Part shown: piece by piece, positions 1 to 64,000 of the stretch
How the letters are laid out: each line of letters starts with the position of its first letter
Position numbering within the stretch: position 1 is the stretch's first letter
Origin: an uncultured Armatimonadota bacterium
GTDB taxonomy: Bacteria > Armatimonadota > Fimbriimonadia > Fimbriimonadales > Fimbriimonadaceae
DNA length: 64,000 bases
Reading direction: 5' to 3'
NCBI GenBank assembly: GCA_903927345.1
Contig: CAIYMO010000033.1
Span: 62,001 to 126,000, forward strand
The notes under the pieces: generated by a model
The model's database searches: none
Told to the model about the DNA's origin: nothing
The model's input: only the letters and a program-made list of their open reading frames with translations
Made by a program: the position numbers and the translations under genes

Positions 1-1
1 G

Positions 2-1639
2 GCTTTGGAAGACCTCACAATGGCAAAAACCAAAGGGGCGATTGACGCCTTGGTTCGCCTGAGACCAGCGACTGTTATCGCCATCCGTGGTGGAGAGCAG
101 GTTGAGATTCCTGTCGAGTCCATTGTTCTTGGAGATGAACTCCTGTTGCCCGCATTCCTGACCGCTGCCGTGGACGGCGAGATAACCGACGGTATAGGAA
201 GCATCGATACATCGGCATTAACTGGCGAATCGATCCCCGTCCCGGCCAAGCCAGGCGAAAAGGTGCTCGCAGGAGCCCGAAATCTCGAGTTCGGACTCAG
301 ATACAGAGCCACTTCCACTGTCGAGAACTCCACGCTCCAAAAGGTGGTTGACCTTGTTGCAGAAGCTCAAGAGAATCAAGCCAGTGGAGAACGTGTCAGT
401 AAGTGGTTTGGCGAAAAGTACACCTGGTTTGTATTGATCGCCAGTCTTTCGATTTTCCTCTTTCGGGTCTTCGTCATGAAACTACCGCTTCATGAGGCGA
501 GTTACAAGTCCCTAACGCTCCTTGTTGCTCTCAGCCCCTGCGCACTCGTCATTAGTGTCCCTGCGGCAACCTTGAGCGCAATGACGTGGGCAGCACGCCA
601 CGGGCTACTAATTCGCGGCGGCGAGATGATTGAGCGATTGGGGCAAGTAACCGCATTTACTTTTGACAAGACAGGCACACTCACCCAGGGCCGCCCGGAA
701 CTAACGGAAATCTGCCTCTGCGATGTCGAGTGCAACGGAAACGAAGTTTGCTGGGGAGGTTCTGGGCAACTGTCGCCGGAGGCCGCCGAAATCATCTTAT
801 ACGCCGCTTCTGCGGAAGCTCAGAGCGAGCATCCGGTAGGACATGCGATTCGCCGCGCCGTTCCCGAGGGAATGGTCGTTCCGCTTGCTGAGTCGATCGA
901 AGTCGTGCCTGGGGAGGGTATCCGGGCCACGATCTCAGGGAAGAAGGTGCTGATTGGACAGTTAGCTCTTCTTGAGCAAGCCGGACTCAAGCCAACCGAA
1001 GAGTTTCTCTCGCACTTTGCCGAGATTCAGTCAAAGGGTTGGACAGTTGCTGCTCTGGCCGTTGATCACAAAATGGCAGCCCTCGGATTCAAGGATGGAC
1101 TCAAAAAAGGTGCCAAGGAAACATTGGTGAAGCTCAGAGCACAAGGAATCACCAGCATGACCATGCTGACAGGCGATCACCCGCGAACCGCTGAGGCAAT
1201 TGCATTGGAGGTTGGTCTGAAAGACTATCACGCAGGGTTGATGCCTGGCGACAAGCTGGAGATTATCGAAAAACTCAGCAAGGATCACAAAGTTGCGATG
1301 GTCGGTGATGGCATCAATGACGCCCCGGCCCTGACTCAAGCCTGGGTCGGAATCGCGATGGGTGGCTTGGGCAGCGACATCGCGCTCAACGCCGCCGATG
1401 TAGTGTTGATGAACGACCGCATCGAGGCTCTGCCCGAGCTCATTGCCCTCGGGCGACGAACAAACGGAATCGTCCTCGCCAACCTAATCATCGGTGGCGG
1501 AGTCATCGCTTGTTTGACCGCCGCTTCACTGGCGGGGCTACTTCCACTCCCCATCGCAGTGGTAGGCCACGAAGGTTCCACTCTGCTCGTTATTCTTAAC
1601 GGGCTGAGGTTGCTCCGCGGACCTTTCGCAAAGCTTTAG
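2..1639 (+). CDS. P1B-4 type heavy-metal P-type ATPase (5' partial)
   Basis: ATP-driven export of a transition metal across the inner membrane. The frame is open to the left edge, so the first membrane helices are missing and the fragment begins at the actuator domain (TGES motif near residue 72). Visible motifs are SPCAL in the metal-site helix, the phosphorylation motif DKTGTLT (Asp about residue 221), SEHP in the nucleotide domain, TGD, GDGINDAP, and HEGST in the last helices. SPC together with HEG-[GS]-T is the signature of subgroup P1B-4 (CoaT/CtpD/CzcP: Co, Zn, Fe, Ni), so cobalt or zinc/iron is more likely than copper; the exact metal is inference. A four-Cys insertion follows the phosphorylation site. 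It ends 4 bases inside the opposing gene at 1636. Confidence 0.93.
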   Translation, partial: ALEDLTMAKTKGAIDALVRLRPATVIAIRGGEQVEIPVESIVLGDELLLPAFLTAAVDGEITDGIGSIDTSALTGESIPVPAKPGEKVLAGARNLEFGLRYRATSTVENSTLQKVVDLVAEAQENQASGERVSKWFGEKYTWFVLIASLSIFLFRVFVMKLPLHEASYKSLTLLVALSPCALVISVPAATLSAMTWAARHGLLIRGGEMIERLGQVTAFTFDKTGTLTQGRPELTEICLCDVECNGNEVCWGGSGQLSPEAAEIILYAASAEAQSEHPVGHAIRRAVPEGMVVPLAESIEVVPGEGIRATISGKKVLIGQLALLEQAGLKPTEEFLSHFAEIQSKGWTVAALAVDHKMAALGFKDGLKKGAKETLVKLRAQGITSMTMLTGDHPRTAEAIALEVGLKDYHAGLMPGDKLEIIEKLSKDHKVAMVGDGINDAPALTQAWVGIAMGGLGSDIALNAADVVLMNDRIEALPELIALGRRTNGIVLANLIIGGGVIACLTAASLAGLLPLPIAVVGHEGSTLLVILNGLRLLRGPFAKL

Positions 1640-2277
1640 TCAGCGAACTTCAGCTCAAGTCGAGGACGAAGCCCACGTTCTTTGTTGTCTCGCGAGTAGA
1701 CCTTATACATGCCCTTCATCCCTTGCTCACTCGCATCGTATTTCGAGGTAAGGGCAACGAAAAGGGGACGAGCAGAGTCAACAAGCTTGCCAAGGTCACC
1801 TGTGAACTTTGATTTCTCACCAAGAAGGTTCATCCGAATCTCAAAGGTATCGCCAGCTTGTTTTATCACGCCGTTCCCATAGACGGAATCCTTTGATGGG
1901 GTGACGTCACTTGCCATCTCGAACGCCCAAGTCTTCTCAGCAAACGAACCAACCATAGGGCGAACCTCCAGCGGCCAATCTTTTGATGCGGGGTCCACGA
2001 CAGGCTTGCCTGCAGGTGTGAGAATCAGCTCCGCCGAGGTCAATTTCTTGCCCTTTGGCAATCCGGAAAGATCAAATTTCAAGTAGCCGTAGCTAAATGA
2101 TTCTAAGTCACCCGCCGAGCCCGCAACGGCATGCCCGCCGTTTCCAAAAATCCGCAGTGCCGAATCGCCACCAGGATCGCTAGCATGAGAGTAGACCCAA
2201 ACATCTTCGGTCGCCTCGATGCTTTCTGAGGCCAAAGGCTGAGCGAGAAGTGCGGCAAAAAGTATTGTTGAAACCAT
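1636..2277 (-). CDS. Secreted DNRLRE-domain (CBM96-like) protein
   Basis: A 213-residue exported protein. An N-terminal signal peptide (about residues 1-17) precedes a beta-rich region with FSYGYLKFDLSGLP and SAELILTP, and ends in RGLRPRLEL; these are the hallmarks of the DNRLRE/CBM96 fold used for carbohydrate or surface binding. No catalytic motif is seen, and the ligand is unknown. The ATG at 2277 is preceded by TATGAT six bases upstream, with a GGAG in between, so transcription may begin almost at the start codon. The 3' end overlaps the ATPase tail-to-tail by 4 bases, so the two genes are not an operon. Confidence 0.72.
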   Translation of the reverse strand: MVSTILFAALLAQPLASESIEATEDVWVYSHASDPGGDSALRIFGNGGHAVAGSAGDLESFSYGYLKFDLSGLPKGKKLTSAELILTPAGKPVVDPASKDWPLEVRPMVGSFAEKTWAFEMASDVTPSKDSVYGNGVIKQAGDTFEIRMNLLGEKSKFTGDLGKLVDSARPLFVALTSKYDASEQGMKGMYKVYSRDNKERGLRPRLELKFAD

Positions 2278-2280
2278 AAC

Positions 2281-2288
2281 TCCATCAT
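2281..2288 (-). promoter_or_regulatory. -10-like element TATGAT before the DNRLRE gene
   Basis: On the minus strand TATGAT lies six bases before the ATG at 2277. One of a series of similar elements at operon-leading genes in this window; a convincing -35 is not visible. Confidence 0.4.
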
Positions 2289-2386
2289 ACTTAACGTGTG
2301 GAGCGAGGGTGTATGTTGCCTCTTTCGCTCACCAAAGTGGGTGATCAAGCACGACACCCGCAAACGGCCAGCGAACCAATGCGTTC

Positions 2387-2392
2387 CATAAT
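2387..2392 (+). promoter_or_regulatory. -10-like element CATAAT before mutS2
   Basis: CATAAT ends 8 bases before the ATG at 2401, with no Shine-Dalgarno between them. The in-frame TTG at 2392 overlaps the hexamer, so ATG 2401 is the better start, and the transcript would be nearly leaderless. Confidence 0.45.
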
Positions 2393-2400
2393 TGAGTCCA

Positions 2401-4731
2401 ATGCGCGAAATACGAGCCTTAAGAATTCTCGAATTTCCGGCGATCAGAGATCGTCTCGCCGCGCATTGTCAAACCGAGTTGAGTCGGGCTAGTGGCCTCG
2501 AGCTCACTCCGGAGTTCGAAGAGCCAAAAATTTGGAAGCTACTTGATCAGACCACAGAGGCCTACGATTTGCTCGGGACCGCACCGCCTCCCTCTCTTTA
2601 TGGAGTTGCCGATTGCCGCGACCCTCTCAAAAGAGCAGGGAAGGGCGGAATGCTCGGCGGACAGGAGTTGCACCAGATCGGTACTGCGCTTGCCGCAATC
2701 CGTGCAATGAAAGATCATTTAGCCCAAGTCAAAAAGCCTTATCTTGAAGAAATCGCCATCGGACTTGCGCCTGATCAGAAGCTGGAGCAAGAGCTTCTCT
2801 ATTGCTTGGACGGGGACGGCACGCTGGTCGATGACGCTACTCCAACCCTTGCCAATATTCGAAGCCGAAAGAAGGGTGCTCACGCCCGGATCATCGAACG
2901 TATCAGTGCGTACACGACTGGTCGAATGCGCGAGTATCTGAGCGATCCCATTTACACGGTCCGCGAGGGGCGTTATGTTGTGCCGGTCAAGGCTGAGCAC
3001 AAGGGCAAGATTAAAGGAATTGCCCACGACAGCAGTGCGACAGGTTCGACCTTCTTTATTGAGCCTGACGATGTCATCGCCGCTTCTAACCAAGCTCGGC
3101 AGATTGACGCTGAGGAGCGCGAGGAAGAAAAGGCGATCTTGACAATGTTGAGTCGCAAAGTCGCACACATCTCCGAGGCGACAAGTGGCTCTTTAGTTCA
3201 CCTTGCGCAGCTTGATCTCATTTTCGCAAAAGCTCGCCTAGCGGCAGCTATGAAGGCTGCGATTCCAATTCGACGCAAAGGGCATTTCATCTCACTGCAA
3301 GGCGGCAAACATCCACTGCTTGATCCAGAAAAAGTTGTTCCTCTGGACATTCAGGTCGGGAAGTCGAATAGTGTTCTTATCACAGGACCAAATACTGGCG
3401 GAAAGACAGTCAGTATCAAAACGGTCGGCCTGTTTGTGGCGATGCTGCAGTGCGGAATGCTTGTTCCTGCCCTCCATGTTGAGTTCGGTCACTTTTCGCA
3501 GCTTTGGGCTGATATCGGCGATGAACAATCGATCGAACAGTCTCTATCTACGTTCAGCGGTCACCTGAAGAACATCGCATCGGCCCTGAACATGCTCCAG
3601 GACGGCGCTCTGGTGCTTCTCGATGAAGTTGGCGCAGGGACTGATCCTGCCGAAGGTGCCGCACTTGCCCAAGCCATTCTCGAGGAGTTTGCCGAGCGAG
3701 GAGCTACGATCCTGGCCAGCACTCACTACGGAGAGTTAAAGGCGTTCGCGTTTGAAGCGACCGGGTTCCAAAACGCCAGCATGGAGTTTGACCAGAAGTC
3801 CCTACGCCCAACTTACCGACTCATTCTAGGTGCGGCAGGCGCAAGCCAAGCATTGAAGATCGCCGAGAAGTACGGAATTGCTCCCCATATCATCTCCCGC
3901 GCCAAGGAAGGTCTCAGCGAGCAAGCGATGGACATCGCAAACATGCTTCAACAGCTCGAGATCAGCCAGAAACAAGCTCGCGCTGCCCAGAGCGAGGCTG
4001 ACCGGCGTGCGGCTGAACTGAAGGAACTAGAGGTCAAGGCCGAGCGCAAGCTGAAAGAAGCTGAGGAAGTCCGAAAGCGAGCTAACGAACGTGCGCACGA
4101 TGCGATTGAGTCGACTCTGCGGGAAATTCGGATCCAAAGCGACGATATCTTCGACCGTCTTCGCAAGAACGGCGGCAATCCCGATGCCCTTCAACGTGCC
4201 AGAAAGGATTTAGGTGCGCTGGATTCGATCGGTAAAGACCTGAGCAAGAAGTTTAAGAGTGAACCGAAGCCAACCACTTCTCAAGGCCAGCTCAAAAAGG
4301 GGGATTCTGTTCAAGTGCTCGGATTCCAGCAACATGGAATTCTGCTTGATGAGCCCTCTGGAAGAGAAGTTCAGGTGCAGATCGGCGCGATTCGCATGAA
4401 GGTGGATATTCGAAAGCTCGTTCCCGTTGAAGCTCCAAAGGCGAAGCAAGCGACTCGTGGAAAGGTCAATCTTGAAAAGACGTTTAACGTCACCACAGAA
4501 ATCACGTTGAGGAATCAGCGCGCCGAAGAAGCAATCCGAATCCTCGAGAAGTTTATCGACGAAGCAATCCTGGGGAACGCTCCGTTTGTTCGAATCGTCC
4601 ATGGTAAAGGCGAGGGAATCCTTCGTCAAATTACGCAGGACTATTTGAAGAAGCATAAAGACGTGAAGAGCTACCGAGACGGCGACCCAACCGAAGGCGG
4701 CCAAGGAGTGACAATTGCCAACTTCGCTTGA
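2401..4731 (+). CDS. mutS2: Endonuclease MutS2
   Basis: 776 residues, the normal size for MutS2, which acts on branched or recombination DNA and, in Bacillus, on collided ribosomes. Order of parts: MutS-like core and clamp, ATPase with Walker A GPNTGGKT (about residue 329) and Walker B LVLLDEVGAGTDP, a long charged coiled coil (about 505-600), a KOW-like linker, and a C-terminal Smr domain. The Smr HGKGEG loop is intact, but the usual LDLR/DLRG entry motif reads ITLRNQ, so nuclease activity may differ. ATG 2401 matches the usual family N-terminus. The downstream cdd start lies inside the last codons. Confidence 0.95.
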   Translation: MREIRALRILEFPAIRDRLAAHCQTELSRASGLELTPEFEEPKIWKLLDQTTEAYDLLGTAPPPSLYGVADCRDPLKRAGKGGMLGGQELHQIGTALAAIRAMKDHLAQVKKPYLEEIAIGLAPDQKLEQELLYCLDGDGTLVDDATPTLANIRSRKKGAHARIIERISAYTTGRMREYLSDPIYTVREGRYVVPVKAEHKGKIKGIAHDSSATGSTFFIEPDDVIAASNQARQIDAEEREEEKAILTMLSRKVAHISEATSGSLVHLAQLDLIFAKARLAAAMKAAIPIRRKGHFISLQGGKHPLLDPEKVVPLDIQVGKSNSVLITGPNTGGKTVSIKTVGLFVAMLQCGMLVPALHVEFGHFSQLWADIGDEQSIEQSLSTFSGHLKNIASALNMLQDGALVLLDEVGAGTDPAEGAALAQAILEEFAERGATILASTHYGELKAFAFEATGFQNASMEFDQKSLRPTYRLILGAAGASQALKIAEKYGIAPHIISRAKEGLSEQAMDIANMLQQLEISQKQARAAQSEADRRAAELKELEVKAERKLKEAEEVRKRANERAHDAIESTLREIRIQSDDIFDRLRKNGGNPDALQRARKDLGALDSIGKDLSKKFKSEPKPTTSQGQLKKGDSVQVLGFQQHGILLDEPSGREVQVQIGAIRMKVDIRKLVPVEAPKAKQATRGKVNLEKTFNVTTEITLRNQRAEEAIRILEKFIDEAILGNAPFVRIVHGKGEGILRQITQDYLKKHKDVKSYRDGDPTEGGQGVTIANFA
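4703..4717 (+). promoter_or_regulatory. Ribosome binding site fixing the TTG start of cdd
   Basis: AAGGAG at 4703-4708 lies six bases before TTG 4715. No ATG or GTG is available in frame before the active site, and a stop lies just upstream, so this site decides the start. Confidence 0.7.
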
Positions 4732-5116
4732 GCTATTGGAGCTTGCCGCTGAGGCGAGCCAACGTGCCTACGCTCCCTACAGTAAGTATCAGGTGGGAGC
4801 TTGCATCCTGACTGAATCCGGTGAGATTTTCTCGGGAGCGAACATTGAAAACATCTCGTACGGGGCGACGATTTGCGCTGAACGAACTGCAATTGCGGTC
4901 ATGCGAACTGCGGGGAATCACCGAATCCGAACAATCGCGGTTCACACGCCCGACCAAGGTTGGCCCTGCGGTATCTGCCTTCAGACAATTGCTGAATTCG
5001 TTATTGACGCAGATTCAACAAAAATTGTCGTACCATCTTTGAACGGTTTTATTGAGCGATCATTGAGAGAGCTGGCACCTCATCTCTGGTCAAGTGATCT
5101 GGTTAAGAAAAAATGA
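4715..5116 (+). CDS. cdd: Cytidine deaminase
   Basis: 133-residue homotetrameric-type zinc enzyme that deaminates cytidine and deoxycytidine to uridine forms in pyrimidine salvage. The substrate and zinc motifs are present: GANIENISYG, CAERTA (zinc Cys and catalytic Glu) and PCGICLQ (second and third zinc Cys). The start is TTG 4715, supported by an AAGGAG at proper distance; it overlaps mutS2 by 17 bases. Its own stop overlaps the start of the next lipoprotein in an ATGA, so mutS2, cdd and the lipoprotein are probably co-translated. Confidence 0.95.
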   Translation: MPTSLELLELAAEASQRAYAPYSKYQVGACILTESGEIFSGANIENISYGATICAERTAIAVMRTAGNHRIRTIAVHTPDQGWPCGICLQTIAEFVIDADSTKIVVPSLNGFIERSLRELAPHLWSSDLVKKK

Positions 5117-5886
5117 GCAACATCACCCGAGTCCTCTTCGCACTCTTGTGCGTTATCCTCATCGCCTGCGGCGGTGGCGGTCCTGGTGATCCGGGCGGAG
5201 GATCAGGTGGGGTTGGTCCTTTCAGTTCCATTCGCCTCGAGGCAGTACTCGACGGAACAACGACCGTCATTGACCCAACAAACGTTTTTGTTGGAGAGAA
5301 GGTCAAGTTTAAGCTCACAGCAATTGATGGTGGCGTCGTCGGAAATCCTCGGATCACGCTCAACATCAATAACTGGTCGATGACGGGCACCCCGGGTGGG
5401 AGCCTCGCGAGCAACGGTTTGTACTCAGGTTCGCCCACTGCCTCGGTTTCGACTGGGACCGCTTCAGCCTCTTTTGAGGGGCTGACGTTTACCTCCTCAG
5501 TTCGCGTTGTTCAGCCCCAGGCTGTCATCACGGGAAAGATTCGACTGACGACCGGTCAGGGCGTGAGTAAGCTCCAGATCCAAGCTCTCGATGCTTCGGC
5601 AAACGTGGTTGCGACCGGTCTATCGGGAGCAGACGGCATGATTCGGATGAGCCTCCCAACAACTGCAACTAAGTTTAATGTTGATTTCTCGATCGCAGAT
5701 CCAACCTTGATTTATTACATCCGACAGTTTGCCTACAACGGTAAGGACTACTCGCCAGGTGTGTCGGGATGCGTTGCGCCATTGCCAACGTTAAGCAATT
5801 TGGTGACCACTCCGCTGGTTACGGATGTGGCAATTTACCAAGCTTCGCCCACTTTCCCACCCCCGCCACCGAACGGTTGTTCATAA
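5113..5886 (+). CDS. Lipoprotein with Ig-like/CarboxypepD_reg-like repeats
   Basis: 257 residues. The signal sequence ends in a lipobox (LIAC, Cys about residue 19), followed by a Gly-rich linker, so the protein is lipid-anchored outside the inner membrane. The body is beta-rich; residues about 135-195 (ITGKIRLTTGQGVSKLQIQ) look like a carboxypeptidase-regulatory or transthyretin-like fold. It ends in a Pro-rich tail. It starts in an ATGA overlap with cdd. The next gene is a diverged paralogue with the same order of parts. No enzyme motif is visible; a surface or adhesion role is inference. Confidence 0.75.
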   Translation: MSNITRVLFALLCVILIACGGGGPGDPGGGSGGVGPFSSIRLEAVLDGTTTVIDPTNVFVGEKVKFKLTAIDGGVVGNPRITLNINNWSMTGTPGGSLASNGLYSGSPTASVSTGTASASFEGLTFTSSVRVVQPQAVITGKIRLTTGQGVSKLQIQALDASANVVATGLSGADGMIRMSLPTTATKFNVDFSIADPTLIYYIRQFAYNGKDYSPGVSGCVAPLPTLSNLVTTPLVTDVAIYQASPTFPPPPPNGCS

Positions 5887-5901
5887 AAGTTTCAATAACC
5901 C

Positions 5902-5931
5902 TTACACAAACTGGCAGGAACTTGGCATAAT
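5902..5931 (+). promoter_or_regulatory. Promoter TTACAC-18-CATAAT before second lipoprotein
   Basis: TTACAC at 5902-5907 and CATAAT at 5926-5931 are separated by 18 bases. The ATG at 5940 follows 8 bases later with no Shine-Dalgarno, so the message is probably leaderless. Confidence 0.45.
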
Positions 5932-5939
5932 TAGGCGCA

Positions 5940-6857
5940 ATGAAGCATTTACGCTCATTTGGCGCATGTATGTGCGGACTCCTGCTCTTGGCTTGTGCAG
6001 GAACAACTCCGACGACGACCTCTGGTGGCACGGGCGGAGGCGTTGCAATTGCTACGACTCCTAAAGTCGAAATGATTTATTCGCCAGGTCTGGGAACGAC
6101 TACGACCCTTCCTGTGTTTGGCGACCCGCTCAACATTCGAACCGGCGAGCAAGTCCGTTTCCAGATGGTGGGCTACACCTCGACGGGCGAGCGAGTCGTT
6201 CTGCCCGCAAACAATTGGCGTACATCAGATACTTCCAACACGTTCGGAACGCTTTCGAATACCGGCGTCTACGACGCGGCTTCGCGACAAACTCCATCGA
6301 CCTACCTTGTTTCGGGCACCTACAACGGTGTTGAGTATTCAACCGAGTACTCGATCAAGGGTCGCGAGACGCGAATCACGGGTAGCGTGCTGAACCAAGG
6401 CACTGGCCTTCCGGTTTCTGGCGTGTACCTCTACTTCTACGATGTAAACGGCGATTACGTCGGGATTGCTCAGTCGACCTATGACGGTTCGTTCCGAGCC
6501 GCACTTCCTCGAACTGCTCAGCGATTCCAGGTTGTTAACGACAGTCTCTCCGCAACATTCCACCGCTTGATTCAGTTCAACTCGACCGCTGCCCTTAGCA
6601 CCGTTCGACCGAGCTACCTCGATAACCGAAATTCCTCGGGCGTCGTTGTTGCACAGAGCGTCAGTACGAGCGGAACCCAATACCGATTGACCGGCGTTTC
6701 GCAACAGTGCAAGCCACTCCTCTCGTCCACGACGAGCTTGCCCCAGTCGGACTACTACCTCAGCAACCCAATCCTCGTTGTTCCAACCACGGCAACAAAC
6801 GGACTCGGCGCGTTGATCGATCCTTTGCTCGTTGCAGAGGGTTGCACCGTTCCCTAG
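5940..6857 (+). CDS. Lipoprotein, paralogue of the preceding gene
   Basis: 305 residues. The signal peptide ends in LLLACAG (lipid Cys about residue 19), followed by a Thr/Gly-rich linker. Two beta domains follow: one with GEQVRFQMVGYTSTGERV and WRTSDTSNTFGTLSNTGVY (bacterial Ig-like), then one beginning RITGSVLNQGTGLPVSGVYLYF (CarboxypepD_reg-like). The upstream lipoprotein has the same layout, including the gain-of-Gly linker, an N-X-W segment and the ITG entry to the second domain. The pair therefore looks like a tandem duplication. A clear terminator follows. Function unknown. Confidence 0.75.
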   Translation: MKHLRSFGACMCGLLLLACAGTTPTTTSGGTGGGVAIATTPKVEMIYSPGLGTTTTLPVFGDPLNIRTGEQVRFQMVGYTSTGERVVLPANNWRTSDTSNTFGTLSNTGVYDAASRQTPSTYLVSGTYNGVEYSTEYSIKGRETRITGSVLNQGTGLPVSGVYLYFYDVNGDYVGIAQSTYDGSFRAALPRTAQRFQVVNDSLSATFHRLIQFNSTAALSTVRPSYLDNRNSSGVVVAQSVSTSGTQYRLTGVSQQCKPLLSSTTSLPQSDYYLSNPILVVPTTATNGLGALIDPLLVAEGCTVP

Positions 6858-6880
6858 TCGAAAGACTCATCAAAAGCCAC

Positions 6881-6918
6881 ATACGAGACCGGAAGCTATT
6901 TCCGGTCTCGTATTGTTT
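6881..6918 (+). terminator. Intrinsic terminator after lipoprotein pair
   Basis: Perfect 14-base stem, 6881-6894 with 6900-6913, loop GCTAT, then TGTTTTG. It separates the lipoprotein from the cyclase-like gene. Confidence 0.8.
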
Positions 6919-6945
6919 TGAGTGGAGGTCTCAAGCCCATCCGAG

Positions 6946-6951
6946 TACAAT
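6946..6951 (+). promoter_or_regulatory. -10-like element TACAAT before cyclase-like gene
   Basis: TACAAT ends six bases before GTG 6958. The in-frame GTG 6922 lies upstream of this element, directly after the terminator, so 6958 is the more likely start. Confidence 0.4.
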
Positions 6952-6957
6952 GAATAC

Positions 6958-8232
6958 GTGGCCGAGCAGTTGCTTCCGGTGAACGCAGATCCGCGCGAAC
7001 TCATGCGCGATCCTGTTGTGCTCCAAGCAATGCAACTTGCCGACCGATTGCGAGAAGCCAAAGGCGACGCACTCGATGCGGATGAATACGAGGCCATCGC
7101 CGAAGCTACCGGAGTAGCCCCCGAATATCTTCGCTTCCTCGAACAAGACAAGAGCGTTCGAAAGGCTCGAAACTTTGCCGACAATCTTCGTGCTCAGTAT
7201 TTCGCCCTCGAAAATGACACTAGGCGTTATGTGTCTGCCGGCGTTTTGGGAACCTTCACTGCCCTCTGTTGGCGACTTGGCGAAAAGCTTGACGCGTTGA
7301 CCTCGAATCCCGCATTGGGTTCAAAGTACGGCGTTTTCCAAACGTTCTGCTACATCCTTGCAGCGAGTGCTATTTACAACAGCTCAGTCGCAAAAACCCA
7401 GAAGGCGGGCGCTGGATCGGGTCTTGTGTTTGGCGCTACGAGCTACCTAATGAGCACGGTGTTCGGCTTGTTGTTCTTTATTGGCAACATGCAAAACTCG
7501 CCACCCTTCATCCTCCTTTGGGGAACGCTATGGGCGCTTATTGGTCTGGCTGCTCACGCGGTCACCCATCAGAAAGGGAAGGGAACATCCCAAGCTACGA
7601 AAGGAGTTGAGGCGAGGCAAGAACTTCTTAAGCAACTCGTCGATCTTCAAGATCAATTGCGCCAAGGGTCGCAGAACATCACATTCCTCAGTCTTGACGT
7701 GGTCGGATCAACGAAGATGAAAATCGGCGCGGATACCCTCGCTGTTGAATTCACCTTTAACGAGTATCACAAGTACGTTGAGCGGGTTGTTGAGAAGTAC
7801 AGTGGTCGCGTCCACTCGACTGCTGGCGACGGTGTCACCATCGCCTTTGATCACGCTCAAAGTGCGTTCAATGCTGCAAAACAGATTCAGACGGGCATGG
7901 TCGAGTTCAACGCCCTTCGCAACAAGCTCGGAGTTCCACTCGCGTTGCGCGCGGGCATCCACACCGGAGACGTTGTCGCGCCTAAAAGTGGCGACGTAAC
8001 GTCAATCAACTTTGCTAGTGTCATCGATATCGCCGCGCACCTTCAAAAGGAGAGTCCAGTAGGAGGCGTCGCCGTCAGCGATACCGCAGTTGGTTCTATC
8101 GCGGGTGGCTCTCAGGTGGTAGGATCGGATCGAGTTTGCGTCCATGACACCTGGGCGACCATATGGATGCGAAAGCGAGCTCTAGACAGCTTCCGTCTGA
8201 ATGAAACTGTCCCCTCCCCTTCACAGGCTTAA
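6958..8232 (+). CDS. Membrane protein with degenerate class III nucleotidyl cyclase domain
   Basis: 424 residues from GTG 6958 (436 from GTG 6922). An N-terminal helical segment (about 1-80) is followed by three or four hydrophobic helices (about 90-210), a short coiled coil (about 220-240), and a cyclase homology domain (about 240-390). Both metal-binding Asp are kept, in FLSLDVVGST (Asp 247) and AGDG (Asp 291). The position normally held by the adenine-selecting Lys is Ser, and the transition-state Asn and Arg of the N-x3-R motif are Asp 357 and His 361 (IDIAAHL). It may be inactive, a ligand sensor, or use another nucleotide. Followed after 2 bases by an unknown gene, presumably its partner. 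Confidence 0.75.
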   Translation: MAEQLLPVNADPRELMRDPVVLQAMQLADRLREAKGDALDADEYEAIAEATGVAPEYLRFLEQDKSVRKARNFADNLRAQYFALENDTRRYVSAGVLGTFTALCWRLGEKLDALTSNPALGSKYGVFQTFCYILAASAIYNSSVAKTQKAGAGSGLVFGATSYLMSTVFGLLFFIGNMQNSPPFILLWGTLWALIGLAAHAVTHQKGKGTSQATKGVEARQELLKQLVDLQDQLRQGSQNITFLSLDVVGSTKMKIGADTLAVEFTFNEYHKYVERVVEKYSGRVHSTAGDGVTIAFDHAQSAFNAAKQIQTGMVEFNALRNKLGVPLALRAGIHTGDVVAPKSGDVTSINFASVIDIAAHLQKESPVGGVAVSDTAVGSIAGGSQVVGSDRVCVHDTWATIWMRKRALDSFRLNETVPSPSQA

Positions 8233-8234
8233 CG

Positions 8235-9026
8235 ATGTTTGGAATTGTTCAACGCCGACTGCACTCAGCTGTTGAATTTGAAACAGCGTGGTCTACTCCA
8301 GTCGATATTCCTGTCTTCGTTCGGGACTTAGGAGAGCCCGGTTCTCTAAGTCCCGAGGCGGGCTTTCAGGCAGCCGCACATTACATTGCAGGTTCGCTCG
8401 ACCGATTTGATTTTCGACTTTACCGAAACGGGGGTAACCCCGTTTTGGAACGGCGAGTATCGTCGCTGAGAGAAAATGTTCTGATCCAGTTCGGTCCGCA
8501 CTCCGTCCGGGGCGCCTATCTTCCGATCAGCCTAGATCTTCATATTTCGCATGACGGGCTACGCGAAGTGCGCGAACGGTATTGGCTAGGAGAAAGCAGG
8601 CCGCCAACCGTGTTAGTGAGCGGAAACATTGGCCTGACACAGCCCGTGCCGACTTACGATATATGGAACGTTGCGACTGAGGATGCCCTTCCCGAGCTGG
8701 TGCACGCCATTCGGAACGATGTTCTGCCGTTCCTTGAGCTTCTGGACGCGCCAAGTCTGCTCCGTCGTGCGATCTTTGATTCCGAGGTGCCACTCATCGA
8801 CCATTCCACGGCGATCGAATGGCTTCTCGTTGAGTTTGGCCGAAAAGATGCTCGCGACTATGTTCGGGCGCTCATGGACAACGAAGACGTCGCTGTGCGA
8901 GATTTCTGGGCACAACACGACGCGGCCAAAGCTGGACAGCCGTCAGGAAATGTTACAGGTGAAGCCACGCGGAGCCTCGCGGTCATTGCAGCGTCGCATG
9001 ATTTGTTCCGAAGTTGGCTCTACTAA
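8235..9026 (+). CDS. Hypothetical protein coupled to cyclase-like gene
   Basis: 263 residues, start ATG 2 bases after the stop of the cyclase-like gene, so the two are almost certainly co-translated. No signal peptide or membrane segment. The first 140 residues look alpha/beta with the segment YLPISLDLHISHDGLREVR; the last 120 are mainly helical. I do not recognise the family; a distant likeness to DUF4304-type folds is possible but weak. Context suggests a partner or target of the neighbouring cyclase-domain protein. Confidence 0.65.
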   Translation: MFGIVQRRLHSAVEFETAWSTPVDIPVFVRDLGEPGSLSPEAGFQAAAHYIAGSLDRFDFRLYRNGGNPVLERRVSSLRENVLIQFGPHSVRGAYLPISLDLHISHDGLREVRERYWLGESRPPTVLVSGNIGLTQPVPTYDIWNVATEDALPELVHAIRNDVLPFLELLDAPSLLRRAIFDSEVPLIDHSTAIEWLLVEFGRKDARDYVRALMDNEDVAVRDFWAQHDAAKAGQPSGNVTGEATRSLAVIAASHDLFRSWLY

Positions 9027-9129
9027 TTGAGCCCTTAATCCGTGGCGAGAAGCTAAAGGTGGGGTAATCCAACAGTCCTTGGCTCCCAAAACCGGTAAAC
9101 TAGAGCTTCTACCGCTTAGGACCAAACAA

Positions 9130-10941
9130 ATGGCCGCTCCCAAGAAACCAAGCGCACGCGCTCCACGCCGTCGCAAAACCGATTTAATTTCTTCCACCCC
9201 TTCCACCGGCGCAGTACGCAGTAGCGAACTGATCGTCAACGTTGCAAACCGAGAAACCCGCATTGCCCTCCTTGAGGACGGAAAGCTCATGGAGTTCCGA
9301 GTCGAGCGCGAAGAGCGTGTTGTTGGCTCGATCTTCAAAGGCATTGTCCAAAACGTCCTTCCGGGAATGGATGCTGCGTTTGTTGACATCGGACTCGAGC
9401 GCAACGCTTACCTCAGCATCGCTGACGTCCTTCCCGAAGAGGGAAGCGACAACAGCCCTGCCGCTGTGCGACGCTCCGAACTCCGTCGGCGAAAGATCAA
9501 GGACCTTCTCAAGCCAGGTCAGCAGATCATGGTTCAGGTCACCAAGGGACCGCGAGGGACCAAAGGCGCCCGAGTTAGCACCCGTATCAGCCTTCCTGGT
9601 CGTGCCGTTGTCCTGATGCCCGAGACCGGTAGCGTCGGCGTCAGCCGAAAGATCGAAGACCGCCGCGAGCGTGAGCGACTCAAAAAGATTGGCGAAAAGA
9701 TCTGCCCTGAAGGGTTTGGTCTGATCATGCGCACGGAGTGCGAGGGCCGCACCGAAGTTGAACTCCGAGCTGATGTCCTGTACCTCGTCCACGTCTGGGA
9801 AGAGGTCACCAAGGTCGCCAAGCGTGAGCGAGCTCCCGCATGTGTCCACCGCGACCAAACTCTTCTGTTCCGAACTGTCCGAGATGTCTTCGGCGAATCG
9901 ATCACCCGAATGGTCATTGACGATCCGGACGAGTACGAGAAGGTTCACATCATTGCAAAGGCCGTCGCCCCGGCAATGGTAAGCAAGATCCAGCTGTACG
10001 ATCGCGAAGAGCCAATCTTCGAATTCCACGGTATCGAAAAGGAACTCGACCGAATCATGCAGCACCAGGTGCCGCTGAAGAGCGGTGGATACCTCGTCAT
10101 CGATGAGATGGAAGCCCTTACCGCGATTGACGTTAACACCGGTAAGCACGTTGGCTCCAGTGGGCTCTCCGATACGATTCTCAAGACCAACATGGAGGCG
10201 TCCGACGAGATTCTGCGCCAGCTCCGGTTGCGAGATATGGGCGGCATCATCGTCTGCGACTTCATCGACATGGAAGACGCCGCGGCTAAAAAGAAAGTGA
10301 TGGATCACTTCTCGGCTGGTCTCGAGCGAGATCGGGCGCGTACTCGTATCGGAAAGATTTCATCACTGGGCCTACTCGAGCTCACACGTAAGCGCACCGG
10401 TGAGTCGGTTACCCAGGAAATTACCGAGATTTGTCCAATGTGCCTTGGCGTTGGCCGAATTGCTTCGAAGGAAACTCTCAGCCTGATGATTGAGCGGGAA
10501 ATGCGAAATCGACGTGGAGAGCCTGGAAATGCCTTCTTTGTTGAAGCCCACCCGGCGGTTGTCGAAGCCCTTATTGGTCTTGATGGTGAAAGCGTTGAGG
10601 AACTCGAGCATGAGATCCGACGTGGTATTTACATTCGAGCAAACTTTGACTTTGAGTACGACGAGTACGAGATCACAACCGGAACGCTTGAAGGCTTCGA
10701 CCAAGAGTTGATGAACTATCGACGATCCCAAGTCATCGAAGTCAACGTCCGCCGATCTGCGTTTGAGAACATCAATCGCTCAATCGGATGGACCGATGAC
10801 GGATTCTTCATCGAGTTAATCAATGGTCAAGAGTCAATTGGTCATCGAGCACGAGTCGCGATTCATGATTTGCGTAGGTCTTTCGGCGTAGCCGACCTAA
10901 TTCAGCCAGGACATGCCAGCCCAACGCGAACGATTGCCTAG
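9130..10941 (+). CDS. rng: Ribonuclease G/E family endoribonuclease
   Basis: 603 residues from ATG 9130; an in-frame TTG at 9079 would add 17 residues but has no better ribosome site. Cleaves single-stranded RNA in rRNA maturation and mRNA decay. The N-terminal 40 residues are basic and variable. The S1 domain follows (GIVQNVLPGMDAAFVDIG), then the 5'-sensor/RNase H-like part, the DNase I-like catalytic part with AIDVNTGKHVG and IIVCDFIDM (metal Asp), and the zinc link CPMCLGVG that joins the dimer. No long C-terminal scaffold of the RNase E kind is present; the last 100 residues are a short extension. Confidence 0.93.
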   Translation: MAAPKKPSARAPRRRKTDLISSTPSTGAVRSSELIVNVANRETRIALLEDGKLMEFRVEREERVVGSIFKGIVQNVLPGMDAAFVDIGLERNAYLSIADVLPEEGSDNSPAAVRRSELRRRKIKDLLKPGQQIMVQVTKGPRGTKGARVSTRISLPGRAVVLMPETGSVGVSRKIEDRRERERLKKIGEKICPEGFGLIMRTECEGRTEVELRADVLYLVHVWEEVTKVAKRERAPACVHRDQTLLFRTVRDVFGESITRMVIDDPDEYEKVHIIAKAVAPAMVSKIQLYDREEPIFEFHGIEKELDRIMQHQVPLKSGGYLVIDEMEALTAIDVNTGKHVGSSGLSDTILKTNMEASDEILRQLRLRDMGGIIVCDFIDMEDAAAKKKVMDHFSAGLERDRARTRIGKISSLGLLELTRKRTGESVTQEITEICPMCLGVGRIASKETLSLMIEREMRNRRGEPGNAFFVEAHPAVVEALIGLDGESVEELEHEIRRGIYIRANFDFEYDEYEITTGTLEGFDQELMNYRRSQVIEVNVRRSAFENINRSIGWTDDGFFIELINGQESIGHRARVAIHDLRRSFGVADLIQPGHASPTRTIA

Positions 10942-10968
10942 CCACACAACGTCTTATCGGTGAGCCCC

Positions 10969-11538
10969 ATGCGCACCACGGAGCAGAAAGAGAAGTCAAA
11001 ACAGTACGTGCTTGGATGCACGATCCTTTTTGGCATCTCGCTAGCGATCTGCTCCGGTGGGCTGGGCTACATGTTCAGCGTAAGCAGCGTCTATCGTGCC
11101 ACGTATACGCGCGAACCAGTCACGGACAAGATCACAGACATGGGGACGGGGTCCCTCGTTCCTCTCACCCTAACTGGGATCTTCCTTGGCGTTTGCATCG
11201 CGATTGGTGGGTTGGTGTACGGTTATTTGCAGGAGAAGAACAAGAATCAGGGTGCACGCCTCGTGTTGCCCAGCTCCCGAATCATCGCACGTTTTGCGAT
11301 TGATAAGAACGGCCTCCTGATCACGGACGAGACTTCTTTCGAGTTCCAAGAAAAGCTGCGTTACTACGTTCGGGTGTTGAGTCCGACAGAAGGATCCCTC
11401 GAATACGAATGTGCCGAGCCTCTTTTCTACCAATGCGGCGAGGGAATGATTGGCGATGTCGAAATCACCGGGCGCTGGATCGGCGCTTTTCGACCTTACC
11501 TGGGCATGGAGCAAACCCACGTCGGGGAGAAATTCTAA
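10969..11538 (+). CDS. Small two-helix membrane protein, unknown
   Basis: About 189 residues (192 if GTG 10960 is used). Two hydrophobic helices (about 15-40 and 65-90) flank a short extracytoplasmic loop, and a roughly 100-residue soluble domain follows with the segment YYVRVLSPTEGSLEYECAEP. No family recognised. It lies 27 bases after RNase G/E on the same strand and may be read from the same transcript. Confidence 0.6.
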   Translation: MRTTEQKEKSKQYVLGCTILFGISLAICSGGLGYMFSVSSVYRATYTREPVTDKITDMGTGSLVPLTLTGIFLGVCIAIGGLVYGYLQEKNKNQGARLVLPSSRIIARFAIDKNGLLITDETSFEFQEKLRYYVRVLSPTEGSLEYECAEPLFYQCGEGMIGDVEITGRWIGAFRPYLGMEQTHVGEKF

Positions 11539-11779
11539 ACACCAGGTTTATGCGCTAAAATCGATGCCTTCGGAATCTGCTGGGATTGCAGAAGAGGGGG
11601 ATACGACCTCGCCTGAGTCTTCGTGTAGCTCAATAACGTCCTCATCTGGTTATGAGTGACCCTCTTGCCGATGGCGTCGCTGTTTGTCTTTTGAAGCTGC
11701 GTCAACGCGATGTCGAAAGTCGTGTCCGAACGTCGAGTTATACGTTCCATGCACTCTTTCGACTTCGCCCACGCTACAC
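11539..11779. other. Convergent gap with no supported gene
   Basis: 241 bases between the small membrane gene and the minus-strand fliA. A 71-codon minus-strand frame at 11535-11750 lacks a clear ribosome site and family likeness. No terminator hairpin with a U-tract was seen. Confidence 0.4.
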
Positions 11780-12559
11780 CTACCTGACTCCGATTCCGCC
11801 TTCTTGCCGCATAAAGTTGCGCAGTCGATTCATTGCCTGCGTGTGCAACTGATAAACCCGGCTTTCCGAGACTCCAAGAACCTTTCCAATTTCCTTGAAG
11901 GTCAAGCCTTCAAAGTAGTAAAGCGCGACAACAAGACGTTCGCGCTCTGGAAGGTGGTCGACACCTTTTGTGAGGATACGTCGGATCTCTTTGCCTTCGA
12001 CCTCGCCCCCGGTGCTGGTGTTTTCGTCGGCGAGAAGCTCGATAAACGAAACGTGATCATCACCGTCTGAGGTGCCGAGGATGTCGTCCAACGAGTAAAC
12101 ATTGGTCCGCCCCATTCGCACCATGAGCTCGCTGACTTCTTGAGCACTGATGCCCATCGTTTCTGCGATCTCTTGGTCGGTGGCCGGTCGACCAAACTTG
12201 GTCTCCAATGCCATCATCGTGCGGTCGAGTGCCTTGAGCTTTTCGCGGATAGAGCGAGGAACCCAGTCCTCATCACGAAGCATTTCAAGAATCGCACCTC
12301 GAATAAGCGCGATTGCGTAGGTTTCAAACTTGACGTCTCGGGTTGGATCAAACTGGTCGACCGATTTGATCAGACCGATAACGCCGGATCCCACCAAGTC
12401 CTCGCGATCTAAGCCGCCGGGAAGAGATGTGACCAGTCGTCCTGCCGTGATTTTCACCAGGTACGAGTAGTGGTCAATAATGTTAACCCGAGCCTCTGGA
12501 TCTTTAAAAACTTTAAAGTCCTTCCAAGCCTTTTGAAGCTGTTCTGCACTAAGCGGCAT
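11780..12559 (-). CDS. fliA: FliA/WhiG-type sigma factor (sigma-28)
   Basis: 259 residues from ATG 12559. Directs RNA polymerase to late flagellar or related promoters. Region 2 is seen in LPGGLDREDLVGSGVIGLI and FETYAIALIRGAILEMLRDEDW, region 3 in VPRSIREKLKALDR, and region 4 helix-turn-helix in LTFKEIGKVLGVSESRVYQL. The FDPTRDVKFETYA and WVPRS segments are typical of the FliA/SigD/WhiG group. In-frame codons upstream of 12559 overlap the preceding gene and are unlikely to be used. Flagellar hook genes lie 36 kb away at 48.4-52.2 kb, so the flagellar regulon is dispersed. Confidence 0.93.
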   Translation of the reverse strand: MPLSAEQLQKAWKDFKVFKDPEARVNIIDHYSYLVKITAGRLVTSLPGGLDREDLVGSGVIGLIKSVDQFDPTRDVKFETYAIALIRGAILEMLRDEDWVPRSIREKLKALDRTMMALETKFGRPATDQEIAETMGISAQEVSELMVRMGRTNVYSLDDILGTSDGDDHVSFIELLADENTSTGGEVEGKEIRRILTKGVDHLPERERLVVALYYFEGLTFKEIGKVLGVSESRVYQLHTQAMNRLRNFMRQEGGIGVR

Positions 12560-12584
12560 AGCGATTCCAATCCATGGCAGCGAC

Positions 12585-12827
12585 CTAAGCGGCCTTTGCC
12601 TGTTCTCCTTCCGTAGTTTCTGCGTCGTCATGCTCCGAAGGAACAGGACCAGGCATTACAGTTAGTTGTACCGGAACAGACGTAAGAGCCTGCCATAAAG
12701 CACCGCAACACCACCCAGAAACTAATGCGACGATGGCTCTTTGCAGGCAAAGAGTCGGTTCAACATTGCCAAAAATGCCCGCAAGAAGGGCTACAAACCC
12801 TGCGAGACAAGCAACTAACTTCGGCAT
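12585..12827 (-). CDS. Small two-helix membrane protein upstream of fliA
   Basis: 80 residues from ATG 12827, which has the ribosome site AGGAAGG seven bases upstream; an in-frame ATG at 12845 contains that site in its own codons and is unlikely. Two hydrophobic stretches (about 2-20 and 29-50) precede a Pro-rich and acidic tail. It ends 25 bases before fliA on the same strand, so the two are probably co-transcribed. A regulator or sensor for the sigma factor is only a guess; no anti-sigma motif is visible. Confidence 0.6.
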   Translation of the reverse strand: MPKLVACLAGFVALLAGIFGNVEPTLCLQRAIVALVSGWCCGALWQALTSVPVQLTVMPGPVPSEHDDAETTEGEQAKAA

Positions 12828-12931
12828 ATCGACCTTCCTCGACATCTATCGAGTTACTGTTAATAGTGCCTGTTTTCCATGCTTCCTTTAGGGGAAACCT
12901 CGTAAACATATCAGGTTTTTGGCAACAAAAC

Positions 12932-15900
12932 CTAAAGCCGATTATTCCTCGGAAGGCCCGTGACAACGAACATGACCCCTGCGGGATTAGACGAGTCGAG
13001 GGCAAACTTCAACACGGGGACCTCGGTTGATTTCAGCGCATCGAGGATCTTAACCGGTAAGAAACGCCCAGTCAGATTCGCGGAAACTCCATCCTCAAAC
13101 GTAATAATCCCTCTGAATTGTCCTACACCATCAACTTCTCCAGCTATCTTGAGAGTCGCCTTCTCGGACGGGACTTCGATTGTTCCGATGACCTTGCCTC
13201 CCGTATCAATCTGACACTTTAGGAGTCCCCCTGCGCTGGCACTCGGGGTCGCAAACACTCCTGAAAGCTCGTAGCTACCCGAAAAGTCCGTTTGACCTGG
13301 GTAACTGGTGGTTTCGAACCATCGATTGAGAGGGTCCTCTCCTACGGCTTTCATCAGGTTGTACACAATCGTGTCGGCAAGCCTTTTCGGGTCGTTCGCT
13401 ATGCGGGTGATGGCAAGATTTGTAATCTGGCTCCACACGTCGTGGTACTCACTGCTTCCTGCCAAGAAGTCTTTGGCTGTTTCTTCAGTCAAGATGCTCT
13501 GAAAGTTATTCAGGAGCGCAAGGTAGTGGGAGTAGAGCAACAATCCGTCGTTGAATTGGCTATCTTTCGGTAGATGATCTAAGAGTGCGTCGACCTTCTT
13601 CTGGTCCTTCGCCATAATTGCGAGGTGCAAATCAATTAGATTGGCAAGCGTAAGTTCCGTGCCAACGAGCGCAGACTTTCTGGCACTCGCGAGCATCTCA
13701 ACCGCCCCTTCCCTGTAGCCAGAGTGCAGTCGAGCGAGGGCATACCTTAGCTCAAGGTATGGATCCACCTTTCCAAGCTCAACGAGGCGTCCGTAAACGA
13801 CTTCGGCAGGAGCCATGAATCCGTTATTGAGCATGGACACAAAGACTGATTCGTAGAACTCCTCTCGTCGTGAGTCGGAGATTGCTTCAATCTGCTTATC
13901 TTCTAGGTTCAAGTATGAGTGAGCAACGCGCCAAGTCTCATCAGAGCGACCTAATAGCTTGTAGACGTCAACCAATGCGTCCGCATTCTCGACCTTGTGC
14001 GTTCTCCAATCCTCCTCCAGCGACATCGCTAGCGAGAAGTTAACGGCTCGAACAACGCTCTGATCAGGCTTCTCGGAGCTGCCGGTTCGATGCAACGCGT
14101 CGCTGAGCGCCAGAATTGCAACTGAATACTCTTCGTATTCCGTCGGGGCCAGCTTTCGTAGGGACTCCGGGATCTTGGCTAGAGTGTTCAAGTCAATCAT
14201 TGCGGCGGAAACCCACGCTGCAACTTGGGCCTCAAAGCTATTCGGAAGACGTTGGGCGACCGCGGCAAACTGAGTGGAGAACAGTTTTGATTCTGGCCCG
14301 AGTAAGAATGTGCATCCCAAGGCAAATCTTCCGCCCTGGCACTTCTTCAACTGGTCAGCGATCGTTTCGTTGCGTTTCGGATCCCGAGTGATCGTGGCAA
14401 GAACGAGGCGTTTCATCCCCCAAAAGCCGTTGCCAGGGTCTTCGTTCAGTCGGGTAGATACTAGCGCCGCGCAAGCTTCAAATTTTCGAGCTCTTAGATT
14501 CGCTGAGTAAACCAACCGAGCGGCGATGTCAGCTTGGTTTGCCGAAGGCTTAAGTGCCAAGAACTCTTGCAAATCAACATCGGACCCCAAGCTTGCACGC
14601 CTTGCTAGCTGAGCGTACGCAGGCCAAATCGTGCCAGTAAGCTTTTCCATCCGACTCCACTGCACCCCACGTTCGTAGGTCATTCCCCGTTCCATAAAGG
14701 TGAGGTCAATCGCGTCGAGCACGGAATCTCGATACTCTGAGTTAAACAGGGAGCTGGCGGCATTGGCGAGCCGGGGACCTGGGACAGCCTCTTTGGGGCC
14801 AAACACTGAGATAAGGTCAATCCAAGTCGACGGCTCCGGATCGTCGAGCAACTGACCCATCACCCGATTGGCTTCCGCTGACCTGCCTTGAGCGAGAAGC
14901 GCCGTAACGAAATGCAAAAGAAACGAAGGTCGATTTTCACCCAGGCTATAGAGCTGGCGATAGAGCTTTAGTGCCGGCTCAGGCTTATTGTCGGCTTCAA
15001 AATGGACGCCGGCGAGGAAAAGCGCGGCGCGCGCATCGTCCTGGCTCAACTCCTTCGCTTTGAGCTGTGTTCCAATCGCGTTCAGTACTTCGTTTGCGCC
15101 AGAGGCTTTGGGGGGGAATGTCGCCAAGATCACGTCTTGTTCTTGGTCCGCCGCTACAAGCGGCTTCTGGGCGTTTGCGCCGTAATCCTGTTTGGTGAAC
15201 CCTTCGACGGCGGTGGCTACCCGTTTTCCTAGGGCTGACATTCTTAGAGCACCAGTCTCGGCATCCAGAATTGCGTCGCTCTTCAAGTACTTCAGCAAGT
15301 AGTTCGTAAAGACGCCGTGTCCAAGCTTTGCGCTCTCGTAAGACTTCGCCCCGGGTGCACATCCGAGTAGCACGGCAATGTTTGCCTTGCGACCCAGCGA
15401 TATCAGTCTTGAACCAAACGTGTTTTGCTCGCCCGCCCGGCACGCATCGGAGATGACCACAACGTTCCGAAGCTTCTTTGCAACCAGCTTGCTGAGAACG
15501 GTTTCAATCTTGATGGCTCTGGATTTGAAGTTCTTCGGATCGGTGTCGTTAGGCAGCCAGTAGTCCCCATCATCAAGGCCGACTCCGTGCCCGGAGAAGT
15601 AAACAATGAAGAGATCGCCTCGGTCAAGCGAACGGTTCGCAAGAAGTTCATCGATTGTTCGGTTGACATTATCCGATGTTGGAGCGGTCTGTCCTTGAGC
15701 ATCGGCAAGGACCCGGACAGAGCCTTTATCGAACCCTAACTCAGTTTGAAGAGCCGATCCAAAGTCCATCGCGTCTCTCGCAGAGTATTTGAGGGGGCTA
15801 ATGTTTGTGTACGACTGAGTTCCGATGCAGAGCGCCCATTTTTTCGGAGCAAAAAAAGGAACTCGAGCTGGCTCTTCGACCTCCTGCGCCTGGGAAACGA

Positions 15901-15943
15901 CTCCGAATGCGAGGACGCTGATTAAAAAGAGCAGCTTTCGCAT
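12932..15943 (-). CDS. Secreted caspase-fold (peptidase C14) protein with helical repeats
   Basis: 1003 residues from ATG 15943, chosen because a signal peptide begins there (MRKLLFLISVLAFG, cleavage after AQA). Residues about 35-265 form a caspase p20-like domain with catalytic His 119 in YFSGHGVG and Cys 168 in ISDACRAG, and the acidic GDYWLP segment. The long remainder (about 300-900) is helical, TPR-like, with repeats such as ALKLYRQLYSLGENRP; the last 100 residues are a beta domain. Bacterial metacaspase-like proteins usually cleave after Arg/Lys and often act in stress or cell-death pathways; here export points to an envelope role. It starts 22 bases after the MBL-fold gene. Confidence 0.85.
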   Translation of the reverse strand: MRKLLFLISVLAFGVVSQAQEVEEPARVPFFAPKKWALCIGTQSYTNISPLKYSARDAMDFGSALQTELGFDKGSVRVLADAQGQTAPTSDNVNRTIDELLANRSLDRGDLFIVYFSGHGVGLDDGDYWLPNDTDPKNFKSRAIKIETVLSKLVAKKLRNVVVISDACRAGEQNTFGSRLISLGRKANIAVLLGCAPGAKSYESAKLGHGVFTNYLLKYLKSDAILDAETGALRMSALGKRVATAVEGFTKQDYGANAQKPLVAADQEQDVILATFPPKASGANEVLNAIGTQLKAKELSQDDARAALFLAGVHFEADNKPEPALKLYRQLYSLGENRPSFLLHFVTALLAQGRSAEANRVMGQLLDDPEPSTWIDLISVFGPKEAVPGPRLANAASSLFNSEYRDSVLDAIDLTFMERGMTYERGVQWSRMEKLTGTIWPAYAQLARRASLGSDVDLQEFLALKPSANQADIAARLVYSANLRARKFEACAALVSTRLNEDPGNGFWGMKRLVLATITRDPKRNETIADQLKKCQGGRFALGCTFLLGPESKLFSTQFAAVAQRLPNSFEAQVAAWVSAAMIDLNTLAKIPESLRKLAPTEYEEYSVAILALSDALHRTGSSEKPDQSVVRAVNFSLAMSLEEDWRTHKVENADALVDVYKLLGRSDETWRVAHSYLNLEDKQIEAISDSRREEFYESVFVSMLNNGFMAPAEVVYGRLVELGKVDPYLELRYALARLHSGYREGAVEMLASARKSALVGTELTLANLIDLHLAIMAKDQKKVDALLDHLPKDSQFNDGLLLYSHYLALLNNFQSILTEETAKDFLAGSSEYHDVWSQITNLAITRIANDPKRLADTIVYNLMKAVGEDPLNRWFETTSYPGQTDFSGSYELSGVFATPSASAGGLLKCQIDTGGKVIGTIEVPSEKATLKIAGEVDGVGQFRGIITFEDGVSANLTGRFLPVKILDALKSTEVPVLKFALDSSNPAGVMFVVTGLPRNNRL

Positions 15944-15965
15944 ACTCCTGCTTAGACGGATGGGT

Positions 15966-16733
15966 TTAGAATTCGATTCGCAATCCGTCGAACGCAAGCC
16001 GAACGTGGTCCGGCAACCCCGCCTCGTAGCTGTTATGATCAAACTCGTGGCTTAGATGAGTCAGGAACGCCTTTTTGGGCTTTAGCTCCTCGATTACGGC
16101 CATCGCGGCCTCGAAGTGAAAGTGGTTGGGATGGGGGGCGTGCCGCACCGAATCAATAACAAGTGTCTCTAGGCCCCAAAGCATCTCAATCGCAGCCGGA
16201 GGAATGTGGTTCACATCCGTCAGGTACGCGAAATCGTTAACCCGCACCCCAGTGACGGGATACTTCCCATGCTGAACTTCAAAGGTGCGCACTTCCATCC
16301 CCCCAACGTTGATCACCTCGGGTACATCGTACAGATCGAAGCGGGGAACCCATATGCCTGGGGCAGAATCGGCAAAGGCATAGGGGTAAATGCGTCGAAT
16401 GTCTTCCTGGTAGCGGGGAATTGCGTACACAGGCACAGATTTCTCACCCACCACGCAGATCGACCGTAAGTCGTCCATGCCCATCACGTGGTCGGCGTGG
16501 GTGTGCGTAATCAGAACCGCCTCCAAGTCAAAGATTTGCTCGCGAGTTAGCTGGAGGCGCATTTCCGGTGAGCAGTCGATCTGCAAATTGCCAGTCGGCC
16601 CAAGGAGGACGCAGGAAGAGCGGGTGCGGTGGTTCTTTGGATTTGCAAGAAACGCATCCGAATAACGGACACCGAGCATCGGAACGCCGTTGCTTGTGCC
16701 AGATCCGAGGATGACCGCGGTGCCGACCGCCAC
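15966..16733 (-). CDS. Metallo-beta-lactamase fold hydrolase (PhnP-like)
   Basis: 255 residues, GTG start 1 base after the upstream gene. Family of PhnP phosphodiesterases and related MBL enzymes. The metal ligands are present: HTHADH (residues about 76-81), the histidine of VQHGK, Asp in YLTDVNH, and a final His in THLSHEFDH. An early SGTSNGVP loop is typical of PhnP-like proteins. It sits between a DnaA-domain-like gene and a caspase-fold gene on the same strand. No phosphonate genes are nearby, so the cyclic-phosphate role of PhnP should not be assumed. Confidence 0.85.
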   Translation of the reverse strand: MAVGTAVILGSGTSNGVPMLGVRYSDAFLANPKNHRTRSSCVLLGPTGNLQIDCSPEMRLQLTREQIFDLEAVLITHTHADHVMGMDDLRSICVVGEKSVPVYAIPRYQEDIRRIYPYAFADSAPGIWVPRFDLYDVPEVINVGGMEVRTFEVQHGKYPVTGVRVNDFAYLTDVNHIPPAAIEMLWGLETLVIDSVRHAPHPNHFHFEAAMAVIEELKPKKAFLTHLSHEFDHNSYEAGLPDHVRLAFDGLRIEF

Positions 16734-16734
16734 G

Positions 16735-17343
16735 TTAAATCTCTTCAGCCCGCTTTAGAACTTCAAACGCCACGTATGAGCTTGGAATTTCCGTGTACTG
16801 TGAGATGCGCTCGAGGCATCGAGCGAAGCTACGCTCGTTCATATCGTCAAAATTGGTTTGTTGCCTTCGGGCATCCGCCACGATTGAAACGGCTGCATCA
16901 AAGAAGCGCCCACGGTTCTGTGGGAGCGATCTGTTTGCCACACCCGCATACTCTCGGCTGATCTTTTCGTAAACCGATTCCCAAGAAGTCTTCGACTCCA
17001 GTTCGGCCTTCATTTTGACCATGTCGGCTTCTTGCATTCGACGCCGTTCAGCGTCGCGCCGTTTGGTCAGATCCCAATCGTTCTGGGTGATTCCGTCAAT
17101 GACTCGCAGACGAGTTTGAGAGCCGCAAGCGGCAGAAGCAGTCGATTCGATCAAGCGAGAAGTAGAGGGCATGCGAAGATGGCCTCCCAACTCTGACTGA
17201 CCACCAGGGACACCGATGACGAGAACTCCGTCTTCGAGTGCGATCGGAACCGCAGACGAGAGGGCGGTCCAGACACCAATTCCCGTGACTCCCGCCTTCA
17301 CCTGAGGAAGGATTTTTTGCCACAACTCCGCGACTTCTGCCAT
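16735..17343 (-). CDS. DnaA N-terminal-domain-like protein without the ATPase
   Basis: 202 residues from ATG 17343. Residues about 3-65 (LWQKILPQVKAGVTGIGVW and IALEDGVLVIGVP) match the pattern of DnaA domain I: an LWxxIL helix, a W in helix 2, then two strands. The rest is charged and helical, with no AAA+ or DNA-binding DnaA domains. In DnaA, this domain self-associates and binds helicase or regulators, so a protein-interaction role is plausible. A TATACT lies 10 bases before the ATG on the minus strand. It starts a three-gene minus-strand cluster. Confidence 0.6.
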   Translation of the reverse strand: MAEVAELWQKILPQVKAGVTGIGVWTALSSAVPIALEDGVLVIGVPGGQSELGGHLRMPSTSRLIESTASAACGSQTRLRVIDGITQNDWDLTKRRDAERRRMQEADMVKMKAELESKTSWESVYEKISREYAGVANRSLPQNRGRFFDAAVSIVADARRQQTNFDDMNERSFARCLERISQYTEIPSSYVAFEVLKRAEEI

Positions 17344-17353
17344 GAGCAACCGG

Positions 17354-17359
17354 AGTATA
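17354..17359 (-). promoter_or_regulatory. -10-like element TATACT before DnaA-I-like gene
   Basis: On the minus strand, ending 10 bases before ATG 17343, with no Shine-Dalgarno between. Confidence 0.35.
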
Positions 17360-17418
17360 GCCCGTCAACAAGCAAAAATGCCGACGAGAAAAGTGCAATC
17401 TGGGTCAATCTTCCGCGT

Positions 17419-17424
17419 TAGAAT
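17419..17424 (+). promoter_or_regulatory. -10-like element TAGAAT before matrixin-like gene
   Basis: TAGAAT ends five bases before ATG 17430. No ribosome binding site is present, which fits a leaderless message. Confidence 0.4.
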
Positions 17425-17429
17425 CAACC

Positions 17430-18092
17430 ATGCAGTTCACGCGTTCGCTTCTCTGGCTAGTCCCGTCCTCCATGAGCCTAGCGAGTTGTGCAGGTCCTGG
17501 CTCTCCAACGACAGATATCTGCAGCGCAACCGCATACACTCCGAACTATGTCTCCGATGTCAATTTGAAGCGCTGGGAGTCGGTCCCAATTCGAGTGTTC
17601 TTCCAGACCAACACCACTGTCAGCGGAGTCAACATTGAAAATGAAGCGCGTCAAGGATTTGATGAGTGGGAGTCCGAATTAGGGCAAAATCTCTGGACCG
17701 AGGTGACGTCCGCAGGCAGCGCGAACTTAGTTGTGAAAGTCCAATCTAGTGCCCCCCAGAGCACGCTTGCAGAAACGACCATTTACTTCTTTCAGGGGCA
17801 AAACATCATAACGCGTGCGGAGATGACCATCTACACTTGGCCCTCACTTTCCCTCGCTGGCTATGCAGGCACCTCAAGTCACGAGCTTGGTCATGCCCTG
17901 GGCATCAACGGTCACTCCAGCAGCAACGCCGACATTATGTATTTCAGCGGTAACTCGACCGATCTTCTCACACTTCGAGACCTGAACACCCTGAGAACGG
18001 CCTATTGCGGATTCGGAGTGCTGGCGAAGTCGGCCGCCCCTTTCGCTGGAACTCCACTTGTGTCTGAAAGAATTACCTGTCCTGCAAACTAA
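17430..18092 (+). CDS. Matrixin-like zinc metalloprotease lipoprotein
   Basis: 220 residues. A signal sequence ends in the lipobox LASC (Cys 20). The body is a compact M10-type metalloprotease: VPIRVFFQT strand, then the zinc motif HELGHALGINGH (His 151, Glu 152, His 155, His 162) and Met 170 in ADIMYF as the metzincin Met-turn. No pro-domain cysteine switch is obvious. It should be a membrane-anchored endopeptidase acting outside the cytoplasm; its substrate is unknown. The downstream gene is an exported foldase, which may share a secretion-related role. Confidence 0.88.
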   Translation: MQFTRSLLWLVPSSMSLASCAGPGSPTTDICSATAYTPNYVSDVNLKRWESVPIRVFFQTNTTVSGVNIENEARQGFDEWESELGQNLWTEVTSAGSANLVVKVQSSAPQSTLAETTIYFFQGQNIITRAEMTIYTWPSLSLAGYAGTSSHELGHALGINGHSSSNADIMYFSGNSTDLLTLRDLNTLRTAYCGFGVLAKSAAPFAGTPLVSERITCPAN

Positions 18093-18175
18093 GGCGCCGT
18101 CTCTGGCACGTTTCCTGCCTGATAACTGTTGTATCAATCGGCTGAGCCTGCTTTGAACCTGGCAGGTACCATCAG

Positions 18176-19216
18176 ATGACTAGTAATTTTACGAGGATGA
18201 TGAATTTGAAAAAACAAGAATTGGCGTTTGGAATCATGATCGGTGCCATCGTGACGAGTGGACTCTTTGTCACTTCCGGCTGCAAAGGGAAGACTTCCGA
18301 AGTCATGGCGGTTGTGAATGGAGAGCAAATCACGCGAGAAGACTTTTACTCGTACATGGAGCACAAGCCATCCGTAATGGTTCAGACTCCACAAGGCGCA
18401 GCCACAGCAAACGTTGCGACTCCACTAAACTTCCAATCCCTCAACGATCTTGTTAACCAAAAGCTTCTCGAACAGATGGCGAAGGACGAGGGAGTCTATC
18501 CATCGGATCAAGAAATCAAGAACGAGATTGAGTATCAACAAACCAAGAACCAAGGGTTTGTTAAGTCATTGACGAGCCAGGGGTACACGATGACCGAGAT
18601 TCGTCGCCAGCTCGCACTCGAGCGATGCCGCTATAAGCTCATCACCAAAGGAATCAAGATCAGCTCGGCTCAAGTTGAGAACTACATCAAGAACAATCCG
18701 CAACAGTTCCTAAACCCTAAGACTGTTGACCTCAGCTGGATCGTTGTCAAAGACGAAGCTACTCAGAAGGAAGTCGATTCTGCAATTAAGGGAGGAGAAA
18801 CGTTCTCGATCGTTGCTACTCGCTACAGCATTGCCAAAACTCCAGCCTATCCAAGCCGCCTTTACTCCCAGTTCCCTGATCGACTGAAGCAAGTCGTCGA
18901 TAAGTTGCCCGAAGGCAGCACCAGCGACTGGCTAGTTGATGGAAACAATAAGGTCCGCTTCCGAGTTGAGAAGAAGACTGAGGCATCGAAAGTAGAAGTC
19001 AAGGATTGGATGAAAGTTGAGATCGAGCGAGCGCTCGCAACTCAGAAGGGCTCCGTCGCGGTTGACCTGGATAAGCGCCTGCTTGCCAAGAGAAAGGAAG
19101 CTAATCTGGCAGTCAACACTCCTGGCCTTAAAGAGCAGTTCGATACAATTGCAAAGTCGCTCAAGGAATCTGACGTCAAGACCAATACGGGCACCGCAGC
19201 AACACCTGCTAAGTAG
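18176..19216 (+). CDS. SurA/PrsA-like peptidyl-prolyl isomerase lipoprotein
   Basis: 346 residues. After a short basic start, a hydrophobic segment ends in the lipobox VTSGC (about residue 36), so it is a lipid-anchored foldase for exported proteins. A SurA N-terminal region follows (VMAVVNGEQITREDFY, KLLEQMAKDEGV, paired helices), then a parvulin-like segment (VDLSWIVVKDEATQKEVDSAIKGG and a short LYSQFPDRLKQVVDKLPEG), then a charged tail. The parvulin part lacks several usual active-site residues and may be chaperone only. ATG codons at 18197 and 18200 are possible alternative starts. A strong terminator follows. Confidence 0.85.
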   Translation: MTSNFTRMMNLKKQELAFGIMIGAIVTSGLFVTSGCKGKTSEVMAVVNGEQITREDFYSYMEHKPSVMVQTPQGAATANVATPLNFQSLNDLVNQKLLEQMAKDEGVYPSDQEIKNEIEYQQTKNQGFVKSLTSQGYTMTEIRRQLALERCRYKLITKGIKISSAQVENYIKNNPQQFLNPKTVDLSWIVVKDEATQKEVDSAIKGGETFSIVATRYSIAKTPAYPSRLYSQFPDRLKQVVDKLPEGSTSDWLVDGNNKVRFRVEKKTEASKVEVKDWMKVEIERALATQKGSVAVDLDKRLLAKRKEANLAVNTPGLKEQFDTIAKSLKESDVKTNTGTAATPAK

Positions 19217-19224
19217 GCCAAGAA

Positions 19225-19269
19225 ACAAAAAAGACCGCCTTTGAACAACGTTCAAAGGCGGTCTTTTTG
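19225..19269 (+). terminator. Intrinsic terminator after foldase gene
   Basis: Perfect stem 19231-19246 with 19250-19265, loop AAC, preceded by an A-run and followed by T's; able to work in both directions. Confidence 0.9.
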
Positions 19270-19273
19270 TCGA

Positions 19274-19576
19274 TCAAGCTGCGTGAGAATTAGCACCCAA
19301 GCTGTGGACCAGCATGTTAACGTGCTCAGGCGAAAACTCTTCAGTCTTCACGTACTCTTGAATCGCTGATTCCATTTCTCCGAATGAGGGCGAAGTCCAG
19401 GTTCCCAAAGGGTCGCTGCTTGAATCAAGCTTGGTCAAAGTCAAACGAAGATTGCCACCTTCTGCATATTGCAGACCGTAGCGCACTAGGTCGGGGATCG
19501 AGGTGTAGACACCATTTACTTTGCTGGTGCCGTCGGTGAACACTTGCTCGCTCACCCAATAGAGTCGTCGAAACAT
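19274..19576 (-). CDS. Small conserved-looking protein, unknown
   Basis: 100 residues from ATG 19576; the only earlier in-frame start is TTG 19600. An AGGAG lies 13 bases before the ATG, farther than usual. No signal peptide or membrane segment. The composition is normal for a folded alpha/beta protein, with LYWVSEQVFTDGTSKVNGVY near the start. Family not recognised. It converges on the foldase gene and shares its bidirectional terminator. Confidence 0.6.
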   Translation of the reverse strand: MFRRLYWVSEQVFTDGTSKVNGVYTSIPDLVRYGLQYAEGGNLRLTLTKLDSSSDPLGTWTSPSFGEMESAIQEYVKTEEFSPEHVNMLVHSLGANSHAA

Positions 19577-19759
19577 CGTTGTTTTTAAGCTCCTGGTCAA
19601 TTGAATGACCCGTTCTATTCTGACGCCAAGATTCAGGAAAAGTGCCCGTTTCTAAGCGAATTGGGTTAAGTATCGGTGAAAACACTTCTTTCGGCAGGGT
19701 GAATCGATCAACACCTGCACCATTTCTCACGTTCAATCCTGAGTCAAAATGAAGACGTG

Positions 19760-20167
19760 ATGGAATTCTTTATCCAAGATGAGCAGGCCATGCTCGAGCT
19801 TGGAAATCGGATTTCCAAATCTTTGCACAGAGGCGACCTGGTTCTCTTGGAGGGTCACCTCGGTGCCGGCAAAACAACGCTGGTTCGAGGCATTCTCCAC
19901 GGATTAGGGTGGAAGGAGCCCGTGCGATCACCAACATACAACCTCTTTGCACCGTACGACACAGATCCTCCCGTGCTTCATGCAGACTTCTACCGGATCT
20001 CGGACGCCCAGGGCACTGGCATTGAGGACTACTTCGATAGTCACGTGTGCTTGGTCGAATGGCCAGATGCGCTCAGGAGCCTTGTTGACCTCACCCTCTC
20101 TTCCAAGGTGGAAATCACAACGGAAGGTACCGGACGCCGTGTTCGCCTGAGTAACATCTTGCTATGA
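19760..20167 (+). CDS. tsaE: tRNA threonylcarbamoyladenosine biosynthesis ATPase TsaE
   Basis: 135 residues, typical length. TsaE is the ATPase that drives the TsaB-TsaD-TsaE complex placing t6A at position 37 of ANN-decoding tRNAs. Walker A is GHLGAGKTTL (about residues 33-42), and SPTYNLF plus LHADFYRI are family motifs; VEWPD closes the active site. A GTG at 19757 directly precedes the chosen ATG. The stop overlaps the next gene in an ATGA, so it leads a translationally coupled cluster. Confidence 0.95.
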   Translation: MEFFIQDEQAMLELGNRISKSLHRGDLVLLEGHLGAGKTTLVRGILHGLGWKEPVRSPTYNLFAPYDTDPPVLHADFYRISDAQGTGIEDYFDSHVCLVEWPDALRSLVDLTLSSKVEITTEGTGRRVRLSNILL

Positions 20168-21138
20168 GTCTCCGCGTCGGTCTGATCAGTGCCGCCCATG
20201 TGCACACCCCGAGTTATGCTCACAACTTCTCGGCTAACCCCCGCGCAGAAATTTCGGGATTGTGGGATGACGACGTCAATCGTGGAACCGAATTCGCGGA
20301 CAAGCGCGGTATCCCGTTCTTTAGCGATCTTCAAGAGCTCCTCGATCAATCAGATGCGGTAGCGATCAGCAGCGAAAATACCAAGCACCTTGCCCATATT
20401 GAAGTTGCGGCAAACGCAGGCAAACACATTATCTGCGAAAAGCCGGTTGTCGTCCGACTTGAGGACTTCGACAAAGTTCGAGAAGCTGTTTCCCAAAACA
20501 AGGTCAAGTTCATGACCGCTTTCCCGTGTCGGTTCTCGCCTGCGTATCAGTCGCTTAAACAACGAGTCAACAGCGGAGAGCTCGGCGAAATCAAAGCAAT
20601 CAATGCGACAAACCGTGGTCAATGCCCGGGGATGTGGTTTATCGAACCCGCTCTCAGTGGAGGAGGCGCGATGATCGATCACGTTGTGCACGTCGCGGAT
20701 CTACTTCGTGATCTTCTCGGCGAAGAGCCTTCTCACGTTGAAGGGCAAACAGGTTCCAATATGTACGGAGGTAAAGACTGGGATGACACGGCGATGGTCT
20801 CCCTCGACTACCCAAGCGGAATCTTCGCAACGCTGGACAGCTCTTGGTCACGACCTACTTCATTCCGTACCTGGGGTGATGTCACTCTTAAGGTTGTGGG
20901 CACCAACGGAGTTCTGCACGCTAACCTCTTTGACCAGTCAATCAGTCACTTCAAGAACGGTCGCACCAAGTCTCTCGCCGATCAATCTTATGGGAGTGAT
21001 CTCGACGGGGCGATGATGGGAGCGTTTGTGAATGCTTGTCTTGATGGCGCCGACATTCCCGTCACGCTTGAAGACGGACTTGCCGCTGCCTTGGTATCTC
21101 TTCGCGCATACGAGTCAATCAAGTCCCGGGTCGCGTAG
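20164..21138 (+). CDS. Gfo/Idh/MocA family NAD(P)-dependent oxidoreductase
   Basis: 324 residues. An N-terminal Rossmann domain (about 1-120) carries the family EKP motif in HIICEKPVVV, with the catalytic Lys. The C-terminal alpha/beta domain has SGGGAMIDHVVH, where the His is the usual acid/base. Such enzymes oxidise or reduce sugars and inositols; the substrate here cannot be read from sequence. The start overlaps tsaE by 4 bases. The N-terminal strand is RVGLISAAHVHTPS rather than GxGxxG, a variant of the nucleotide loop seen in some family members. Confidence 0.88.
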   Translation: MSLRVGLISAAHVHTPSYAHNFSANPRAEISGLWDDDVNRGTEFADKRGIPFFSDLQELLDQSDAVAISSENTKHLAHIEVAANAGKHIICEKPVVVRLEDFDKVREAVSQNKVKFMTAFPCRFSPAYQSLKQRVNSGELGEIKAINATNRGQCPGMWFIEPALSGGGAMIDHVVHVADLLRDLLGEEPSHVEGQTGSNMYGGKDWDDTAMVSLDYPSGIFATLDSSWSRPTSFRTWGDVTLKVVGTNGVLHANLFDQSISHFKNGRTKSLADQSYGSDLDGAMMGAFVNACLDGADIPVTLEDGLAAALVSLRAYESIKSRVA

Positions 21139-21148
21139 AACCTAATTC

Positions 21149-22390
21149 ATGACGATCCGCGTTGCGCACGATTTCAATTGCCCCTGGTGCTGGGTTGGGC
21201 TCTTCCAAGCCCAGCGCCTGGAGCGAGAGTTTGGGATCACGGTGGAGTGGGTGGGGTACGAGCTGTTCCCTAAGGACATGGAGTGGGATTACTCGTCTTG
21301 TCCGATCGAGCCACGAAACAAGCCCTCAACCCCCGGCCGATTCGCAATCCACTCCTTCGCAGAAGGAATCGCCATTCCCAAAGTGGATCGCCCTTTTGAA
21401 CAGCGAACCTACAATGCGCATCAGGCCGTTGAATACGCGAAGACCGAAGGCGTAGCAAATGCACTCGTAGAACGCCTCTATCGTGCTCATTGGGAGGAAG
21501 GGAAGGATATTAACACGCTCGAAACACTGAAGTCAGAAGCTGTCGGAATCGTCGCCGACATTCCTGCAATGCTCCAAGCGATCGAAGAAGATCGCTTTGG
21601 CGATCAAGTAACCGATTTCGACCAGCCGGCGCACGAGGCCGGGGTCTACAACCTTCCCACGTTCTTTATTGGGGACCAACGCCTTGCGGAGCAGCCCTAC
21701 CGAAAGATCAAGGCGGCAATGGAGAAGTTGCTACCGCCCGATCCAGCTTCGCTTGTCTACAGAGACTTGGTATTCACGAACCCGCACTCAAGCCGCCCCT
21801 ACCTTTTCATTAATATGGTGAGCACGATCGATGGCAAAATCATTACGGGTGAGCGCGGCGAGCCTGTTGCTGATTTAGGAACGGTCAACGACCACAAGAT
21901 CATGCGGCGGCTAGAACACAAGGCGGACGCCATCATGAGCGGGGGAACCAGTGTTCGCGCAAGTGGAAATTGGAACCCAGAAACAACCATTCGGATCGCG
22001 GTCACCAGATCAGGCGACATGCCCTATGATCGACCATTCTTCACCCAAGGTAAGCCAATCGTGCTTCATCCCGAGGGGAGCAATCCGAATGTGCCCTCTC
22101 AAATCAGAACGATTTCCTTCAGATCCTGGCCGGACGCGCTTGAGAAACTGAAGGCCGAAGGCATTGAGGTCATCAATGTGCTTGGCGGAAGCGACCTGAA
22201 CGCTCAGCTTCTCGAAGCTGAGCTGATTGACGAGCTATTCCTAACGCTAGCGCCCAAGATTAAGCTGGGGGACACCACACCAACATATGCTGGCGGCAAT
22301 CCCCTGCCGCGCGAAAAGGTGCAGGCGTACACCCTCGCGGAATGCCATCAAATCGACGACGAATTATTCCTTAGGTACACCCGACCTTGA
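21149..22390 (+). CDS. Fusion of DsbA/FrnE-like thioredoxin domain and RibD C-terminal reductase
   Basis: 413 residues in one uninterrupted frame. Residues 1-205 are a DsbA-family domain of the FrnE type with the active site C11-P-W-C14, the inserted helical part and the cis-Pro loop GVYNLPTFFIG. Residues about 214-413 are a RibD_C/dihydrofolate-reductase-like domain: YLFINMVSTIDGKI, IMSGGTSVR, INVLGGSDLNAQLLEAELIDELFLTLAPKI is its typical run. RibD_C enzymes reduce riboflavin or pterin-like substrates with NADPH. The union of a dithiol oxidoreductase and an NADPH reductase is unusual. No signal peptide, so cytoplasmic. Its stop overlaps the ABC permease start. Confidence 0.88.
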   Translation: MTIRVAHDFNCPWCWVGLFQAQRLEREFGITVEWVGYELFPKDMEWDYSSCPIEPRNKPSTPGRFAIHSFAEGIAIPKVDRPFEQRTYNAHQAVEYAKTEGVANALVERLYRAHWEEGKDINTLETLKSEAVGIVADIPAMLQAIEEDRFGDQVTDFDQPAHEAGVYNLPTFFIGDQRLAEQPYRKIKAAMEKLLPPDPASLVYRDLVFTNPHSSRPYLFINMVSTIDGKIITGERGEPVADLGTVNDHKIMRRLEHKADAIMSGGTSVRASGNWNPETTIRIAVTRSGDMPYDRPFFTQGKPIVLHPEGSNPNVPSQIRTISFRSWPDALEKLKAEGIEVINVLGGSDLNAQLLEAELIDELFLTLAPKIKLGDTTPTYAGGNPLPREKVQAYTLAECHQIDDELFLRYTRP

Positions 22391-23529
22391 CGAATCCGCT
22401 TGCCCCGACCATGTTTTTGCGGCGCAATGCCGGGAAGACAGTGCCTCTAGTATTGGTGATTACGCTCGCAGTCATGCTGATCCAGAGCATCATTGCGCTG
22501 ATCAATAGCATCCCCCTCAGCATCCGCACGATCTATCGGTACACAGACGCATTCTTGGGAGTATCGCCACGGCTCGATCCGACGATGACTCCCACCTTCG
22601 TTAAGACCCTCACGACGAATCCCCCGGTGGAGATCGAAAAGGTGATCCTCTGTCGCGCGAGTGGTGCACAGGTGAAAAGCATCGTCGGAAAATGGCCCTT
22701 CGCCGTCATGGCGATGGAGCGGGCCGACCTCGACTACTATCTCCAGCGTCAGGGTGCGAAGGGGATCACGGGGAGGTTCCCGAAAGATGGCGCACCCGAA
22801 ATGATCATCAGCGAGTCGGTGGCGCGGAATCTGAACCTAAAGTTGGGCGACACGTTCCTCAAGCCCGACGACAGCGAGAACTTCTCGCGAATGCCCGTCA
22901 AAGTGGTGGGCATCATCAAAGCAGATCGTTGGATGATGCTTAGTAACAAGCAGTACTTCGCCGACACTCAGCCAATCCCGATTGACTTCGCACTGATTTT
23001 CACAAAAGACATCAGTAAGCAAGGTGAATACGACCGTTGGGCAGAAAGGAAAATGAAGGGTGAGTTCGCCCAGCTCTTTGCCTTCCATCAAATTGAGAAG
23101 CAATCGAGCGAAATGTTTGCCGTGCTCTACAAGATCATCAACCTCGTGATTGGCGTCTTGGTCATCGTCATCACTACGATGATGGGCATGTTGATGAACA
23201 TTTACCAAAGCCAAAGGCTTGTCGAATTCGGGCTACTCCAGGCCATCGGATTCACCAAACAACAACTCCTCAAACGGGTTTTGATTGAATCCTTGATTGT
23301 GATTGTCGGTGGCTGGTTTGTGGGATTGGCTGCCGCCCGGGGTGTCCTGCTCATCGCACAAGCCGCCCTGATGACCCCTAACGCCTTCGCTCTTGACGTT
23401 GCCGACCCCATGGCTCTGATGTATACCGTCCCCGTCCCTATAGCGATCCTCATCGTCGCGATTGGCACCATCTGGTTGAGGTTTCGAAACTTTGATCCGG
23501 TCGCAGTGGTTGAAAGGAGGCTCGTTTGA
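22387..23529 (+). CDS. FtsX-family ABC transporter permease (MacB/LolC type)
   Basis: 380 residues from TTG 22387; ATG 22411 is a possible later start. One N-terminal helix (about 15-45), a periplasmic MacB-like domain (about 50-245) with ITGRFPKDGAPEMIISESVARNL, and three C-terminal helices with the FtsX core VEFGLLQAIGFTKQQLLKRVL. Such permeases work with a LolD-type ATPase to move lipids, lipoproteins or peptides, or to transmit mechanical force. The gene overlaps both neighbours, so permease and ATPase are made together. Confidence 0.9.
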   Translation: MTNPLAPTMFLRRNAGKTVPLVLVITLAVMLIQSIIALINSIPLSIRTIYRYTDAFLGVSPRLDPTMTPTFVKTLTTNPPVEIEKVILCRASGAQVKSIVGKWPFAVMAMERADLDYYLQRQGAKGITGRFPKDGAPEMIISESVARNLNLKLGDTFLKPDDSENFSRMPVKVVGIIKADRWMMLSNKQYFADTQPIPIDFALIFTKDISKQGEYDRWAERKMKGEFAQLFAFHQIEKQSSEMFAVLYKIINLVIGVLVIVITTMMGMLMNIYQSQRLVEFGLLQAIGFTKQQLLKRVLIESLIVIVGGWFVGLAAARGVLLIAQAALMTPNAFALDVADPMALMYTVPVPIAILIVAIGTIWLRFRNFDPVAVVERRLV

Positions 23530-24167
23530 TCCAAGCGACCAACGTCTCGCTTGTCTACAACGACCACGAGAAAAAGGTCTTCGCCTGCAATGACGTCACC
23601 CTTGAAGTCAAGCCGGGTGAGTTCCTCGGAATCCTCGGCCCCAGCGGCTCCGGTAAGAGCTCCTTGCTTTACTTGCTGTCTGGGCTTAAAAACCCGTCCA
23701 GCGGAACCATCCACCATCATGGCAAAGACCTCCAAAGCCTGAACGATCAGCAACGTGCTGAACTAAGAAAGAAGCACTTCGGCTTCGTCTTCCAACAGCC
23801 GTTCCTGCTCGGCTACCTCACGGCCCTCGAAAATATTCTCGCTATCTCCCCCGCCTCAAAGCAACGTGCGGAAGACCTCCTCGCCGAACTTGGACTCAGA
23901 GACAAACTCCACCGCCTCCCCCACGAACTCTCCGGCGGCGAACGCCAACGAGTCTGCGTCGCCCGCGCCCTCATTAACCAGCCCGAAGTGATCTTCGCCG
24001 ACGAACCTACCGCCGCCCTAGACCACACCAATGGCGAGCAGGTTGTTCAACTCCTCAACCAACACCGTGGTCAGGGCTCTCTGGTCATGGTCACCCATGA
24101 TCCCACTATGTTAGCAAGTTCGGATCGCGTCGAACGAATGACCGAGGGGACGTTGGTTGGCAGGTGA
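23526..24167 (+). CDS. LolD/MacB-type ABC transporter ATPase
   Basis: 213 residues. Walker A GPSGSGKSS (about residues 38-46), Q-loop in FGFVFQQPFLLG, signature LSGGERQRV, Walker B VIFADEPTAALD and the switch His in VTHDP are all intact. It powers the adjacent FtsX-type permease. TTG 23526 has a strong AAAGGAGG five bases upstream, and overlaps the permease stop by 4 bases. The system lacks an adjacent membrane-fusion protein, so it is not a complete MacAB-type exporter here. Confidence 0.93.
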   Translation: MIQATNVSLVYNDHEKKVFACNDVTLEVKPGEFLGILGPSGSGKSSLLYLLSGLKNPSSGTIHHHGKDLQSLNDQQRAELRKKHFGFVFQQPFLLGYLTALENILAISPASKQRAEDLLAELGLRDKLHRLPHELSGGERQRVCVARALINQPEVIFADEPTAALDHTNGEQVVQLLNQHRGQGSLVMVTHDPTMLASSDRVERMTEGTLVGR

Positions 24168-24855
24168 CTCACCCAGACACAAGACCTCTTCTTTGAAGGC
24201 AGCCGGGATTGTGACCGCCTCGCTGATGTTGTGCCTAGTAACCGCGTGGCGGCTCGCTGGTATTTCCATGAAGGGAATGATCCCTTGTACCCCTGAAAAT
24301 TTGCTGGCGGATCAAAATCCTGGCGACGAAAGGAAAGGGGTAGAGGCCATCCGGCGTGTTCACGCGGCCATCAATCAGTATCGGAGGCTTTCCGGGCGGC
24401 TACCGTCAAGAGAGCAGTACGAGCTTCTTTACCAAAGAAAATGCACCGATGTGCTACTCACGCAGGTTCTGAAACCCGAGGATTTACAACTCGACGACTA
24501 TAGGTTTGCAGAACACCTAAGAACAGGGGACCTCGAATTGACCCCGCCGGTAGTTTATGTCGCTTGGCGGGATAAGAAAGGCAAGTCGAACTTTACGATA
24601 TCCACCAGCATTTACGAACGTTCCCATGCCGCCAAGTGCGCAGACGGTTATAACAAGTATCACTACTCGGGTTATTACTTGTCCACGGATGAGTCCGGGG
24701 AGGTTAAGAAATACAAGGTCAAGGATATGTGGACCGACACCGTTAACGTGAATCTGCTACCAATCGGACCAAAGCCAAAGTGGATGCAAACAATGGAGGA
24801 GTATTGGAATCAAAAATCTTCGCATGCAGGGAATCTTAGAACTTTCGATCCTTGA
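24157..24855 (+). CDS. Membrane-anchored protein of unknown function
   Basis: 232 residues from TTG 24157, overlapping the ABC ATPase by 11 bases, with GAGGGG just upstream. One N-terminal hydrophobic helix (about 14-33), the rest extracytoplasmic and rich in Tyr and Lys. The helix after the membrane segment (VEAIRRVHAAINQYRRLSGRLPS) recalls the long helix of pseudopilins, but no prepilin cleavage motif is present. Four Cys in the exported part could form disulfides. The overlap suggests it works with the ABC transporter, perhaps as a periplasmic partner. Confidence 0.6.
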   Translation: MAGDSPRHKTSSLKAAGIVTASLMLCLVTAWRLAGISMKGMIPCTPENLLADQNPGDERKGVEAIRRVHAAINQYRRLSGRLPSREQYELLYQRKCTDVLLTQVLKPEDLQLDDYRFAEHLRTGDLELTPPVVYVAWRDKKGKSNFTISTSIYERSHAAKCADGYNKYHYSGYYLSTDESGEVKKYKVKDMWTDTVNVNLLPIGPKPKWMQTMEEYWNQKSSHAGNLRTFDP

Positions 24856-25158
24856 CCTTGACCCCGGAACATTTGCTCGAAACTTGTTGTCTAGATGTAT
24901 CGTAAAAACAATTGAGGTATTCTCCTCAATTGCGTCACACGGGCAACCGCGTGGCTTCTGTGGGCCTAAACAATCCACAAAAGGATGAAACTTAGACGAA
25001 GAGATGAGGGGAGACGGGTTGCAAGCTGGTCATGCTCGATGAAGAGACCACACCAAGTTGCACAAGTTTGCTCGATTCGAATCGTCCCATTCTCGTCGGG
25101 TTTCTCGCACAAGAAGGATCTTGTGTCTGCGAAAGGTTAATTATTGAGGACTGTGTGA
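24856..25158. other. 303-base gap with several hairpins before speD
   Basis: No supported gene. It holds a hairpin at 24909-24932 that reads as a terminator on the minus strand, a perfect 12-base palindrome at 25073-25084 (CGATTCGAATCG), and a six-base stem CACAAG/CTTGTG at 25108-25125 close to speD. The last two could be part of a structured speD leader or protein-binding sites. Confidence 0.5.
24901..24932 (-). terminator. Minus-strand intrinsic terminator without an obvious gene
   Basis: Stem 24909-24917 with 24924-24932 (CAATTGAGG/CCTCAATTG), loop of six. On the minus strand it is followed by TTTTTACG; on the plus strand no U-tract follows. No minus-strand gene is upstream in this gap. 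Confidence 0.55.
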
Positions 25159-25779
25159 TTGACAACTATAACTCTTCTTACGCTTAGCGGCCTTTGTTGC
25201 GCCGCCGTCGCCGTTGAGCCAACTCGGCTCGGATTCATGGGCTGGCTTCGAGGCTTTTTCGAGGGCAAGGCTAAGTCTGAACCTGCTCTTACTGCATCAG
25301 CACCCCCACGACTTCGACAAGAAGGCGGATGGACCACGATCGAATGCGACGATATCGAAGCATTTGACGAATGGCTCGACCGTGATTCGGAAGGACTCCC
25401 ATACCGACCAGGCGAAGAGCCTTCGTTGGGCAGCCACCTTCTAATCGAACTCTTTGGATGTGACGGAAAGACCCTCGAAAAAGACGACACCGTCGGTGAC
25501 GCAATGGTCGCTGCCGCAAATGTCTCAGAGGCAACGATCGTTGCTGATTGCTTCAAGGAATTTAAGCCTTACGGAGTGAGCGGTGCGGTCATCATCCAAG
25601 AGTCGCACTACACGATCCACACCTGGCCAGAGCACGGCTACGCAGCTGTTGATCTGTTCTACTGCGGTGGTACCGTCAAGGTCCGCCGAGCTGTCGAACT
25701 CCTCCAAGAGAGATTCCAACCTCAGCGCATCAAGTTCCTCGTCGTCCGACGCGGAAGCCAGAGCGAAGTCGAGCGGTAA
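25159..25779 (+). CDS. speD: S-adenosylmethionine decarboxylase proenzyme with long N-terminal extension
   Basis: 206 residues from TTG 25159, which has GAGGA eight bases upstream; ATG 25237 is an alternative. It makes decarboxylated AdoMet, the aminopropyl donor for spermidine. Self-cleavage in IQESHYTIHTWPE would leave a pyruvoyl group at Ser 149; GSHLLIELFGCD and VDLFYCG (catalytic Cys) are conserved. Bacterial SpeD proteins are usually about 120-140 residues with the serine near position 63, so here about 85 extra residues precede the core: a hydrophobic stretch (about 3-20), GFMGWLRGFFEGKAK, then a linker. No spermidine synthase is adjacent. A terminator follows. Confidence 0.9.
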   Translation: MTTITLLTLSGLCCAAVAVEPTRLGFMGWLRGFFEGKAKSEPALTASAPPRLRQEGGWTTIECDDIEAFDEWLDRDSEGLPYRPGEEPSLGSHLLIELFGCDGKTLEKDDTVGDAMVAAANVSEATIVADCFKEFKPYGVSGAVIIQESHYTIHTWPEHGYAAVDLFYCGGTVKVRRAVELLQERFQPQRIKFLVVRRGSQSEVER

Positions 25780-25796
25780 GATCACTCCCGCTAAGC

Positions 25797-25830
25797 AAAG
25801 ACCAGGACTCAAGAAGTCCTGGTCTTTTTT
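25797..25830 (+). terminator. Intrinsic terminator after speD
   Basis: Stem 25798-25809 with 25815-25826 (AAGACCAGGACT and complement), loop CAAGA, then a run of T's. Confidence 0.9.
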
Positions 25831-25876
25831 GCGTAAGAACCGAGCCACATCCAGGGGTAGCCTGATCCCAATCTGC

Positions 25877-27073
25877 ATGCCTAGTATCTGTCTCCAGCAC
25901 GGATTTGATTTGTCTCTACTCTCTCCAACTGGAGAGAGGCACGCCGTCATCATGCTCACCAGCGGAAATCCCCGGATGGCCGGTGGAGTTCCTACTCAGG
26001 CGCTCAACCGGGCCGAATATCTCAACAGCGTTGGAATTTCGACGACGATCATCTGTCGAGGCTCGCATGAGTGGAGTGGATTTCAGCTGGTCAACGATGT
26101 TGATGTCCTCGCCGTCTCGCCGCGAGACTTCAAGCTCGGTAAGTGGATTTCCCAGCAATGGTTCCACCCGCTACTTGCCAACGGTCAGCGCGAAGCGCTT
26201 GAGCAGCTGCACAAAGTCAAGCCGATCAACTTCATAGTGTTTATCGATTCACAATGCGCTCTGGCAGCCGTTCCATTTGGTAAGGCGCACGGAGTGCCGA
26301 CGGCGCATTCGATCCAGGGCACAGCCCTGATGCCCGCCGTCTTGCCCGCACTGCTCAAACGGCAGAGTCTCAAGTGGGAACGGTACGCCTTCGAACAAGC
26401 AGACTATTCACTCCCCGCCAGCCTCACGTTGCTCGGTGAGTACGAACAGGCATTCGGAAAGGCAAGGAAGTTCGAAGTCCTTTACAATGCAATCGACGAC
26501 ATCTTTCAGCCTGTGGATCGTGGAGATCGCCCGATCGCCCGATTCGGTTTCGTCGGGCGACTTGAACGTGATAAGCGTCCTTTGGCGATGATTGAGGCGA
26601 CTAAGCAGATTGAAGTCCCCAGCCATTGGCGATTTCGCATCATCGGTGAAGGCTCTCTTCGACCCCAAATCGTTGATGAGATCAAGGACCACCCCTACCG
26701 GGATCAGTTTGAGCTGAGCGACGGGTTTGTTTCCAGCCGAGCCGAGCTTGCCCGAGAGTATGGGGCGATGGATTGTCTGGTTTGGTCGTCCGAGGTCGAA
26801 GGTCTAGGAGTCGCGCCCGCCGAAGCAATGGCAACCGGACTTCCCGTCATCGGTCCCAACATCGTCCCTGGCCGAGAGCTTCTCGGTGAGGGCTATCCTG
26901 CCTTCGCCGACGTTGACGACTTTGCCACAATCGCTACCCGGATGCAGGAAGTCGCGTCAGACGCCCGACTTGCCGACGAATGTCGCCGCCGCGGGCTTGC
27001 CATCGCCGCGAAATTCCGCCCCCAGGTTACGATGACCCGACTGGCAGAAATCATTCGTAACGGCGGACTCTAA
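25877..27073 (+). CDS. Glycosyltransferase family 4 (GT-B)
   Basis: 398 residues from ATG 25877; ATG 25952 has a GGAGAGAGG 12 bases upstream but would cut into the first strand (HAVIMLTSG), so I prefer 25877. It transfers a sugar from a nucleotide donor, most likely in cell-surface glycan synthesis. N-terminal acceptor domain with GGVPTQALNRAEYL; C-terminal donor domain with RFGFVGRLERDKRPL, FRIIGEGSLRP and the EVEGLGVAPAEAMATGLPVI loop carrying the conserved Glu residues. It follows the speD terminator and precedes a family 2 glycosyltransferase. Confidence 0.88.
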   Translation: MPSICLQHGFDLSLLSPTGERHAVIMLTSGNPRMAGGVPTQALNRAEYLNSVGISTTIICRGSHEWSGFQLVNDVDVLAVSPRDFKLGKWISQQWFHPLLANGQREALEQLHKVKPINFIVFIDSQCALAAVPFGKAHGVPTAHSIQGTALMPAVLPALLKRQSLKWERYAFEQADYSLPASLTLLGEYEQAFGKARKFEVLYNAIDDIFQPVDRGDRPIARFGFVGRLERDKRPLAMIEATKQIEVPSHWRFRIIGEGSLRPQIVDEIKDHPYRDQFELSDGFVSSRAELAREYGAMDCLVWSSEVEGLGVAPAEAMATGLPVIGPNIVPGRELLGEGYPAFADVDDFATIATRMQEVASDARLADECRRRGLAIAAKFRPQVTMTRLAEIIRNGGL

Positions 27074-27124
27074 ACCGCGAATCTGGCACTAACAATCCGT
27101 ATACTCTGTTGAACTCGCCGAGCC

Positions 27125-27814
27125 ATGACTTCGCCCGACCTTACCGTGATCGTTCCCGCGTTGAACGAAGAAAGAACGATCCGCGAAGTTGTTGAACGGT
27201 TGCTCGCGCTTCCCCTGGCGACGGAAATCATCGTTGTCAATGACGGTAGCACCGACAAAACCGCCTCGATCTTAGAAGAGTACAGCTCCAAACTAACCAT
27301 CGTCACCAACGAAAAACCCTCCGGAAAAGGTGCAGCGATTGTGAAGGCACTACCAAAAGCGACCGGAAGGATTGTCGCAATCCAGGACGCCGATCTCGAA
27401 TACGCCCCTGAGGAGCTTGTCCGTCTCGCCCAACCGATTTTGGATAAGCAGACACGAGTCGTCTTTGGCAATCGATTCCATCAGGGACTACCGAAGGAAA
27501 TGGCGATCCCAAACAAGATCGTCAACATCCTGCTTGCCGCAACCGTGCGGGTTCTGTTCGGGGTCAAACTTCACGACGAGGCAACCTGTTACAAGTTGGT
27601 CGAGACCGATCTCATGCGCGAGATGAACCTCCAGTGCACCCGGTTCGAGTTCTGCCCCGAAGTAACCGCCAAAGCCATTCGGCTCGGTGCCAACATCACC
27701 GAACTTCCTATCAGCTACGTTCCTCGAACGAAAGCCGACGGTAAGAAGATCAGGTGGACGGACGCTCCAGACGCATTTTTGACGCTGTTCAAGTATCGCT
27801 TCTGGAAGTCCTGA
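27125..27814 (+). CDS. Glycosyltransferase family 2 (DPM1/polyprenol-phosphate type)
   Basis: 229 residues. GT-A fold: VIVPALNEERTIREVVERL at the start, VVNDGSTDKT, and the DXD-like IQDADLEYAPEELVRL. HDEATCYKLVE and a late basic segment are typical of dolichol-phosphate-mannose synthase-like enzymes that load a sugar onto a lipid carrier. No C-terminal membrane helices are present, so it is the short, soluble form. Probably co-transcribed with the preceding GT4 gene (51 bases apart). Confidence 0.9.
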   Translation: MTSPDLTVIVPALNEERTIREVVERLLALPLATEIIVVNDGSTDKTASILEEYSSKLTIVTNEKPSGKGAAIVKALPKATGRIVAIQDADLEYAPEELVRLAQPILDKQTRVVFGNRFHQGLPKEMAIPNKIVNILLAATVRVLFGVKLHDEATCYKLVETDLMREMNLQCTRFEFCPEVTAKAIRLGANITELPISYVPRTKADGKKIRWTDAPDAFLTLFKYRFWKS

Positions 27815-27880
27815 GTTAAATTCTCTTAACCAGTTAAAGGGTTAACGGTGCGATAACCACTTCCGGAACCCAATGATGGT

Positions 27881-27886
27881 TAGACT
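27881..27886 (+). promoter_or_regulatory. -10-like element TAGACT before the phosphoesterase gene
   Basis: TAGACT ends 8 bases before ATG 27895 with no ribosome site. Upstream at 27815-27846, GTTAA-type words occur four times, partly as inverted copies; these could be a regulator site. Confidence 0.35.
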
Positions 27887-27894
27887 CAGCCGCG

Positions 27895-30525
27895 ATGATC
27901 ATTGCGCTCGCCACTACTTTACTTGCCGGTCAACTGCCTCAGTTCGAAGCTCCAGCCGGCGACAAACTTGCGAAGGTGGTTTATGGAGGAGAGACGATTC
28001 TTCCAAACGGCCGAATCATCACCCCGCTCGGGAGTCGGATGTACACCGCAGAAAATCTCTGGAGGGTCGAACTCTCTCCAGATGAGAAAACTCTCGTTGG
28101 AATTCATGAGGCGGGTCTATCGATCTTTGACCTGACTCAAACCAGTCCCAAGCAGAAGATTGTCGCGATTCCGAAGGGGTCCATCGCCGGAAAGTTCTCC
28201 GCTGATGGAACGATGTTCGTCACTGGAGGTGGCGAGAACGGTGATCTACTCGTGATGGACACCAGCTCGTGGAAAATCGTCAAGCGCATCTCAGTCAAGG
28301 ATCAGGAGCACAAAGATCCATTCATCGTTGATCTGGCTCTCAGCAAGGACTCTAAGTTTGCGTTCACCATTGACGTAGCTCACCAGCGACTTGTGACCAT
28401 TGATCTTCAATCAGAAAAAGTTGTCTCAAGCGTCCAGGCTGGTCGGCAGCCCTATGCGGTTACTTTGTCGCCAGATGGCAAATCAGTCTTCGTTGCCAAT
28501 ATTGGAATCTTCGACTACGAACTCGTCAAGAAGCCGATCGAAGGTAAGGGTAACCCGCGGGGCTTGACTCGCCCGCCATTCGGCTTCCCGACAAAAGAAG
28601 CAGAGAAAGGCGTTGAGTTTGAAGGGAGGCAAATCGCTGGTCTCGGCGATCCTTTGGTGCCGGATGCGCACTCGGTTTGGAAGTTCAACGTCGCCGAGCC
28701 AAGTGCTCCTTTCGCTATCCGAAAGGTCAAGACTGGAATCCTGATCCACGCACCCGCCGGACAGGGTAAAGCTGTCGGAGGCAGCTCTCCTAACGCCCTC
28801 CGATTTGTGGGCAACGACCTGTTAGTCTCGAATGCAAATAACGACAGTGTTCAAATCTTTGATGCGGCTCTTCAGCTGAAGAAGACCATCACCCTGACCC
28901 CGCAGCCCCTGCTGAAGGGCTACCGAGGCGTTATTCCAACCGGGCTGGCGGCAACGGCGGACCAGAAGCGCGCTTTTGTTTGCGCGACAGGTCTCAATGC
29001 AGTCGTTGAACTCGATCCCAAGACCTGGACAGTAAAGGGCTATCTCCCCGTAGGAGATTGGCCGATTGCGGCAACTATGAACAAGCGTGGCGAAATGTTT
29101 GTTGCCAACAGCTACGGAATTGGAATGGGGCCTCGTGGCAACAAGGAGTTCCGAAAGCCGGATGATGAGCGCTACGGAATGCCGACCAACGGAGCAATCA
29201 CGGGCGAATATCTTCCCGGCATGATCAACCGCTTCTCGCCCCTAACAAGCCCCCAACATTCTCAGACCGTTCTGCGAAACAACGGCCTCCTGCCCGTCAA
29301 CAGAACGCCTCACTTCCCGAAAGAGATTAAGCACGTAGTTTTCATCACCAAGGAAAACCACACTTTTGATGGCATCTTTGGCGAGCTGAAAGGAGCCAAT
29401 GGCGACCCCGATTACGCCCAGCACGGAATGAATGGATTCATTGACGGCAAGCGCGACCAAAAGGTCCCGATCATGCCAAACCACATTCGGTTGGCGGAGC
29501 AATTCGGAATCTCGGACAACTTCTACATGGAGGTCGGCGCATCAGGAGCAGGGCACCGATGGCTCGTCGGGGTTTACGCGTCACTTTGGACCTCGCGCCT
29601 TTACTATTCTGGCTGGAACTTTAAAGCTAACGACAAGGCAAAAGGAAGACTGATTAGCTTTGGCTCCAATGGTAGCCAGATTCCTGAGGACTACCTCGAA
29701 AACGGCTCGATGTGGGAGCACCTAGGGCGCAACGGTATCTCGTTCCGGAACTACGGCGAAGGATTCGAGTTTGCAGACTCTGACGAGGAAGCACCGTTCA
29801 GCAAGACGGGAACCGGCGAGGTTGTCAACTTCCCAATGCCAAAGATCCTCTTCGATAACACCTGCTTCGAGTTCCCCGGTTATAACAACAACATCCCCGA
29901 CATCGTCCGAGTGGATTGGTTCAAGGATGATCTTCAGAACAACTACCGTAGCAAAGGGAAGCCGCTGCCGAAGTTTATGAACATCGCAATCTGCAATGAC
30001 CACGGGGCGGGGCCAAACGCGAAGCAGGGATTCCCATTCACCAGTAGCTACTTGGCCGACAATGACATGGCACTCGGGCAGATCGTGGATTATCTCAGCC
30101 ACACGCCGGAGTGGAAGAACATGGCGATTTTTGTGACACAGGATGACGCGGGAGGAGACGCAGATCACGTTGACCGCCAGCGCAGCTTTGTACTTGCAAT
30201 CTCACCCTACGCAAAGCGCGGCTACGTCAGTCATAAGCACACGAGCATCATGAGCATCATCAAGTCAATCTATCAGATTTATGGCCTGGGCTCGAACAAC
30301 ATGTTCGATGCGGTTGCTACACCGTTGGACGATATGTTCACTGATAAGCCGGACTTTACGCCCTACAAACATGTTGCCGCAGATCGAAGAGTTTTTCGAC
30401 CGGAGGAGACATTCGACCCGACAGACCCCGACTTCAAGCGACGTCGGGCAATGAAGTCGGTGCAAATGGACGGGAAAGATTGGTTTAAATGGCTTGAGCA
30501 ACAGCAAAAGGGTGGAAATCGTTAA
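27895..30525 (+). CDS. Exported YncE-like beta-propeller / phosphoesterase protein
   Basis: 876 residues with a short N-terminal hydrophobic stretch (weak signal peptide). Residues about 60-430 form a seven-bladed YncE-like propeller with repeated VELSPDEKTL, VTLSPDGKSV and AATADQKRAF segments. Residues about 470-830 are a phosphoesterase domain (PF04185: phospholipase C and acid phosphatase AcpA), with FITKENHTFDGIFGEL at the metal site, MEVGASGAGHRWLVG, ICNDHGAGPN and FVTQDDAGGDADHVDRQRS. The active site resembles alkaline-phosphatase-superfamily enzymes, with Thr in ENHTFD as likely nucleophile. Substrate unknown; may scavenge phosphate from organic esters. Confidence 0.88.
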   Translation: MIIALATTLLAGQLPQFEAPAGDKLAKVVYGGETILPNGRIITPLGSRMYTAENLWRVELSPDEKTLVGIHEAGLSIFDLTQTSPKQKIVAIPKGSIAGKFSADGTMFVTGGGENGDLLVMDTSSWKIVKRISVKDQEHKDPFIVDLALSKDSKFAFTIDVAHQRLVTIDLQSEKVVSSVQAGRQPYAVTLSPDGKSVFVANIGIFDYELVKKPIEGKGNPRGLTRPPFGFPTKEAEKGVEFEGRQIAGLGDPLVPDAHSVWKFNVAEPSAPFAIRKVKTGILIHAPAGQGKAVGGSSPNALRFVGNDLLVSNANNDSVQIFDAALQLKKTITLTPQPLLKGYRGVIPTGLAATADQKRAFVCATGLNAVVELDPKTWTVKGYLPVGDWPIAATMNKRGEMFVANSYGIGMGPRGNKEFRKPDDERYGMPTNGAITGEYLPGMINRFSPLTSPQHSQTVLRNNGLLPVNRTPHFPKEIKHVVFITKENHTFDGIFGELKGANGDPDYAQHGMNGFIDGKRDQKVPIMPNHIRLAEQFGISDNFYMEVGASGAGHRWLVGVYASLWTSRLYYSGWNFKANDKAKGRLISFGSNGSQIPEDYLENGSMWEHLGRNGISFRNYGEGFEFADSDEEAPFSKTGTGEVVNFPMPKILFDNTCFEFPGYNNNIPDIVRVDWFKDDLQNNYRSKGKPLPKFMNIAICNDHGAGPNAKQGFPFTSSYLADNDMALGQIVDYLSHTPEWKNMAIFVTQDDAGGDADHVDRQRSFVLAISPYAKRGYVSHKHTSIMSIIKSIYQIYGLGSNNMFDAVATPLDDMFTDKPDFTPYKHVAADRRVFRPEETFDPTDPDFKRRRAMKSVQMDGKDWFKWLEQQQKGGNR

Positions 30526-30626
30526 CGTTGTAAAGTGTTGTTAATCTGAATAACAACAATCCCTAAACATTCCGCTAACCGGTTGTTAACAGTCCGAGTG
30601 AATGCTCTTTGGCGGGAGCTATTCTT
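30526..30626 (+). promoter_or_regulatory. Leader of pseudopilin 1 with repeats and RBS hairpin
   Basis: Contains GTTGTTA/TAACAAC inverted repeats at 30537-30557 and several GTTAAC words. A bulged stem, 30600-30607 with 30616-30624, encloses the ribosome site GGGAG (30614-30618) just before ATG 30627. A similar hairpin precedes the second pseudopilin gene. Confidence 0.5.
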
Positions 30627-31550
30627 ATGCGAAAAGCATTCACTCTAATTGAACTACTCGTCGTCATCGCGATCATCGCGATCCTGGCAGCCATCCTCTT
30701 CCCAGTCTTTGCTCAGGCAAAGCTCGCTGCGAAGAAGACCAAGTCACTCAGCAACGTCAAGAACCTTGGCACCGCTTACCACATCTATCTTTCCGATAAC
30801 GACGACACCACCCCGTCGATCTGGGGAACCAACAACCCAGCAGCTTGCACCCCTCCAACTCAGATTGAAGGTTGCAGCAACGAGTGGTGGATGCCAATCT
30901 TCCCTTACTTCAAGTCGATCGACCTGATTTACTCGGACGAGCGAAAAGATGCAGATACCAACAGCATCCGGAACGGCGTTTACGGAGCGAAGTACATTTC
31001 GGCTTACGGTTACAACTGGGGCCCATTCGGATGGCGCGGAGGCGGAATGCTTCAGAAGCAGGTCGCAGTCGCTCGTCCTTCCGGCGGCTTTGGCAACATG
31101 AACTCTGGTATCAGCGCAACCGCGATTGTTGAACCAGCAAACATGTTCGCTTTCGGCGACACCTACGATACTCCTCGAGCTACTGTTGGAATCGGCTTCG
31201 CTGGCGACTCCTACAACGGCTTCTCGGTCGGTGCTCTGCGATACAGCGGTTCGTTCAACTACGCATTCGCTGACGGACACGCTAAGGCTCTTAAGGTCAA
31301 GGGTGGAATCCTCCCAGGCGCCTTCAACAACCGATGGATCATGCCAAGCGACCACGTCAAGTTCGGTCCTAGCTACTGCGCAGATCCGTCTGCAGTCATC
31401 CAACCAGAAGACGGCACCACCTCAAACCTCAACACCACCCCTCGCCCGCCAGCTCTCGCTTGCGGTGCATACGCACAGTGGGTTGTCGATCAAGCAACTG
31501 CAGCTTGTGTTGGAAACAGCACCGGCACCGTTTGCCGCTGGACCAACTAA
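30627..31550 (+). CDS. Pseudopilin with DUF1559-like C-terminal domain (1)
   Basis: 307 residues. The class III prepilin signal is very short (MRKAF before TLIELLVV), cleaved before Phe by a prepilin peptidase, followed by the hydrophobic spine to about residue 28 (FPVFAQAK). The globular part ends with [11 protein letters not shown], matching the H-X9-DG motif of the DUF1559 family common in Armatimonadota and Planctomycetota. Many Tyr, Asn and Gly suggest a beta-rich head. Likely an extracellular or outer-surface pseudopilus protein. Its paralogue follows after a terminator. Confidence 0.9.
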
Positions 31551-31575
31551 GACTACATTACGCCTGAATGCTTTC

Positions 31576-31603
31576 GCCCTCCTGGAAACAGGAGGGCTTT
31601 TTT
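31576..31603 (+). terminator. Intrinsic terminator between pseudopilins
   Basis: Stem GCCCTCCT (31576-31583) with AGGAGGGC (31590-31597), loop GGAAAC, then six T's. Confidence 0.9.
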
Positions 31604-31680
31604 GTATTAATAATCCTGTATTAATTCAGGGATAACTCTAAATTAACAAGAAAGAGTGAATCTCTCTTCGGGAGATTCTC
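31604..31680 (+). promoter_or_regulatory. Leader of pseudopilin 2 with RBS hairpin and UUCG loop
   Basis: AT-rich, with a stem GAATCTC (31658-31664) and GAGATTC (31672-31678) closed by a C(TTCG)G tetraloop. The GGGAG ribosome site (31670-31674) lies inside the stem, 6 bases before ATG 31681. Confidence 0.55.
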
Positions 31681-32514
31681 ATGCGAAAAGCATTTACACT
31701 CATTGAACTACTTGTCGTGATCGCCATCATTGCGATCCTTGCTGCGATCCTGTTCCCAGTCTTCGCTCAAGCCAAGGCTGCTGCAAAGCACTCAACCAAT
31801 ATCTCTAACGTCAAGAACGTTGCGACCGCTCAGTTTATATACTCGTCGGACGCCGATGACATGTTCCTTTGCGAATTCAACCATGACTCGCTGAACGATT
31901 ACGGCGAGTGGCAGTGGTTCCTTCAGCCCTACATGAAGAACCGAGACATCGTTTACGATGTGAACCGCACTCGAACCGGTGGCGACACCTACATCGATCC
32001 TAAGGGACGAATGATTGGTTATGCTCCAAACTTCGGCGTTCTCAACTACCGAGGCGGTACCGGAATGTTTGAGGTCGCTTCGGCTGACTTCCCAATCACC
32101 ACTTCATACGGCGGAACGCAAAACGGTCGAGTGTGGCGCGGAAAGAGCATGACTTCGTTCGACAGCAGTGCAGAAATGTTGATGTACACCACGACGGCTG
32201 ACTCACCGATGTACACCAACGCCTACTACTACCAAACCGAAGACGGACAGAACAAAGAGCCACGAAACGGCGGTCGATGGGTCAACGCATTCGTTGATGG
32301 ACACGCAAAGACCGTTTTCTACGGCGCATACACGGTTCCGGCCCTTGGCGGAGCTTACATCCAGATGCCAAAGAGCATTACAGATGCAAACCGCTACTGC
32401 GCGAACTCCGCAGTTGTTGAGGGCGAGTCCTCAGATGCAGGCGGATTCCCAACCTATGGTATGCGATGCGTTGACATCAACGCTCTGCTTATCTCCCTCC
32501 GTGTTCCAAAATGA
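31681..32514 (+). CDS. Pseudopilin with DUF1559-like C-terminal domain (2)
   Basis: 277 residues; the first 30 are nearly identical to those of pseudopilin 1, but the heads have diverged. The prepilin signal [13 protein letters not shown] is followed by the spine and [18 protein letters not shown] is the DG motif near the C-terminus. It has its own leader hairpin, and its stop overlaps the start of a small lipoprotein in an ATGA, so the two are translationally coupled. Confidence 0.9.
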   Translation: MRKAFTLIELLVVIAIIAILAAILFPVFAQAKAAAKHSTNISNVKNVATAQFIYSSDADDMFLCEFNHDSLNDYGEWQWFLQPYMKNRDIVYDVNRTRTGGDTYIDPKGRMIGYAPNFGVLNYRGGTGMFEVASADFPITTSYGGTQNGRVWRGKSMTSFDSSAEMLMYTTTADSPMYTNAYYYQTEDGQNKEPRNGGRWVNAFVDGHAKTVFYGAYTVPALGGAYIQMPKSITDANRYCANSAVVEGESSDAGGFPTYGMRCVDINALLISLRVPK

Positions 32515-32714
32515 GCCGACCTAGCCTAATCCTAGTCGCCATCACCATGATCTGCACCTTCGGGTGCGGATCGGGTGAAGAGTCGAACGCTTCAAGCAGC
32601 GAGACATCTGCCACAGAAGCTCAGACGAAGCTTGGCTCATCCGTTTCAAAAGAACAACAAGAAGCCTTCAAACAAAAGGCTGCTGGCTTCAATCCTGCTT
32701 CGGCTCCGAAGTAG
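32511..32714 (+). CDS. Small lipoprotein coupled to pseudopilin 2
   Basis: 67 residues. A signal peptide ends in the lipobox TFGC (about residue 19), followed by a Ser/Glu-rich and helical tail (SKEQQEAFKQKAAG). It starts in an ATGA overlap with the pseudopilin stop and its 3' end overlaps the opposing rRNA/tRNA methyltransferase gene by 26 bases. It may anchor or chaperone the pseudopilin; no domain recognised. Confidence 0.7.
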   Translation: MSRPSLILVAITMICTFGCGSGEESNASSSETSATEAQTKLGSSVSKEQQEAFKQKAAGFNPASAPK

Positions 32715-33249
32715 GTTCTTCTGAATTGGCTCCGAGCATCGCCTCGAAAGCAACAATCGCTCCCGCAACGTGGACGTTGAGGGAGCGACCCTTCCCGGCC
32801 ATTGGAATAAACACGGCAGCCGAGCACTTCTTCATTACCGAGCCGTAAACCCCAGCGCCTTCGTTCCCTAAAACCAGACAGGTTTGGGCGGGATATTCAA
32901 AAGTGTTGTATGGCTCGCACTCGTCGGCAACTTCCACTGCAACCAACGAGTAGCCCGCCGCCTTAGCCTTCTCGCAGGCTTCCAAGTGAGAGGCCACGTG
33001 GATCCAGGGCACTTTTCGATGCGCACCCATCGAAGTAACCGCAACAAGCGGAGAGGAATCGGGGGTCGGCGTTTTGCCGGTCAGGAGAATTTGGGTCGCA
33101 CCGCAGGCATCCGCAACTCGGAACAGCCCTCCAACGTTATAGCCGTCATCCCAGTCTTGAAGCATAAAGACCAAGTCCACTTTCGCAACTGATGACTCGT
33201 ACTCTTTAAACAGCTTTCGAATCCCTGCCTTCTTTCGGATCTGCTTCAT
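32689..33249 (-). CDS. TrmH/SpoU family RNA 2'-O-methyltransferase
   Basis: 186 residues from ATG 33249 (192 if an upstream in-frame codon is used). SPOUT knot fold that methylates ribose 2'-OH in tRNA or rRNA with AdoMet. Motif 1 is DGYNVGGLFRVADACG, motif 2 is LVLGNEGAGV, and motif 3 is IPMAGKGRSLNVHVA, where the motif 1 Arg is catalytic. No N-terminal substrate-binding domain. A TACTAT element lies 9 bases before the ATG on the minus strand and overlaps that of the divergent small gene at 33278. Confidence 0.9.
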   Translation of the reverse strand: MKQIRKKAGIRKLFKEYESSVAKVDLVFMLQDWDDGYNVGGLFRVADACGATQILLTGKTPTPDSSPLVAVTSMGAHRKVPWIHVASHLEACEKAKAAGYSLVAVEVADECEPYNTFEYPAQTCLVLGNEGAGVYGSVMKKCSAAVFIPMAGKGRSLNVHVAGAIVAFEAMLGANSEEPTSEPKQD

Positions 33250-33258
33250 CGAATAGCA

Positions 33259-33268
33259 ATAGTACACT
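33259..33268. promoter_or_regulatory. Overlapping divergent -10-like elements
   Basis: TACTAT on the minus strand (33264-33259) serves the methyltransferase, and TACACT on the plus strand (33263-33268) lies 9 bases before ATG 33278. The two overlap by two bases. Confidence 0.35.
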
Positions 33269-33277
33269 GAGTCAACG

Positions 33278-33457
33278 ATGCAACGCGGCTATGATGTGAT
33301 CTTTCAAAATCGAACTCTCGGCGCGTTCCTAATTTGCGCGGGTCTCCTGTTCGTGACTGCCGTCTGCATCTGGGGTGCCCTCTATTTCCAACGCAAAGTG
33401 AAAGAGGATAGCGAAATGAGACGTAAATTCCGCAAAGATAATCCGCCCCCAAAGTAG
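33278..33457 (+). CDS. Small single-helix membrane protein (59 residues)
   Basis: An intact short frame beginning ATG 33278 and ending TAG 33455-33457. Residues about 14-37 form one strong membrane helix (GAFLICAGLLFVTAVCIWGA), followed by a basic, charged tail (QRKVKEDSEMRRKFRK) that should lie in the cytoplasm by the positive-inside rule. TACACT lies 9 bases before the ATG. It is divergent from the methyltransferase gene and precedes the minor-pilin operon by about 110 bases. Function unknown. Confidence 0.55.
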   Translation: MQRGYDVIFQNRTLGAFLICAGLLFVTAVCIWGALYFQRKVKEDSEMRRKFRKDNPPPK

Positions 33458-33512
33458 AAATACGGGGATTGATGAAAAGAGATGCATCCCGGCATTTTTG
33501 ATGAATATTCCT

Positions 33513-33574
33513 AGGGAGCTAACGTGGAACACCTCTTCTGGTGGTCGTATACCTGGCCGCCGGAATGTACATGA
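33513..33574 (+). other. Possible 16-codon leader peptide before minor-pilin operon
   Basis: AGGGAG (33513-33518) lies five bases before GTG 33524, which opens a 16-codon frame with three Trp codons that stops at 33572-33574, overlapping ATG 33571 of the minor pilin in an ATGA. It may be a coupling or attenuation leader; the minor-pilin start itself has no ribosome site. Confidence 0.3.
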
Positions 33575-34233
33575 AACCCATTCAACCAACTACTAGCCGT
33601 AGTCAAAAAGGATTCACTCTGATTGAGTCGATGCTTGCTATATCGGTCCTTGGCTTAGGCTCAATTACGATTGTGGGGATGTCGGTGATGACAACCAAAA
33701 TCGCCCGGCAAAATGAAGTCAGATCGACAGTTCAGTCAATTGCGCGAAGCCAAATTGACCGACTCATCTCCGTCTCACTTCAGAATCGCGGATTGGTGTT
33801 GAACCGGCCAATCAACATTGATGAAGACCTGCGCCAGCAGCTTCCATCAACAAATCTTCTCGCCACGTATAGCATCAACCGTATTGGGACCTCGGCGAAT
33901 CTGCAGTCGATGGAAATCACAATCAAGTGGCAAAACCAAGCCGGGGAGGGAGCCGCCGCAATGTCCAGCGTCTCCGTTGGCAAGACCTTTACCTCGGTTG
34001 TAAATTGTGCCTGGACTAAGGACCCCTGGAATCCTATTCCAATTGACCAGCTGTTCTATTCCCCTCCTCCTCCGCCACCGCCTGCGCCTCCCGCTCCGCC
34101 CAAGCCGACACCCACACCCACACCGACGCCTGCACCGGCGCCCGCGCCAGCTCCAGTTCCGACTCCTCCGCCGACTCCTGCGCCGCCACCACCAACTGGG
34201 TTCAACCTTGGAGGAGGAAACAAATGGAAGTAA
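33571..34233 (+). CDS. PilV-like minor pseudopilin with Pro-rich tail
   Basis: 220 residues from ATG 33571. A prepilin cleavage site (KGFTLIES) at about residue 13 is followed by a hydrophobic spine MLAISVLGLGSITIVG, the pattern of PilV or type II minor pseudopilins. The C-terminal third is a low-complexity run of Pro, Ala and Thr (about 165-205) ending in a Gly-rich tip; such tails are extended and may cross a surface layer. It overlaps the next gene by 10 bases in a three-gene minor-pilin operon. Confidence 0.82.
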   Translation: MKPIQPTTSRSQKGFTLIESMLAISVLGLGSITIVGMSVMTTKIARQNEVRSTVQSIARSQIDRLISVSLQNRGLVLNRPINIDEDLRQQLPSTNLLATYSINRIGTSANLQSMEITIKWQNQAGEGAAAMSSVSVGKTFTSVVNCAWTKDPWNPIPIDQLFYSPPPPPPPAPPAPPKPTPTPTPTPAPAPAPAPVPTPPPTPAPPPPTGFNLGGGNKWK

Positions 34234-35087
34234 GCAGAAGAAGACTTCGTGGCCTCTCACTTCTGGAGTTGCTCATGGCGGTCACCATCGGCACGACTGC
34301 GACGATCCTTTTGGCATCTACTTCCCTTGTTGCTGCAAAGACGTTCAATAAAGTAACTCAAGTGTCGAGGATGCACACGTTCGGTCGGAGAACATTTGAT
34401 CAGTTCGTTGCGGATGTACAAAAGGCCGATCTGAGCCTCAACAAGTTCCCAACTTGGGGTCTAAATCCGTGGTTCACTGCAAAAGATGACCAGTGCGTTA
34501 TCCTACGTCAACCTGTTTTCAAAACAGACAACACCGTTGACCCAACTAAGTTTACGATTGTTGCGTATCGGCTGATTGCAGCTACAAAAGCATCGGAAGG
34601 ACCGTTCGTTTTGGAGCGCACAATTTGCCCTATGACAGTTTCGGGACTTAACATGTCGGCTACCAAAAAGCCGTCAAAGATCATTGCAAAAAACATAAAG
34701 CGTGTCAACTGGAACCAGATGACAAGTCAAACGTTCTGGGGTGATCAATCGACCAAGGTCTACACGCTCACTACTGTTCCAGCCGCAGATACGCCGGAAA
34801 TAAAGCTCCAAGCACTGATCGGTGGTGCAAACAGGCTTGAGACGGGCCATGTAACCCTTTCAGGTCGGACCTTGACGCTGGTCCAGGCCATGCAGTACGG
34901 TGTCGCATTGGACGTCACATACCATATCGAACCAACAACAGTAGCGTTCAACAACGGCTCCAACGGAGCAACTTCGATCTATACAAGATTCGTTTTTGAA
35001 CCGCGTTGGACATCCAACGACCTGACGACCAAAACTCGAGAGATAACTCTCTCAGCAATGCCAAATCTTGAAAACAAGGTGGACTAA
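34224..35087 (+). CDS. PilW-like minor pseudopilin
   Basis: 287 residues. Prepilin motif RGLSLLELL (cleavage before Leu) at residue about 10, followed by a spine of about 25 hydrophobic residues. The head is beta-rich. It starts inside the end of the PilV-like gene (10 bases), and the following PilX-like gene begins 3 bases after its stop, giving a V-W-X order typical of type IV pilus minor-pilin operons. Confidence 0.8.
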   Translation: MEVSRRRLRGLSLLELLMAVTIGTTATILLASTSLVAAKTFNKVTQVSRMHTFGRRTFDQFVADVQKADLSLNKFPTWGLNPWFTAKDDQCVILRQPVFKTDNTVDPTKFTIVAYRLIAATKASEGPFVLERTICPMTVSGLNMSATKKPSKIIAKNIKRVNWNQMTSQTFWGDQSTKVYTLTTVPAADTPEIKLQALIGGANRLETGHVTLSGRTLTLVQAMQYGVALDVTYHIEPTTVAFNNGSNGATSIYTRFVFEPRWTSNDLTTKTREITLSAMPNLENKVD

Positions 35088-35090
35088 CTC

Positions 35091-36674
35091 ATGTACAAAA
35101 AACATCAACTCCAAAACAGACAACGCGGCATGACAATCGTGCCAGTGATGATTTTTATCTTGGGATTCTCAGCCGTAGGGATCAGCATCATGGCGATGTC
35201 CGACACCCAAACCAAGGAGGTTCTCAATGCGTCAGATAAGTGGCAAGCTGACGCACTTGCATCAACGGCCGCTAACCTCATGTACGAACAAATTCGGCAG
35301 CAAATGATTGCTGACCAGTCCTTCCCGTTTTTGCTTAACCAACAAACGCAAAAAATTGTCCCGTCTGGGGGAGGTGAGTCAATTCTTGGGACGTGCTCGG
35401 CGCGTCTCGCAACAAACCGGCTTGTTGAGACTGACATTAACGGTCAACGCAGACAGCTCTATTACTTCACCGTGGAAGCAACCGGTACCTCGAGCTCGGG
35501 TAGAAAGAGCGTCACTCTAGTCGACTTTCGCGGCGAAATTTGGCGAAATCTCGTACCGAGAAGCATTTACAGCAACAACGGCGCTCCAGACTCGATCTGG
35601 TTCCCGACAGGTGCAATCGTTGCAAATGGCACTGTCAAGATGTGCTCGGATCAAGGTGTGAGAACCGTTTCGACCAACGGTGACGCGCACATAGTGGGGA
35701 ATCGAGGTATCAGCTGGAAGCCTACATGCGGCTCCAAAAAAGGCTTCTCGAATCCCAATGTCATCGATTGCCAAGGCTACTTCTTGGTTCCGGATGGTAA
35801 CGCTTACAACATGACAAATTCGGAGGATGGGCTTGACAACTCAAACGGTTGCAAGAACTACAAATCAAATGGCGCAAAGGCCCAGGGAACCTTCCCAGGT
35901 GCGGCGGCGAATACGGTGATCAAGCTCAACGGAAACGCTGCGTTTCCAGACGAAAACACAGTAAACAAGTGGGTTGCCGACTACCTCAACTCAGCAAGCG
36001 TTGCTATCTCAACAAAATATCCTTCCGGTTGTCGATCTGCTGAGATCGCCCCTCGGCTTACAGACGGGCAACTAGGAATTCAATCCCCTGCGCTCGTTAC
36101 AGGTGACTTAGATGTCAAGGACGGCGATACCCTTCACCTTTGGCCTGGAAGCACAAACCCCAAGAAGAACATCGTTTACGTAAAGGGGAACGTGAAGAAC
36201 AAAGGCAACATCATCAACCACGGTTGCACACTGATTTTTGAGCAAACCTATGAGGACACCCCTTCCGCGAAATACACGATTGAGCAAGACGCCTTGACTT
36301 TCAAAACGAAGGAAGAAGCGGTCATGAAGTCCGCTCTTATCTCACTCAAAAAGAGCAGTGATGCCTTCAAATTCCACACGTCAAATTCAGCTTCGGTTGG
36401 TCTTGTGTTTGCGATGAAAGGCGGAATTGAGATTGATGGATCAAACGCAGACTTCACCGGCATGCTGCTGGCCGGAGGCGTTGGTGACAATGGTGATATT
36501 AACATCAAACCAGGCGGCGGAAATTCATTCGCCGTCCATTACGAATCGTATTCGGCAACGGGCGGAAACGTCGTTATGGATTCTGCTTCTTTGGTCAACA
36601 CAACGTTTGTGGCAGGAAACGTATCCAAGCCATTTACTCCAACGAAGCTGTTCAACTGGAACTGGCTAAAATAG
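35091..36674 (+). CDS. PilX-like pilus-assembly protein
   Basis: 527 residues. An N-terminal basic segment is followed by one membrane helix (about 15-35, MTIVPVMIFILGFSAVGISI) resembling PilX/TadE-like anchors but without a clean prepilin motif. The exported remainder is beta-helix-like, with IVYVKGNVKNKGNIINHG and DGDTLHLWPG; a segment FTGMLLAGGVGDNGDINIK recalls DUF7305-type domains seen in pilus-linked proteins. Last gene of the minor-pilin operon. Adhesion or tip assembly is inference. Confidence 0.72.
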   Translation: MYKKHQLQNRQRGMTIVPVMIFILGFSAVGISIMAMSDTQTKEVLNASDKWQADALASTAANLMYEQIRQQMIADQSFPFLLNQQTQKIVPSGGGESILGTCSARLATNRLVETDINGQRRQLYYFTVEATGTSSSGRKSVTLVDFRGEIWRNLVPRSIYSNNGAPDSIWFPTGAIVANGTVKMCSDQGVRTVSTNGDAHIVGNRGISWKPTCGSKKGFSNPNVIDCQGYFLVPDGNAYNMTNSEDGLDNSNGCKNYKSNGAKAQGTFPGAAANTVIKLNGNAAFPDENTVNKWVADYLNSASVAISTKYPSGCRSAEIAPRLTDGQLGIQSPALVTGDLDVKDGDTLHLWPGSTNPKKNIVYVKGNVKNKGNIINHGCTLIFEQTYEDTPSAKYTIEQDALTFKTKEEAVMKSALISLKKSSDAFKFHTSNSASVGLVFAMKGGIEIDGSNADFTGMLLAGGVGDNGDINIKPGGGNSFAVHYESYSATGGNVVMDSASLVNTTFVAGNVSKPFTPTKLFNWNWLK

Positions 36675-36702
36675 CCGGGTCGCCGTTCACTGAAAAACAT
36701 GA

Positions 36703-36739
36703 GCACCCACCCGATCGAATAAACTGATCGGGTGGGTGC
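36703..36739. terminator. Hairpin that ends the pilin operon and overlaps the next start
   Basis: Perfect 14-base stem (36703-36716 with 36726-36739), loop of nine. Only a weak T-run follows on the plus strand (CCGTTTACC), while the minus strand has ATGTTTTT. The right arm contains GTG 36732, the only start codon early enough for the deacetylase. Confidence 0.6.
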
Positions 36740-37439
36740 CCGTTTACCAATCCTGACTTACCACAAGATTGCGCCCATTGCGAAAGGCACCATCTACCCT
36801 GGCACCTTTGTTCCACCATCGCTTTTTGAGAAGCACTTGCGGCTTCTTCGGCGTCGAGGGTTTGTTTCAACCCGTTTGAACTCACAGTTCGGCACAGAAT
36901 CTGAAGCAAAACCAATCCTGCTCACCTTCGATGATGGCTTCCAAGACTTCGCCGACAACGCCTGGCCCTTGCTCCAACAGTATGGTTTCGGTGGTGTCGT
37001 GTTTCTCGTCACCAACCATCTAGGTGGCAAGAACGATTGGGATATCAATGTGGGCGATCAGCCAGCTCCCCTGATGAACGAGGCCACAGTTCAGAAGTTA
37101 GCGACAGAAGGCGTCGAGTTCGGTTCCCACACTCTCTCTCACCCTCGACTTGCCACGCTAAACGACGAAGAACAGCGAGTGGAACTGGTTGAGAGTCTCC
37201 ACAAGCTCGAATCACTTGGAACTACGCCACCGACGATTTGTTACCCCTACGGTTCATACAACGATTCCACTCTGCAAATTGCTAGAGAAGCTGGCTACAA
37301 ATACGGATTCAGCACTGACAAAGGTCTGAATGACTCGACCACCGACTCGATGCGTCTCAAGCGAATCGCGATGCGCCACGACACCAGCGTTCCATCTCTG
37401 ATTTACAAACTATGGAGGGGATTCCGATATGACCGATAG
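36732..37439 (+). CDS. Polysaccharide deacetylase (NodB fold)
   Basis: 235 residues. Carbohydrate esterase 4-type enzyme removing acetyl groups from a glycan. Motif 1 LLTFDDGFQDFADNAW (catalytic Asp and metal Asp), motif 2 GSHTLSHPRLATL (metal His pair), then PTICYPYGSYND and late FSTDKG. No signal peptide, so it probably acts in the cytoplasm or on a lipid-linked intermediate. The GTG start lies inside a hairpin. The stop overlaps the glycosyltransferase start by 11 bases, so the two probably work in one glycan pathway. Confidence 0.9.
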   Translation: MGARLPILTYHKIAPIAKGTIYPGTFVPPSLFEKHLRLLRRRGFVSTRLNSQFGTESEAKPILLTFDDGFQDFADNAWPLLQQYGFGGVVFLVTNHLGGKNDWDINVGDQPAPLMNEATVQKLATEGVEFGSHTLSHPRLATLNDEEQRVELVESLHKLESLGTTPPTICYPYGSYNDSTLQIAREAGYKYGFSTDKGLNDSTTDSMRLKRIAMRHDTSVPSLIYKLWRGFRYDR

Positions 37440-38505
37440 ATCCTCGACTAAAGACTCGATGAAAATCGTTCACGTTACGAGTGCGGGAAGCTACACCTAT
37501 GGCGCTGTGATGAGCATGATGACCCTCGCCAAGGCACAGATCGCTGCTGGCGACGACGTCCAATTCGAAACCTGGAAGGGCCGGAATTTTGGGGCAGAAC
37601 TCCGCGATCTCGGCTACCGAGCCCACGAAGTCAAAGTCCGAACCAAAATCGACCTGCTTGCCATCCTCCAAATGCGTCGCTGGTTCCGCCAGCAACAATT
37701 CGACATCGTTCACACCCACCTCTCCACCAGTTCCATCAACGGTTGCCTCGCCGCTCGATTCGCCAAAATTCCCAGCGTCGCCACCGTTCATGGGATGAGC
37801 AGCAAGTGGAGCTTCATTTTCGCCGACCACATGATCGGAGTGAGCCAAGGCGTTTGCGATCATGTCGTTTCCCAAGGCGTCCCAAGAGCGAAAACAACTG
37901 CCGTCTACAACGGTGTCGACGTCCCGTCCGGAGTAATGTCGATACAAGGGGCCCGAAAGGCTTTCAACCTTCCCGAACAAGCGACCATTTTCGGAACAGT
38001 CGCTCGACTCACCTCGATGAAGGGCATTGATACCGGCCTCGCAGCCTTCAAAATTCTCGCCGAGAAGGTCCCCGGTTCCCATTACGTCCTTGTTGGAAAC
38101 GGTGACGGCGAACCCACCTATCGCCAATGGGCCTCAGATCACAATCTGCAGGATCGAGTCCACTTCCTCGGCTACCAGTCGAACGTCTTCAACCCCCTCG
38201 CCGCAATGGACCTCTTCCTGTTCCCCAGCCTCAAAGAGGCAATGGGAATCAGCGTGGTCGAAGCCCTTGCAATGGGTCTGCCTGTGGTCAGCACGAATGT
38301 TGGCGGTCTGCCCGAGGTGGTCACGCCAGAGGTTGGTTGCCTTGTCCCGCCAAATGATTATCAGGCGATGGCCGAGCAGGCCCTCATCGCTTTGGCGCAA
38401 CCGAACCTGGGCCCCGCAGCAAGAGGCCGGGCCGAATCCCTCTTTAGTGTTGACGCGATGCGAAATGGGACACGAGATGTTTACCAAGCTCTTGTCAGGC
38501 GCTAG
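37429..38505 (+). CDS. Glycosyltransferase family 4 (GT-B)
   Basis: 358 residues. N-terminal acceptor domain with HVTSAGSYTYGAVMSMMTLAK and the middle strand FDIVHTHLSTSSINGCLAARF; C-terminal donor domain with FGTVARLTSMKGID, YVLVGNGDGEP, FLGYQSNVFNPLAAMDLFL and the sugar-nucleotide loop FPSLKEAMGISVVEALAMGLPVV. This is the PimB/WcaL-like class. Overlaps the deacetylase gene by 11 bases. Together they suggest synthesis of a partly deacetylated surface polysaccharide. Confidence 0.92.
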   Translation: MTDRSSTKDSMKIVHVTSAGSYTYGAVMSMMTLAKAQIAAGDDVQFETWKGRNFGAELRDLGYRAHEVKVRTKIDLLAILQMRRWFRQQQFDIVHTHLSTSSINGCLAARFAKIPSVATVHGMSSKWSFIFADHMIGVSQGVCDHVVSQGVPRAKTTAVYNGVDVPSGVMSIQGARKAFNLPEQATIFGTVARLTSMKGIDTGLAAFKILAEKVPGSHYVLVGNGDGEPTYRQWASDHNLQDRVHFLGYQSNVFNPLAAMDLFLFPSLKEAMGISVVEALAMGLPVVSTNVGGLPEVVTPEVGCLVPPNDYQAMAEQALIALAQPNLGPAARGRAESLFSVDAMRNGTRDVYQALVRR

Positions 38506-38519
38506 AAAGAGGCGCAATG

Positions 38520-38525
38520 TATAAT
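38520..38525 (+). promoter_or_regulatory. -10 element TATAAT before SGNH hydrolase gene
   Basis: A consensus TATAAT ends 8 bases before ATG 38534. No Shine-Dalgarno is present. No good -35 at 16-18 bases. Confidence 0.45.
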
Positions 38526-38533
38526 CCGGCGGA

Positions 38534-39211
38534 ATGTTGCCTCTAATCGCCTTCGGCTTGCTCGCTACAAACTTGCCTTCCTGGACCGATATCCGCACCG
38601 AGTTGGATAAGCCTTGGCCACAAAACCACGAGTTCCGAATCGTCTGCCACGGCCACAGCGTTCCGGCCGGCTACTTCGCCACTCCGACAGTGGATACATT
38701 CAACGCTTATCCCCACCTGTTCCATAAGCTTCTCAAAGATCGATTTCCCAAGGCCGTCATCAACGTTGTCGTAACAGCGATCGGTGGAGAAAACTCTGTC
38801 CAAGGTGAGAAGCGATTCGTCGAGGATGTGATGTCCCTGAAGCCTCGAGTGGTCACGATCGACTACGCGCTCAATGATCGAGGCGTCCCACTTGACCAGT
38901 GTAGAAAGGCATGGCAGTCAATGATCTCGACCGCGATCAAAGGGAACGTGAAAGTAATTCTGCTCACGCCGACTCCCGATACGACGGCGAAGATGCTGGA
39001 TCCGAATGATCCGCTGACGGTGCGGGCCAATTTGATCCGCGAACTGGCTAAGAGTAACCAAGTGTCGCTGGCAGACTCCTACGCGGCCTTTACAGATCTC
39101 CAACAGACGGGCGAACAGCTTCAGCCCTACATGTCTCAGTCCAATCATCCAAATCGGAAGGGTCATGACATTGTTGCGAAAAAGCTAATTGATGTGTTCT
39201 TGGCCGACTGA
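38534..39211 (+). CDS. Exported SGNH/GDSL-fold hydrolase with altered catalytic blocks
   Basis: 225 residues with a short hydrophobic N-terminus (about 1-12). The fold follows SGNH hydrolases: block I is CHGHSVPAGY (GHS instead of GDS, nucleophile Ser kept), block II Gly in AIGGENSVQG, block III ALND (Asn) and block V SNHPNRKGH, where the His is present but the usual Asp three residues before is Gln. HGHSVP is a recurrent variant in this superfamily. It may be an acetyl esterase; adjacent glycan genes fit. The missing Asp makes activity uncertain. Confidence 0.8.
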   Translation: MLPLIAFGLLATNLPSWTDIRTELDKPWPQNHEFRIVCHGHSVPAGYFATPTVDTFNAYPHLFHKLLKDRFPKAVINVVVTAIGGENSVQGEKRFVEDVMSLKPRVVTIDYALNDRGVPLDQCRKAWQSMISTAIKGNVKVILLTPTPDTTAKMLDPNDPLTVRANLIRELAKSNQVSLADSYAAFTDLQQTGEQLQPYMSQSNHPNRKGHDIVAKKLIDVFLAD

Positions 39212-39238
39212 CCAATGCCCTTTGAATTTTGCAAGTGC

Positions 39239-39244
39239 TAAACT
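39239..39244 (+). promoter_or_regulatory. -10-like element TAAACT before small membrane gene
   Basis: Ends six bases before ATG 39251, with no ribosome site. Confidence 0.35.
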
Positions 39245-39250
39245 TACGTC

Positions 39251-39493
39251 ATGAATCTTATTCTAATGCTCCTCGGAGCAGCCTTCGGAATTGGCGGGTT
39301 TGTCTGCGGGATCATCATTCTGATTGAAGCGTTCAAAGATGAGGTCTGGAAAGGCTTCGTTTGCCTCCTCTGCGGTTTCTACATGCTCTGGTATGCCTTC
39401 ACTGACTTTGAGCACGACAACAAGTGGGGCGTTGTCCTCGGCTGGCTTTTTGGCAGTGTCATCGCGTCTGGTCTGTTTAACCTTATTCGCTAG
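39251..39493 (+). CDS. Small membrane protein of unknown function
   Basis: 80 residues with two or three hydrophobic helices (about 3-26, 33-52 and 58-78) separated by short charged turns. No family recognised. Its own -10-like element suggests a separate transcript. The amino-acid composition and uninterrupted helices support a real gene. Confidence 0.65.
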   Translation: MNLILMLLGAAFGIGGFVCGIIILIEAFKDEVWKGFVCLLCGFYMLWYAFTDFEHDNKWGVVLGWLFGSVIASGLFNLIR

Positions 39494-39557
39494 GGTTCCG
39501 CAAAAAGATTACTGAACACTGGTATTTATTCCCAAATTCATATAAAGTGAATGTACG

Positions 39558-40331
39558 ATGATTTTGTCAACGCTTGGGCTCGCAATAGCATCCGTTAGAC
39601 CCGCCAACTTCGAGTGCGAATTGGTTTTAGTGTCGTCGCTCCGTGGTGTTGCCGAAATTGACGGAGGGATGACCTGGGCGCGCAGCCAGATCGATTCCGG
39701 CGTGAACGAGAAGTATCGAACAGATGACGCCGCGATGGCGGTCAGCAAGCAGGCCGTTAAAGAAGCGGCTTCCGCCTCTCCCAGCCTCATCGTCATTGAT
39801 TCCGCCGGGCTGAAACTAAATCACTACAACTACAGAGCGCGCTGGTTCATCAACGTGCTCCAATCCGATGTTGAAACAACCTCTTTAGGGAGTGTTCGCC
39901 AAAGCCTTGCCTTGCAAGGGCAGCTAAACAAACCGGAGGAAGGCGGAGCTGGGGTCACTTTTGGAATACGGGTAGGGAAAAACACATCTGCGATCGGCAC
40001 CCATCCGATTCCCAATGCAGCCTGGCCCACCTTGCAACTGGTGGGATTCAGTGATTTTGCGACAAGCGAAGAGAACGGTTTGAAGCATGACGCGGAACGA
40101 GTTCAATCCAAGCCAATCAGCTTGGTCATCTCCACCTTATCGGTTGCTGAGACCGCAGGGTTGCCAGCCGCCGCTGATCTCAAGGGTGGTCAAATATGCG
40201 TGTGCGCTTGGGGAACTCAAATCCCTGGTCGGCCTAATCTAATCGCCTTCCCTCCAACCGGCCGCGCTGTCCGCTATAAATTCGGTCACAAAGATGGTCA
40301 GTGGTTCGCGAAGTTGGTCAAAGCCTATTAG
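39558..40331 (+). CDS. Exported protein of unknown function
   Basis: 257 residues with a short hydrophobic N-terminus (about 1-12). The body is mixed alpha/beta with no recognised catalytic motif. A pattern SAGLKLNHYNYRARWFINVLQ and IGTHPIPNAAWPTLQLV may mark the core fold. TATAAA lies 11 bases before the ATG. The gene ends 82 bases before the CIRCE element and is separate from the chaperonin operon. Confidence 0.6.
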   Translation: MILSTLGLAIASVRPANFECELVLVSSLRGVAEIDGGMTWARSQIDSGVNEKYRTDDAAMAVSKQAVKEAASASPSLIVIDSAGLKLNHYNYRARWFINVLQSDVETTSLGSVRQSLALQGQLNKPEEGGAGVTFGIRVGKNTSAIGTHPIPNAAWPTLQLVGFSDFATSEENGLKHDAERVQSKPISLVISTLSVAETAGLPAAADLKGGQICVCAWGTQIPGRPNLIAFPPTGRAVRYKFGHKDGQWFAKLVKAY

Positions 40332-40413
40332 GCAAAACCTGGCATTTTGAGGCGGTGAGAACCTCGTTCGCAACACGGGCAAATCGTTTGGCGTAAGAAC
40401 CAAAGGGTACACT

Positions 40414-40440
40414 TTAGCAATCTCGGCAGGCGAGTGCTAA
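40414..40440 (+). promoter_or_regulatory. CIRCE operator (HrcA binding site) of the groESL operon
   Basis: The left arm TTAGCAATC (40414-40422), a nine-base spacer, and the right arm GAGTGCTAA (40432-40440) match the CIRCE inverted repeat; the left arm differs from the consensus at one position. It lies 67 bases before groES. HrcA repressor would release it on heat shock. No hrcA gene is in the window. Confidence 0.93.
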
Positions 40441-40506
40441 AACCCTGCGCCCCTCTCTCAACCCGAAAGGGAAGATGAACGCCCGCCGAACACAAAGAAA
40501 ACGACC

Positions 40507-40797
40507 ATGGCAAACTTGAAACCACTCGGTGATAAAGTCGTCGTTGAGGTCCTCGACGCAGAAGAAAAGACTGCGTCGGGAATCTACCTCCCAGACAGCG
40601 CAAAGAAGAAGCCGCAGGAAGGAACCGTCGTCGCCACTGGCAACGGACGAGTCCTCGACAACGGCGAGCGCAACTCACTCAGCGTCAAAGTCGGCGATAA
40701 GGTGCTCTTTAGCAAGTACGGTGGAAACGAAGTTTCTATCGACGGTAAGGACTACACCATCCTCGACGAAGACCAAATCTACGCCGTTATTGGCTAA
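40507..40797 (+). CDS. groES: Co-chaperonin GroES
   Basis: 96 residues, the normal length. The heptameric lid of the GroEL chamber. Conserved [19 protein letters not shown], the mobile loop [18 protein letters not shown], and the roof and C-terminal strand [21 protein letters not shown] are intact. Expressed from the CIRCE-controlled promoter. No strong Shine-Dalgarno precedes the ATG. Unusually, groEL is not next: an unrelated gene separates them. Confidence 0.98.
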
Positions 40798-40817
40798 CTC
40801 CCTTAAACTCTACTCTC

Positions 40818-41627
40818 ATGGCTGATTACCGCAACCTCGACGTCTGGCAACAAGGTCGGACTCTCGTCACGACCACCTACCGCTTTACCGAAGTATTGCC
40901 CGATGCCGAAAAGGATCGGCTAACCCAGGAGATCATCCGAGCCTCCTACGACGTCCCTGCAACCATCGCGGTCGCCGCATGGCAGGACTCCGGCAACTAC
41001 GCAGAAGCAGTCGCTTCTCTTAACCGCCTCGATACACTCGTGGCTCTTTGCGCCGATCTCGGCTACGTCGAAGAGTTCCACACGGCTGATATCAAAGAGC
41101 GCGTTCGAGAACTGAGCCTCAAGCTCGGATCTCTGAGCAAGCCGGCTCGTCAAGAGCGAAGCTTCGAAGATCGACCTCAGCGCGACTTCAATCGCGATGA
41201 CCGACCACAGCGAAACTTTGACAGAGACGACCGCCCACCTCGCCGCGAGTTTAACCGCGACGATCGACCTCAGCGCGACTTCAATCGCGATGATCGACCT
41301 CAGCGCTCGTTCGACCGAGACGACCGCCCACCACGTCGTGACTACGGCGACGACCGACCTCCTCGTCGAGACGAGGGTGGCGACGATCGTCCACCACGCC
41401 GCGACGATGAAGGCGGACCTCCACGACGACCGTATGGTGGTGGTGGCGGCGGTGGCTTTCGACCGGGCGGTAGGCCCGGTGGTGGCGGACGCCCAGGCGG
41501 CGGAGGCGGCTTCGGTCGTCCCGGCGGCGGTGGCGGTGGATTCCGGCCCGGTGGTCGACCAGGTGGCGGTGGATTCCGTCCTGGCGGTGGCGGCGGCGGA
41601 TTCCGTGGCCCACGAGATAGAGACTAA
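40818..41627 (+). CDS. Four-helix-bundle (S23/IVP-like) protein with Arg/Asp and Gly-rich tail
   Basis: 269 residues, lying between groES and groEL on the same strand. Residues 1-115 match the four-helix-bundle family of 23S-rRNA intervening-sequence proteins (YRNLDVWQQGRTLVTTTY, FTEVLP, EIIRASYDVPATIAVAAW, LNRLDTLVALCADLGYV). The same fold is used by Avd of diversity-generating retroelements. Residues about 116-200 are about eight copies of a ten-residue unit DDRPQRxFxR, and about 200-269 are Gly/Arg-rich (GGGFRPGGRP), like RGG tails of RNA-binding proteins. The fusion suggests nucleic-acid binding or condensation; stress-linked expression with GroESL is inferred from position. Confidence 0.85.
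   Translation: MADYRNLDVWQQGRTLVTTTYRFTEVLPDAEKDRLTQEIIRASYDVPATIAVAAWQDSGNYAEAVASLNRLDTLVALCADLGYVEEFHTADIKERVRELSLKLGSLSKPARQERSFEDRPQRDFNRDDRPQRNFDRDDRPPRREFNRDDRPQRDFNRDDRPQRSFDRDDRPPRRDYGDDRPPRRDEGGDDRPPRRDDEGGPPRRPYGGGGGGGFRPGGRPGGGGRPGGGGGFGRPGGGGGGFRPGGRPGGGGFRPGGGGGGFRGPRDRD
41169..41293 (+). repeat. Internal repeats encoding the DDRPQR units
   Basis: A perfect 32-base direct repeat occurs at 41169-41200 and 41262-41293, 93 bases apart, inside a run of degenerate roughly 30-base units that continue to about 41420. Typical of repeat expansion within the low-complexity tail. Confidence 0.8.
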
Positions 41628-41631
41628 TTAA

Positions 41632-41670
41632 GTGTTCAGCTTGCGGTTCACGGAGCCGCAAGCTCAACAC
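41632..41670 (+). other. Long intercistronic hairpin before groEL
   Basis: Stem of 12 pairs including one G-U (41638-41649 with 41653-41664, loop ACG), extended by five more pairs beyond one mismatch (41632-41636 with 41666-41670). No U-tract follows, so it is not a simple terminator; it could be an RNA processing or stability element. Confidence 0.7.
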
Positions 41671-41680
41671 AGCGATCTAA

Positions 41681-43351
<1,671 letters not shown>

Positions 43352-43371
43352 GTCCAGAATCCCAAAAGTAA

Positions 43372-43404
43372 AGCGGCCCGAGCACTGTGCTCGGGCCGCT
43401 TTTT
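43372..43404. terminator. Bidirectional terminator between groEL and era
   Basis: Perfect 13-base stem (43372-43384 with 43388-43400), loop CTG, then T-run on the plus strand; the minus strand also has T-rich sequence, serving era. Confidence 0.92.
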
Positions 43405-43451
43405 CATATCTGATAGACAGAGACCGGGAATCGTTGTCCCCTGGAATCCAA

Positions 43452-44339
43452 CTAGCCGTCGTATTCCAGTTCGTGGAGGATGCGGAGGTTTTGACGCCAG
43501 CCTTCCTGGACCTTCACGTGGAGCTCAAGGAAGACCTTGTTACCGAGCATTTCTTCGAGATCGATTCGAGCTTCGGTTCCGATCTGCTTGATGAAGGCGC
43601 CAGCCTTTCCGAGCATGATTGGGCGCTGGGAAGTTTTGTCGACAATGATGGTCGCCGCGATGCGGGTGAGAGCACCGTCCTCTTCCCATGATTCGACGAC
43701 GACGGCCGTTGCGTGGGGGATCTCCTGCCGGGTTTTGAGCAGGATCTTTTCACGAACGTACTCGGCGGCGAGGAATCGGGCTGATTGGTCGGTGAACTCG
43801 TCCTCAGGATAGAAGGGAGCTCTTTCTGGGAGGTGGGAGAGGATGATCTCGATGAGCTTTTCGACGTTCTCACCTTTGGTGGCGATGGTCATCATGTACT
43901 CTTCGGTGCCGAAGAGCTCAGTGTATTCCTCAACGTGGCGGACGACGTGTTCGGCCTTGAGGTGATCCATCTTATTCAGACAGAGCACGACGGGAACGCC
44001 CTTGTTGGTTTTGACGAGCTTAGCGATGGATTGCTCGATTTCATCGGGTCGTGACGCAGAATCAACGACGACGAGGATGACATCGATGCCATCGATGGCA
44101 CCTCGGGCTTGCTCAACCATTGCTCGCTGGAGTCGATTGATCGGTTCGTGAATTCCTGGGGTGTCAATGAACGCGATTTGGTAATCGGGCTTTGTGACGA
44201 TTCCCATCACTCGGCGGCGGGTTGTTTGAGGTTTGCTACTGACAATGCTGACTTTGTGACCCGTGATCAGGTTGATCAGGGTGCTTTTGCCAACATTGGG
44301 CTTTCCAACAACTGCGACTTGTCCGAACTTGTGGGCCAT
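43452..44339 (-). CDS. era: GTPase Era
   Basis: 295 residues. Essential GTPase of 16S rRNA processing and small-subunit assembly. G1 GKPNVGKST, switch region TTRRRVMG, G3 DTPGIHEP, G4 NKMD, and a C-terminal KH domain (RIDLEEMLGNKVFLELHVKVQEGW) are intact. Lies 3 bases after a large gene on the same strand; both may be one transcript. Confidence 0.96.
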   Translation of the reverse strand: MAHKFGQVAVVGKPNVGKSTLINLITGHKVSIVSSKPQTTRRRVMGIVTKPDYQIAFIDTPGIHEPINRLQRAMVEQARGAIDGIDVILVVVDSASRPDEIEQSIAKLVKTNKGVPVVLCLNKMDHLKAEHVVRHVEEYTELFGTEEYMMTIATKGENVEKLIEIILSHLPERAPFYPEDEFTDQSARFLAAEYVREKILLKTRQEIPHATAVVVESWEEDGALTRIAATIIVDKTSQRPIMLGKAGAFIKQIGTEARIDLEEMLGNKVFLELHVKVQEGWRQNLRILHELEYDG

Positions 44340-44342
44340 GGC

Positions 44343-47300
44343 TTAGTCTCTCCTCCGGAAGAGGATGTCGAGTTCGACGCCGTTCCCTTCTTCCTTGAGC
44401 TTCTCTTCGCCAGTTGGATCGAAGTCGACCTGTTCGGCGAGGGTGAGCTTTCGTTCACGTCGGTTTCGTCCTTGGCGTCGTCGACCTGTTGAGGTTTGAA
44501 TAGCGCCTGGCGCGAGGGATGCGTCCTCTTGGTAGTCGTCATCGTGGCTCTGGAGGTACCAGTCATCGATTCCAACGTCGTCGGAGGAATCACTGCCGTT
44601 GGACCACTCGTCGAGTCGCATGATCGGGACTTCGAAGGTGCTGACGTCGATTCGGACGTTCGACTCTCGCTCTGGCAGTTCAGCCATGTGCAGGAGCTGA
44701 CGTGGATCGGCTTCCAGAATTCGGCGGACTTCGTCAGTTGGACCGATGAGGAAGTTCATCGTCGTTCCGTCGGCGGCAGTGAAGCGGAGTGAGTTTGAGT
44801 CAACGACCGCCCATTCGCCGGTTTGGAGGTTGTAGGCGCTCCACTTCCCGGGGAGGGTGATGGTGCGTTGACCGTCGCCGCAACAGTGAACCGTAAGGAA
44901 CGGTGCGCGAACGTGGACAACGTCATCCGAGAAGCTATATACGTGGGCTCCCGCCTTTTGGGCGAGTGCTCGGATGAGAGCTGGATTGCAGACGGGTTCT
45001 CCTAGGAAGACGCTGGTCCACTTTGCCCCGGTTTCATCACCGACGTTTTCGCGAACGACCAGACTCGGGAGTCCGGTCTGGACGTATTCACCGAGGACTG
45101 AACCATCTTCGGGAATCGCGAAGTAGGTTGGCTCGACGACCGTGTCGGTGGAGATTGACGCCTGAGGGAACGCTTGTGCGATCGGATTTCGTCGGTCAAG
45201 AATCTGGGTTCCTGCTTTGCTAAAGATCGGCTGCGGCTTGATCGCGATTCCGGTGACTTCTCTTGCTCGTTCGAGGGTCTCTCGGCCGGAGTCGAATACA
45301 CCGGCGGTGTAGAACCAAGCGAGGAGTTTTCCGTCGCGATGGAGTCGTTGCTTGATCGCTGACCTGAGATCAGATCGGATATCCCAGGCATTCAGGAAGA
45401 GATAGACCTTACACTCGGGGAATTTCTCTCGGTGAGTGAGGTCGCTGAGGAGGTAGAAGCCAACGCTTACACCCGCACGCAAGACTGATTCTCGGACTGA
45501 GCGAACCAGATTGGTGAACGGCTTGGTGCCCATGAGGTAGCCCATGGTTCGCTCGTCAATGAAGACGGCGACGTCTGGGTTCGAGGGGTTTGCTGCCATC
45601 GCTCGGATGAGCGTTTGGCGCAATGTCTTGGCTCGGAGCCAGACTGAGTTGGTGGTGAGCCAACCGTTACCCCATTGGTCGCTCCAGTTGATTCCCGTGC
45701 CGTGTGAGAGTGCCGCGCCGAGGCCACGCAGGTGAACGCTCTCAAGCGCTTGCGGCGTTCGCATGACGGGGTTCTGGGTGTCGGGTTCGGGGCGGTTCGC
45801 AAGCGAAGTCTTGAAGTCTTCGAGTGAGACGGCGAGCTTCCCGTTGAGGACGACTGAGTCAATCGGCAGCGTGAAGCTGGCGACTCCACCTGGAGTACGG
45901 TCTCGGTAAGACGGGGCGGCGGCGACGAAATCGATTTCCGGAGTCCTAAGGATCTTGCCGAGTGCGAGCTGGCCGCTTGTCGGATAGGTGTTCTCAAGGG
46001 ACAGGCCGTAGCGGACACCGACGAGGAACTGCCCACCGGACGCTTCCTTTATTGCGTACGAGAGATCCGCGATTCGGTGAACCGTAATGTCGCTCAGGAA
46101 GAGGTTATAGTCAACAATGGCGCGCTCACGTCGGTCAGAGCGGATAAGGCGCTGGTCTTTAAGCCCGTCATTTTGGAAGTCGGGAATGCGGATGGTTTCG
46201 AACGAGGCCGATCCATCGAACCACGAGGCACGGAGGAGAACTTCGTCACCCTGGTATCGCTCGCGGACCCATTCGCGGAACTTCCGCTTACTTGCCAACG
46301 AGATATCGAAGCCCTGACTTTCTGGGATGAGCCAGTTGTCGCGATCGATTTCGATTCCGAGGAAGTTGCTCGCAATTCCGCCGTTCTGAACAGTGGCGAC
46401 AAGGTTTCGGAGCAGAGTCTCGATGTTCTTCCAGTATTTATCGTCGCTGAGGCTTGGCTCAGAAAGATCGTTCTTGCGATCTCGGTAGACGCCCTCTGGG
46501 TAGTCCAACTCCCAGCCCTTGGAGGCCGAGAGGTTGAGATGGATCATCACCTGAGCATTGCGCGAGATCGAGACAATCTTCTTAGTGATGTCGATGACTT
46601 GGTTTGCGATCGCGTTGAAGTGGTGCTCGTCGCAAACGGCATCGAATCCGAGTGCGAAGACTTCGAGACCTGCTTCGGCAGCTTGGCGAACTTCGTCAAG
46701 AATGGTCTCAGTTCGCGAGGCGTCCTGAGGCTGGGCATAGAACCAGAAGTTTGGATACACCTTGTGGTCTCGCACGAGGGTGGGCAGACCTTCTCGGACG
46801 ACGACCTGAGGAGCGTCGGTGGGCGTGTCAATCAGAGCTCGCGGAGGAAGGATCGTCTTTTCGGGTTTTGGCTTCGGTTCTTGCTTAGGGGCCGGTTCGC
46901 GCTCGCTGATCCTGGTTCGGGGCTTCTGAACTGGGGCGGCCTCTGGTGCATCGCTAACCGCTCGCATCTTGACGACGAGGTCGTCGAACTCGATGACCTC
47001 GGTTGGTTCGAATTCTACGAGAGCTCGAGAAGGCTCGGAACCCTCACGATCACGGCCTTCGGATCGTTCTCGATTTCCGGCTTGTTTAGCAGGCGCATCG
47101 GATTGTTCCTGGGCACTCTCACGTGGCTGTCGCTCAGGGCGATCTTGTCTCTCTGACCGATCTTGTCGTTCTGGTCGCTCGCGTCGGGTTCGCTCTTGAC
47201 GAGGCTCAGGTCGTTCTGGCGCAGATTCTCTGGCACGGAAGACGGGGATTGGAAGCTCTTCATCCCAAACTTCAGGCTCCGACGAGCGCTTGGGGGCGGG

Positions 47301-47717
47301 TTTCCGTGTCTGTACGGGTGCGGCTTCGACGGCTTTGACCTGCGTTGTTGGAGCAGGGGTTTCGCTGACCGTTGGAACTGCTCGGCGTGGTCGGAAGGCA
47401 AGAGAGACGTCCTCGTTAATGAGTGACTGCAGCTCTTCAGCAATGTCGCTCGTGGCCTCGGCATGCTCTTCGACGAGTGCAGCGAGGGAGACTTCGGTTT
47501 TTGGCTTACCGAGCTTCTTACGAACTGGCGCAACTTCGACTTTCTGTCGAATCTCGGGCAGGGCTTCGACAACCTTGGTCTCGGTGACCTTTGGTTCGGC
47601 TGTCGCCTTTGGGGTGGCAGCCTTGGTTGTTCGCTTTTTCAGGGTCTTGGGTGCGCTTGGCGCGACCGGAGTGGCTTCAGAAATCTGTTCGGCAGGAGTG
47701 GTTTTCTTCCGTGGCAT
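44343..47717 (-). CDS. Glycoside-hydrolase-like (GH42-type) protein with long disordered tails
   Basis: 1124 residues from ATG 47717. Residues 1-310 are low-complexity, charged (Lys/Arg/Glu/Pro/Gln; RERPERQDRSERQDRPER), with no signal peptide. Residues about 315-680 look like a TIM barrel of the GH42 beta-galactosidase kind, with LGIEIDRDNWLIPES and a region like the GH42 kYgs segment (FREWVRERYQGDEVLLRASW). About 720-900 resembles the beta-galactosidase trimerisation domain (VAVFIDERTMGYLMG). The C-terminal 120 residues are again charged. The catalytic Glu pair could not be assigned. The gene overlaps the HAD gene by 41 bases and precedes era. Confidence 0.65.
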   Translation of the reverse strand: MPRKKTTPAEQISEATPVAPSAPKTLKKRTTKAATPKATAEPKVTETKVVEALPEIRQKVEVAPVRKKLGKPKTEVSLAALVEEHAEATSDIAEELQSLINEDVSLAFRPRRAVPTVSETPAPTTQVKAVEAAPVQTRKPAPKRSSEPEVWDEELPIPVFRARESAPERPEPRQERTRRERPERQDRSERQDRPERQPRESAQEQSDAPAKQAGNRERSEGRDREGSEPSRALVEFEPTEVIEFDDLVVKMRAVSDAPEAAPVQKPRTRISEREPAPKQEPKPKPEKTILPPRALIDTPTDAPQVVVREGLPTLVRDHKVYPNFWFYAQPQDASRTETILDEVRQAAEAGLEVFALGFDAVCDEHHFNAIANQVIDITKKIVSISRNAQVMIHLNLSASKGWELDYPEGVYRDRKNDLSEPSLSDDKYWKNIETLLRNLVATVQNGGIASNFLGIEIDRDNWLIPESQGFDISLASKRKFREWVRERYQGDEVLLRASWFDGSASFETIRIPDFQNDGLKDQRLIRSDRRERAIVDYNLFLSDITVHRIADLSYAIKEASGGQFLVGVRYGLSLENTYPTSGQLALGKILRTPEIDFVAAAPSYRDRTPGGVASFTLPIDSVVLNGKLAVSLEDFKTSLANRPEPDTQNPVMRTPQALESVHLRGLGAALSHGTGINWSDQWGNGWLTTNSVWLRAKTLRQTLIRAMAANPSNPDVAVFIDERTMGYLMGTKPFTNLVRSVRESVLRAGVSVGFYLLSDLTHREKFPECKVYLFLNAWDIRSDLRSAIKQRLHRDGKLLAWFYTAGVFDSGRETLERAREVTGIAIKPQPIFSKAGTQILDRRNPIAQAFPQASISTDTVVEPTYFAIPEDGSVLGEYVQTGLPSLVVRENVGDETGAKWTSVFLGEPVCNPALIRALAQKAGAHVYSFSDDVVHVRAPFLTVHCCGDGQRTITLPGKWSAYNLQTGEWAVVDSNSLRFTAADGTTMNFLIGPTDEVRRILEADPRQLLHMAELPERESNVRIDVSTFEVPIMRLDEWSNGSDSSDDVGIDDWYLQSHDDDYQEDASLAPGAIQTSTGRRRQGRNRRERKLTLAEQVDFDPTGEEKLKEEGNGVELDILFRRRD

Positions 47718-48399
47718 GTTGTTGCTCTGTAAGGTTGCAGACCCAATCCAGTAGGTCTGAGGGAGTTGTAAAGACGTAGTCCGGAGTTTCGGCGAGAAGG
47801 TCTTCCTTCTTGCCTGCTCCATAGAGGACAGCACCGCTGAGGAGACCAGCTCCTCGGGCGCAACGAAGATCAAAAACTGAATCGCCGATCATAACGGCGT
47901 TTTCGGCTCCAATACCGAGTCGCTCGAGTGCGAGCAATGCGGGGTCAGGGCTTGGTTTTGGGTTGACGACATCAGACGCACTGACGGCAGTTTCTGCCCA
48001 GCTCCATCCTCGAAAGTGTTGAGAGAGAATTTCTACTTCCACTGCGTTTCTGCTCGTGACGAGCGCGGTTCTGAGGCCGGCCTTGCGAGCTTGGATTAGT
48101 GCGTCGATCGCTTCCGGAAATTCGGTTTCTAGATGCTGGTGGACGCCGTATCGCGTGATGGTGTAGTCGCACAGCTCGCTCAATTCTTCGTCATTCGGGT
48201 TAAGTCCGAACAGCTTCATCTGAGCAATGAGCGGGGTGCCAATCAAGGCATTGATTTCTGCCTCGGAGGGCCTGCTCCCTGTGTATTTCTCGTAAGTGTC
48301 ACCGAGTCCTGCGACGATCATCGCAATGGAATCGACGAGTGTGCCATCAACATCGAACAGAATCGCCCGGATTTGCGGATTCTCAGAGATTCCTGGCAC
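47677..48399 (-). CDS. HAD-family phosphatase (phosphoglycolate phosphatase-like)
   Basis: 240 residues, GTG start. Motif I ILFDVDGTLVDS (nucleophile Asp and general acid Asp), helical cap about 20-90, motif II ALVTSRN, Lys in VNPKPSPDP, motif IV VMIGDSVFDLRCA. Resembles Gph/PpaX-type phosphatases that clear phosphoglycolate or pyrophosphate. Its last 41 bases overlap the start of the large downstream gene, indicating translational coupling. The substrate is unknown. Confidence 0.88.
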   Translation of the reverse strand: MPGISENPQIRAILFDVDGTLVDSIAMIVAGLGDTYEKYTGSRPSEAEINALIGTPLIAQMKLFGLNPNDEELSELCDYTITRYGVHQHLETEFPEAIDALIQARKAGLRTALVTSRNAVEVEILSQHFRGWSWAETAVSASDVVNPKPSPDPALLALERLGIGAENAVMIGDSVFDLRCARGAGLLSGAVLYGAGKKEDLLAETPDYVFTTPSDLLDWVCNLTEQQHATEENHSCRTDF

Positions 48400-48472
48400 G
48401 GTTAAGTATGGCTGATTTGAACCTAAGATTGCACCCTAAAGAAGTGTGAATTCAAGCCGAACATCCCATTGT

Positions 48473-49795
48473 ATGGACGCAGGATTGCTATTAGCGGGCG
48501 TCTCTGCGGTGGTTAAGCCACCCGGAGCACCACCCGGAAAAGAGATCGAGACCCCGCCGGCGGAGGCTCGGAACGACTTTAAAGACGTTCTGAAGCAAGC
48601 CGAAGGGAAGTCTTCAGGAGAAGTTACGGAATCTGAGCCGAATGCTCAACCGGAAAAACTGGACTCCACTGAAGACAAGCCGAAGCGCTCAGATTGGGTT
48701 GCATTGTTGGGACCTCCTGTCTTGCCACCAGTCTTGGTTACGGTGTCGAGCGAACTTACAAAGCTCACCGCTCCCACGGCGGTTGTTACTGCTCCGCAGG
48801 AACTCAAGATTAAATCTGCGGCCATTCTGCCCGAATTCGCTTCGGCAGGTGCAACTCAACCGTTGGCTGAACTAGTTAACGCTCCAGTCTTGAACCTTGG
48901 GATTTCTGAGCAAGCTCAAGCGGTCATCAACGTGGTCGATGTCAAGGCTTCGCAAATCGGAACATCAGTTGCTCCGGAAGCGAAGCGAGATATTCCAGTG
49001 TTGGCTAAGCCACAGCAATCAGAGGCAAACGCTCCGGTTGCAACGCCCACAGTCACTGAGGCAGGAACTCAGTTCGAAATGCCTGACGTCGCTGCAACTG
49101 CTCAGGTTGCCCCTCAAGCTGAAGTCACCGCCACCAAAGTTCCCGTTCCAGCCAAGCCTGCAACTAGCGAACCAAGTGAAATCCAAGCGGTTGGTTTGAC
49201 AGTTGAGTCAGAAGAACAATCCGAGGACACAGCCGATACTAACCAAGATTCAGCTTCCGGATTTTCTGGACAGAACGGAAATGCCCCTGCTGAAGTCAAA
49301 GTTGTTTCTTCGAAGACGGTCGAACAGGTTGAGCAGTCAACCGGAATGACAGCGGCCGAGCGAAAGGCGGTTGTCCATCAATTGACTCGAAAGATCGAGG
49401 CTTTGGCCGTGAACAGCGTCCGCAATGAAGTGACCGTCCGAATGGAACCCGCCGAACTAGGAACCGTTTTGGTTCAGGTCAGTCGTGGGATCGGTGAAAT
49501 GACAGCTTCGCTTTCTGCTTCTGACGAGAAGTTGCAAAACACCTTGCATGAGGCGCGCAACGAACTCGCGGCAGCTTTGACGGCAAAGACGAATTCGGTA
49601 GTTAAAGTCGAGGTAATTTCGGCAGATTCAACTCCGATGGCAAACTCGTCCGATGCTCACAAGCAGTCGGGATCTCAGCAACAATCTCGCCAAGAGGCAT
49701 TGACCAAGTTTTACGAACAGAAGGCGCCAGTTATGGAAAAGGCTGCTGCCAAGGTAACGCGAATCAAGATCGGAATGATCGATCTGGAGAGCTGA
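48473..49795 (+). CDS. fliK: Flagellar hook-length control protein (FliK-like)
   Basis: 440 residues from ATG 48473 (GTG 48446 is possible). Measures hook length and switches the export apparatus. A long Ala/Pro/Glu-rich N-terminal ruler region (about 1-310) is followed by the Flg_hook C-terminal domain (about 315-425) with VRNEVTVRMEPAELGTVLVQV and SASDEKLQNTLHEARNELAAAL. Poorly conserved outside the domain, as usual. Ends 1 base before flgD in a hook-assembly operon. Confidence 0.88.
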   Translation: MDAGLLLAGVSAVVKPPGAPPGKEIETPPAEARNDFKDVLKQAEGKSSGEVTESEPNAQPEKLDSTEDKPKRSDWVALLGPPVLPPVLVTVSSELTKLTAPTAVVTAPQELKIKSAAILPEFASAGATQPLAELVNAPVLNLGISEQAQAVINVVDVKASQIGTSVAPEAKRDIPVLAKPQQSEANAPVATPTVTEAGTQFEMPDVAATAQVAPQAEVTATKVPVPAKPATSEPSEIQAVGLTVESEEQSEDTADTNQDSASGFSGQNGNAPAEVKVVSSKTVEQVEQSTGMTAAERKAVVHQLTRKIEALAVNSVRNEVTVRMEPAELGTVLVQVSRGIGEMTASLSASDEKLQNTLHEARNELAAALTAKTNSVVKVEVISADSTPMANSSDAHKQSGSQQQSRQEALTKFYEQKAPVMEKAAAKVTRIKIGMIDLES

Positions 49796-49796
49796 A

Positions 49797-50411
49797 ATGA
49801 ATACCACACTAATCAACAACTCAATCAAACTAGGGTCGTCACAATCGACGGCAACTAAGAAGAGTCAATCTGAGCTTAACACGCAAGATTTCCTTCAACT
49901 ACTATCCGTACAGTTGGCAAACCAAAACCCTTTAGAGCCGATGAAGGACTCTGAATACTATGCCCAGATTGCGCAGCTTGGGACCACCCAAGGCATTGAC
50001 CGATTGAACAAGCAGGCGGACGTTCAGCAGGCCCAGTCCCTGATGGGCAAAACCGTCACTGCGACCCGGCCAGGATCGGCAATCGACCCGACCGTCACGC
50101 CCACCGTAACCGGAACCGTGACCCGCATGGTCTCGAAGGATGGTCAGTACAAGATTGCGGTTCAAGAGGCTAATGGAAACGTTGTGGAAGTCGGTTTGAG
50201 CGCGATTCAATCCGTCGAGCCAACGCAAAATCTTGCGGACTACGCCAACCTGGTGGGCAAGCAAGTGACGGCGTTTGACCCCAATGGATCGACTCTTTCG
50301 GGTGAAGTCTCAGGTTTGACCCGGGCGAGCGGTAAGATTCAGATTCAGGTTAAAAAGTCGGACGGAACGACGGCGAACGTCAGCCCATCCGATCTCATCA
50401 AGGTTGGTTAA
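49797..50411 (+). CDS. flgD: Flagellar hook cap protein FlgD
   Basis: 204 residues. Caps the growing hook so that FlgE subunits can polymerise. N-terminal FlgD motif NTQDFLQLLSVQLANQNPLEPMKDSEYYAQIAQL, then the FlgD Ig-like and Tudor-like region from about residue 80 (SLMGKTVTAT). The upstream fliK stop and this start are 1 base apart, and the next gene starts 2 bases after the stop. Confidence 0.94.
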   Translation: MNTTLINNSIKLGSSQSTATKKSQSELNTQDFLQLLSVQLANQNPLEPMKDSEYYAQIAQLGTTQGIDRLNKQADVQQAQSLMGKTVTATRPGSAIDPTVTPTVTGTVTRMVSKDGQYKIAVQEANGNVVEVGLSAIQSVEPTQNLADYANLVGKQVTAFDPNGSTLSGEVSGLTRASGKIQIQVKKSDGTTANVSPSDLIKVG

Positions 50412-50413
50412 GG

Positions 50414-50785
50414 ATGTCCATGGATCGGATACAGAACGCGCGAATTTCGGAGCTGGTTGCAAATCAGCCTACGGCTCCGGTTGCTCCGTCGCAACAGGGA
50501 CGAGTCGGTGAGTTTGCCGATTTACTCCAGGACCGCCTCAAGCTGAGCGGGCACGCTCAAACTCGTTTGCAGAGCCGGAACATCGAGCTCGACAAAGATG
50601 CTTGGGATCGTGTTATGAGCGGAGTTGAAAAAGCTGCTCTTAAAGGAGCAAAGGAATCGCTGGTTATGGTCGATGATGTCGCACTTGTCGTGAGTATCAA
50701 AAACAAGACGGTCATCACAGCTGTCGATAAAAGCTCGTTGAAAGACAACGTGTTTACTAATATTGATAGTGCAATTGTTGTTTAG
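50414..50785 (+). CDS. Flagellar operon protein (TIGR02530 family)
   Basis: 123 residues. Recognised by GHAQTRLQSRNIELDKDAWDRVMSGVEKA and the C-terminal LVMVDDVALVVSIKNKTVITAVD, typical of the small protein located between flgD and flgE in many flagellar operons. Its exact function is not known; position links it to hook assembly. 130 bases separate it from flgE. Confidence 0.9.
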   Translation: MSMDRIQNARISELVANQPTAPVAPSQQGRVGEFADLLQDRLKLSGHAQTRLQSRNIELDKDAWDRVMSGVEKAALKGAKESLVMVDDVALVVSIKNKTVITAVDKSSLKDNVFTNIDSAIVV

Positions 50786-50915
50786 GTCTAAAGGAATTCC
50801 AAAACAGACCAAAGATTAAATCAAGTGATATTGGCCGGACTCTGGTTCTAAACCCCAAAGAGGCCAATGCTAAGCCAGAAGTGCGAAGCAAATCACAAAA
50901 GGGAAATTAGAACGG

Positions 50916-52220
50916 ATGCTACAAGCCATGCTCTCGGGTGTTGCCTCAATCAAGGCTCACCAATCTCGAATGAACGTTATCGGCAACAACCTTGCCAATA
51001 CATCGACCACGGCATACAAGGGTCAGCGAGTCAACTTCGCCGACATGATGTCGCAGACCACCCAAGGTGCGACTGGACCAACCTCTACACGCGGCGGTAG
51101 TAACCCAACCCAATATGGTCTCGGTGTCTATGTCGGTGGTACCGATGTAAACTTTGAGCAGGGTGGTCTGAGCCAGACCAACCGCCCAACTGATTTGGCA
51201 ATCCAAGGAAACGGATTCTTCGTTACCTCTAATTCAACACGGATGGCTTTCACCCGTGATGGCAGTTTTGATCTCGATAGCAGCGGTGTTTTGACTCACC
51301 AGGCGACTGGTGAGCGAGTCATGGGCTGGACAGCAGATATCAACGGTCTGGTCGACTCATCGACTCCGTTGACGTCAGCCAGCACGATAGCAATTCCGGT
51401 TGGGAATATGAGCACAGTCAAGGTAACTGACACGGCTTCGTTTAGTGGCAATTTGAATCCGACTTCGCTTCCGACGGATGTAGTCATCACTAAGATGCGG
51501 GTTTATGACAGTCTGGGCGGAGCACACGACATCAGCCTGAAGGTCTTCAACCGACAGGGTCCAGCTGCAGGCACTCCTCCTGCGGGTGCTCTTTCGAGCT
51601 GGGACTGGGAAATGTATGAAGGTGATCCCGCAACGGGGACCTTGCTCGGTGGGAGTACGAGCGCCGGCAATGAGCGACTTTACTTCGACGCTAACGGAGC
51701 ACGAGTCACCTCCCTCGCCTCCGGAGTGAACAACAAGATTACGGTTGCTGCTCCAACCCCAGGTGTCTACCCTCCATTTACAATTGATGTTAAGTTCCCG
51801 AACATCTCACAACTTGTCTCCAAAAGCCAGGTGAACGGAATCGACCAAAACGGTTTTCCATCTGGAACCCTTGACAACTACTCAATTTCGAAAGATGGTG
51901 TCATCACCGGAATCTTCTCGAACGGATTGACCCGGTCGCTCGGTCAGATTGGCATGGCCAAGTTCTCCAACCCAGAGGGCATGAGCCGCGAAGGTGGCAA
52001 CCTGTTCATTCAGTCCAACAACTCGGGAACCGCACTTATCGGAACCGCAAATGATTCGGGCATGGGCACGATCAATGCTGGCTATCTTGAGCAGGCAAAC
52101 GTTGACATGAGCGGTGAAATGACCGACCTGATCGTCACTCAGCGTGGCTTCCAGGCAAACACCAAAATCGTCACCACAGTTGATGAGATGCTCCAAGAGC
52201 TGATCAACATCAAGCGATAA
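50916..52220 (+). CDS. flgE: Flagellar hook protein FlgE
   Basis: 434 residues. N-terminal flagellar rod motif SGVASIKAHQSRMNVIGNNLANTSTTAYK, then TDLAIQGNGFFV, central D1/D2 beta domains, and C-terminal coiled region LEQANVDMSGEMTDLIVTQRGFQANTKIV. Polymerises to the hook. An AGGGAAAT near 50900 is a plausible ribosome site. The gap of 130 bases upstream shows no other gene. A bidirectional terminator follows, separating it from fumarase. Confidence 0.95.
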   Translation: MLQAMLSGVASIKAHQSRMNVIGNNLANTSTTAYKGQRVNFADMMSQTTQGATGPTSTRGGSNPTQYGLGVYVGGTDVNFEQGGLSQTNRPTDLAIQGNGFFVTSNSTRMAFTRDGSFDLDSSGVLTHQATGERVMGWTADINGLVDSSTPLTSASTIAIPVGNMSTVKVTDTASFSGNLNPTSLPTDVVITKMRVYDSLGGAHDISLKVFNRQGPAAGTPPAGALSSWDWEMYEGDPATGTLLGGSTSAGNERLYFDANGARVTSLASGVNNKITVAAPTPGVYPPFTIDVKFPNISQLVSKSQVNGIDQNGFPSGTLDNYSISKDGVITGIFSNGLTRSLGQIGMAKFSNPEGMSREGGNLFIQSNNSGTALIGTANDSGMGTINAGYLEQANVDMSGEMTDLIVTQRGFQANTKIVTTVDEMLQELINIKR

Positions 52221-52260
52221 GCTAATTAGTCTCTAGCGACGCAATCTAAAACCCGATAAA

Positions 52261-52296
52261 GAAAGCCGCCAGCCTAATCAGGCTGGCGGCTTTTTC
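52261..52296. terminator. Bidirectional terminator between flgE and fumarase
   Basis: Perfect 12-base stem (52264-52275 with 52280-52291), loop AATC, flanked by A-run and T-run. Confidence 0.92.
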
Positions 52297-52309
52297 TTTT
52301 GGAGGCTGA

Positions 52310-53911
52310 TTACAGACCTTCGAAGAAGTCGTTGCCTTTGTCATCCACGACGATGAACGCAGGGAAGTTGACGACCTCAATCTTGCGGATCGCTTCCATG
52401 CCCAGGTCGTCGAAGTCGAGCACCTCGACACTGGTGATATTGTTCTGAGCCAAGATTGCGGCTGGGCCACCAATCGAGCCGAGATAGAAGCCGCCGTGCT
52501 TCTTACACGCCTCGGTGACCGCTTTGGAGCGGTTTCCTTTGGCGAGCATCACCATCGAGCCGCCATGAGACTGGAAGAGGTCCACAAACGCGTCCATTCG
52601 TCCAGCGGTGGTGGGACCGAAGGAGCCGGTTGCCATTCCTGGAGGTGTTTTCGCGGGACCGGCATAGTAGACGGGGAAATCCTTGAAGTAGGCAGGCATC
52701 TCTTCGCCGCGCTCCAGCATCTCTCGGATCCGCGCGTGGGCAGAGTCTCGGGCGACGATAATTGGTCCGGTGAGGCTGACGCGGGTTTTGACTGGAAACT
52801 TGGATAGGATCTCCCGGATTCGCTCCATGCCAAGCGTTAGGTCAATTTGGACGGGAGGGGCGAGTTTGGGCTGCTCGGCGGGCAGGAACTGAGCGGGGTT
52901 GTGCTCAAGTTGCTCGATGAAGATTCCGTCTCGGGTGATTTTGCCCTTGATGTTGCGATCGGCTGAACAGCTAACTCCGATTCCGATGGGCATCGAAGCA
53001 GCGTGGCGAGGCATCCGGAGGACACGAACGTCGTGGGCGAACATCTTTCCACCAAATTGAGCACCGATCCCGCTCTCTTGAGCGATTTTGAGGATTCGGG
53101 CTTCCCATTCGGCGTCTCGGAAGGCTCGACCACCCTCAGATCCAGTTGTAGGGAGGTGGTCGTAGTAGCCCGCGGAGAGGAGTTTGAGTGACTTCATGAC
53201 CGTCTCAGCGGAGGTTCCGCCAAGAACGATGGCAAGGTGGTAAGGCGGGCAGGCTGAGGTTCCGATATCCTTAAGCTTCTCACGAACGAAGTTGGTTAAA
53301 TCGCGTTCGTTGAGGACCGCCGGCGTGGCTTGGTACAAGTACATCTTGTTTGCGCTGCCTCCGCCTTTGGCGACGAAGAGGAACTTGAACTCATCGCCGG
53401 TGGCGCTCATGATGTCGACCTGAGCGGGAAGGTTGTTGCGCGTGTTTTGCTCTTTGAAGATGCCAAGGGGAGCGATTTGGCTGTAGCGCAGGTTTTTCTC
53501 GGCGTATGTTTCGTAGATGCCTTGCGAAAGCGCCTCATCCTCGTCAAAGTCGGTCAGGACGAACTGGCCTTTTTTGCCAAACGCAATTGCGGTTCCAGTG
53601 TCCTGGCACGAGGGAAGCTGCCCAGCGGCGGAAACGACAGCGTTTTGCAGGTGGGTGTAAATGACAAAGCGATCATTATCACTCGCTTCTGGGTCGTCTA
53701 GTTCAGCCGCGAGTTGCTGGAGATGAGCGCGGCGGAAGTAGAAGTTGATTTCGGAGAAGGCTTCCTTTGCGAGCGCAGTGAGTGCCTCTTTGGAGACGCG
53801 CAGGTATTCCTTACCGTCGAGCGAGACGGTTGACACACCGCTTTTGGAGAGGAGGCGATATTCGGTTGTGTCTTCTCCGTTTTGAAACGTTGGTTCGTAT
53901 TGAAAGCTCAT
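52310..53911 (-). CDS. Class I fumarate hydratase (4Fe-4S)
   Basis: 533 residues, the usual size for fused alpha-beta class I fumarases of the TCA cycle. Three Cys for the iron-sulfur cluster are in [15 protein letters not shown] and [24 protein letters not shown] is a family motif, and the C-terminal domain holds GPTTAGRMD and [11 protein letters not shown] 53911; 3 bases after the pyrophosphatase gene on the same strand. Oxygen-sensitive cluster enzyme; heat-stable class II fumarase not seen in the window. Confidence 0.93.
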
Positions 53912-53914
53912 CTC

Positions 53915-54421
53915 TTACACCAGTCGGTACTTCTTGATAATGTCAATCGCGACATCACGGTCGTGCCAGTTTCTTACTTCTACGAATTTATCTTCGAGGT
54001 CTTTGTACACCCGGAAGAAGTGGCTGATTTCTTTGAGCGTATGGTCGTTCAGCTCCTTGATCGAGCGGCGGTATCCGTAGCGCGGGTCTTTGTTTGCAAC
54101 GCAAAGAATCTTTTCGTCCGGTCCTTTGTCGTCGGTCATTTCTAGAACGCCGATTGGAGTCGCTTCGATGATGCAACCAGGGAAGGTGGGGTGAGAGACC
54201 AGGACGAGCACGTCGATAGGGTCTCCGTCGATGTAATGGGTCTGCGGGATGTAGCCGTAATCGAACGGATAGAACAAGGGCGAGTAGAGAACTCGGTCGA
54301 GCTTGATTAGGCCCGTTTTAGCATCGACTTCGTACTTGTTCGTGCTTCCTCTAGGGATCTCGATGACAACATTGACGGAATCAGGAGCGTTCTCCCCGAT
54401 CGTTGCGTGAAGGAGCGACAT
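53915..54421 (-). CDS. ppa: Inorganic pyrophosphatase (family I)
   Basis: 168 residues. Hydrolyses pyrophosphate from biosynthesis. The signature DGDPIDV and metal-binding Asp residues are present, with VIEIPRGSTNKYEVD, YGYIPQT and DDKGPDEKILCV. Second gene in a minus-strand cluster between the beta-oxidation enzyme and fumarase. Confidence 0.96.
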   Translation of the reverse strand: MSLLHATIGENAPDSVNVVIEIPRGSTNKYEVDAKTGLIKLDRVLYSPLFYPFDYGYIPQTHYIDGDPIDVLVLVSHPTFPGCIIEATPIGVLEMTDDKGPDEKILCVANKDPRYGYRRSIKELNDHTLKEISHFFRVYKDLEDKFVEVRNWHDRDVAIDIIKKYRLV

Positions 54422-54455
54422 TGGTGAAACAAGTTTACTTGTTCTCGGTGAGCCG

Positions 54456-56684
54456 CTAGTTCTTTAGCGGCTTACCAGTTTCGAGCATGTGGGCGATCCG
54501 AGCTTTGGTTTCCGGTCGCTGGCACAGGATCAAGAATCGCTCTCGCTCAAGTCGGACGCAGTCTTCGTAGGATGTTGACTTGACCATACAGTGCTTGAGC
54601 TGCTCGCCGATGAGGACGTCGTAGGCGGTGAGACCGTCGGTTTCCTTAAGCTTTTCGTCGACCATTCCCGCCGTGAACGGGGGCATTTGTCTCCATTCGG
54701 GAGCGGCGACGGGCTCGACGACCTTTGCCATCTCGCGGGCTCGCGTGATGAGCATGTCCGGGTGGAAGATGACTTTGTCTTGACTGCGCAAGAAGCCATT
54801 TTGTCGAGCTTCGACGGCGTTAGATGCTACATAGCCAGACGTCATTTGGGCTATTGTGTCGCGCATCATCTGGGGTCCATCCTGGCAACGTTGGCGCATC
54901 ATCGTGACTCCGCGGCCGCCGGGGATGAGGCCGACTTTTGCTTCTGGGAGGCCGATTTGCGCATCGGAGAGCGCGATCAGTTGTGGGCAGCTAAGTGCGA
55001 GCTCAAGACCGCCACCAAGAGCGTAACCATGAAGCGCTGCGACGACTCTTCGAGTCGCCAGCTTTTCTCCGAGGGATTGGAGACGCTCAAGCGCGTTTTC
55101 TATTGCGAGCCAATCTTCTCGCTCGATCGCATCAAGGAAGAACTTGAGGTCGAAGCCGACTGAGAAGGCACGAGTCGATGAAGCAAGCACGTACCGGCCC
55201 TCAGGGTTGATATCAAGGAACGCGTGAAGGTCTTCGACGCCCTGCGGCGGTACGGAGCCCATCTTGGTACGCAGTTCAATTGATTGAACGCCCTCGCCGA
55301 GCTCCCGAACGTCCACGAGGCCATGGGAAGCAACGATGGGATAATCCGCAAGACTGCGGAATTCAGGCTCTTTGACGATGAGGAAATGGTCAGTCTCATC
55401 CGGCTTAAGTTGGCCGGCGGCAGAGTAATACTGCTTACTGGTGCCGAGGACGTTTGCGGCGCCGATCATGTCGATCATCTCGAATGGTCCCGCTTCCCAG
55501 CCGAATCCCCATTGCATGACGCGGTCGAAGCCCTGGATAGAGTGGCAGATGGACCCTTTCAGGTAGTCGGCGTAACGCAGAGCGGGGAGCAGATACAGCC
55601 GCATAAACTCGCCGACTTCATCCTTGGCGGCGAGCCCGAGCTTGAGGCGCTCGGCAAGGGGATTGCGAAGGTTGTCCGTTACCGTCGGAAGATTCGGCTC
55701 AATGCGTTGTCGGTAGGCGTGGGTGATGAGATCAAACGTCAGGTAGTCGCGGCCGATCTTGTCATAGAAGCCCTTTCCGGCCTTATCGCCGATATTGCCC
55801 TGGGAGAGCAGGTAATCGACCGACTTCGGATTCACCAAAGTGCCGATGTAGGGATCCTCGGGGCACCTAGCCATCTGGTTACGGGCAATATCCTCCATGA
55901 TATCGAGCCCGACGATGTCGTTGAGGCGGAACGAGCCGGAGCGCGGGCGACCAAGAAAGGGTCCAGTGATCAAATCAACTTGCTCGGGTGAGAGTTGGAG
56001 TTTTTCGGCGATATGGGTCGCCTGGTACATCGACCACATTCCGTAGCGGTTCGCGATGAAGCCCGGGGTGTCGAGAGCGGGGACGACACGGCGAGCAACC
56101 CGTTGCTCGAGGAACTCGAGAACTGCGGCACTGTCTTCGTCCGAGTTAAAGCCGGATTCGATCAGCTCGAGGAGCTTGAGGTAGCGCGGCGGGTTGAAGA
56201 AGTGCGTGCCGAAGAATCGCCTTTTAAACGAATCGGATCGGTCTTTCACAAGGAGCGAGATTTCGAGTCCACTTGTATTGGTCGACAAAAGCGCGTCCTC
56301 GTCAACCAGTGCTTCGAGTTTCTCGTACAGCGATCGCTTGGCGTCGAGCTTCTCCACAATCGCTTCGCAAACCCAGTCGGCGCCTTTGACCCAGTCAAGG
56401 TTTTCTTCAATGGACCCAAGCCGGATCTTGTCTGCGGTGCCTTTCACAAAGAAGTGAGGCGGCTTGGCAGACTTCGCCCGATCGAAGCAAGCGTGCACCG
56501 AATGGGTCGTTAGGTCTAACAAAGTTACGTTAAAACCAATATTTGCGAGGTGCGCGGCAATGCCAGACCCCATGGTTCCTGCGCCAATAACGCATACTGT
56601 ATTACCTGTCTTCAACCGATTCGCCAGTGAACCCACAATACTGCTAAGGATACCGACCAAGAAAGGTTCCTGGCTTCCCTTCAT
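54456..56684 (-). CDS. 3-hydroxyacyl-CoA dehydrogenase / enoyl-CoA hydratase fusion (FadN-like order)
   Basis: 742 residues. Fatty-acid beta-oxidation enzyme with the dehydrogenase first: Rossmann GAGTMGSG (about residue 34), HFFNPP (catalytic His) and helical dehydrogenase C-terminal part to about residue 400. The enoyl-CoA hydratase domain lies about 440-650, with ALGGGLELALSCPQLIALSDAQIGLPE and GLIPGGRGVTMM carrying the oxyanion and Glu regions. The dehydrogenase-hydratase order matches FadN and is reversed relative to FadB. No acyl-CoA thiolase in the window. Start ATG 56684; later in-frame starts are possible. Confidence 0.93.
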   Translation of the reverse strand: MKGSQEPFLVGILSSIVGSLANRLKTGNTVCVIGAGTMGSGIAAHLANIGFNVTLLDLTTHSVHACFDRAKSAKPPHFFVKGTADKIRLGSIEENLDWVKGADWVCEAIVEKLDAKRSLYEKLEALVDEDALLSTNTSGLEISLLVKDRSDSFKRRFFGTHFFNPPRYLKLLELIESGFNSDEDSAAVLEFLEQRVARRVVPALDTPGFIANRYGMWSMYQATHIAEKLQLSPEQVDLITGPFLGRPRSGSFRLNDIVGLDIMEDIARNQMARCPEDPYIGTLVNPKSVDYLLSQGNIGDKAGKGFYDKIGRDYLTFDLITHAYRQRIEPNLPTVTDNLRNPLAERLKLGLAAKDEVGEFMRLYLLPALRYADYLKGSICHSIQGFDRVMQWGFGWEAGPFEMIDMIGAANVLGTSKQYYSAAGQLKPDETDHFLIVKEPEFRSLADYPIVASHGLVDVRELGEGVQSIELRTKMGSVPPQGVEDLHAFLDINPEGRYVLASSTRAFSVGFDLKFFLDAIEREDWLAIENALERLQSLGEKLATRRVVAALHGYALGGGLELALSCPQLIALSDAQIGLPEAKVGLIPGGRGVTMMRQRCQDGPQMMRDTIAQMTSGYVASNAVEARQNGFLRSQDKVIFHPDMLITRAREMAKVVEPVAAPEWRQMPPFTAGMVDEKLKETDGLTAYDVLIGEQLKHCMVKSTSYEDCVRLERERFLILCQRPETKARIAHMLETGKPLKN

Positions 56685-56732
56685 TGACAGGCAAAAATGC
56701 CGAAGCTATAATTGGCATACAACCAAACACAC

Positions 56733-56774
56733 ATGATGAAAACTACCGAGGTGAATACCCATCGCAGGATTTAG
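56733..56774 (+). other. Short frame overlapping the infC start
   Basis: ATG 56733 opens a 13-codon frame ending TAG 56772-56774, in another frame from infC. It covers the Shine-Dalgarno and the AUC start of infC, so its translation could interfere with infC; may be accidental. Confidence 0.25.
56748..56763 (+). promoter_or_regulatory. Ribosome site and AUC start codon of infC
   Basis: GAGGTGA at 56748-56754 matches the anti-Shine-Dalgarno over seven bases and is followed, six bases later, by ATC 56761. An in-frame stop at 56752-56754 limits the frame. ATA 56755 is too close. The only normal starts (GTG 56851) would delete the first strand of the N-domain. Confidence 0.8.
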
Positions 56775-57402
56775 GGGACGTCGTCCCGTCCGCCCAGAGC
56801 CAGGCCCAGATATCAATGGCCGGCTTCTGAAGCACCGTGAGCTACGAATTGTGGGCTCTGAAGGTGAACAATTAGGTGTCATGACGACTCGTGACGCCCT
56901 TGACCAAGCGAGAAGCCAAGGCCTTGACCTGATTATGGTTGCGCCTCACGCTCAGCCTCCGGTCGCAAAAATTGCCGATTACGGCAAGCACAAATACCTT
57001 GAGGGCAAACTTGGAAAGGATAAAAAGCCCAAAGGCCAGGAATTAAAGGGTATAAAGATAAGTCCGCGTATCGCAGAAAACGACATGGCGCACTTGTCTC
57101 GGAACGCTATCAAGTTCCTTGAACACGGCGACAAAGTCAAAGTCACCTGCATGTTTCGACAGCGAGAGCTTGCTCACCCTGAGAACGGGTTGAAGCGACT
57201 CGAGCATTTTGCCGAAATGGTGAGCGAAGTGGGAACGGTCGAAAGACCACCGAATTTGGATGGACGCCAGATGATCATGGTGTTGATGCCAAAGCCGGGA
57301 GTGAAGAAGAAAGATGCCAAAGATCAGGACAAACAAGTCGGCAGCGAAGAGGTTCAAGATCACCGGAACGGGGAAGATCACTCGACGCAAGAGCCACAAT
57401 AA
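56761..57402 (+). CDS. infC: Translation initiation factor IF-3, with non-canonical AUC start
   Basis: 213 residues from ATC 56761. Blocks 50S joining and proofreads the start codon. The N-domain begins with DINGRLLKHRELRIVGSEGEQLGV, whose conserved first part lies upstream of GTG 56851, so the protein must start earlier; the only candidate with a good ribosome site is AUC. IF-3 discriminates against non-AUG starts, so a rare start here allows self-repression, as known for AUU in E. coli infC. The C-domain (KGIKISPRIAENDMAHLSRNA, MFRQRELAHPENG) is complete. The last 30 residues are a charged extension overlapping rpmI by 89 bases. Confidence 0.93.
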   Translation: MAGFRGRRPVRPEPGPDINGRLLKHRELRIVGSEGEQLGVMTTRDALDQARSQGLDLIMVAPHAQPPVAKIADYGKHKYLEGKLGKDKKPKGQELKGIKISPRIAENDMAHLSRNAIKFLEHGDKVKVTCMFRQRELAHPENGLKRLEHFAEMVSEVGTVERPPNLDGRQMIMVLMPKPGVKKKDAKDQDKQVGSEEVQDHRNGEDHSTQEPQ

Positions 57403-57508
57403 CCACCAGTTCCTGCACAAGCGCAATAGCACCAAGCGTGCTCTTGAAGGCGAGCCGGTACTGTTCCGAGGCGAGACAAAGCGCGTTAAGCGACTTCTCG
57501 TTCTGTAG
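57314..57508 (+). CDS. rpmI: Ribosomal protein bL35
   Basis: 64 residues. MPKIRTNKSAAKRFKITGTGKI and KSHNNHQFLHKRNSTKR are typical. ATG 57314 lies 89 bases inside infC in another frame, so it overlaps the infC extension. The usual infC-rpmI-rplT order is kept. Confidence 0.96.
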   Translation: MPKIRTNKSAAKRFKITGTGKITRRKSHNNHQFLHKRNSTKRALEGEPVLFRGETKRVKRLLVL

Positions 57509-57603
57509 TTTTAACGTCCCGCATGCGGGACCCCGACCCCTTACCGCTACCGCTCATGATAGAGTTGGGACCCGGTGGAAAGATACTAAACAGGAGATAA
57601 AGA
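57509..57603 (+). promoter_or_regulatory. Spacer before rplT with 16-base palindrome
   Basis: Contains the perfect palindrome 57516-57531 (GTCCCGC-AT-GCGGGAC) and a good ribosome site AGGAGAT near 57592. The palindrome may be an RNA hairpin for ribosomal-protein feedback or a protein site. Confidence 0.5.
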
Positions 57604-57957
57604 ATGGCAAGAATTAAACGTGGCCTTATGCGCCACAAACGCCACAAGAAGATCATTGGCAAGGCCAAGGGTTACTTCGGGCGTAAGAAGAACGTTTTCC
57701 GACGTGCTAACGAGCAGGTCATGAAGTCGGGGCAGTACGCGTTCCGAGACCGACGAGCCAAGAAGCGCGATTTCCGACGCCTTTGGATCGTTCGTATCAC
57801 CGCTGCTTGCTCGCACTGCGGAATCAAGTACAGCCAGCTGATCCACGGACTCAACACCCAAGGTATTCAGCTCAACCGAAAGATGCTTTCTGAGCTCGCA
57901 ATCGCCGACATGTCCGCATTCAAGGCAGTCGTCGAATCCGCTCGAAAGGGTCTGTAA
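57604..57957 (+). CDS. rplT: Ribosomal protein bL20
   Basis: 117 residues. Binds 23S rRNA early in assembly and in E. coli represses the rpmI-rplT message. Conserved GYFGRKKNVFRRANEQVMKSGQYAFRDRR, LWIVRITAACSHCGIKYS and LNRKMLSELAIADMSAF. Preceded by a clear AGGAG. Followed by a terminator. Confidence 0.97.
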   Translation: MARIKRGLMRHKRHKKIIGKAKGYFGRKKNVFRRANEQVMKSGQYAFRDRRAKKRDFRRLWIVRITAACSHCGIKYSQLIHGLNTQGIQLNRKMLSELAIADMSAFKAVVESARKGL

Positions 57958-57976
57958 GACAAGTCTTAGGTACAGG

Positions 57977-58013
57977 GAGGTCCCAAGTTCAGTTGAACTT
58001 GGGACCTCTTTTT
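57977..58013 (+). terminator. Intrinsic terminator of infC-rpmI-rplT
   Basis: Stem of at least 14 pairs (57978-57991 with 57994-58007), followed by TTTTTA. Confidence 0.9.
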
Positions 58014-58031
58014 ATGTTGAGTTGGCTTAGG

Positions 58032-58037
58032 TAACAT
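58032..58037 (+). promoter_or_regulatory. -10-like element TAACAT before AIM24 gene
   Basis: Ends 8 bases before ATG 58046, no ribosome site between. Confidence 0.3.
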
Positions 58038-58045
58038 CCGTAATC

Positions 58046-58750
58046 ATGGAAGCGACGCCTAGCTACTCGTTGAACGACTTCATTCTTGCCACCGGAGAGA
58101 AAGACAATCCCGGGCACGACTTTGAGCTCGAGTCTCCGAAACTGCTTGAAATCAATCTAGCAGGGCGAGTATGGACAAAGTTGGGTTCCATGATTGCCTA
58201 TCGCGGCAACGTCAAGTTTTCGCGAGAAGGAGTGCTAGAAGGCGGGCTTGGAAAGGCGTTCATGAAGGCTTTGAGCGGTGAGATGTCACCTCTTACCAAA
58301 GTGGAAGGCAATGGCATTGTCTATGTCGCAGATGCTGGGAAGGAGGTCTCGATTATTCAGCTCGACGGGTCGGCATTGAACGTAAGTGGAAATGATCTCT
58401 TAGCGTTTCAGGACACAGTGAGCTATGAAGTGACAATGCATCGAAAGGTATCGGGGATGCTCTCCGGCGGCTTGTTTTCGGTGAAGTTGCAAGGGAAGGG
58501 AATGGTGGCGATCACCACGCACGGTCGCCCATTGACCCTAAAGGTCACAGGGCAGGATCCGGTGATTACTGATCCGAACGCAACAGTCGCTTGGTCGGGA
58601 AATTTGGTTCCGGAGCTGAAAACCGATATCAACTTCAAGTCGCTGATGGGTCGCGGGGGCGGGGAGACGTTCCAGATGGTGTTTCGTGGCGAGGGGTTTG
58701 TTGTGGTACAGCCGTTCGAGGAAGTGCCGGTAGTTGCTTCGGCTTCGTAG
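58046..58750 (+). CDS. AIM24 family protein
   Basis: 234 residues. Beta-rich AIM24/DUF124 fold, with KLGSMIAYRGNVKFSREGV, NGIVYVADAGKEVSIIQLDG and LLSGGLFSVKLQGKGMVAITTHG as family runs. The family occurs in bacteria and in yeast mitochondria; the biochemical role is not established. No signal peptide. Ends 24 bases before the convergent gene. Confidence 0.88.
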   Translation: MEATPSYSLNDFILATGEKDNPGHDFELESPKLLEINLAGRVWTKLGSMIAYRGNVKFSREGVLEGGLGKAFMKALSGEMSPLTKVEGNGIVYVADAGKEVSIIQLDGSALNVSGNDLLAFQDTVSYEVTMHRKVSGMLSGGLFSVKLQGKGMVAITTHGRPLTLKVTGQDPVITDPNATVAWSGNLVPELKTDINFKSLMGRGGGETFQMVFRGEGFVVVQPFEEVPVVASAS

Positions 58751-58774
58751 CTGATCGCCCTGGACCGACTTGGT

Positions 58775-60010
58775 TCAGGGCGATTTTGTTTTTGTCTTTG
58801 GAATGAAAAGATAGGCGCGGCCTTTGTTCTGAGCGACGAAAGCGCCCGTCTTTGAGATCCAGCGTCGTCCTGACCTGTAGGGGCCACCTGAGTTAGGGCT
58901 TGGTACGCTCCAATCGGTTCCAAGATCCTTGGTCCATTGCGTCAACGCATAAAGCTTGCCGTCTTTTCTGAGATACAAATCTCCTCCATAGGCGCTCTTT
59001 CCGCACTGCATCAACATCGAGTTTGCGTCCGCAGTAGCAAGTACCTTTCCAGACTGGGTTCTAGCCGGAAGTGCAATTGGTTCCAGCTTTCCATCGACTA
59101 GGAAGTGAGGCCAGTATTGTAAGTCTTGGGGTGAGCTGCGATGAACGACCAAGGCGTCGTCAAGCGTGACTTGAGGGTCTGCATAATTTGGTCTGAATTC
59201 AGAAGGCATCGGAACGACGGCATATGCCTCCCCCTTTGATCGATAGATAATCGTTCGGCTGCCTCTCCGGTCATTATAGAGAGAGTCGTTCTCCAGGTTC
59301 GAGCCGTACAGAGTGCCGGAGGCTGAGATTTGGAGATTATCGGGGTACGGATTTCGTGTGGTCGAATTGAATATCCCCACGATGCGGGCCGCCGCGATCA
59401 ATGGGCTCTCGTCTGCGGGTTCCATCTTGCCAACTAGGCTGACATCTCCCTGGTCAGTTACCAGATGAGTCCGATAGTAGCTTGAGAAGCAGAAACTCCT
59501 CCCTGCTGCAAAGACCTCATCGTTGGAAAAAGGAGTCCCTTCAGGTGAGAGATATGGCTCCTTAAGCGCCAAAGGTTTTCCATCGATTTGGACGTGATTG
59601 TCCATCAGTTGTACGACCCGCCCGTCCGCAAAGATGGCAGAGGGACGGTAGGCCAATCCCTTTGTGCTTCCCTTTGGCGCTCTCAAAAAAATGGCGTCCG
59701 GAGTGTCCCCGATTCGAGCCTTCGGTGAGACCACCTTTGCGTAGAGCAACGTTCCGTCGTCGGAGAATCCGATGGCGCTGGCGATTCCCAGATCAATACG
59801 CTCGAATTCTAGGTCGTTTGACAACTCCTGGTAAGGGCCAGACATGAGCTGGGGGTACTCCTTCCGAATCATCGCTCTCTGATTTTTGATGTGCTCATCG
59901 GTCGGAGTCGTGTTGCGATGATAGCGATACACGAGAGCAGAGGCGTAGAGACAGAGGAGTCCTTTGCCGAATGTTGCAAAGGTAATCTGTCGTTTAGGTC
60001 CAGAAGTCAT
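58775..60010 (-). CDS. Membrane-anchored beta-propeller-like protein, unknown
   Basis: 411 residues from ATG 60010, which has GGAGGG upstream; ATG 60025 contains that site in its codons. One hydrophobic segment (about 10-30) then an exported body with recurring blade-like strands (VVQLMDNHVQIDGKPL, LYGSNLENDSLYNDRRG, LYLRKDGKLYALTQW). No recognised enzyme motif. Convergent with the AIM24 gene, divergent from the dioxygenase-like gene. Confidence 0.6.
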   Translation of the reverse strand: MTSGPKRQITFATFGKGLLCLYASALVYRYHRNTTPTDEHIKNQRAMIRKEYPQLMSGPYQELSNDLEFERIDLGIASAIGFSDDGTLLYAKVVSPKARIGDTPDAIFLRAPKGSTKGLAYRPSAIFADGRVVQLMDNHVQIDGKPLALKEPYLSPEGTPFSNDEVFAAGRSFCFSSYYRTHLVTDQGDVSLVGKMEPADESPLIAAARIVGIFNSTTRNPYPDNLQISASGTLYGSNLENDSLYNDRRGSRTIIYRSKGEAYAVVPMPSEFRPNYADPQVTLDDALVVHRSSPQDLQYWPHFLVDGKLEPIALPARTQSGKVLATADANSMLMQCGKSAYGGDLYLRKDGKLYALTQWTKDLGTDWSVPSPNSGGPYRSGRRWISKTGAFVAQNKGRAYLFIPKTKTKSP

Positions 60011-60111
60011 GCCACCCTCCGTCATGAACTTCCAGTATGTCCAACGTGGTTTCTGAATGAGAAGCTTTCTGTCGCAGTAAACTCGTAGAACGACTCAACG
60101 AAGAGGAAATC

Positions 60112-61263
60112 ATGCGCTATCACCACCTCGGACAACTTCCTAAAAAGCATCATATCCAGTTCCGCAAGCCTGATGGCGGGCTCTACACGGAGCAGCTGTT
60201 TAGCACGCACGGATTCAGCAACGTCAGTTCGACCCTGTATCACATCAATGAGCCGACGGAGATGGGCCCGTGGCGCGATCTGGGCTCTTTTGCGCCGGAG
60301 TACCTTGAGGAGCAGCCTGTTCACCATCGACACCTTAAGACCGCGCAGCTGACGCCGTTCGGTGATGCGGTGACGGGTCGAAAGTGCCTGATGGGCAACA
60401 ACGACATCGAGTGGAACCAGGTGCTTGTCGCCGAGCAGATGGACTACTTCTTCAAGAACTCGGACGGAGACGAGTGTTTATTCATCCACGACGGAAAGGG
60501 AACGATGGAATCTCTCTACGGCACCATCCATTTCCGCGAGGGTGACTACTTGGTGATTCCTAGAGGAACGATTTACAAACTCAACTTTGAAACGCTTCCC
60601 GTGCGAATGCTCGCGATTGTCAGCCACGGTTTCATCGAAACTCCTCGTCGGTACCGCAACGAGTACGGTCAGCTTGAAGAGCATGCGCCTTATTCTGAGC
60701 GCGACTTCCGACCGCCATCTGAACTGCCTGTTCATGACAGGCGCGAGGAGACCAAAGTGGTCATCCGCAGCCGAAACCGGATGACAGAGTACACCAGCCC
60801 TTATCATCCGTTGGACGTTGTAGGTTGGGACGGCTACTGCTACCCGTATGCCTTCAATATCAACGACTTCCAGCCGATCACGGGCAAGCTGCATATGCCT
60901 CCTCCAATCCACCAGACATTCCAGGCACCTGGGTTCGTGGTGTGCTCGTTCTGCCCGCGCATGCTGGATTACCATCCAGACGCCATCGTCGTGCCGTATG
61001 TGCACAGCAACGTCGATTCTGACGAGGTTCTGTACTACTGCAACGACAAGTTCGGCTCGAGGAAGGGGATTGAAGAGGGAAGCATTACTCTGCACCCGCT
61101 AGGAATCCCGCACGGCCCTCAGCCTGGGGTTGTGGAGAAGGCGATCGGCGCGACCAAGACGGATGAGCTCGCAGTGATGGTGGATACCTTCAAGCCGTTC
61201 AAGCTGACCAAGTACGCGCTCGAGATCGAGGACGAGAACTACTGGAAAAGCTGGAGCCGATAA
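60112..61263 (+). CDS. hmgA: Homogentisate 1,2-dioxygenase-like cupin
   Basis: 383 residues. Non-haem Fe(II) dioxygenase that opens the ring of homogentisate in Tyr/Phe degradation. N-terminal HHIQFRKPDGGLYTEQLF, central DECLFIHDGKGTMESLYGTI and REGDYLVIPRGTIY cupin, and the C-terminal metal site YVHSNVDSDEVLYYCN with His and Glu plus HPLGIPHGPQPG with His. It is shorter than the 430-445 residues common in proteobacteria and fungi. AGGAAAT precedes the ATG. No fumarylacetoacetase or maleylacetoacetate isomerase is nearby. Confidence 0.87.
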   Translation: MRYHHLGQLPKKHHIQFRKPDGGLYTEQLFSTHGFSNVSSTLYHINEPTEMGPWRDLGSFAPEYLEEQPVHHRHLKTAQLTPFGDAVTGRKCLMGNNDIEWNQVLVAEQMDYFFKNSDGDECLFIHDGKGTMESLYGTIHFREGDYLVIPRGTIYKLNFETLPVRMLAIVSHGFIETPRRYRNEYGQLEEHAPYSERDFRPPSELPVHDRREETKVVIRSRNRMTEYTSPYHPLDVVGWDGYCYPYAFNINDFQPITGKLHMPPPIHQTFQAPGFVVCSFCPRMLDYHPDAIVVPYVHSNVDSDEVLYYCNDKFGSRKGIEEGSITLHPLGIPHGPQPGVVEKAIGATKTDELAVMVDTFKPFKLTKYALEIEDENYWKSWSR

Positions 61264-61309
61264 AAAGAATGGGAGCTAGTAGCGATTAAGCCACTAGCTC
61301 CCATTGATT
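61264..61309. terminator. Bidirectional terminator between hmgA-like and Spy-like genes
   Basis: Perfect 13-base stem (61268-61280 with 61293-61305), loop of 12. The minus strand has the stronger T-run (CTTTTTAT), so it mainly ends the secretin operon. Confidence 0.85.
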
Positions 61310-61325
61310 TGTGGAACCGTTTGAG

Positions 61326-62003
61326 TTAGTTTCCGCCTTCCTTCTTTTCGACGAACTTCTTGCCACCCATTTCGGTGAGCTTGGCTCGCTGTGCGTCGGT
61401 GAGAATCTTGCCGAGCTCGGTGTTCATGATGTCGCCGTTCTTCTTCATCTTCTCTTGCATCTCTTCGCGGCTCAATTCTTGGTCGCGCATCTTCTGCATA
61501 AGGGCTTGCATCGCTTCGCCAGAAGCCTTCTGGAGACCGTCGATCTTCTCTTGCTGAGCGGAGGTGATTTCGAGAGCCTTCGCGACATCCTTCTGGAGGA
61601 TGGATCGGTTGCCGTTCACTTGAATCGCGATCTGTCCGACGCGCTTCACTTGGTCTGGGGTGAGCCAGCCTTCGACTTCCTTCTTCATCGAATCCATCTG
61701 CTTGGTCATGATGTCTTGCATCTTCTTTCGACCTTCTTCGGATCGCATATCCTCGAAGCTCATTCCTGAGTTCTGGAAGACAGACATCATTCGCTCGCGC
61801 AGTGCGTCTGGTGCGAAGTACTCGGCAACCTTAAGCTTCTGATCGGAGTTGAGGCCAAGATCTTCTTGGACATCTTCTCGGGTCAGGAGCATCAGCGGGT
61901 TGTTTTGCATTCCGCCCATCATTCCGCCCTGGCGACCACCACCCTGAGCAAATGCGGCGACTGCCGACATGACGACTACGATTGATAGAATCAGTTTTTT
62001 CAT
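61326..62003 (-). CDS. Exported Met-rich Spy/CpxP-like helical protein
   Basis: 225 residues. Signal peptide to about AFA (residue 18), then a Gly/Met-rich stretch (GGGRQGGMMGGMQ), then long helices with LTPDQVKRVGQ and LTDAQRAKLTEM, the LTxxQ-like motifs of Spy/CpxP periplasmic chaperones. Start ATG 62003 overlaps the secretin stop by 1 base (TAATG), so it is translationally coupled to it. A chaperone or regulator of the secretin or pseudopilus is inference. Confidence 0.78.
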   Translation of the reverse strand: MKKLILSIVVVMSAVAAFAQGGGRQGGMMGGMQNNPLMLLTREDVQEDLGLNSDQKLKVAEYFAPDALRERMMSVFQNSGMSFEDMRSEEGRKKMQDIMTKQMDSMKKEVEGWLTPDQVKRVGQIAIQVNGNRSILQKDVAKALEITSAQQEKIDGLQKASGEAMQALMQKMRDQELSREEMQEKMKKNGDIMNTELGKILTDAQRAKLTEMGGKKFVEKKEGGN

Positions 62004-64000
62004 TAATTGCCTCCCGACTTCTTTGCCGGTTCTTTTACTTCTGTCTTTTGGACCTCTGGCTTGATGACGGTGCCCAGTGAATCCTGGCTACCCTTAGAGA
62101 GCCGTTTGGTTTCATCAATGCGGAGCTGCCGTGCTTCATCCTCATCCTTCACGATTCGCGGGGTGAGAAGAACCAGTAGCTCTGTCTTATTTTGCACCTT
62201 AGAGTTGGTTTTGAACAGCTGTCCGAGCAAAGGAATGTCGCCAAGGACCGGAACTTTGTTCGTGGTCGCGGTCACACTGCTTCGAATGATGCCGCCGAGA
62301 ATGATTGTTTCGCCATTCTTGACGCTGACAACAGTGTCGGCCTCTCGTTGGTTAACGATCGGAGCGTTGAAGTTCGTATAGCCCTGAAGGTCGTTCGCGG
62401 TTTGGTTGACATCCATCGTGACGTAACCATTTGCGGTGATTCGAGGAGTGACGGTCAAAACGATTCCTACGTCTTGGAAGGCGTAGTTGAAGATCGTGTT
62501 ACCGTTCGCGTCGATTCGGCTGTTGGTGACGTAGGGGATGCTTTGGCTGATGTTGATCTGTGCCTGAGTGTTGTTCGAAGTGAAGATCCTCGGAGTCGAC
62601 AGAATGTTGTACTTCGTGTCGGTCTGAATCGCGTTCATGAACGAGGTCAGGTTTGCGCCACCGATTGTGTAGCGGAAGCCTTGCAATGCTGGGTTAGCGG
62701 TTGCTTGGCCGAAGTTCGTTCCGATGGTTCCGGTTTGTCCAGCGGTTCCGAGGTGTCCGGTTCCGGTGTAGTTCCACTCGATTCCGAGTTTGTTGGTCGA
62801 GTCGAGGTTTGCCTCAACGATGATCGTTTCGATCATGACCTGCTCTGGAATCTTGTCGAGTTGCTCAAGAATCTGCTTGATCAGAGCGGCCGAATCTGGG
62901 TTGCCAACGACGATGATCGAGTTGGTGTTTGGATCAGGGATCGCAGTGATCTGACCGGTCAGGTCTCGAATCGGCACCAATCGTCCGTCTGCGGTTCGTC
63001 CAGTTTGAGTCTGGTTCTGGGTTTGAGCCGAAGTTCGACCGCCTCCACCAAACTGACCAAACATTCCACCGCCCTGGGCGAAGACGTTCGTCATCAGGTC
63101 GCCTTGGGTTGCGGTCGGATCTTCCATGTCGACGAACATTTGGTTATCCTCGATCGAACCTCCGACGCGCTGAGCGTTATTGTTTCGCTGTTGCGTGTTG
63201 GTGTTGGTTCGCTGCTGGTTAGGCGTGTTCGTTCGGTTGGTTCGACCTGCGCCTTGTCGCTGACCAAAAGATTGGTTCAGCAAGTTCGCGACGTCATCGG
63301 CCTTCGCATTGTTAAGTCGGAACACGAAGGTCGTGTTTTGGAATTCGACAGGCTTGTCGATGTCCTTGATGACCTGACCGACGATGAGCTGGCTTTCTTC
63401 GGTCGCAGTAATGACCAAGGAGTTGGTTCGAGTGTCGCTAGCAACGGTTCCGAAAGCGGCTTGGGTTGAGCCAAATCGCGCGGCCTGTTGGAATCGATCT
63501 TGGAAGTTGGTGCCCGAAGACGTCACGCCACCGCGGCCTCGAGGGGCGTTGTTGGTCAGAACGTTTTGGATGGTTGCTGCGATCTCGGTCGCCGTTGCGA
63601 ACTCGAGCTTGTAAACCATCGTCTTTTGGGGCTGATCGGTTTCTTTGTCGATCTGCTTGATGACTCGCTCAACCTCAAGCTGTTCCTTATCGGGAGCATT
63701 CACGATGACCGAGTTAGAGAAGTCGTCTGCCGAAGCGCGAACGTTCGAGCTGGATTGGCCGCGGTTGCCGCCGGTCATCATGCTCATCGGGTTGAAACCA
63801 CCGCCGCCACCCCGTCCGCCTCGTCCACCTTGGAATGTCATTCCACCGCCACCGAACATCGCTTGGAATGGATTCGTGCTGGTTTGACCGGCTGAAACGA
63901 AGACCTCGTTCACGACTCGCGCTACCTGCGTAGCATTGGCGTACTTGATCGGATAGAACTTGAGCTTCAGTTGGGGCTGGTCACCGCCCATCATCGACAT
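62003..64000 (-). CDS. Type II secretion system secretin (GspD/PilQ family), 5' partial
   Basis: At least 665 residues, cut by the right edge; the ATG at the border may be internal. Outer-membrane pore. Repeated N-domains are visible as IKYANATQVARVVNEVF, LEFATATEIAATIQNVL and LNNAKADDVANLLNQSF, each followed by a low-complexity Gly/Asn/Gln insert and a DxxTNSLVI-type strand. The secretin core spans about 380-620 with GGIIRSSVTATTNKVPVLGDIPLLGQLF and TELLVLLTPRIVKD. Gly-rich and Thr/Asn/Gln-rich inserts are unusually long. Likely partner of the pseudopilins at 30-36 kb. Confidence 0.93.
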   Translation of the reverse strand: MSMMGGDQPQLKLKFYPIKYANATQVARVVNEVFVSAGQTSTNPFQAMFGGGGMTFQGGRGGRGGGGGFNPMSMMTGGNRGQSSSNVRASADDFSNSVIVNAPDKEQLEVERVIKQIDKETDQPQKTMVYKLEFATATEIAATIQNVLTNNAPRGRGGVTSSGTNFQDRFQQAARFGSTQAAFGTVASDTRTNSLVITATEESQLIVGQVIKDIDKPVEFQNTTFVFRLNNAKADDVANLLNQSFGQRQGAGRTNRTNTPNQQRTNTNTQQRNNNAQRVGGSIEDNQMFVDMEDPTATQGDLMTNVFAQGGGMFGQFGGGGRTSAQTQNQTQTGRTADGRLVPIRDLTGQITAIPDPNTNSIIVVGNPDSAALIKQILEQLDKIPEQVMIETIIVEANLDSTNKLGIEWNYTGTGHLGTAGQTGTIGTNFGQATANPALQGFRYTIGGANLTSFMNAIQTDTKYNILSTPRIFTSNNTQAQINISQSIPYVTNSRIDANGNTIFNYAFQDVGIVLTVTPRITANGYVTMDVNQTANDLQGYTNFNAPIVNQREADTVVSVKNGETIILGGIIRSSVTATTNKVPVLGDIPLLGQLFKTNSKVQNKTELLVLLTPRIVKDEDEARQLRIDETKRLSKGSQDSLGTVIKPEVQKTEVKEPAKKSGGN

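Follow-up and report, generated by a model that had tools for sequence, protein, structure and literature searches.

RibD_C reductases take a hydride from NADPH and pass it straight to a ring substrate, and none of them is known to use a flavin. In the yeast enzyme RIB7 (ScRIB7) the NADPH-pyrophosphate motif is made up of G76-X-G78-T79 and G181-G182 (PMC3631187). Rv2671, a RibD_C protein of M. tuberculosis, is reported to reduce dihydrofolate (DHF; PMC10530724). Organisms that carry ThyX without a recognisable dihydrofolate reductase (DHFR) still need DHFR activity, the gene for which is unassigned, and Pfam01872 proteins have been noted as DHFR-like (PMC1971073). FrnE proteins, which belong to the DsbA family, are predicted to be cytoplasmic; NADPH and thioredoxin reductase reduce FrnE of Deinococcus radiodurans, and a C-terminal CXXXXC motif has been proposed to regenerate it, although this motif, common among FrnE proteins, is missing from some that bear the name (PMC8945050). 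Fimbriimonas ginsengisoli carries four genes for TrxB and nine for TrxA and is reported to make tetrahydrofolate (THF) from GTP (PMC4072686).

Here we describe a gene that joins a FrnE-like DsbA domain to a RibD_C domain. It lies in a stretch of 64,000 nucleotides (the window) from an uncultured bacterium of the Fimbriimonadaceae (Armatimonadota), whose 3.1 Mb genome is estimated to be 100% complete. The two domains are each known; their pairing, and the series of fused and separate forms reported below, are undescribed to the extent of the literature searched, and we found nothing relevant on a DsbA-RibD fusion in those papers.

Results

The open reading frame (ORF) has no internal stop in its 413 codons (Table 1), and both of its domains score above the curated Pfam cut-offs (60.3 against 25.6 bits for DSBA and 80.7 against 24.1 bits for RibD_C) while covering nearly the whole of their profiles. 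An earlier note, made from the letters of the window, had described two complete domains on one chain, the first of them FrnE-like with CPWC and an intact cis-Pro loop, and all of this holds: the motifs are near-invariant in the family, and the best solved relative of the DsbA domain is FrnE of D. radiodurans (DR_0659, PDB 5cnw). No signal peptide was seen on the DsbA domain on inspection by eye. The RibD_C Pfam domain is above its cut-off in 29 of 29 members, and its solved relatives are archaeal and bacterial RibD-type reductases in the PDB. An AlphaFold model built from four sequences was unusable (mean pLDDT 45, pTM 0.30). The linker contains an in-frame ATG (M191, window 21719-21721), from which internal initiation may give a separate RibD_C product. 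Elsewhere in the window, positions 17430-18092 hold an ORF of 220 aa with a HELGHALG zinc-metalloprotease-like motif and a lipoprotein-like N-terminus.

Table 1. The fused gene, its domains and motifs, and its neighbours in the window
Feature	Coordinates	Strand	Evidence
Fused DsbA(FrnE-like)-RibD_C gene	21149..22390	+	single ORF, 413 aa; 30 fused loci
DsbA-family thioredoxin domain, FrnE-like (residues 3-179)	21155..21685	+	Pfam DSBA E 2.7e-16
CPWC redox motif (C11, C14)	21179..21190	+	kept in nearly all family members
LPT cis-Pro loop (P170)	21653..21661	+	P and T in 60/60 members
Linker (residues about 190-216), contains M191	21716..21796	+	stop-free; pN 0.175 against saturated pS (compared with G015)
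RibD_C / DHFR-like domain (residues 217-404)	21797..22360	+	Pfam RibD_C E 1.6e-22
NADPH-pyrophosphate loop G265..S268..R270 (ScRIB7 G76-T79 region)	21941..21958	+	G265 73/73; T/S at 268 68/73; R270 71/73
S272 in place of the catalytic Asp (ScRIB7 Asp83)	21962..21964	+	T 46, S 13, D 2 of 73
L345-G346-G347; retains the Gly-Gly of the NADPH site, with Leu in place of the catalytic Glu (ScRIB7 Glu180)	22181..22189	+	GG 73/73
FtsX/MacB-type ABC permease, 380 aa	22387..23529	+	domain match; homologue downstream in 45/55 two-domain loci
LolD-like ABC ATPase, 213 aa	23526..24167	+	4-base overlap with permease; LolD profile 206 bits, under cut-off
Gfo/Idh/MocA oxidoreductase, next gene upstream	20164..21138	+	upstream position conserved in part of the genus and family only
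TsaE tRNA-modification ATPase, second gene upstream	19757..20167	+	domain match

A search of 201 genomes, together with reading of the loci, gave 55 loci with both domains, and these show that the joining of DsbA and RibD_C is real but optional. Thirty are fused (27 in f1, the family of the window gene, and 3 in f5), 24 are pairs of separate neighbouring genes, and one, in G008, is a frameshifted fusion. Of the separate pairs, ten have a 4-base start/stop overlap (NTGA), four (G003, G020, G022 and G036) share one reading frame and are parted by a single stop, and the genes of the pair in G042 are about 0.8 kb apart. The close orthologues of the window gene, at 79% and 74% identity, are also fused, the closest named relative found being a Fimbriimonas MAG at 79%. 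Against these two, pN is 0.13-0.16 with pS saturated, and the linker is constrained along with both domains, which are under purifying selection. Mapping the two states onto the domain trees took at fewest 15 and 13 changes, numbers that may be inflated, most inner branches being weak; the change between fused and separate has been repeated, a statement we make without an exact count. The copy in G007, which we take to be Fimbriimonas ginsengisoli Gsoil 348, a cultured type strain, is fused and sits on one contig of 5,231,762 bases.

Our searches for the fusion covered Armatimonadota and plasmids, and it may also occur beyond them. A scan of genome contigs with peptide patterns returned two loci only. 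On plasmids the fusion was not found by tblastn, in which 50 records matched part of the query and none covered 80% of it.

RibD_C is the constant part of this system and DsbA its optional partner, absent from some lineages. Nearly every genome of the order has a RibD_C match of the same kind as in the fused gene. Within family f1, about 68 genomes have DsbA and none of these was seen without RibD_C (some separate pairs being judged from coordinates alone), 11 have RibD_C only, and four (G038, G047, G065 and G069) have neither. A DsbA profile search of the RibD_C-only genomes of the order gave no match in any of 17, including single-contig genomes such as G029, and among all 22 genomes covered by this search the sole match was a partial one, in G075.

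The proposed coupling of the fused gene to an ABC exporter is borne out by a conserved neighbourhood and by a 4-base overlap (TTGA) of the permease gene with the end of the fused gene, provided that the TTG at 22387 is the start. In 45 of the 55 two-domain loci a permease homologue is encoded on the same strand, no more than about 1 kb downstream (within 0.7 kb in 43), and this also holds for 8 of 8 RibD_C-only loci of f1; in relatives the permease is usually followed by a LolD-like ATPase and then often by SpeD. Since the permease follows RibD_C in f1 with or without DsbA, the exporter goes with RibD_C and not with DsbA. Among the f5 and f2 loci, none was found with the permease next to RibD_C. 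In other Fimbriimonadaceae a different gene often stands just upstream of the RibD_C genes, encoding a sigma-70 family factor with regions 2, 3 and 4 and a GGDEF domain fused at its C-terminus (for example L082:4170-5435 (+), of gene cluster c7 with 12 loci).

The NADPH-binding residues of the RibD_C domain, which the earlier note had marked for checking, are kept: the pyrophosphate residues are present, and G265, G346 and G347 are invariant across the 73 RibD_C members. The DDPxLTVR phosphoribosyl loop, on the other hand, is gone, a short loop taking its place when the domain is aligned by profile with an archaeal-type reductase, and both catalytic acids of the riboflavin reductases are replaced in the window genus, where catalysis by the domain may be weak or altered. 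The RibD-type NCBIfam equivalogs all fall far under cut-off for this domain; its best NCBIfam match is NF010663, with a score of 65 against a cut-off of 184. A role as the RibD of the riboflavin pathway was rejected on the missing loop, the replaced Asp and Glu and the canonical RibD encoded elsewhere in the window genome (C11). Together, the kept glycines, the loss of the riboflavin loop and acids and the separate canonical RibD point to a domain that is very probably an NADPH-binding reductase other than the riboflavin one. The same genome encodes a third RibD_C protein, which is DHFR-like (L003, G000:C57:17372-17851) and is another candidate for dihydrofolate reduction.

At position 345, which corresponds to Glu180 of ScRIB7, 48 of the 73 members have Glu and 20 have Leu. 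The tree places two changes to Leu, almost all of the Leu members falling in the clade of the window genus. We rejected this replacement as a mark of partnership with DsbA, because Glu persists in many members, fused and split alike, and the change tracks the genus clade, and as a mark of lost folate synthesis, because HPPK-positive members of the genus carry Leu too.

In the DsbA domain the first Cys of CPWC is kept in 59 of 60 family members and the second in 58. In three fused members one of these cysteines is gone; such loci, in G037/G061 and G016 (L038, L039 and L104), read CEWS or SPWC. The C-terminal CXXXXC is absent from every DsbA domain of the family that we examined.

FolA (DHFR_1) was matched in only 4 of the 113 genomes searched, 3 of them over the cut-off, although HPPK (FolK) is found in 48 of 61 genomes and ThyX in 106 of 113. 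The window genome has ThyX and gave no DHPS, FolA or ThyA match; although most of the order has HPPK, neither it (G000) nor its close genus members G001, G002, G005, G006, G008, G009, G015 and G018 gave a match to HPPK.

Discussion

We think it rather probable that the fused protein tethers two redox enzymes of the cytosol, each with an electron supply of its own. The N-terminal FrnE-like domain would carry out thiol-disulfide exchange at CPWC and would be recycled by the ordinary thioredoxin system of the cell, which F. ginsengisoli has in abundance (PMC4072686). The RibD_C domain would bind NADPH and reduce a small ring compound by direct hydride transfer; this substrate would not be the riboflavin phosphoribosyl intermediate and is most likely pterin- or pyrimidine-like. 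No electrons would pass between the two domains; the fusion would fix their ratio and keep them together, presumably in the cytosol, and in this family RibD_C would be co-expressed with the FtsX/LolD-type ABC exporter.

A sharper version of this explanation has RibD_C working in the manner of Rv2671, as the dihydrofolate or dihydropterin reductase that is missing from the Fimbriimonadales, and DsbA assisting it as a redox partner. Because FolA is rare, HPPK and ThyX are common and Rv2671 is reported to act on DHF, the RibD_C family is a candidate for dihydrofolate reduction. The near-universal presence of a RibD_C match in the order is consistent with this, as are the need for DHFR activity in ThyX bacteria and the DHFR-likeness of Pfam01872 proteins (PMC1971073), the reported precedent of Rv2671 (PMC10530724) and THF synthesis from GTP in F. 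ginsengisoli (PMC4072686). However, the window genome keeps the gene with neither an HPPK nor a DHPS match (although salvage would also need DHFR), the DHFR-like paralogue on C57 is a competing candidate, and the fusion persists in three genus members that have FolA. Moreover, Rv2671 itself is a weak match, with an E value of 0.22 by single sequence and 6e-13 by profile. On balance we regard this version as unlikely. It is quite unlikely that the more specific form is right, in which the RibD_C half would supply, in Fimbriimonadales, the dihydrofolate/pterin reductase of ThyX bacteria that lack FolA, with the DsbA half as its dedicated thiol switch or protector, hard-wired to it by repeated fusion.

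A different possibility is that RibD_C serves mainly as a dimer-forming scaffold that pairs two DsbA domains as in DsbC, its reductase catalysis being lost or secondary. RibD-type reductases such as ScRIB7 are indeed homodimeric (PMC3631187), and the replacement of both catalytic acids in the window genus would fit such a role. In contrast, the invariance of the NADPH glycines and the conservation of the other pocket motifs, the retention of RibD_C in genomes without DsbA and the nearly half of the cases in which each part has its own gene make a scaffold very unlikely.

The earlier note had proposed that RibD_C feeds NADPH electrons to CPWC, making the protein a self-contained NADPH-dependent disulfide or glutathione reductase or isomerase. 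The fusion and the tight gene coupling agree with this, and since the DsbA domains of the family are without the CXXXXC proposed for FrnE regeneration, their regeneration may take another route. However, no conserved Cys is found in RibD_C across the alignment of 73 members and no flavin domain is matched by Pfam in the fused protein, and thus no electron path from NADPH to CPWC is visible. Nearly half of the pairs are separate proteins, and RibD_C is retained without DsbA. This proposal is therefore set aside as highly improbable, and separate electron supplies are preferred. Finally, a misassembly or frameshift artefact joining two genes, the outcome that the earlier note had named as refuting its reading, is almost certainly not the source of the fusion, whatever the frameshifted G008 locus and the many relatives with separate genes might suggest, because 30 of the 55 two-domain loci, in distinct genomes, share a single ORF, including the close orthologues with their constrained linker and the copy in a complete cultured genome.

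The tether of a thiol enzyme to a non-riboflavin RibD_C domain in mostly FolA-less bacteria gives a concrete candidate for the missing dihydrofolate reductase. The fused, overlapping, in-frame-with-stop and RibD_C-only versions found within one order form a compact natural series for the fusion of neighbouring genes, and one fused copy is available in what we take to be the cultured type strain.

Compared with known systems, the exporter genes resemble those of MacB/LolCDE/FtsEX-type ABC exporters in having a single FtsX permease with a LolD-like ATPase downstream, but they reach the curated cut-off of none of the exact NCBIfam families. The RibD_C domain shares its fold family, NADPH glycines and DGK motif with the riboflavin reductases (2azn, 5xv0, ScRIB7, RibD/RibG); unlike them it has no DDPxLTVR loop, and the catalytic Asp and, in the genus, the Glu are replaced. 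It also resembles Rv2671 of M. tuberculosis and the pyrimidine reductase family (NF010663), which have a stand-alone-type RibD_C outside riboflavin synthesis, whereas here RibD_C is fused to DsbA and its reduction of DHF is only putative. The DsbA domain shares with FrnE of D. radiodurans the DsbA fold, CPWC, the cis-Pro and a lack of any visible periplasmic signal. In contrast to FrnE, which is unfused and has the C-terminal CXXXXC, the window protein is without this motif and continues instead into RibD_C.
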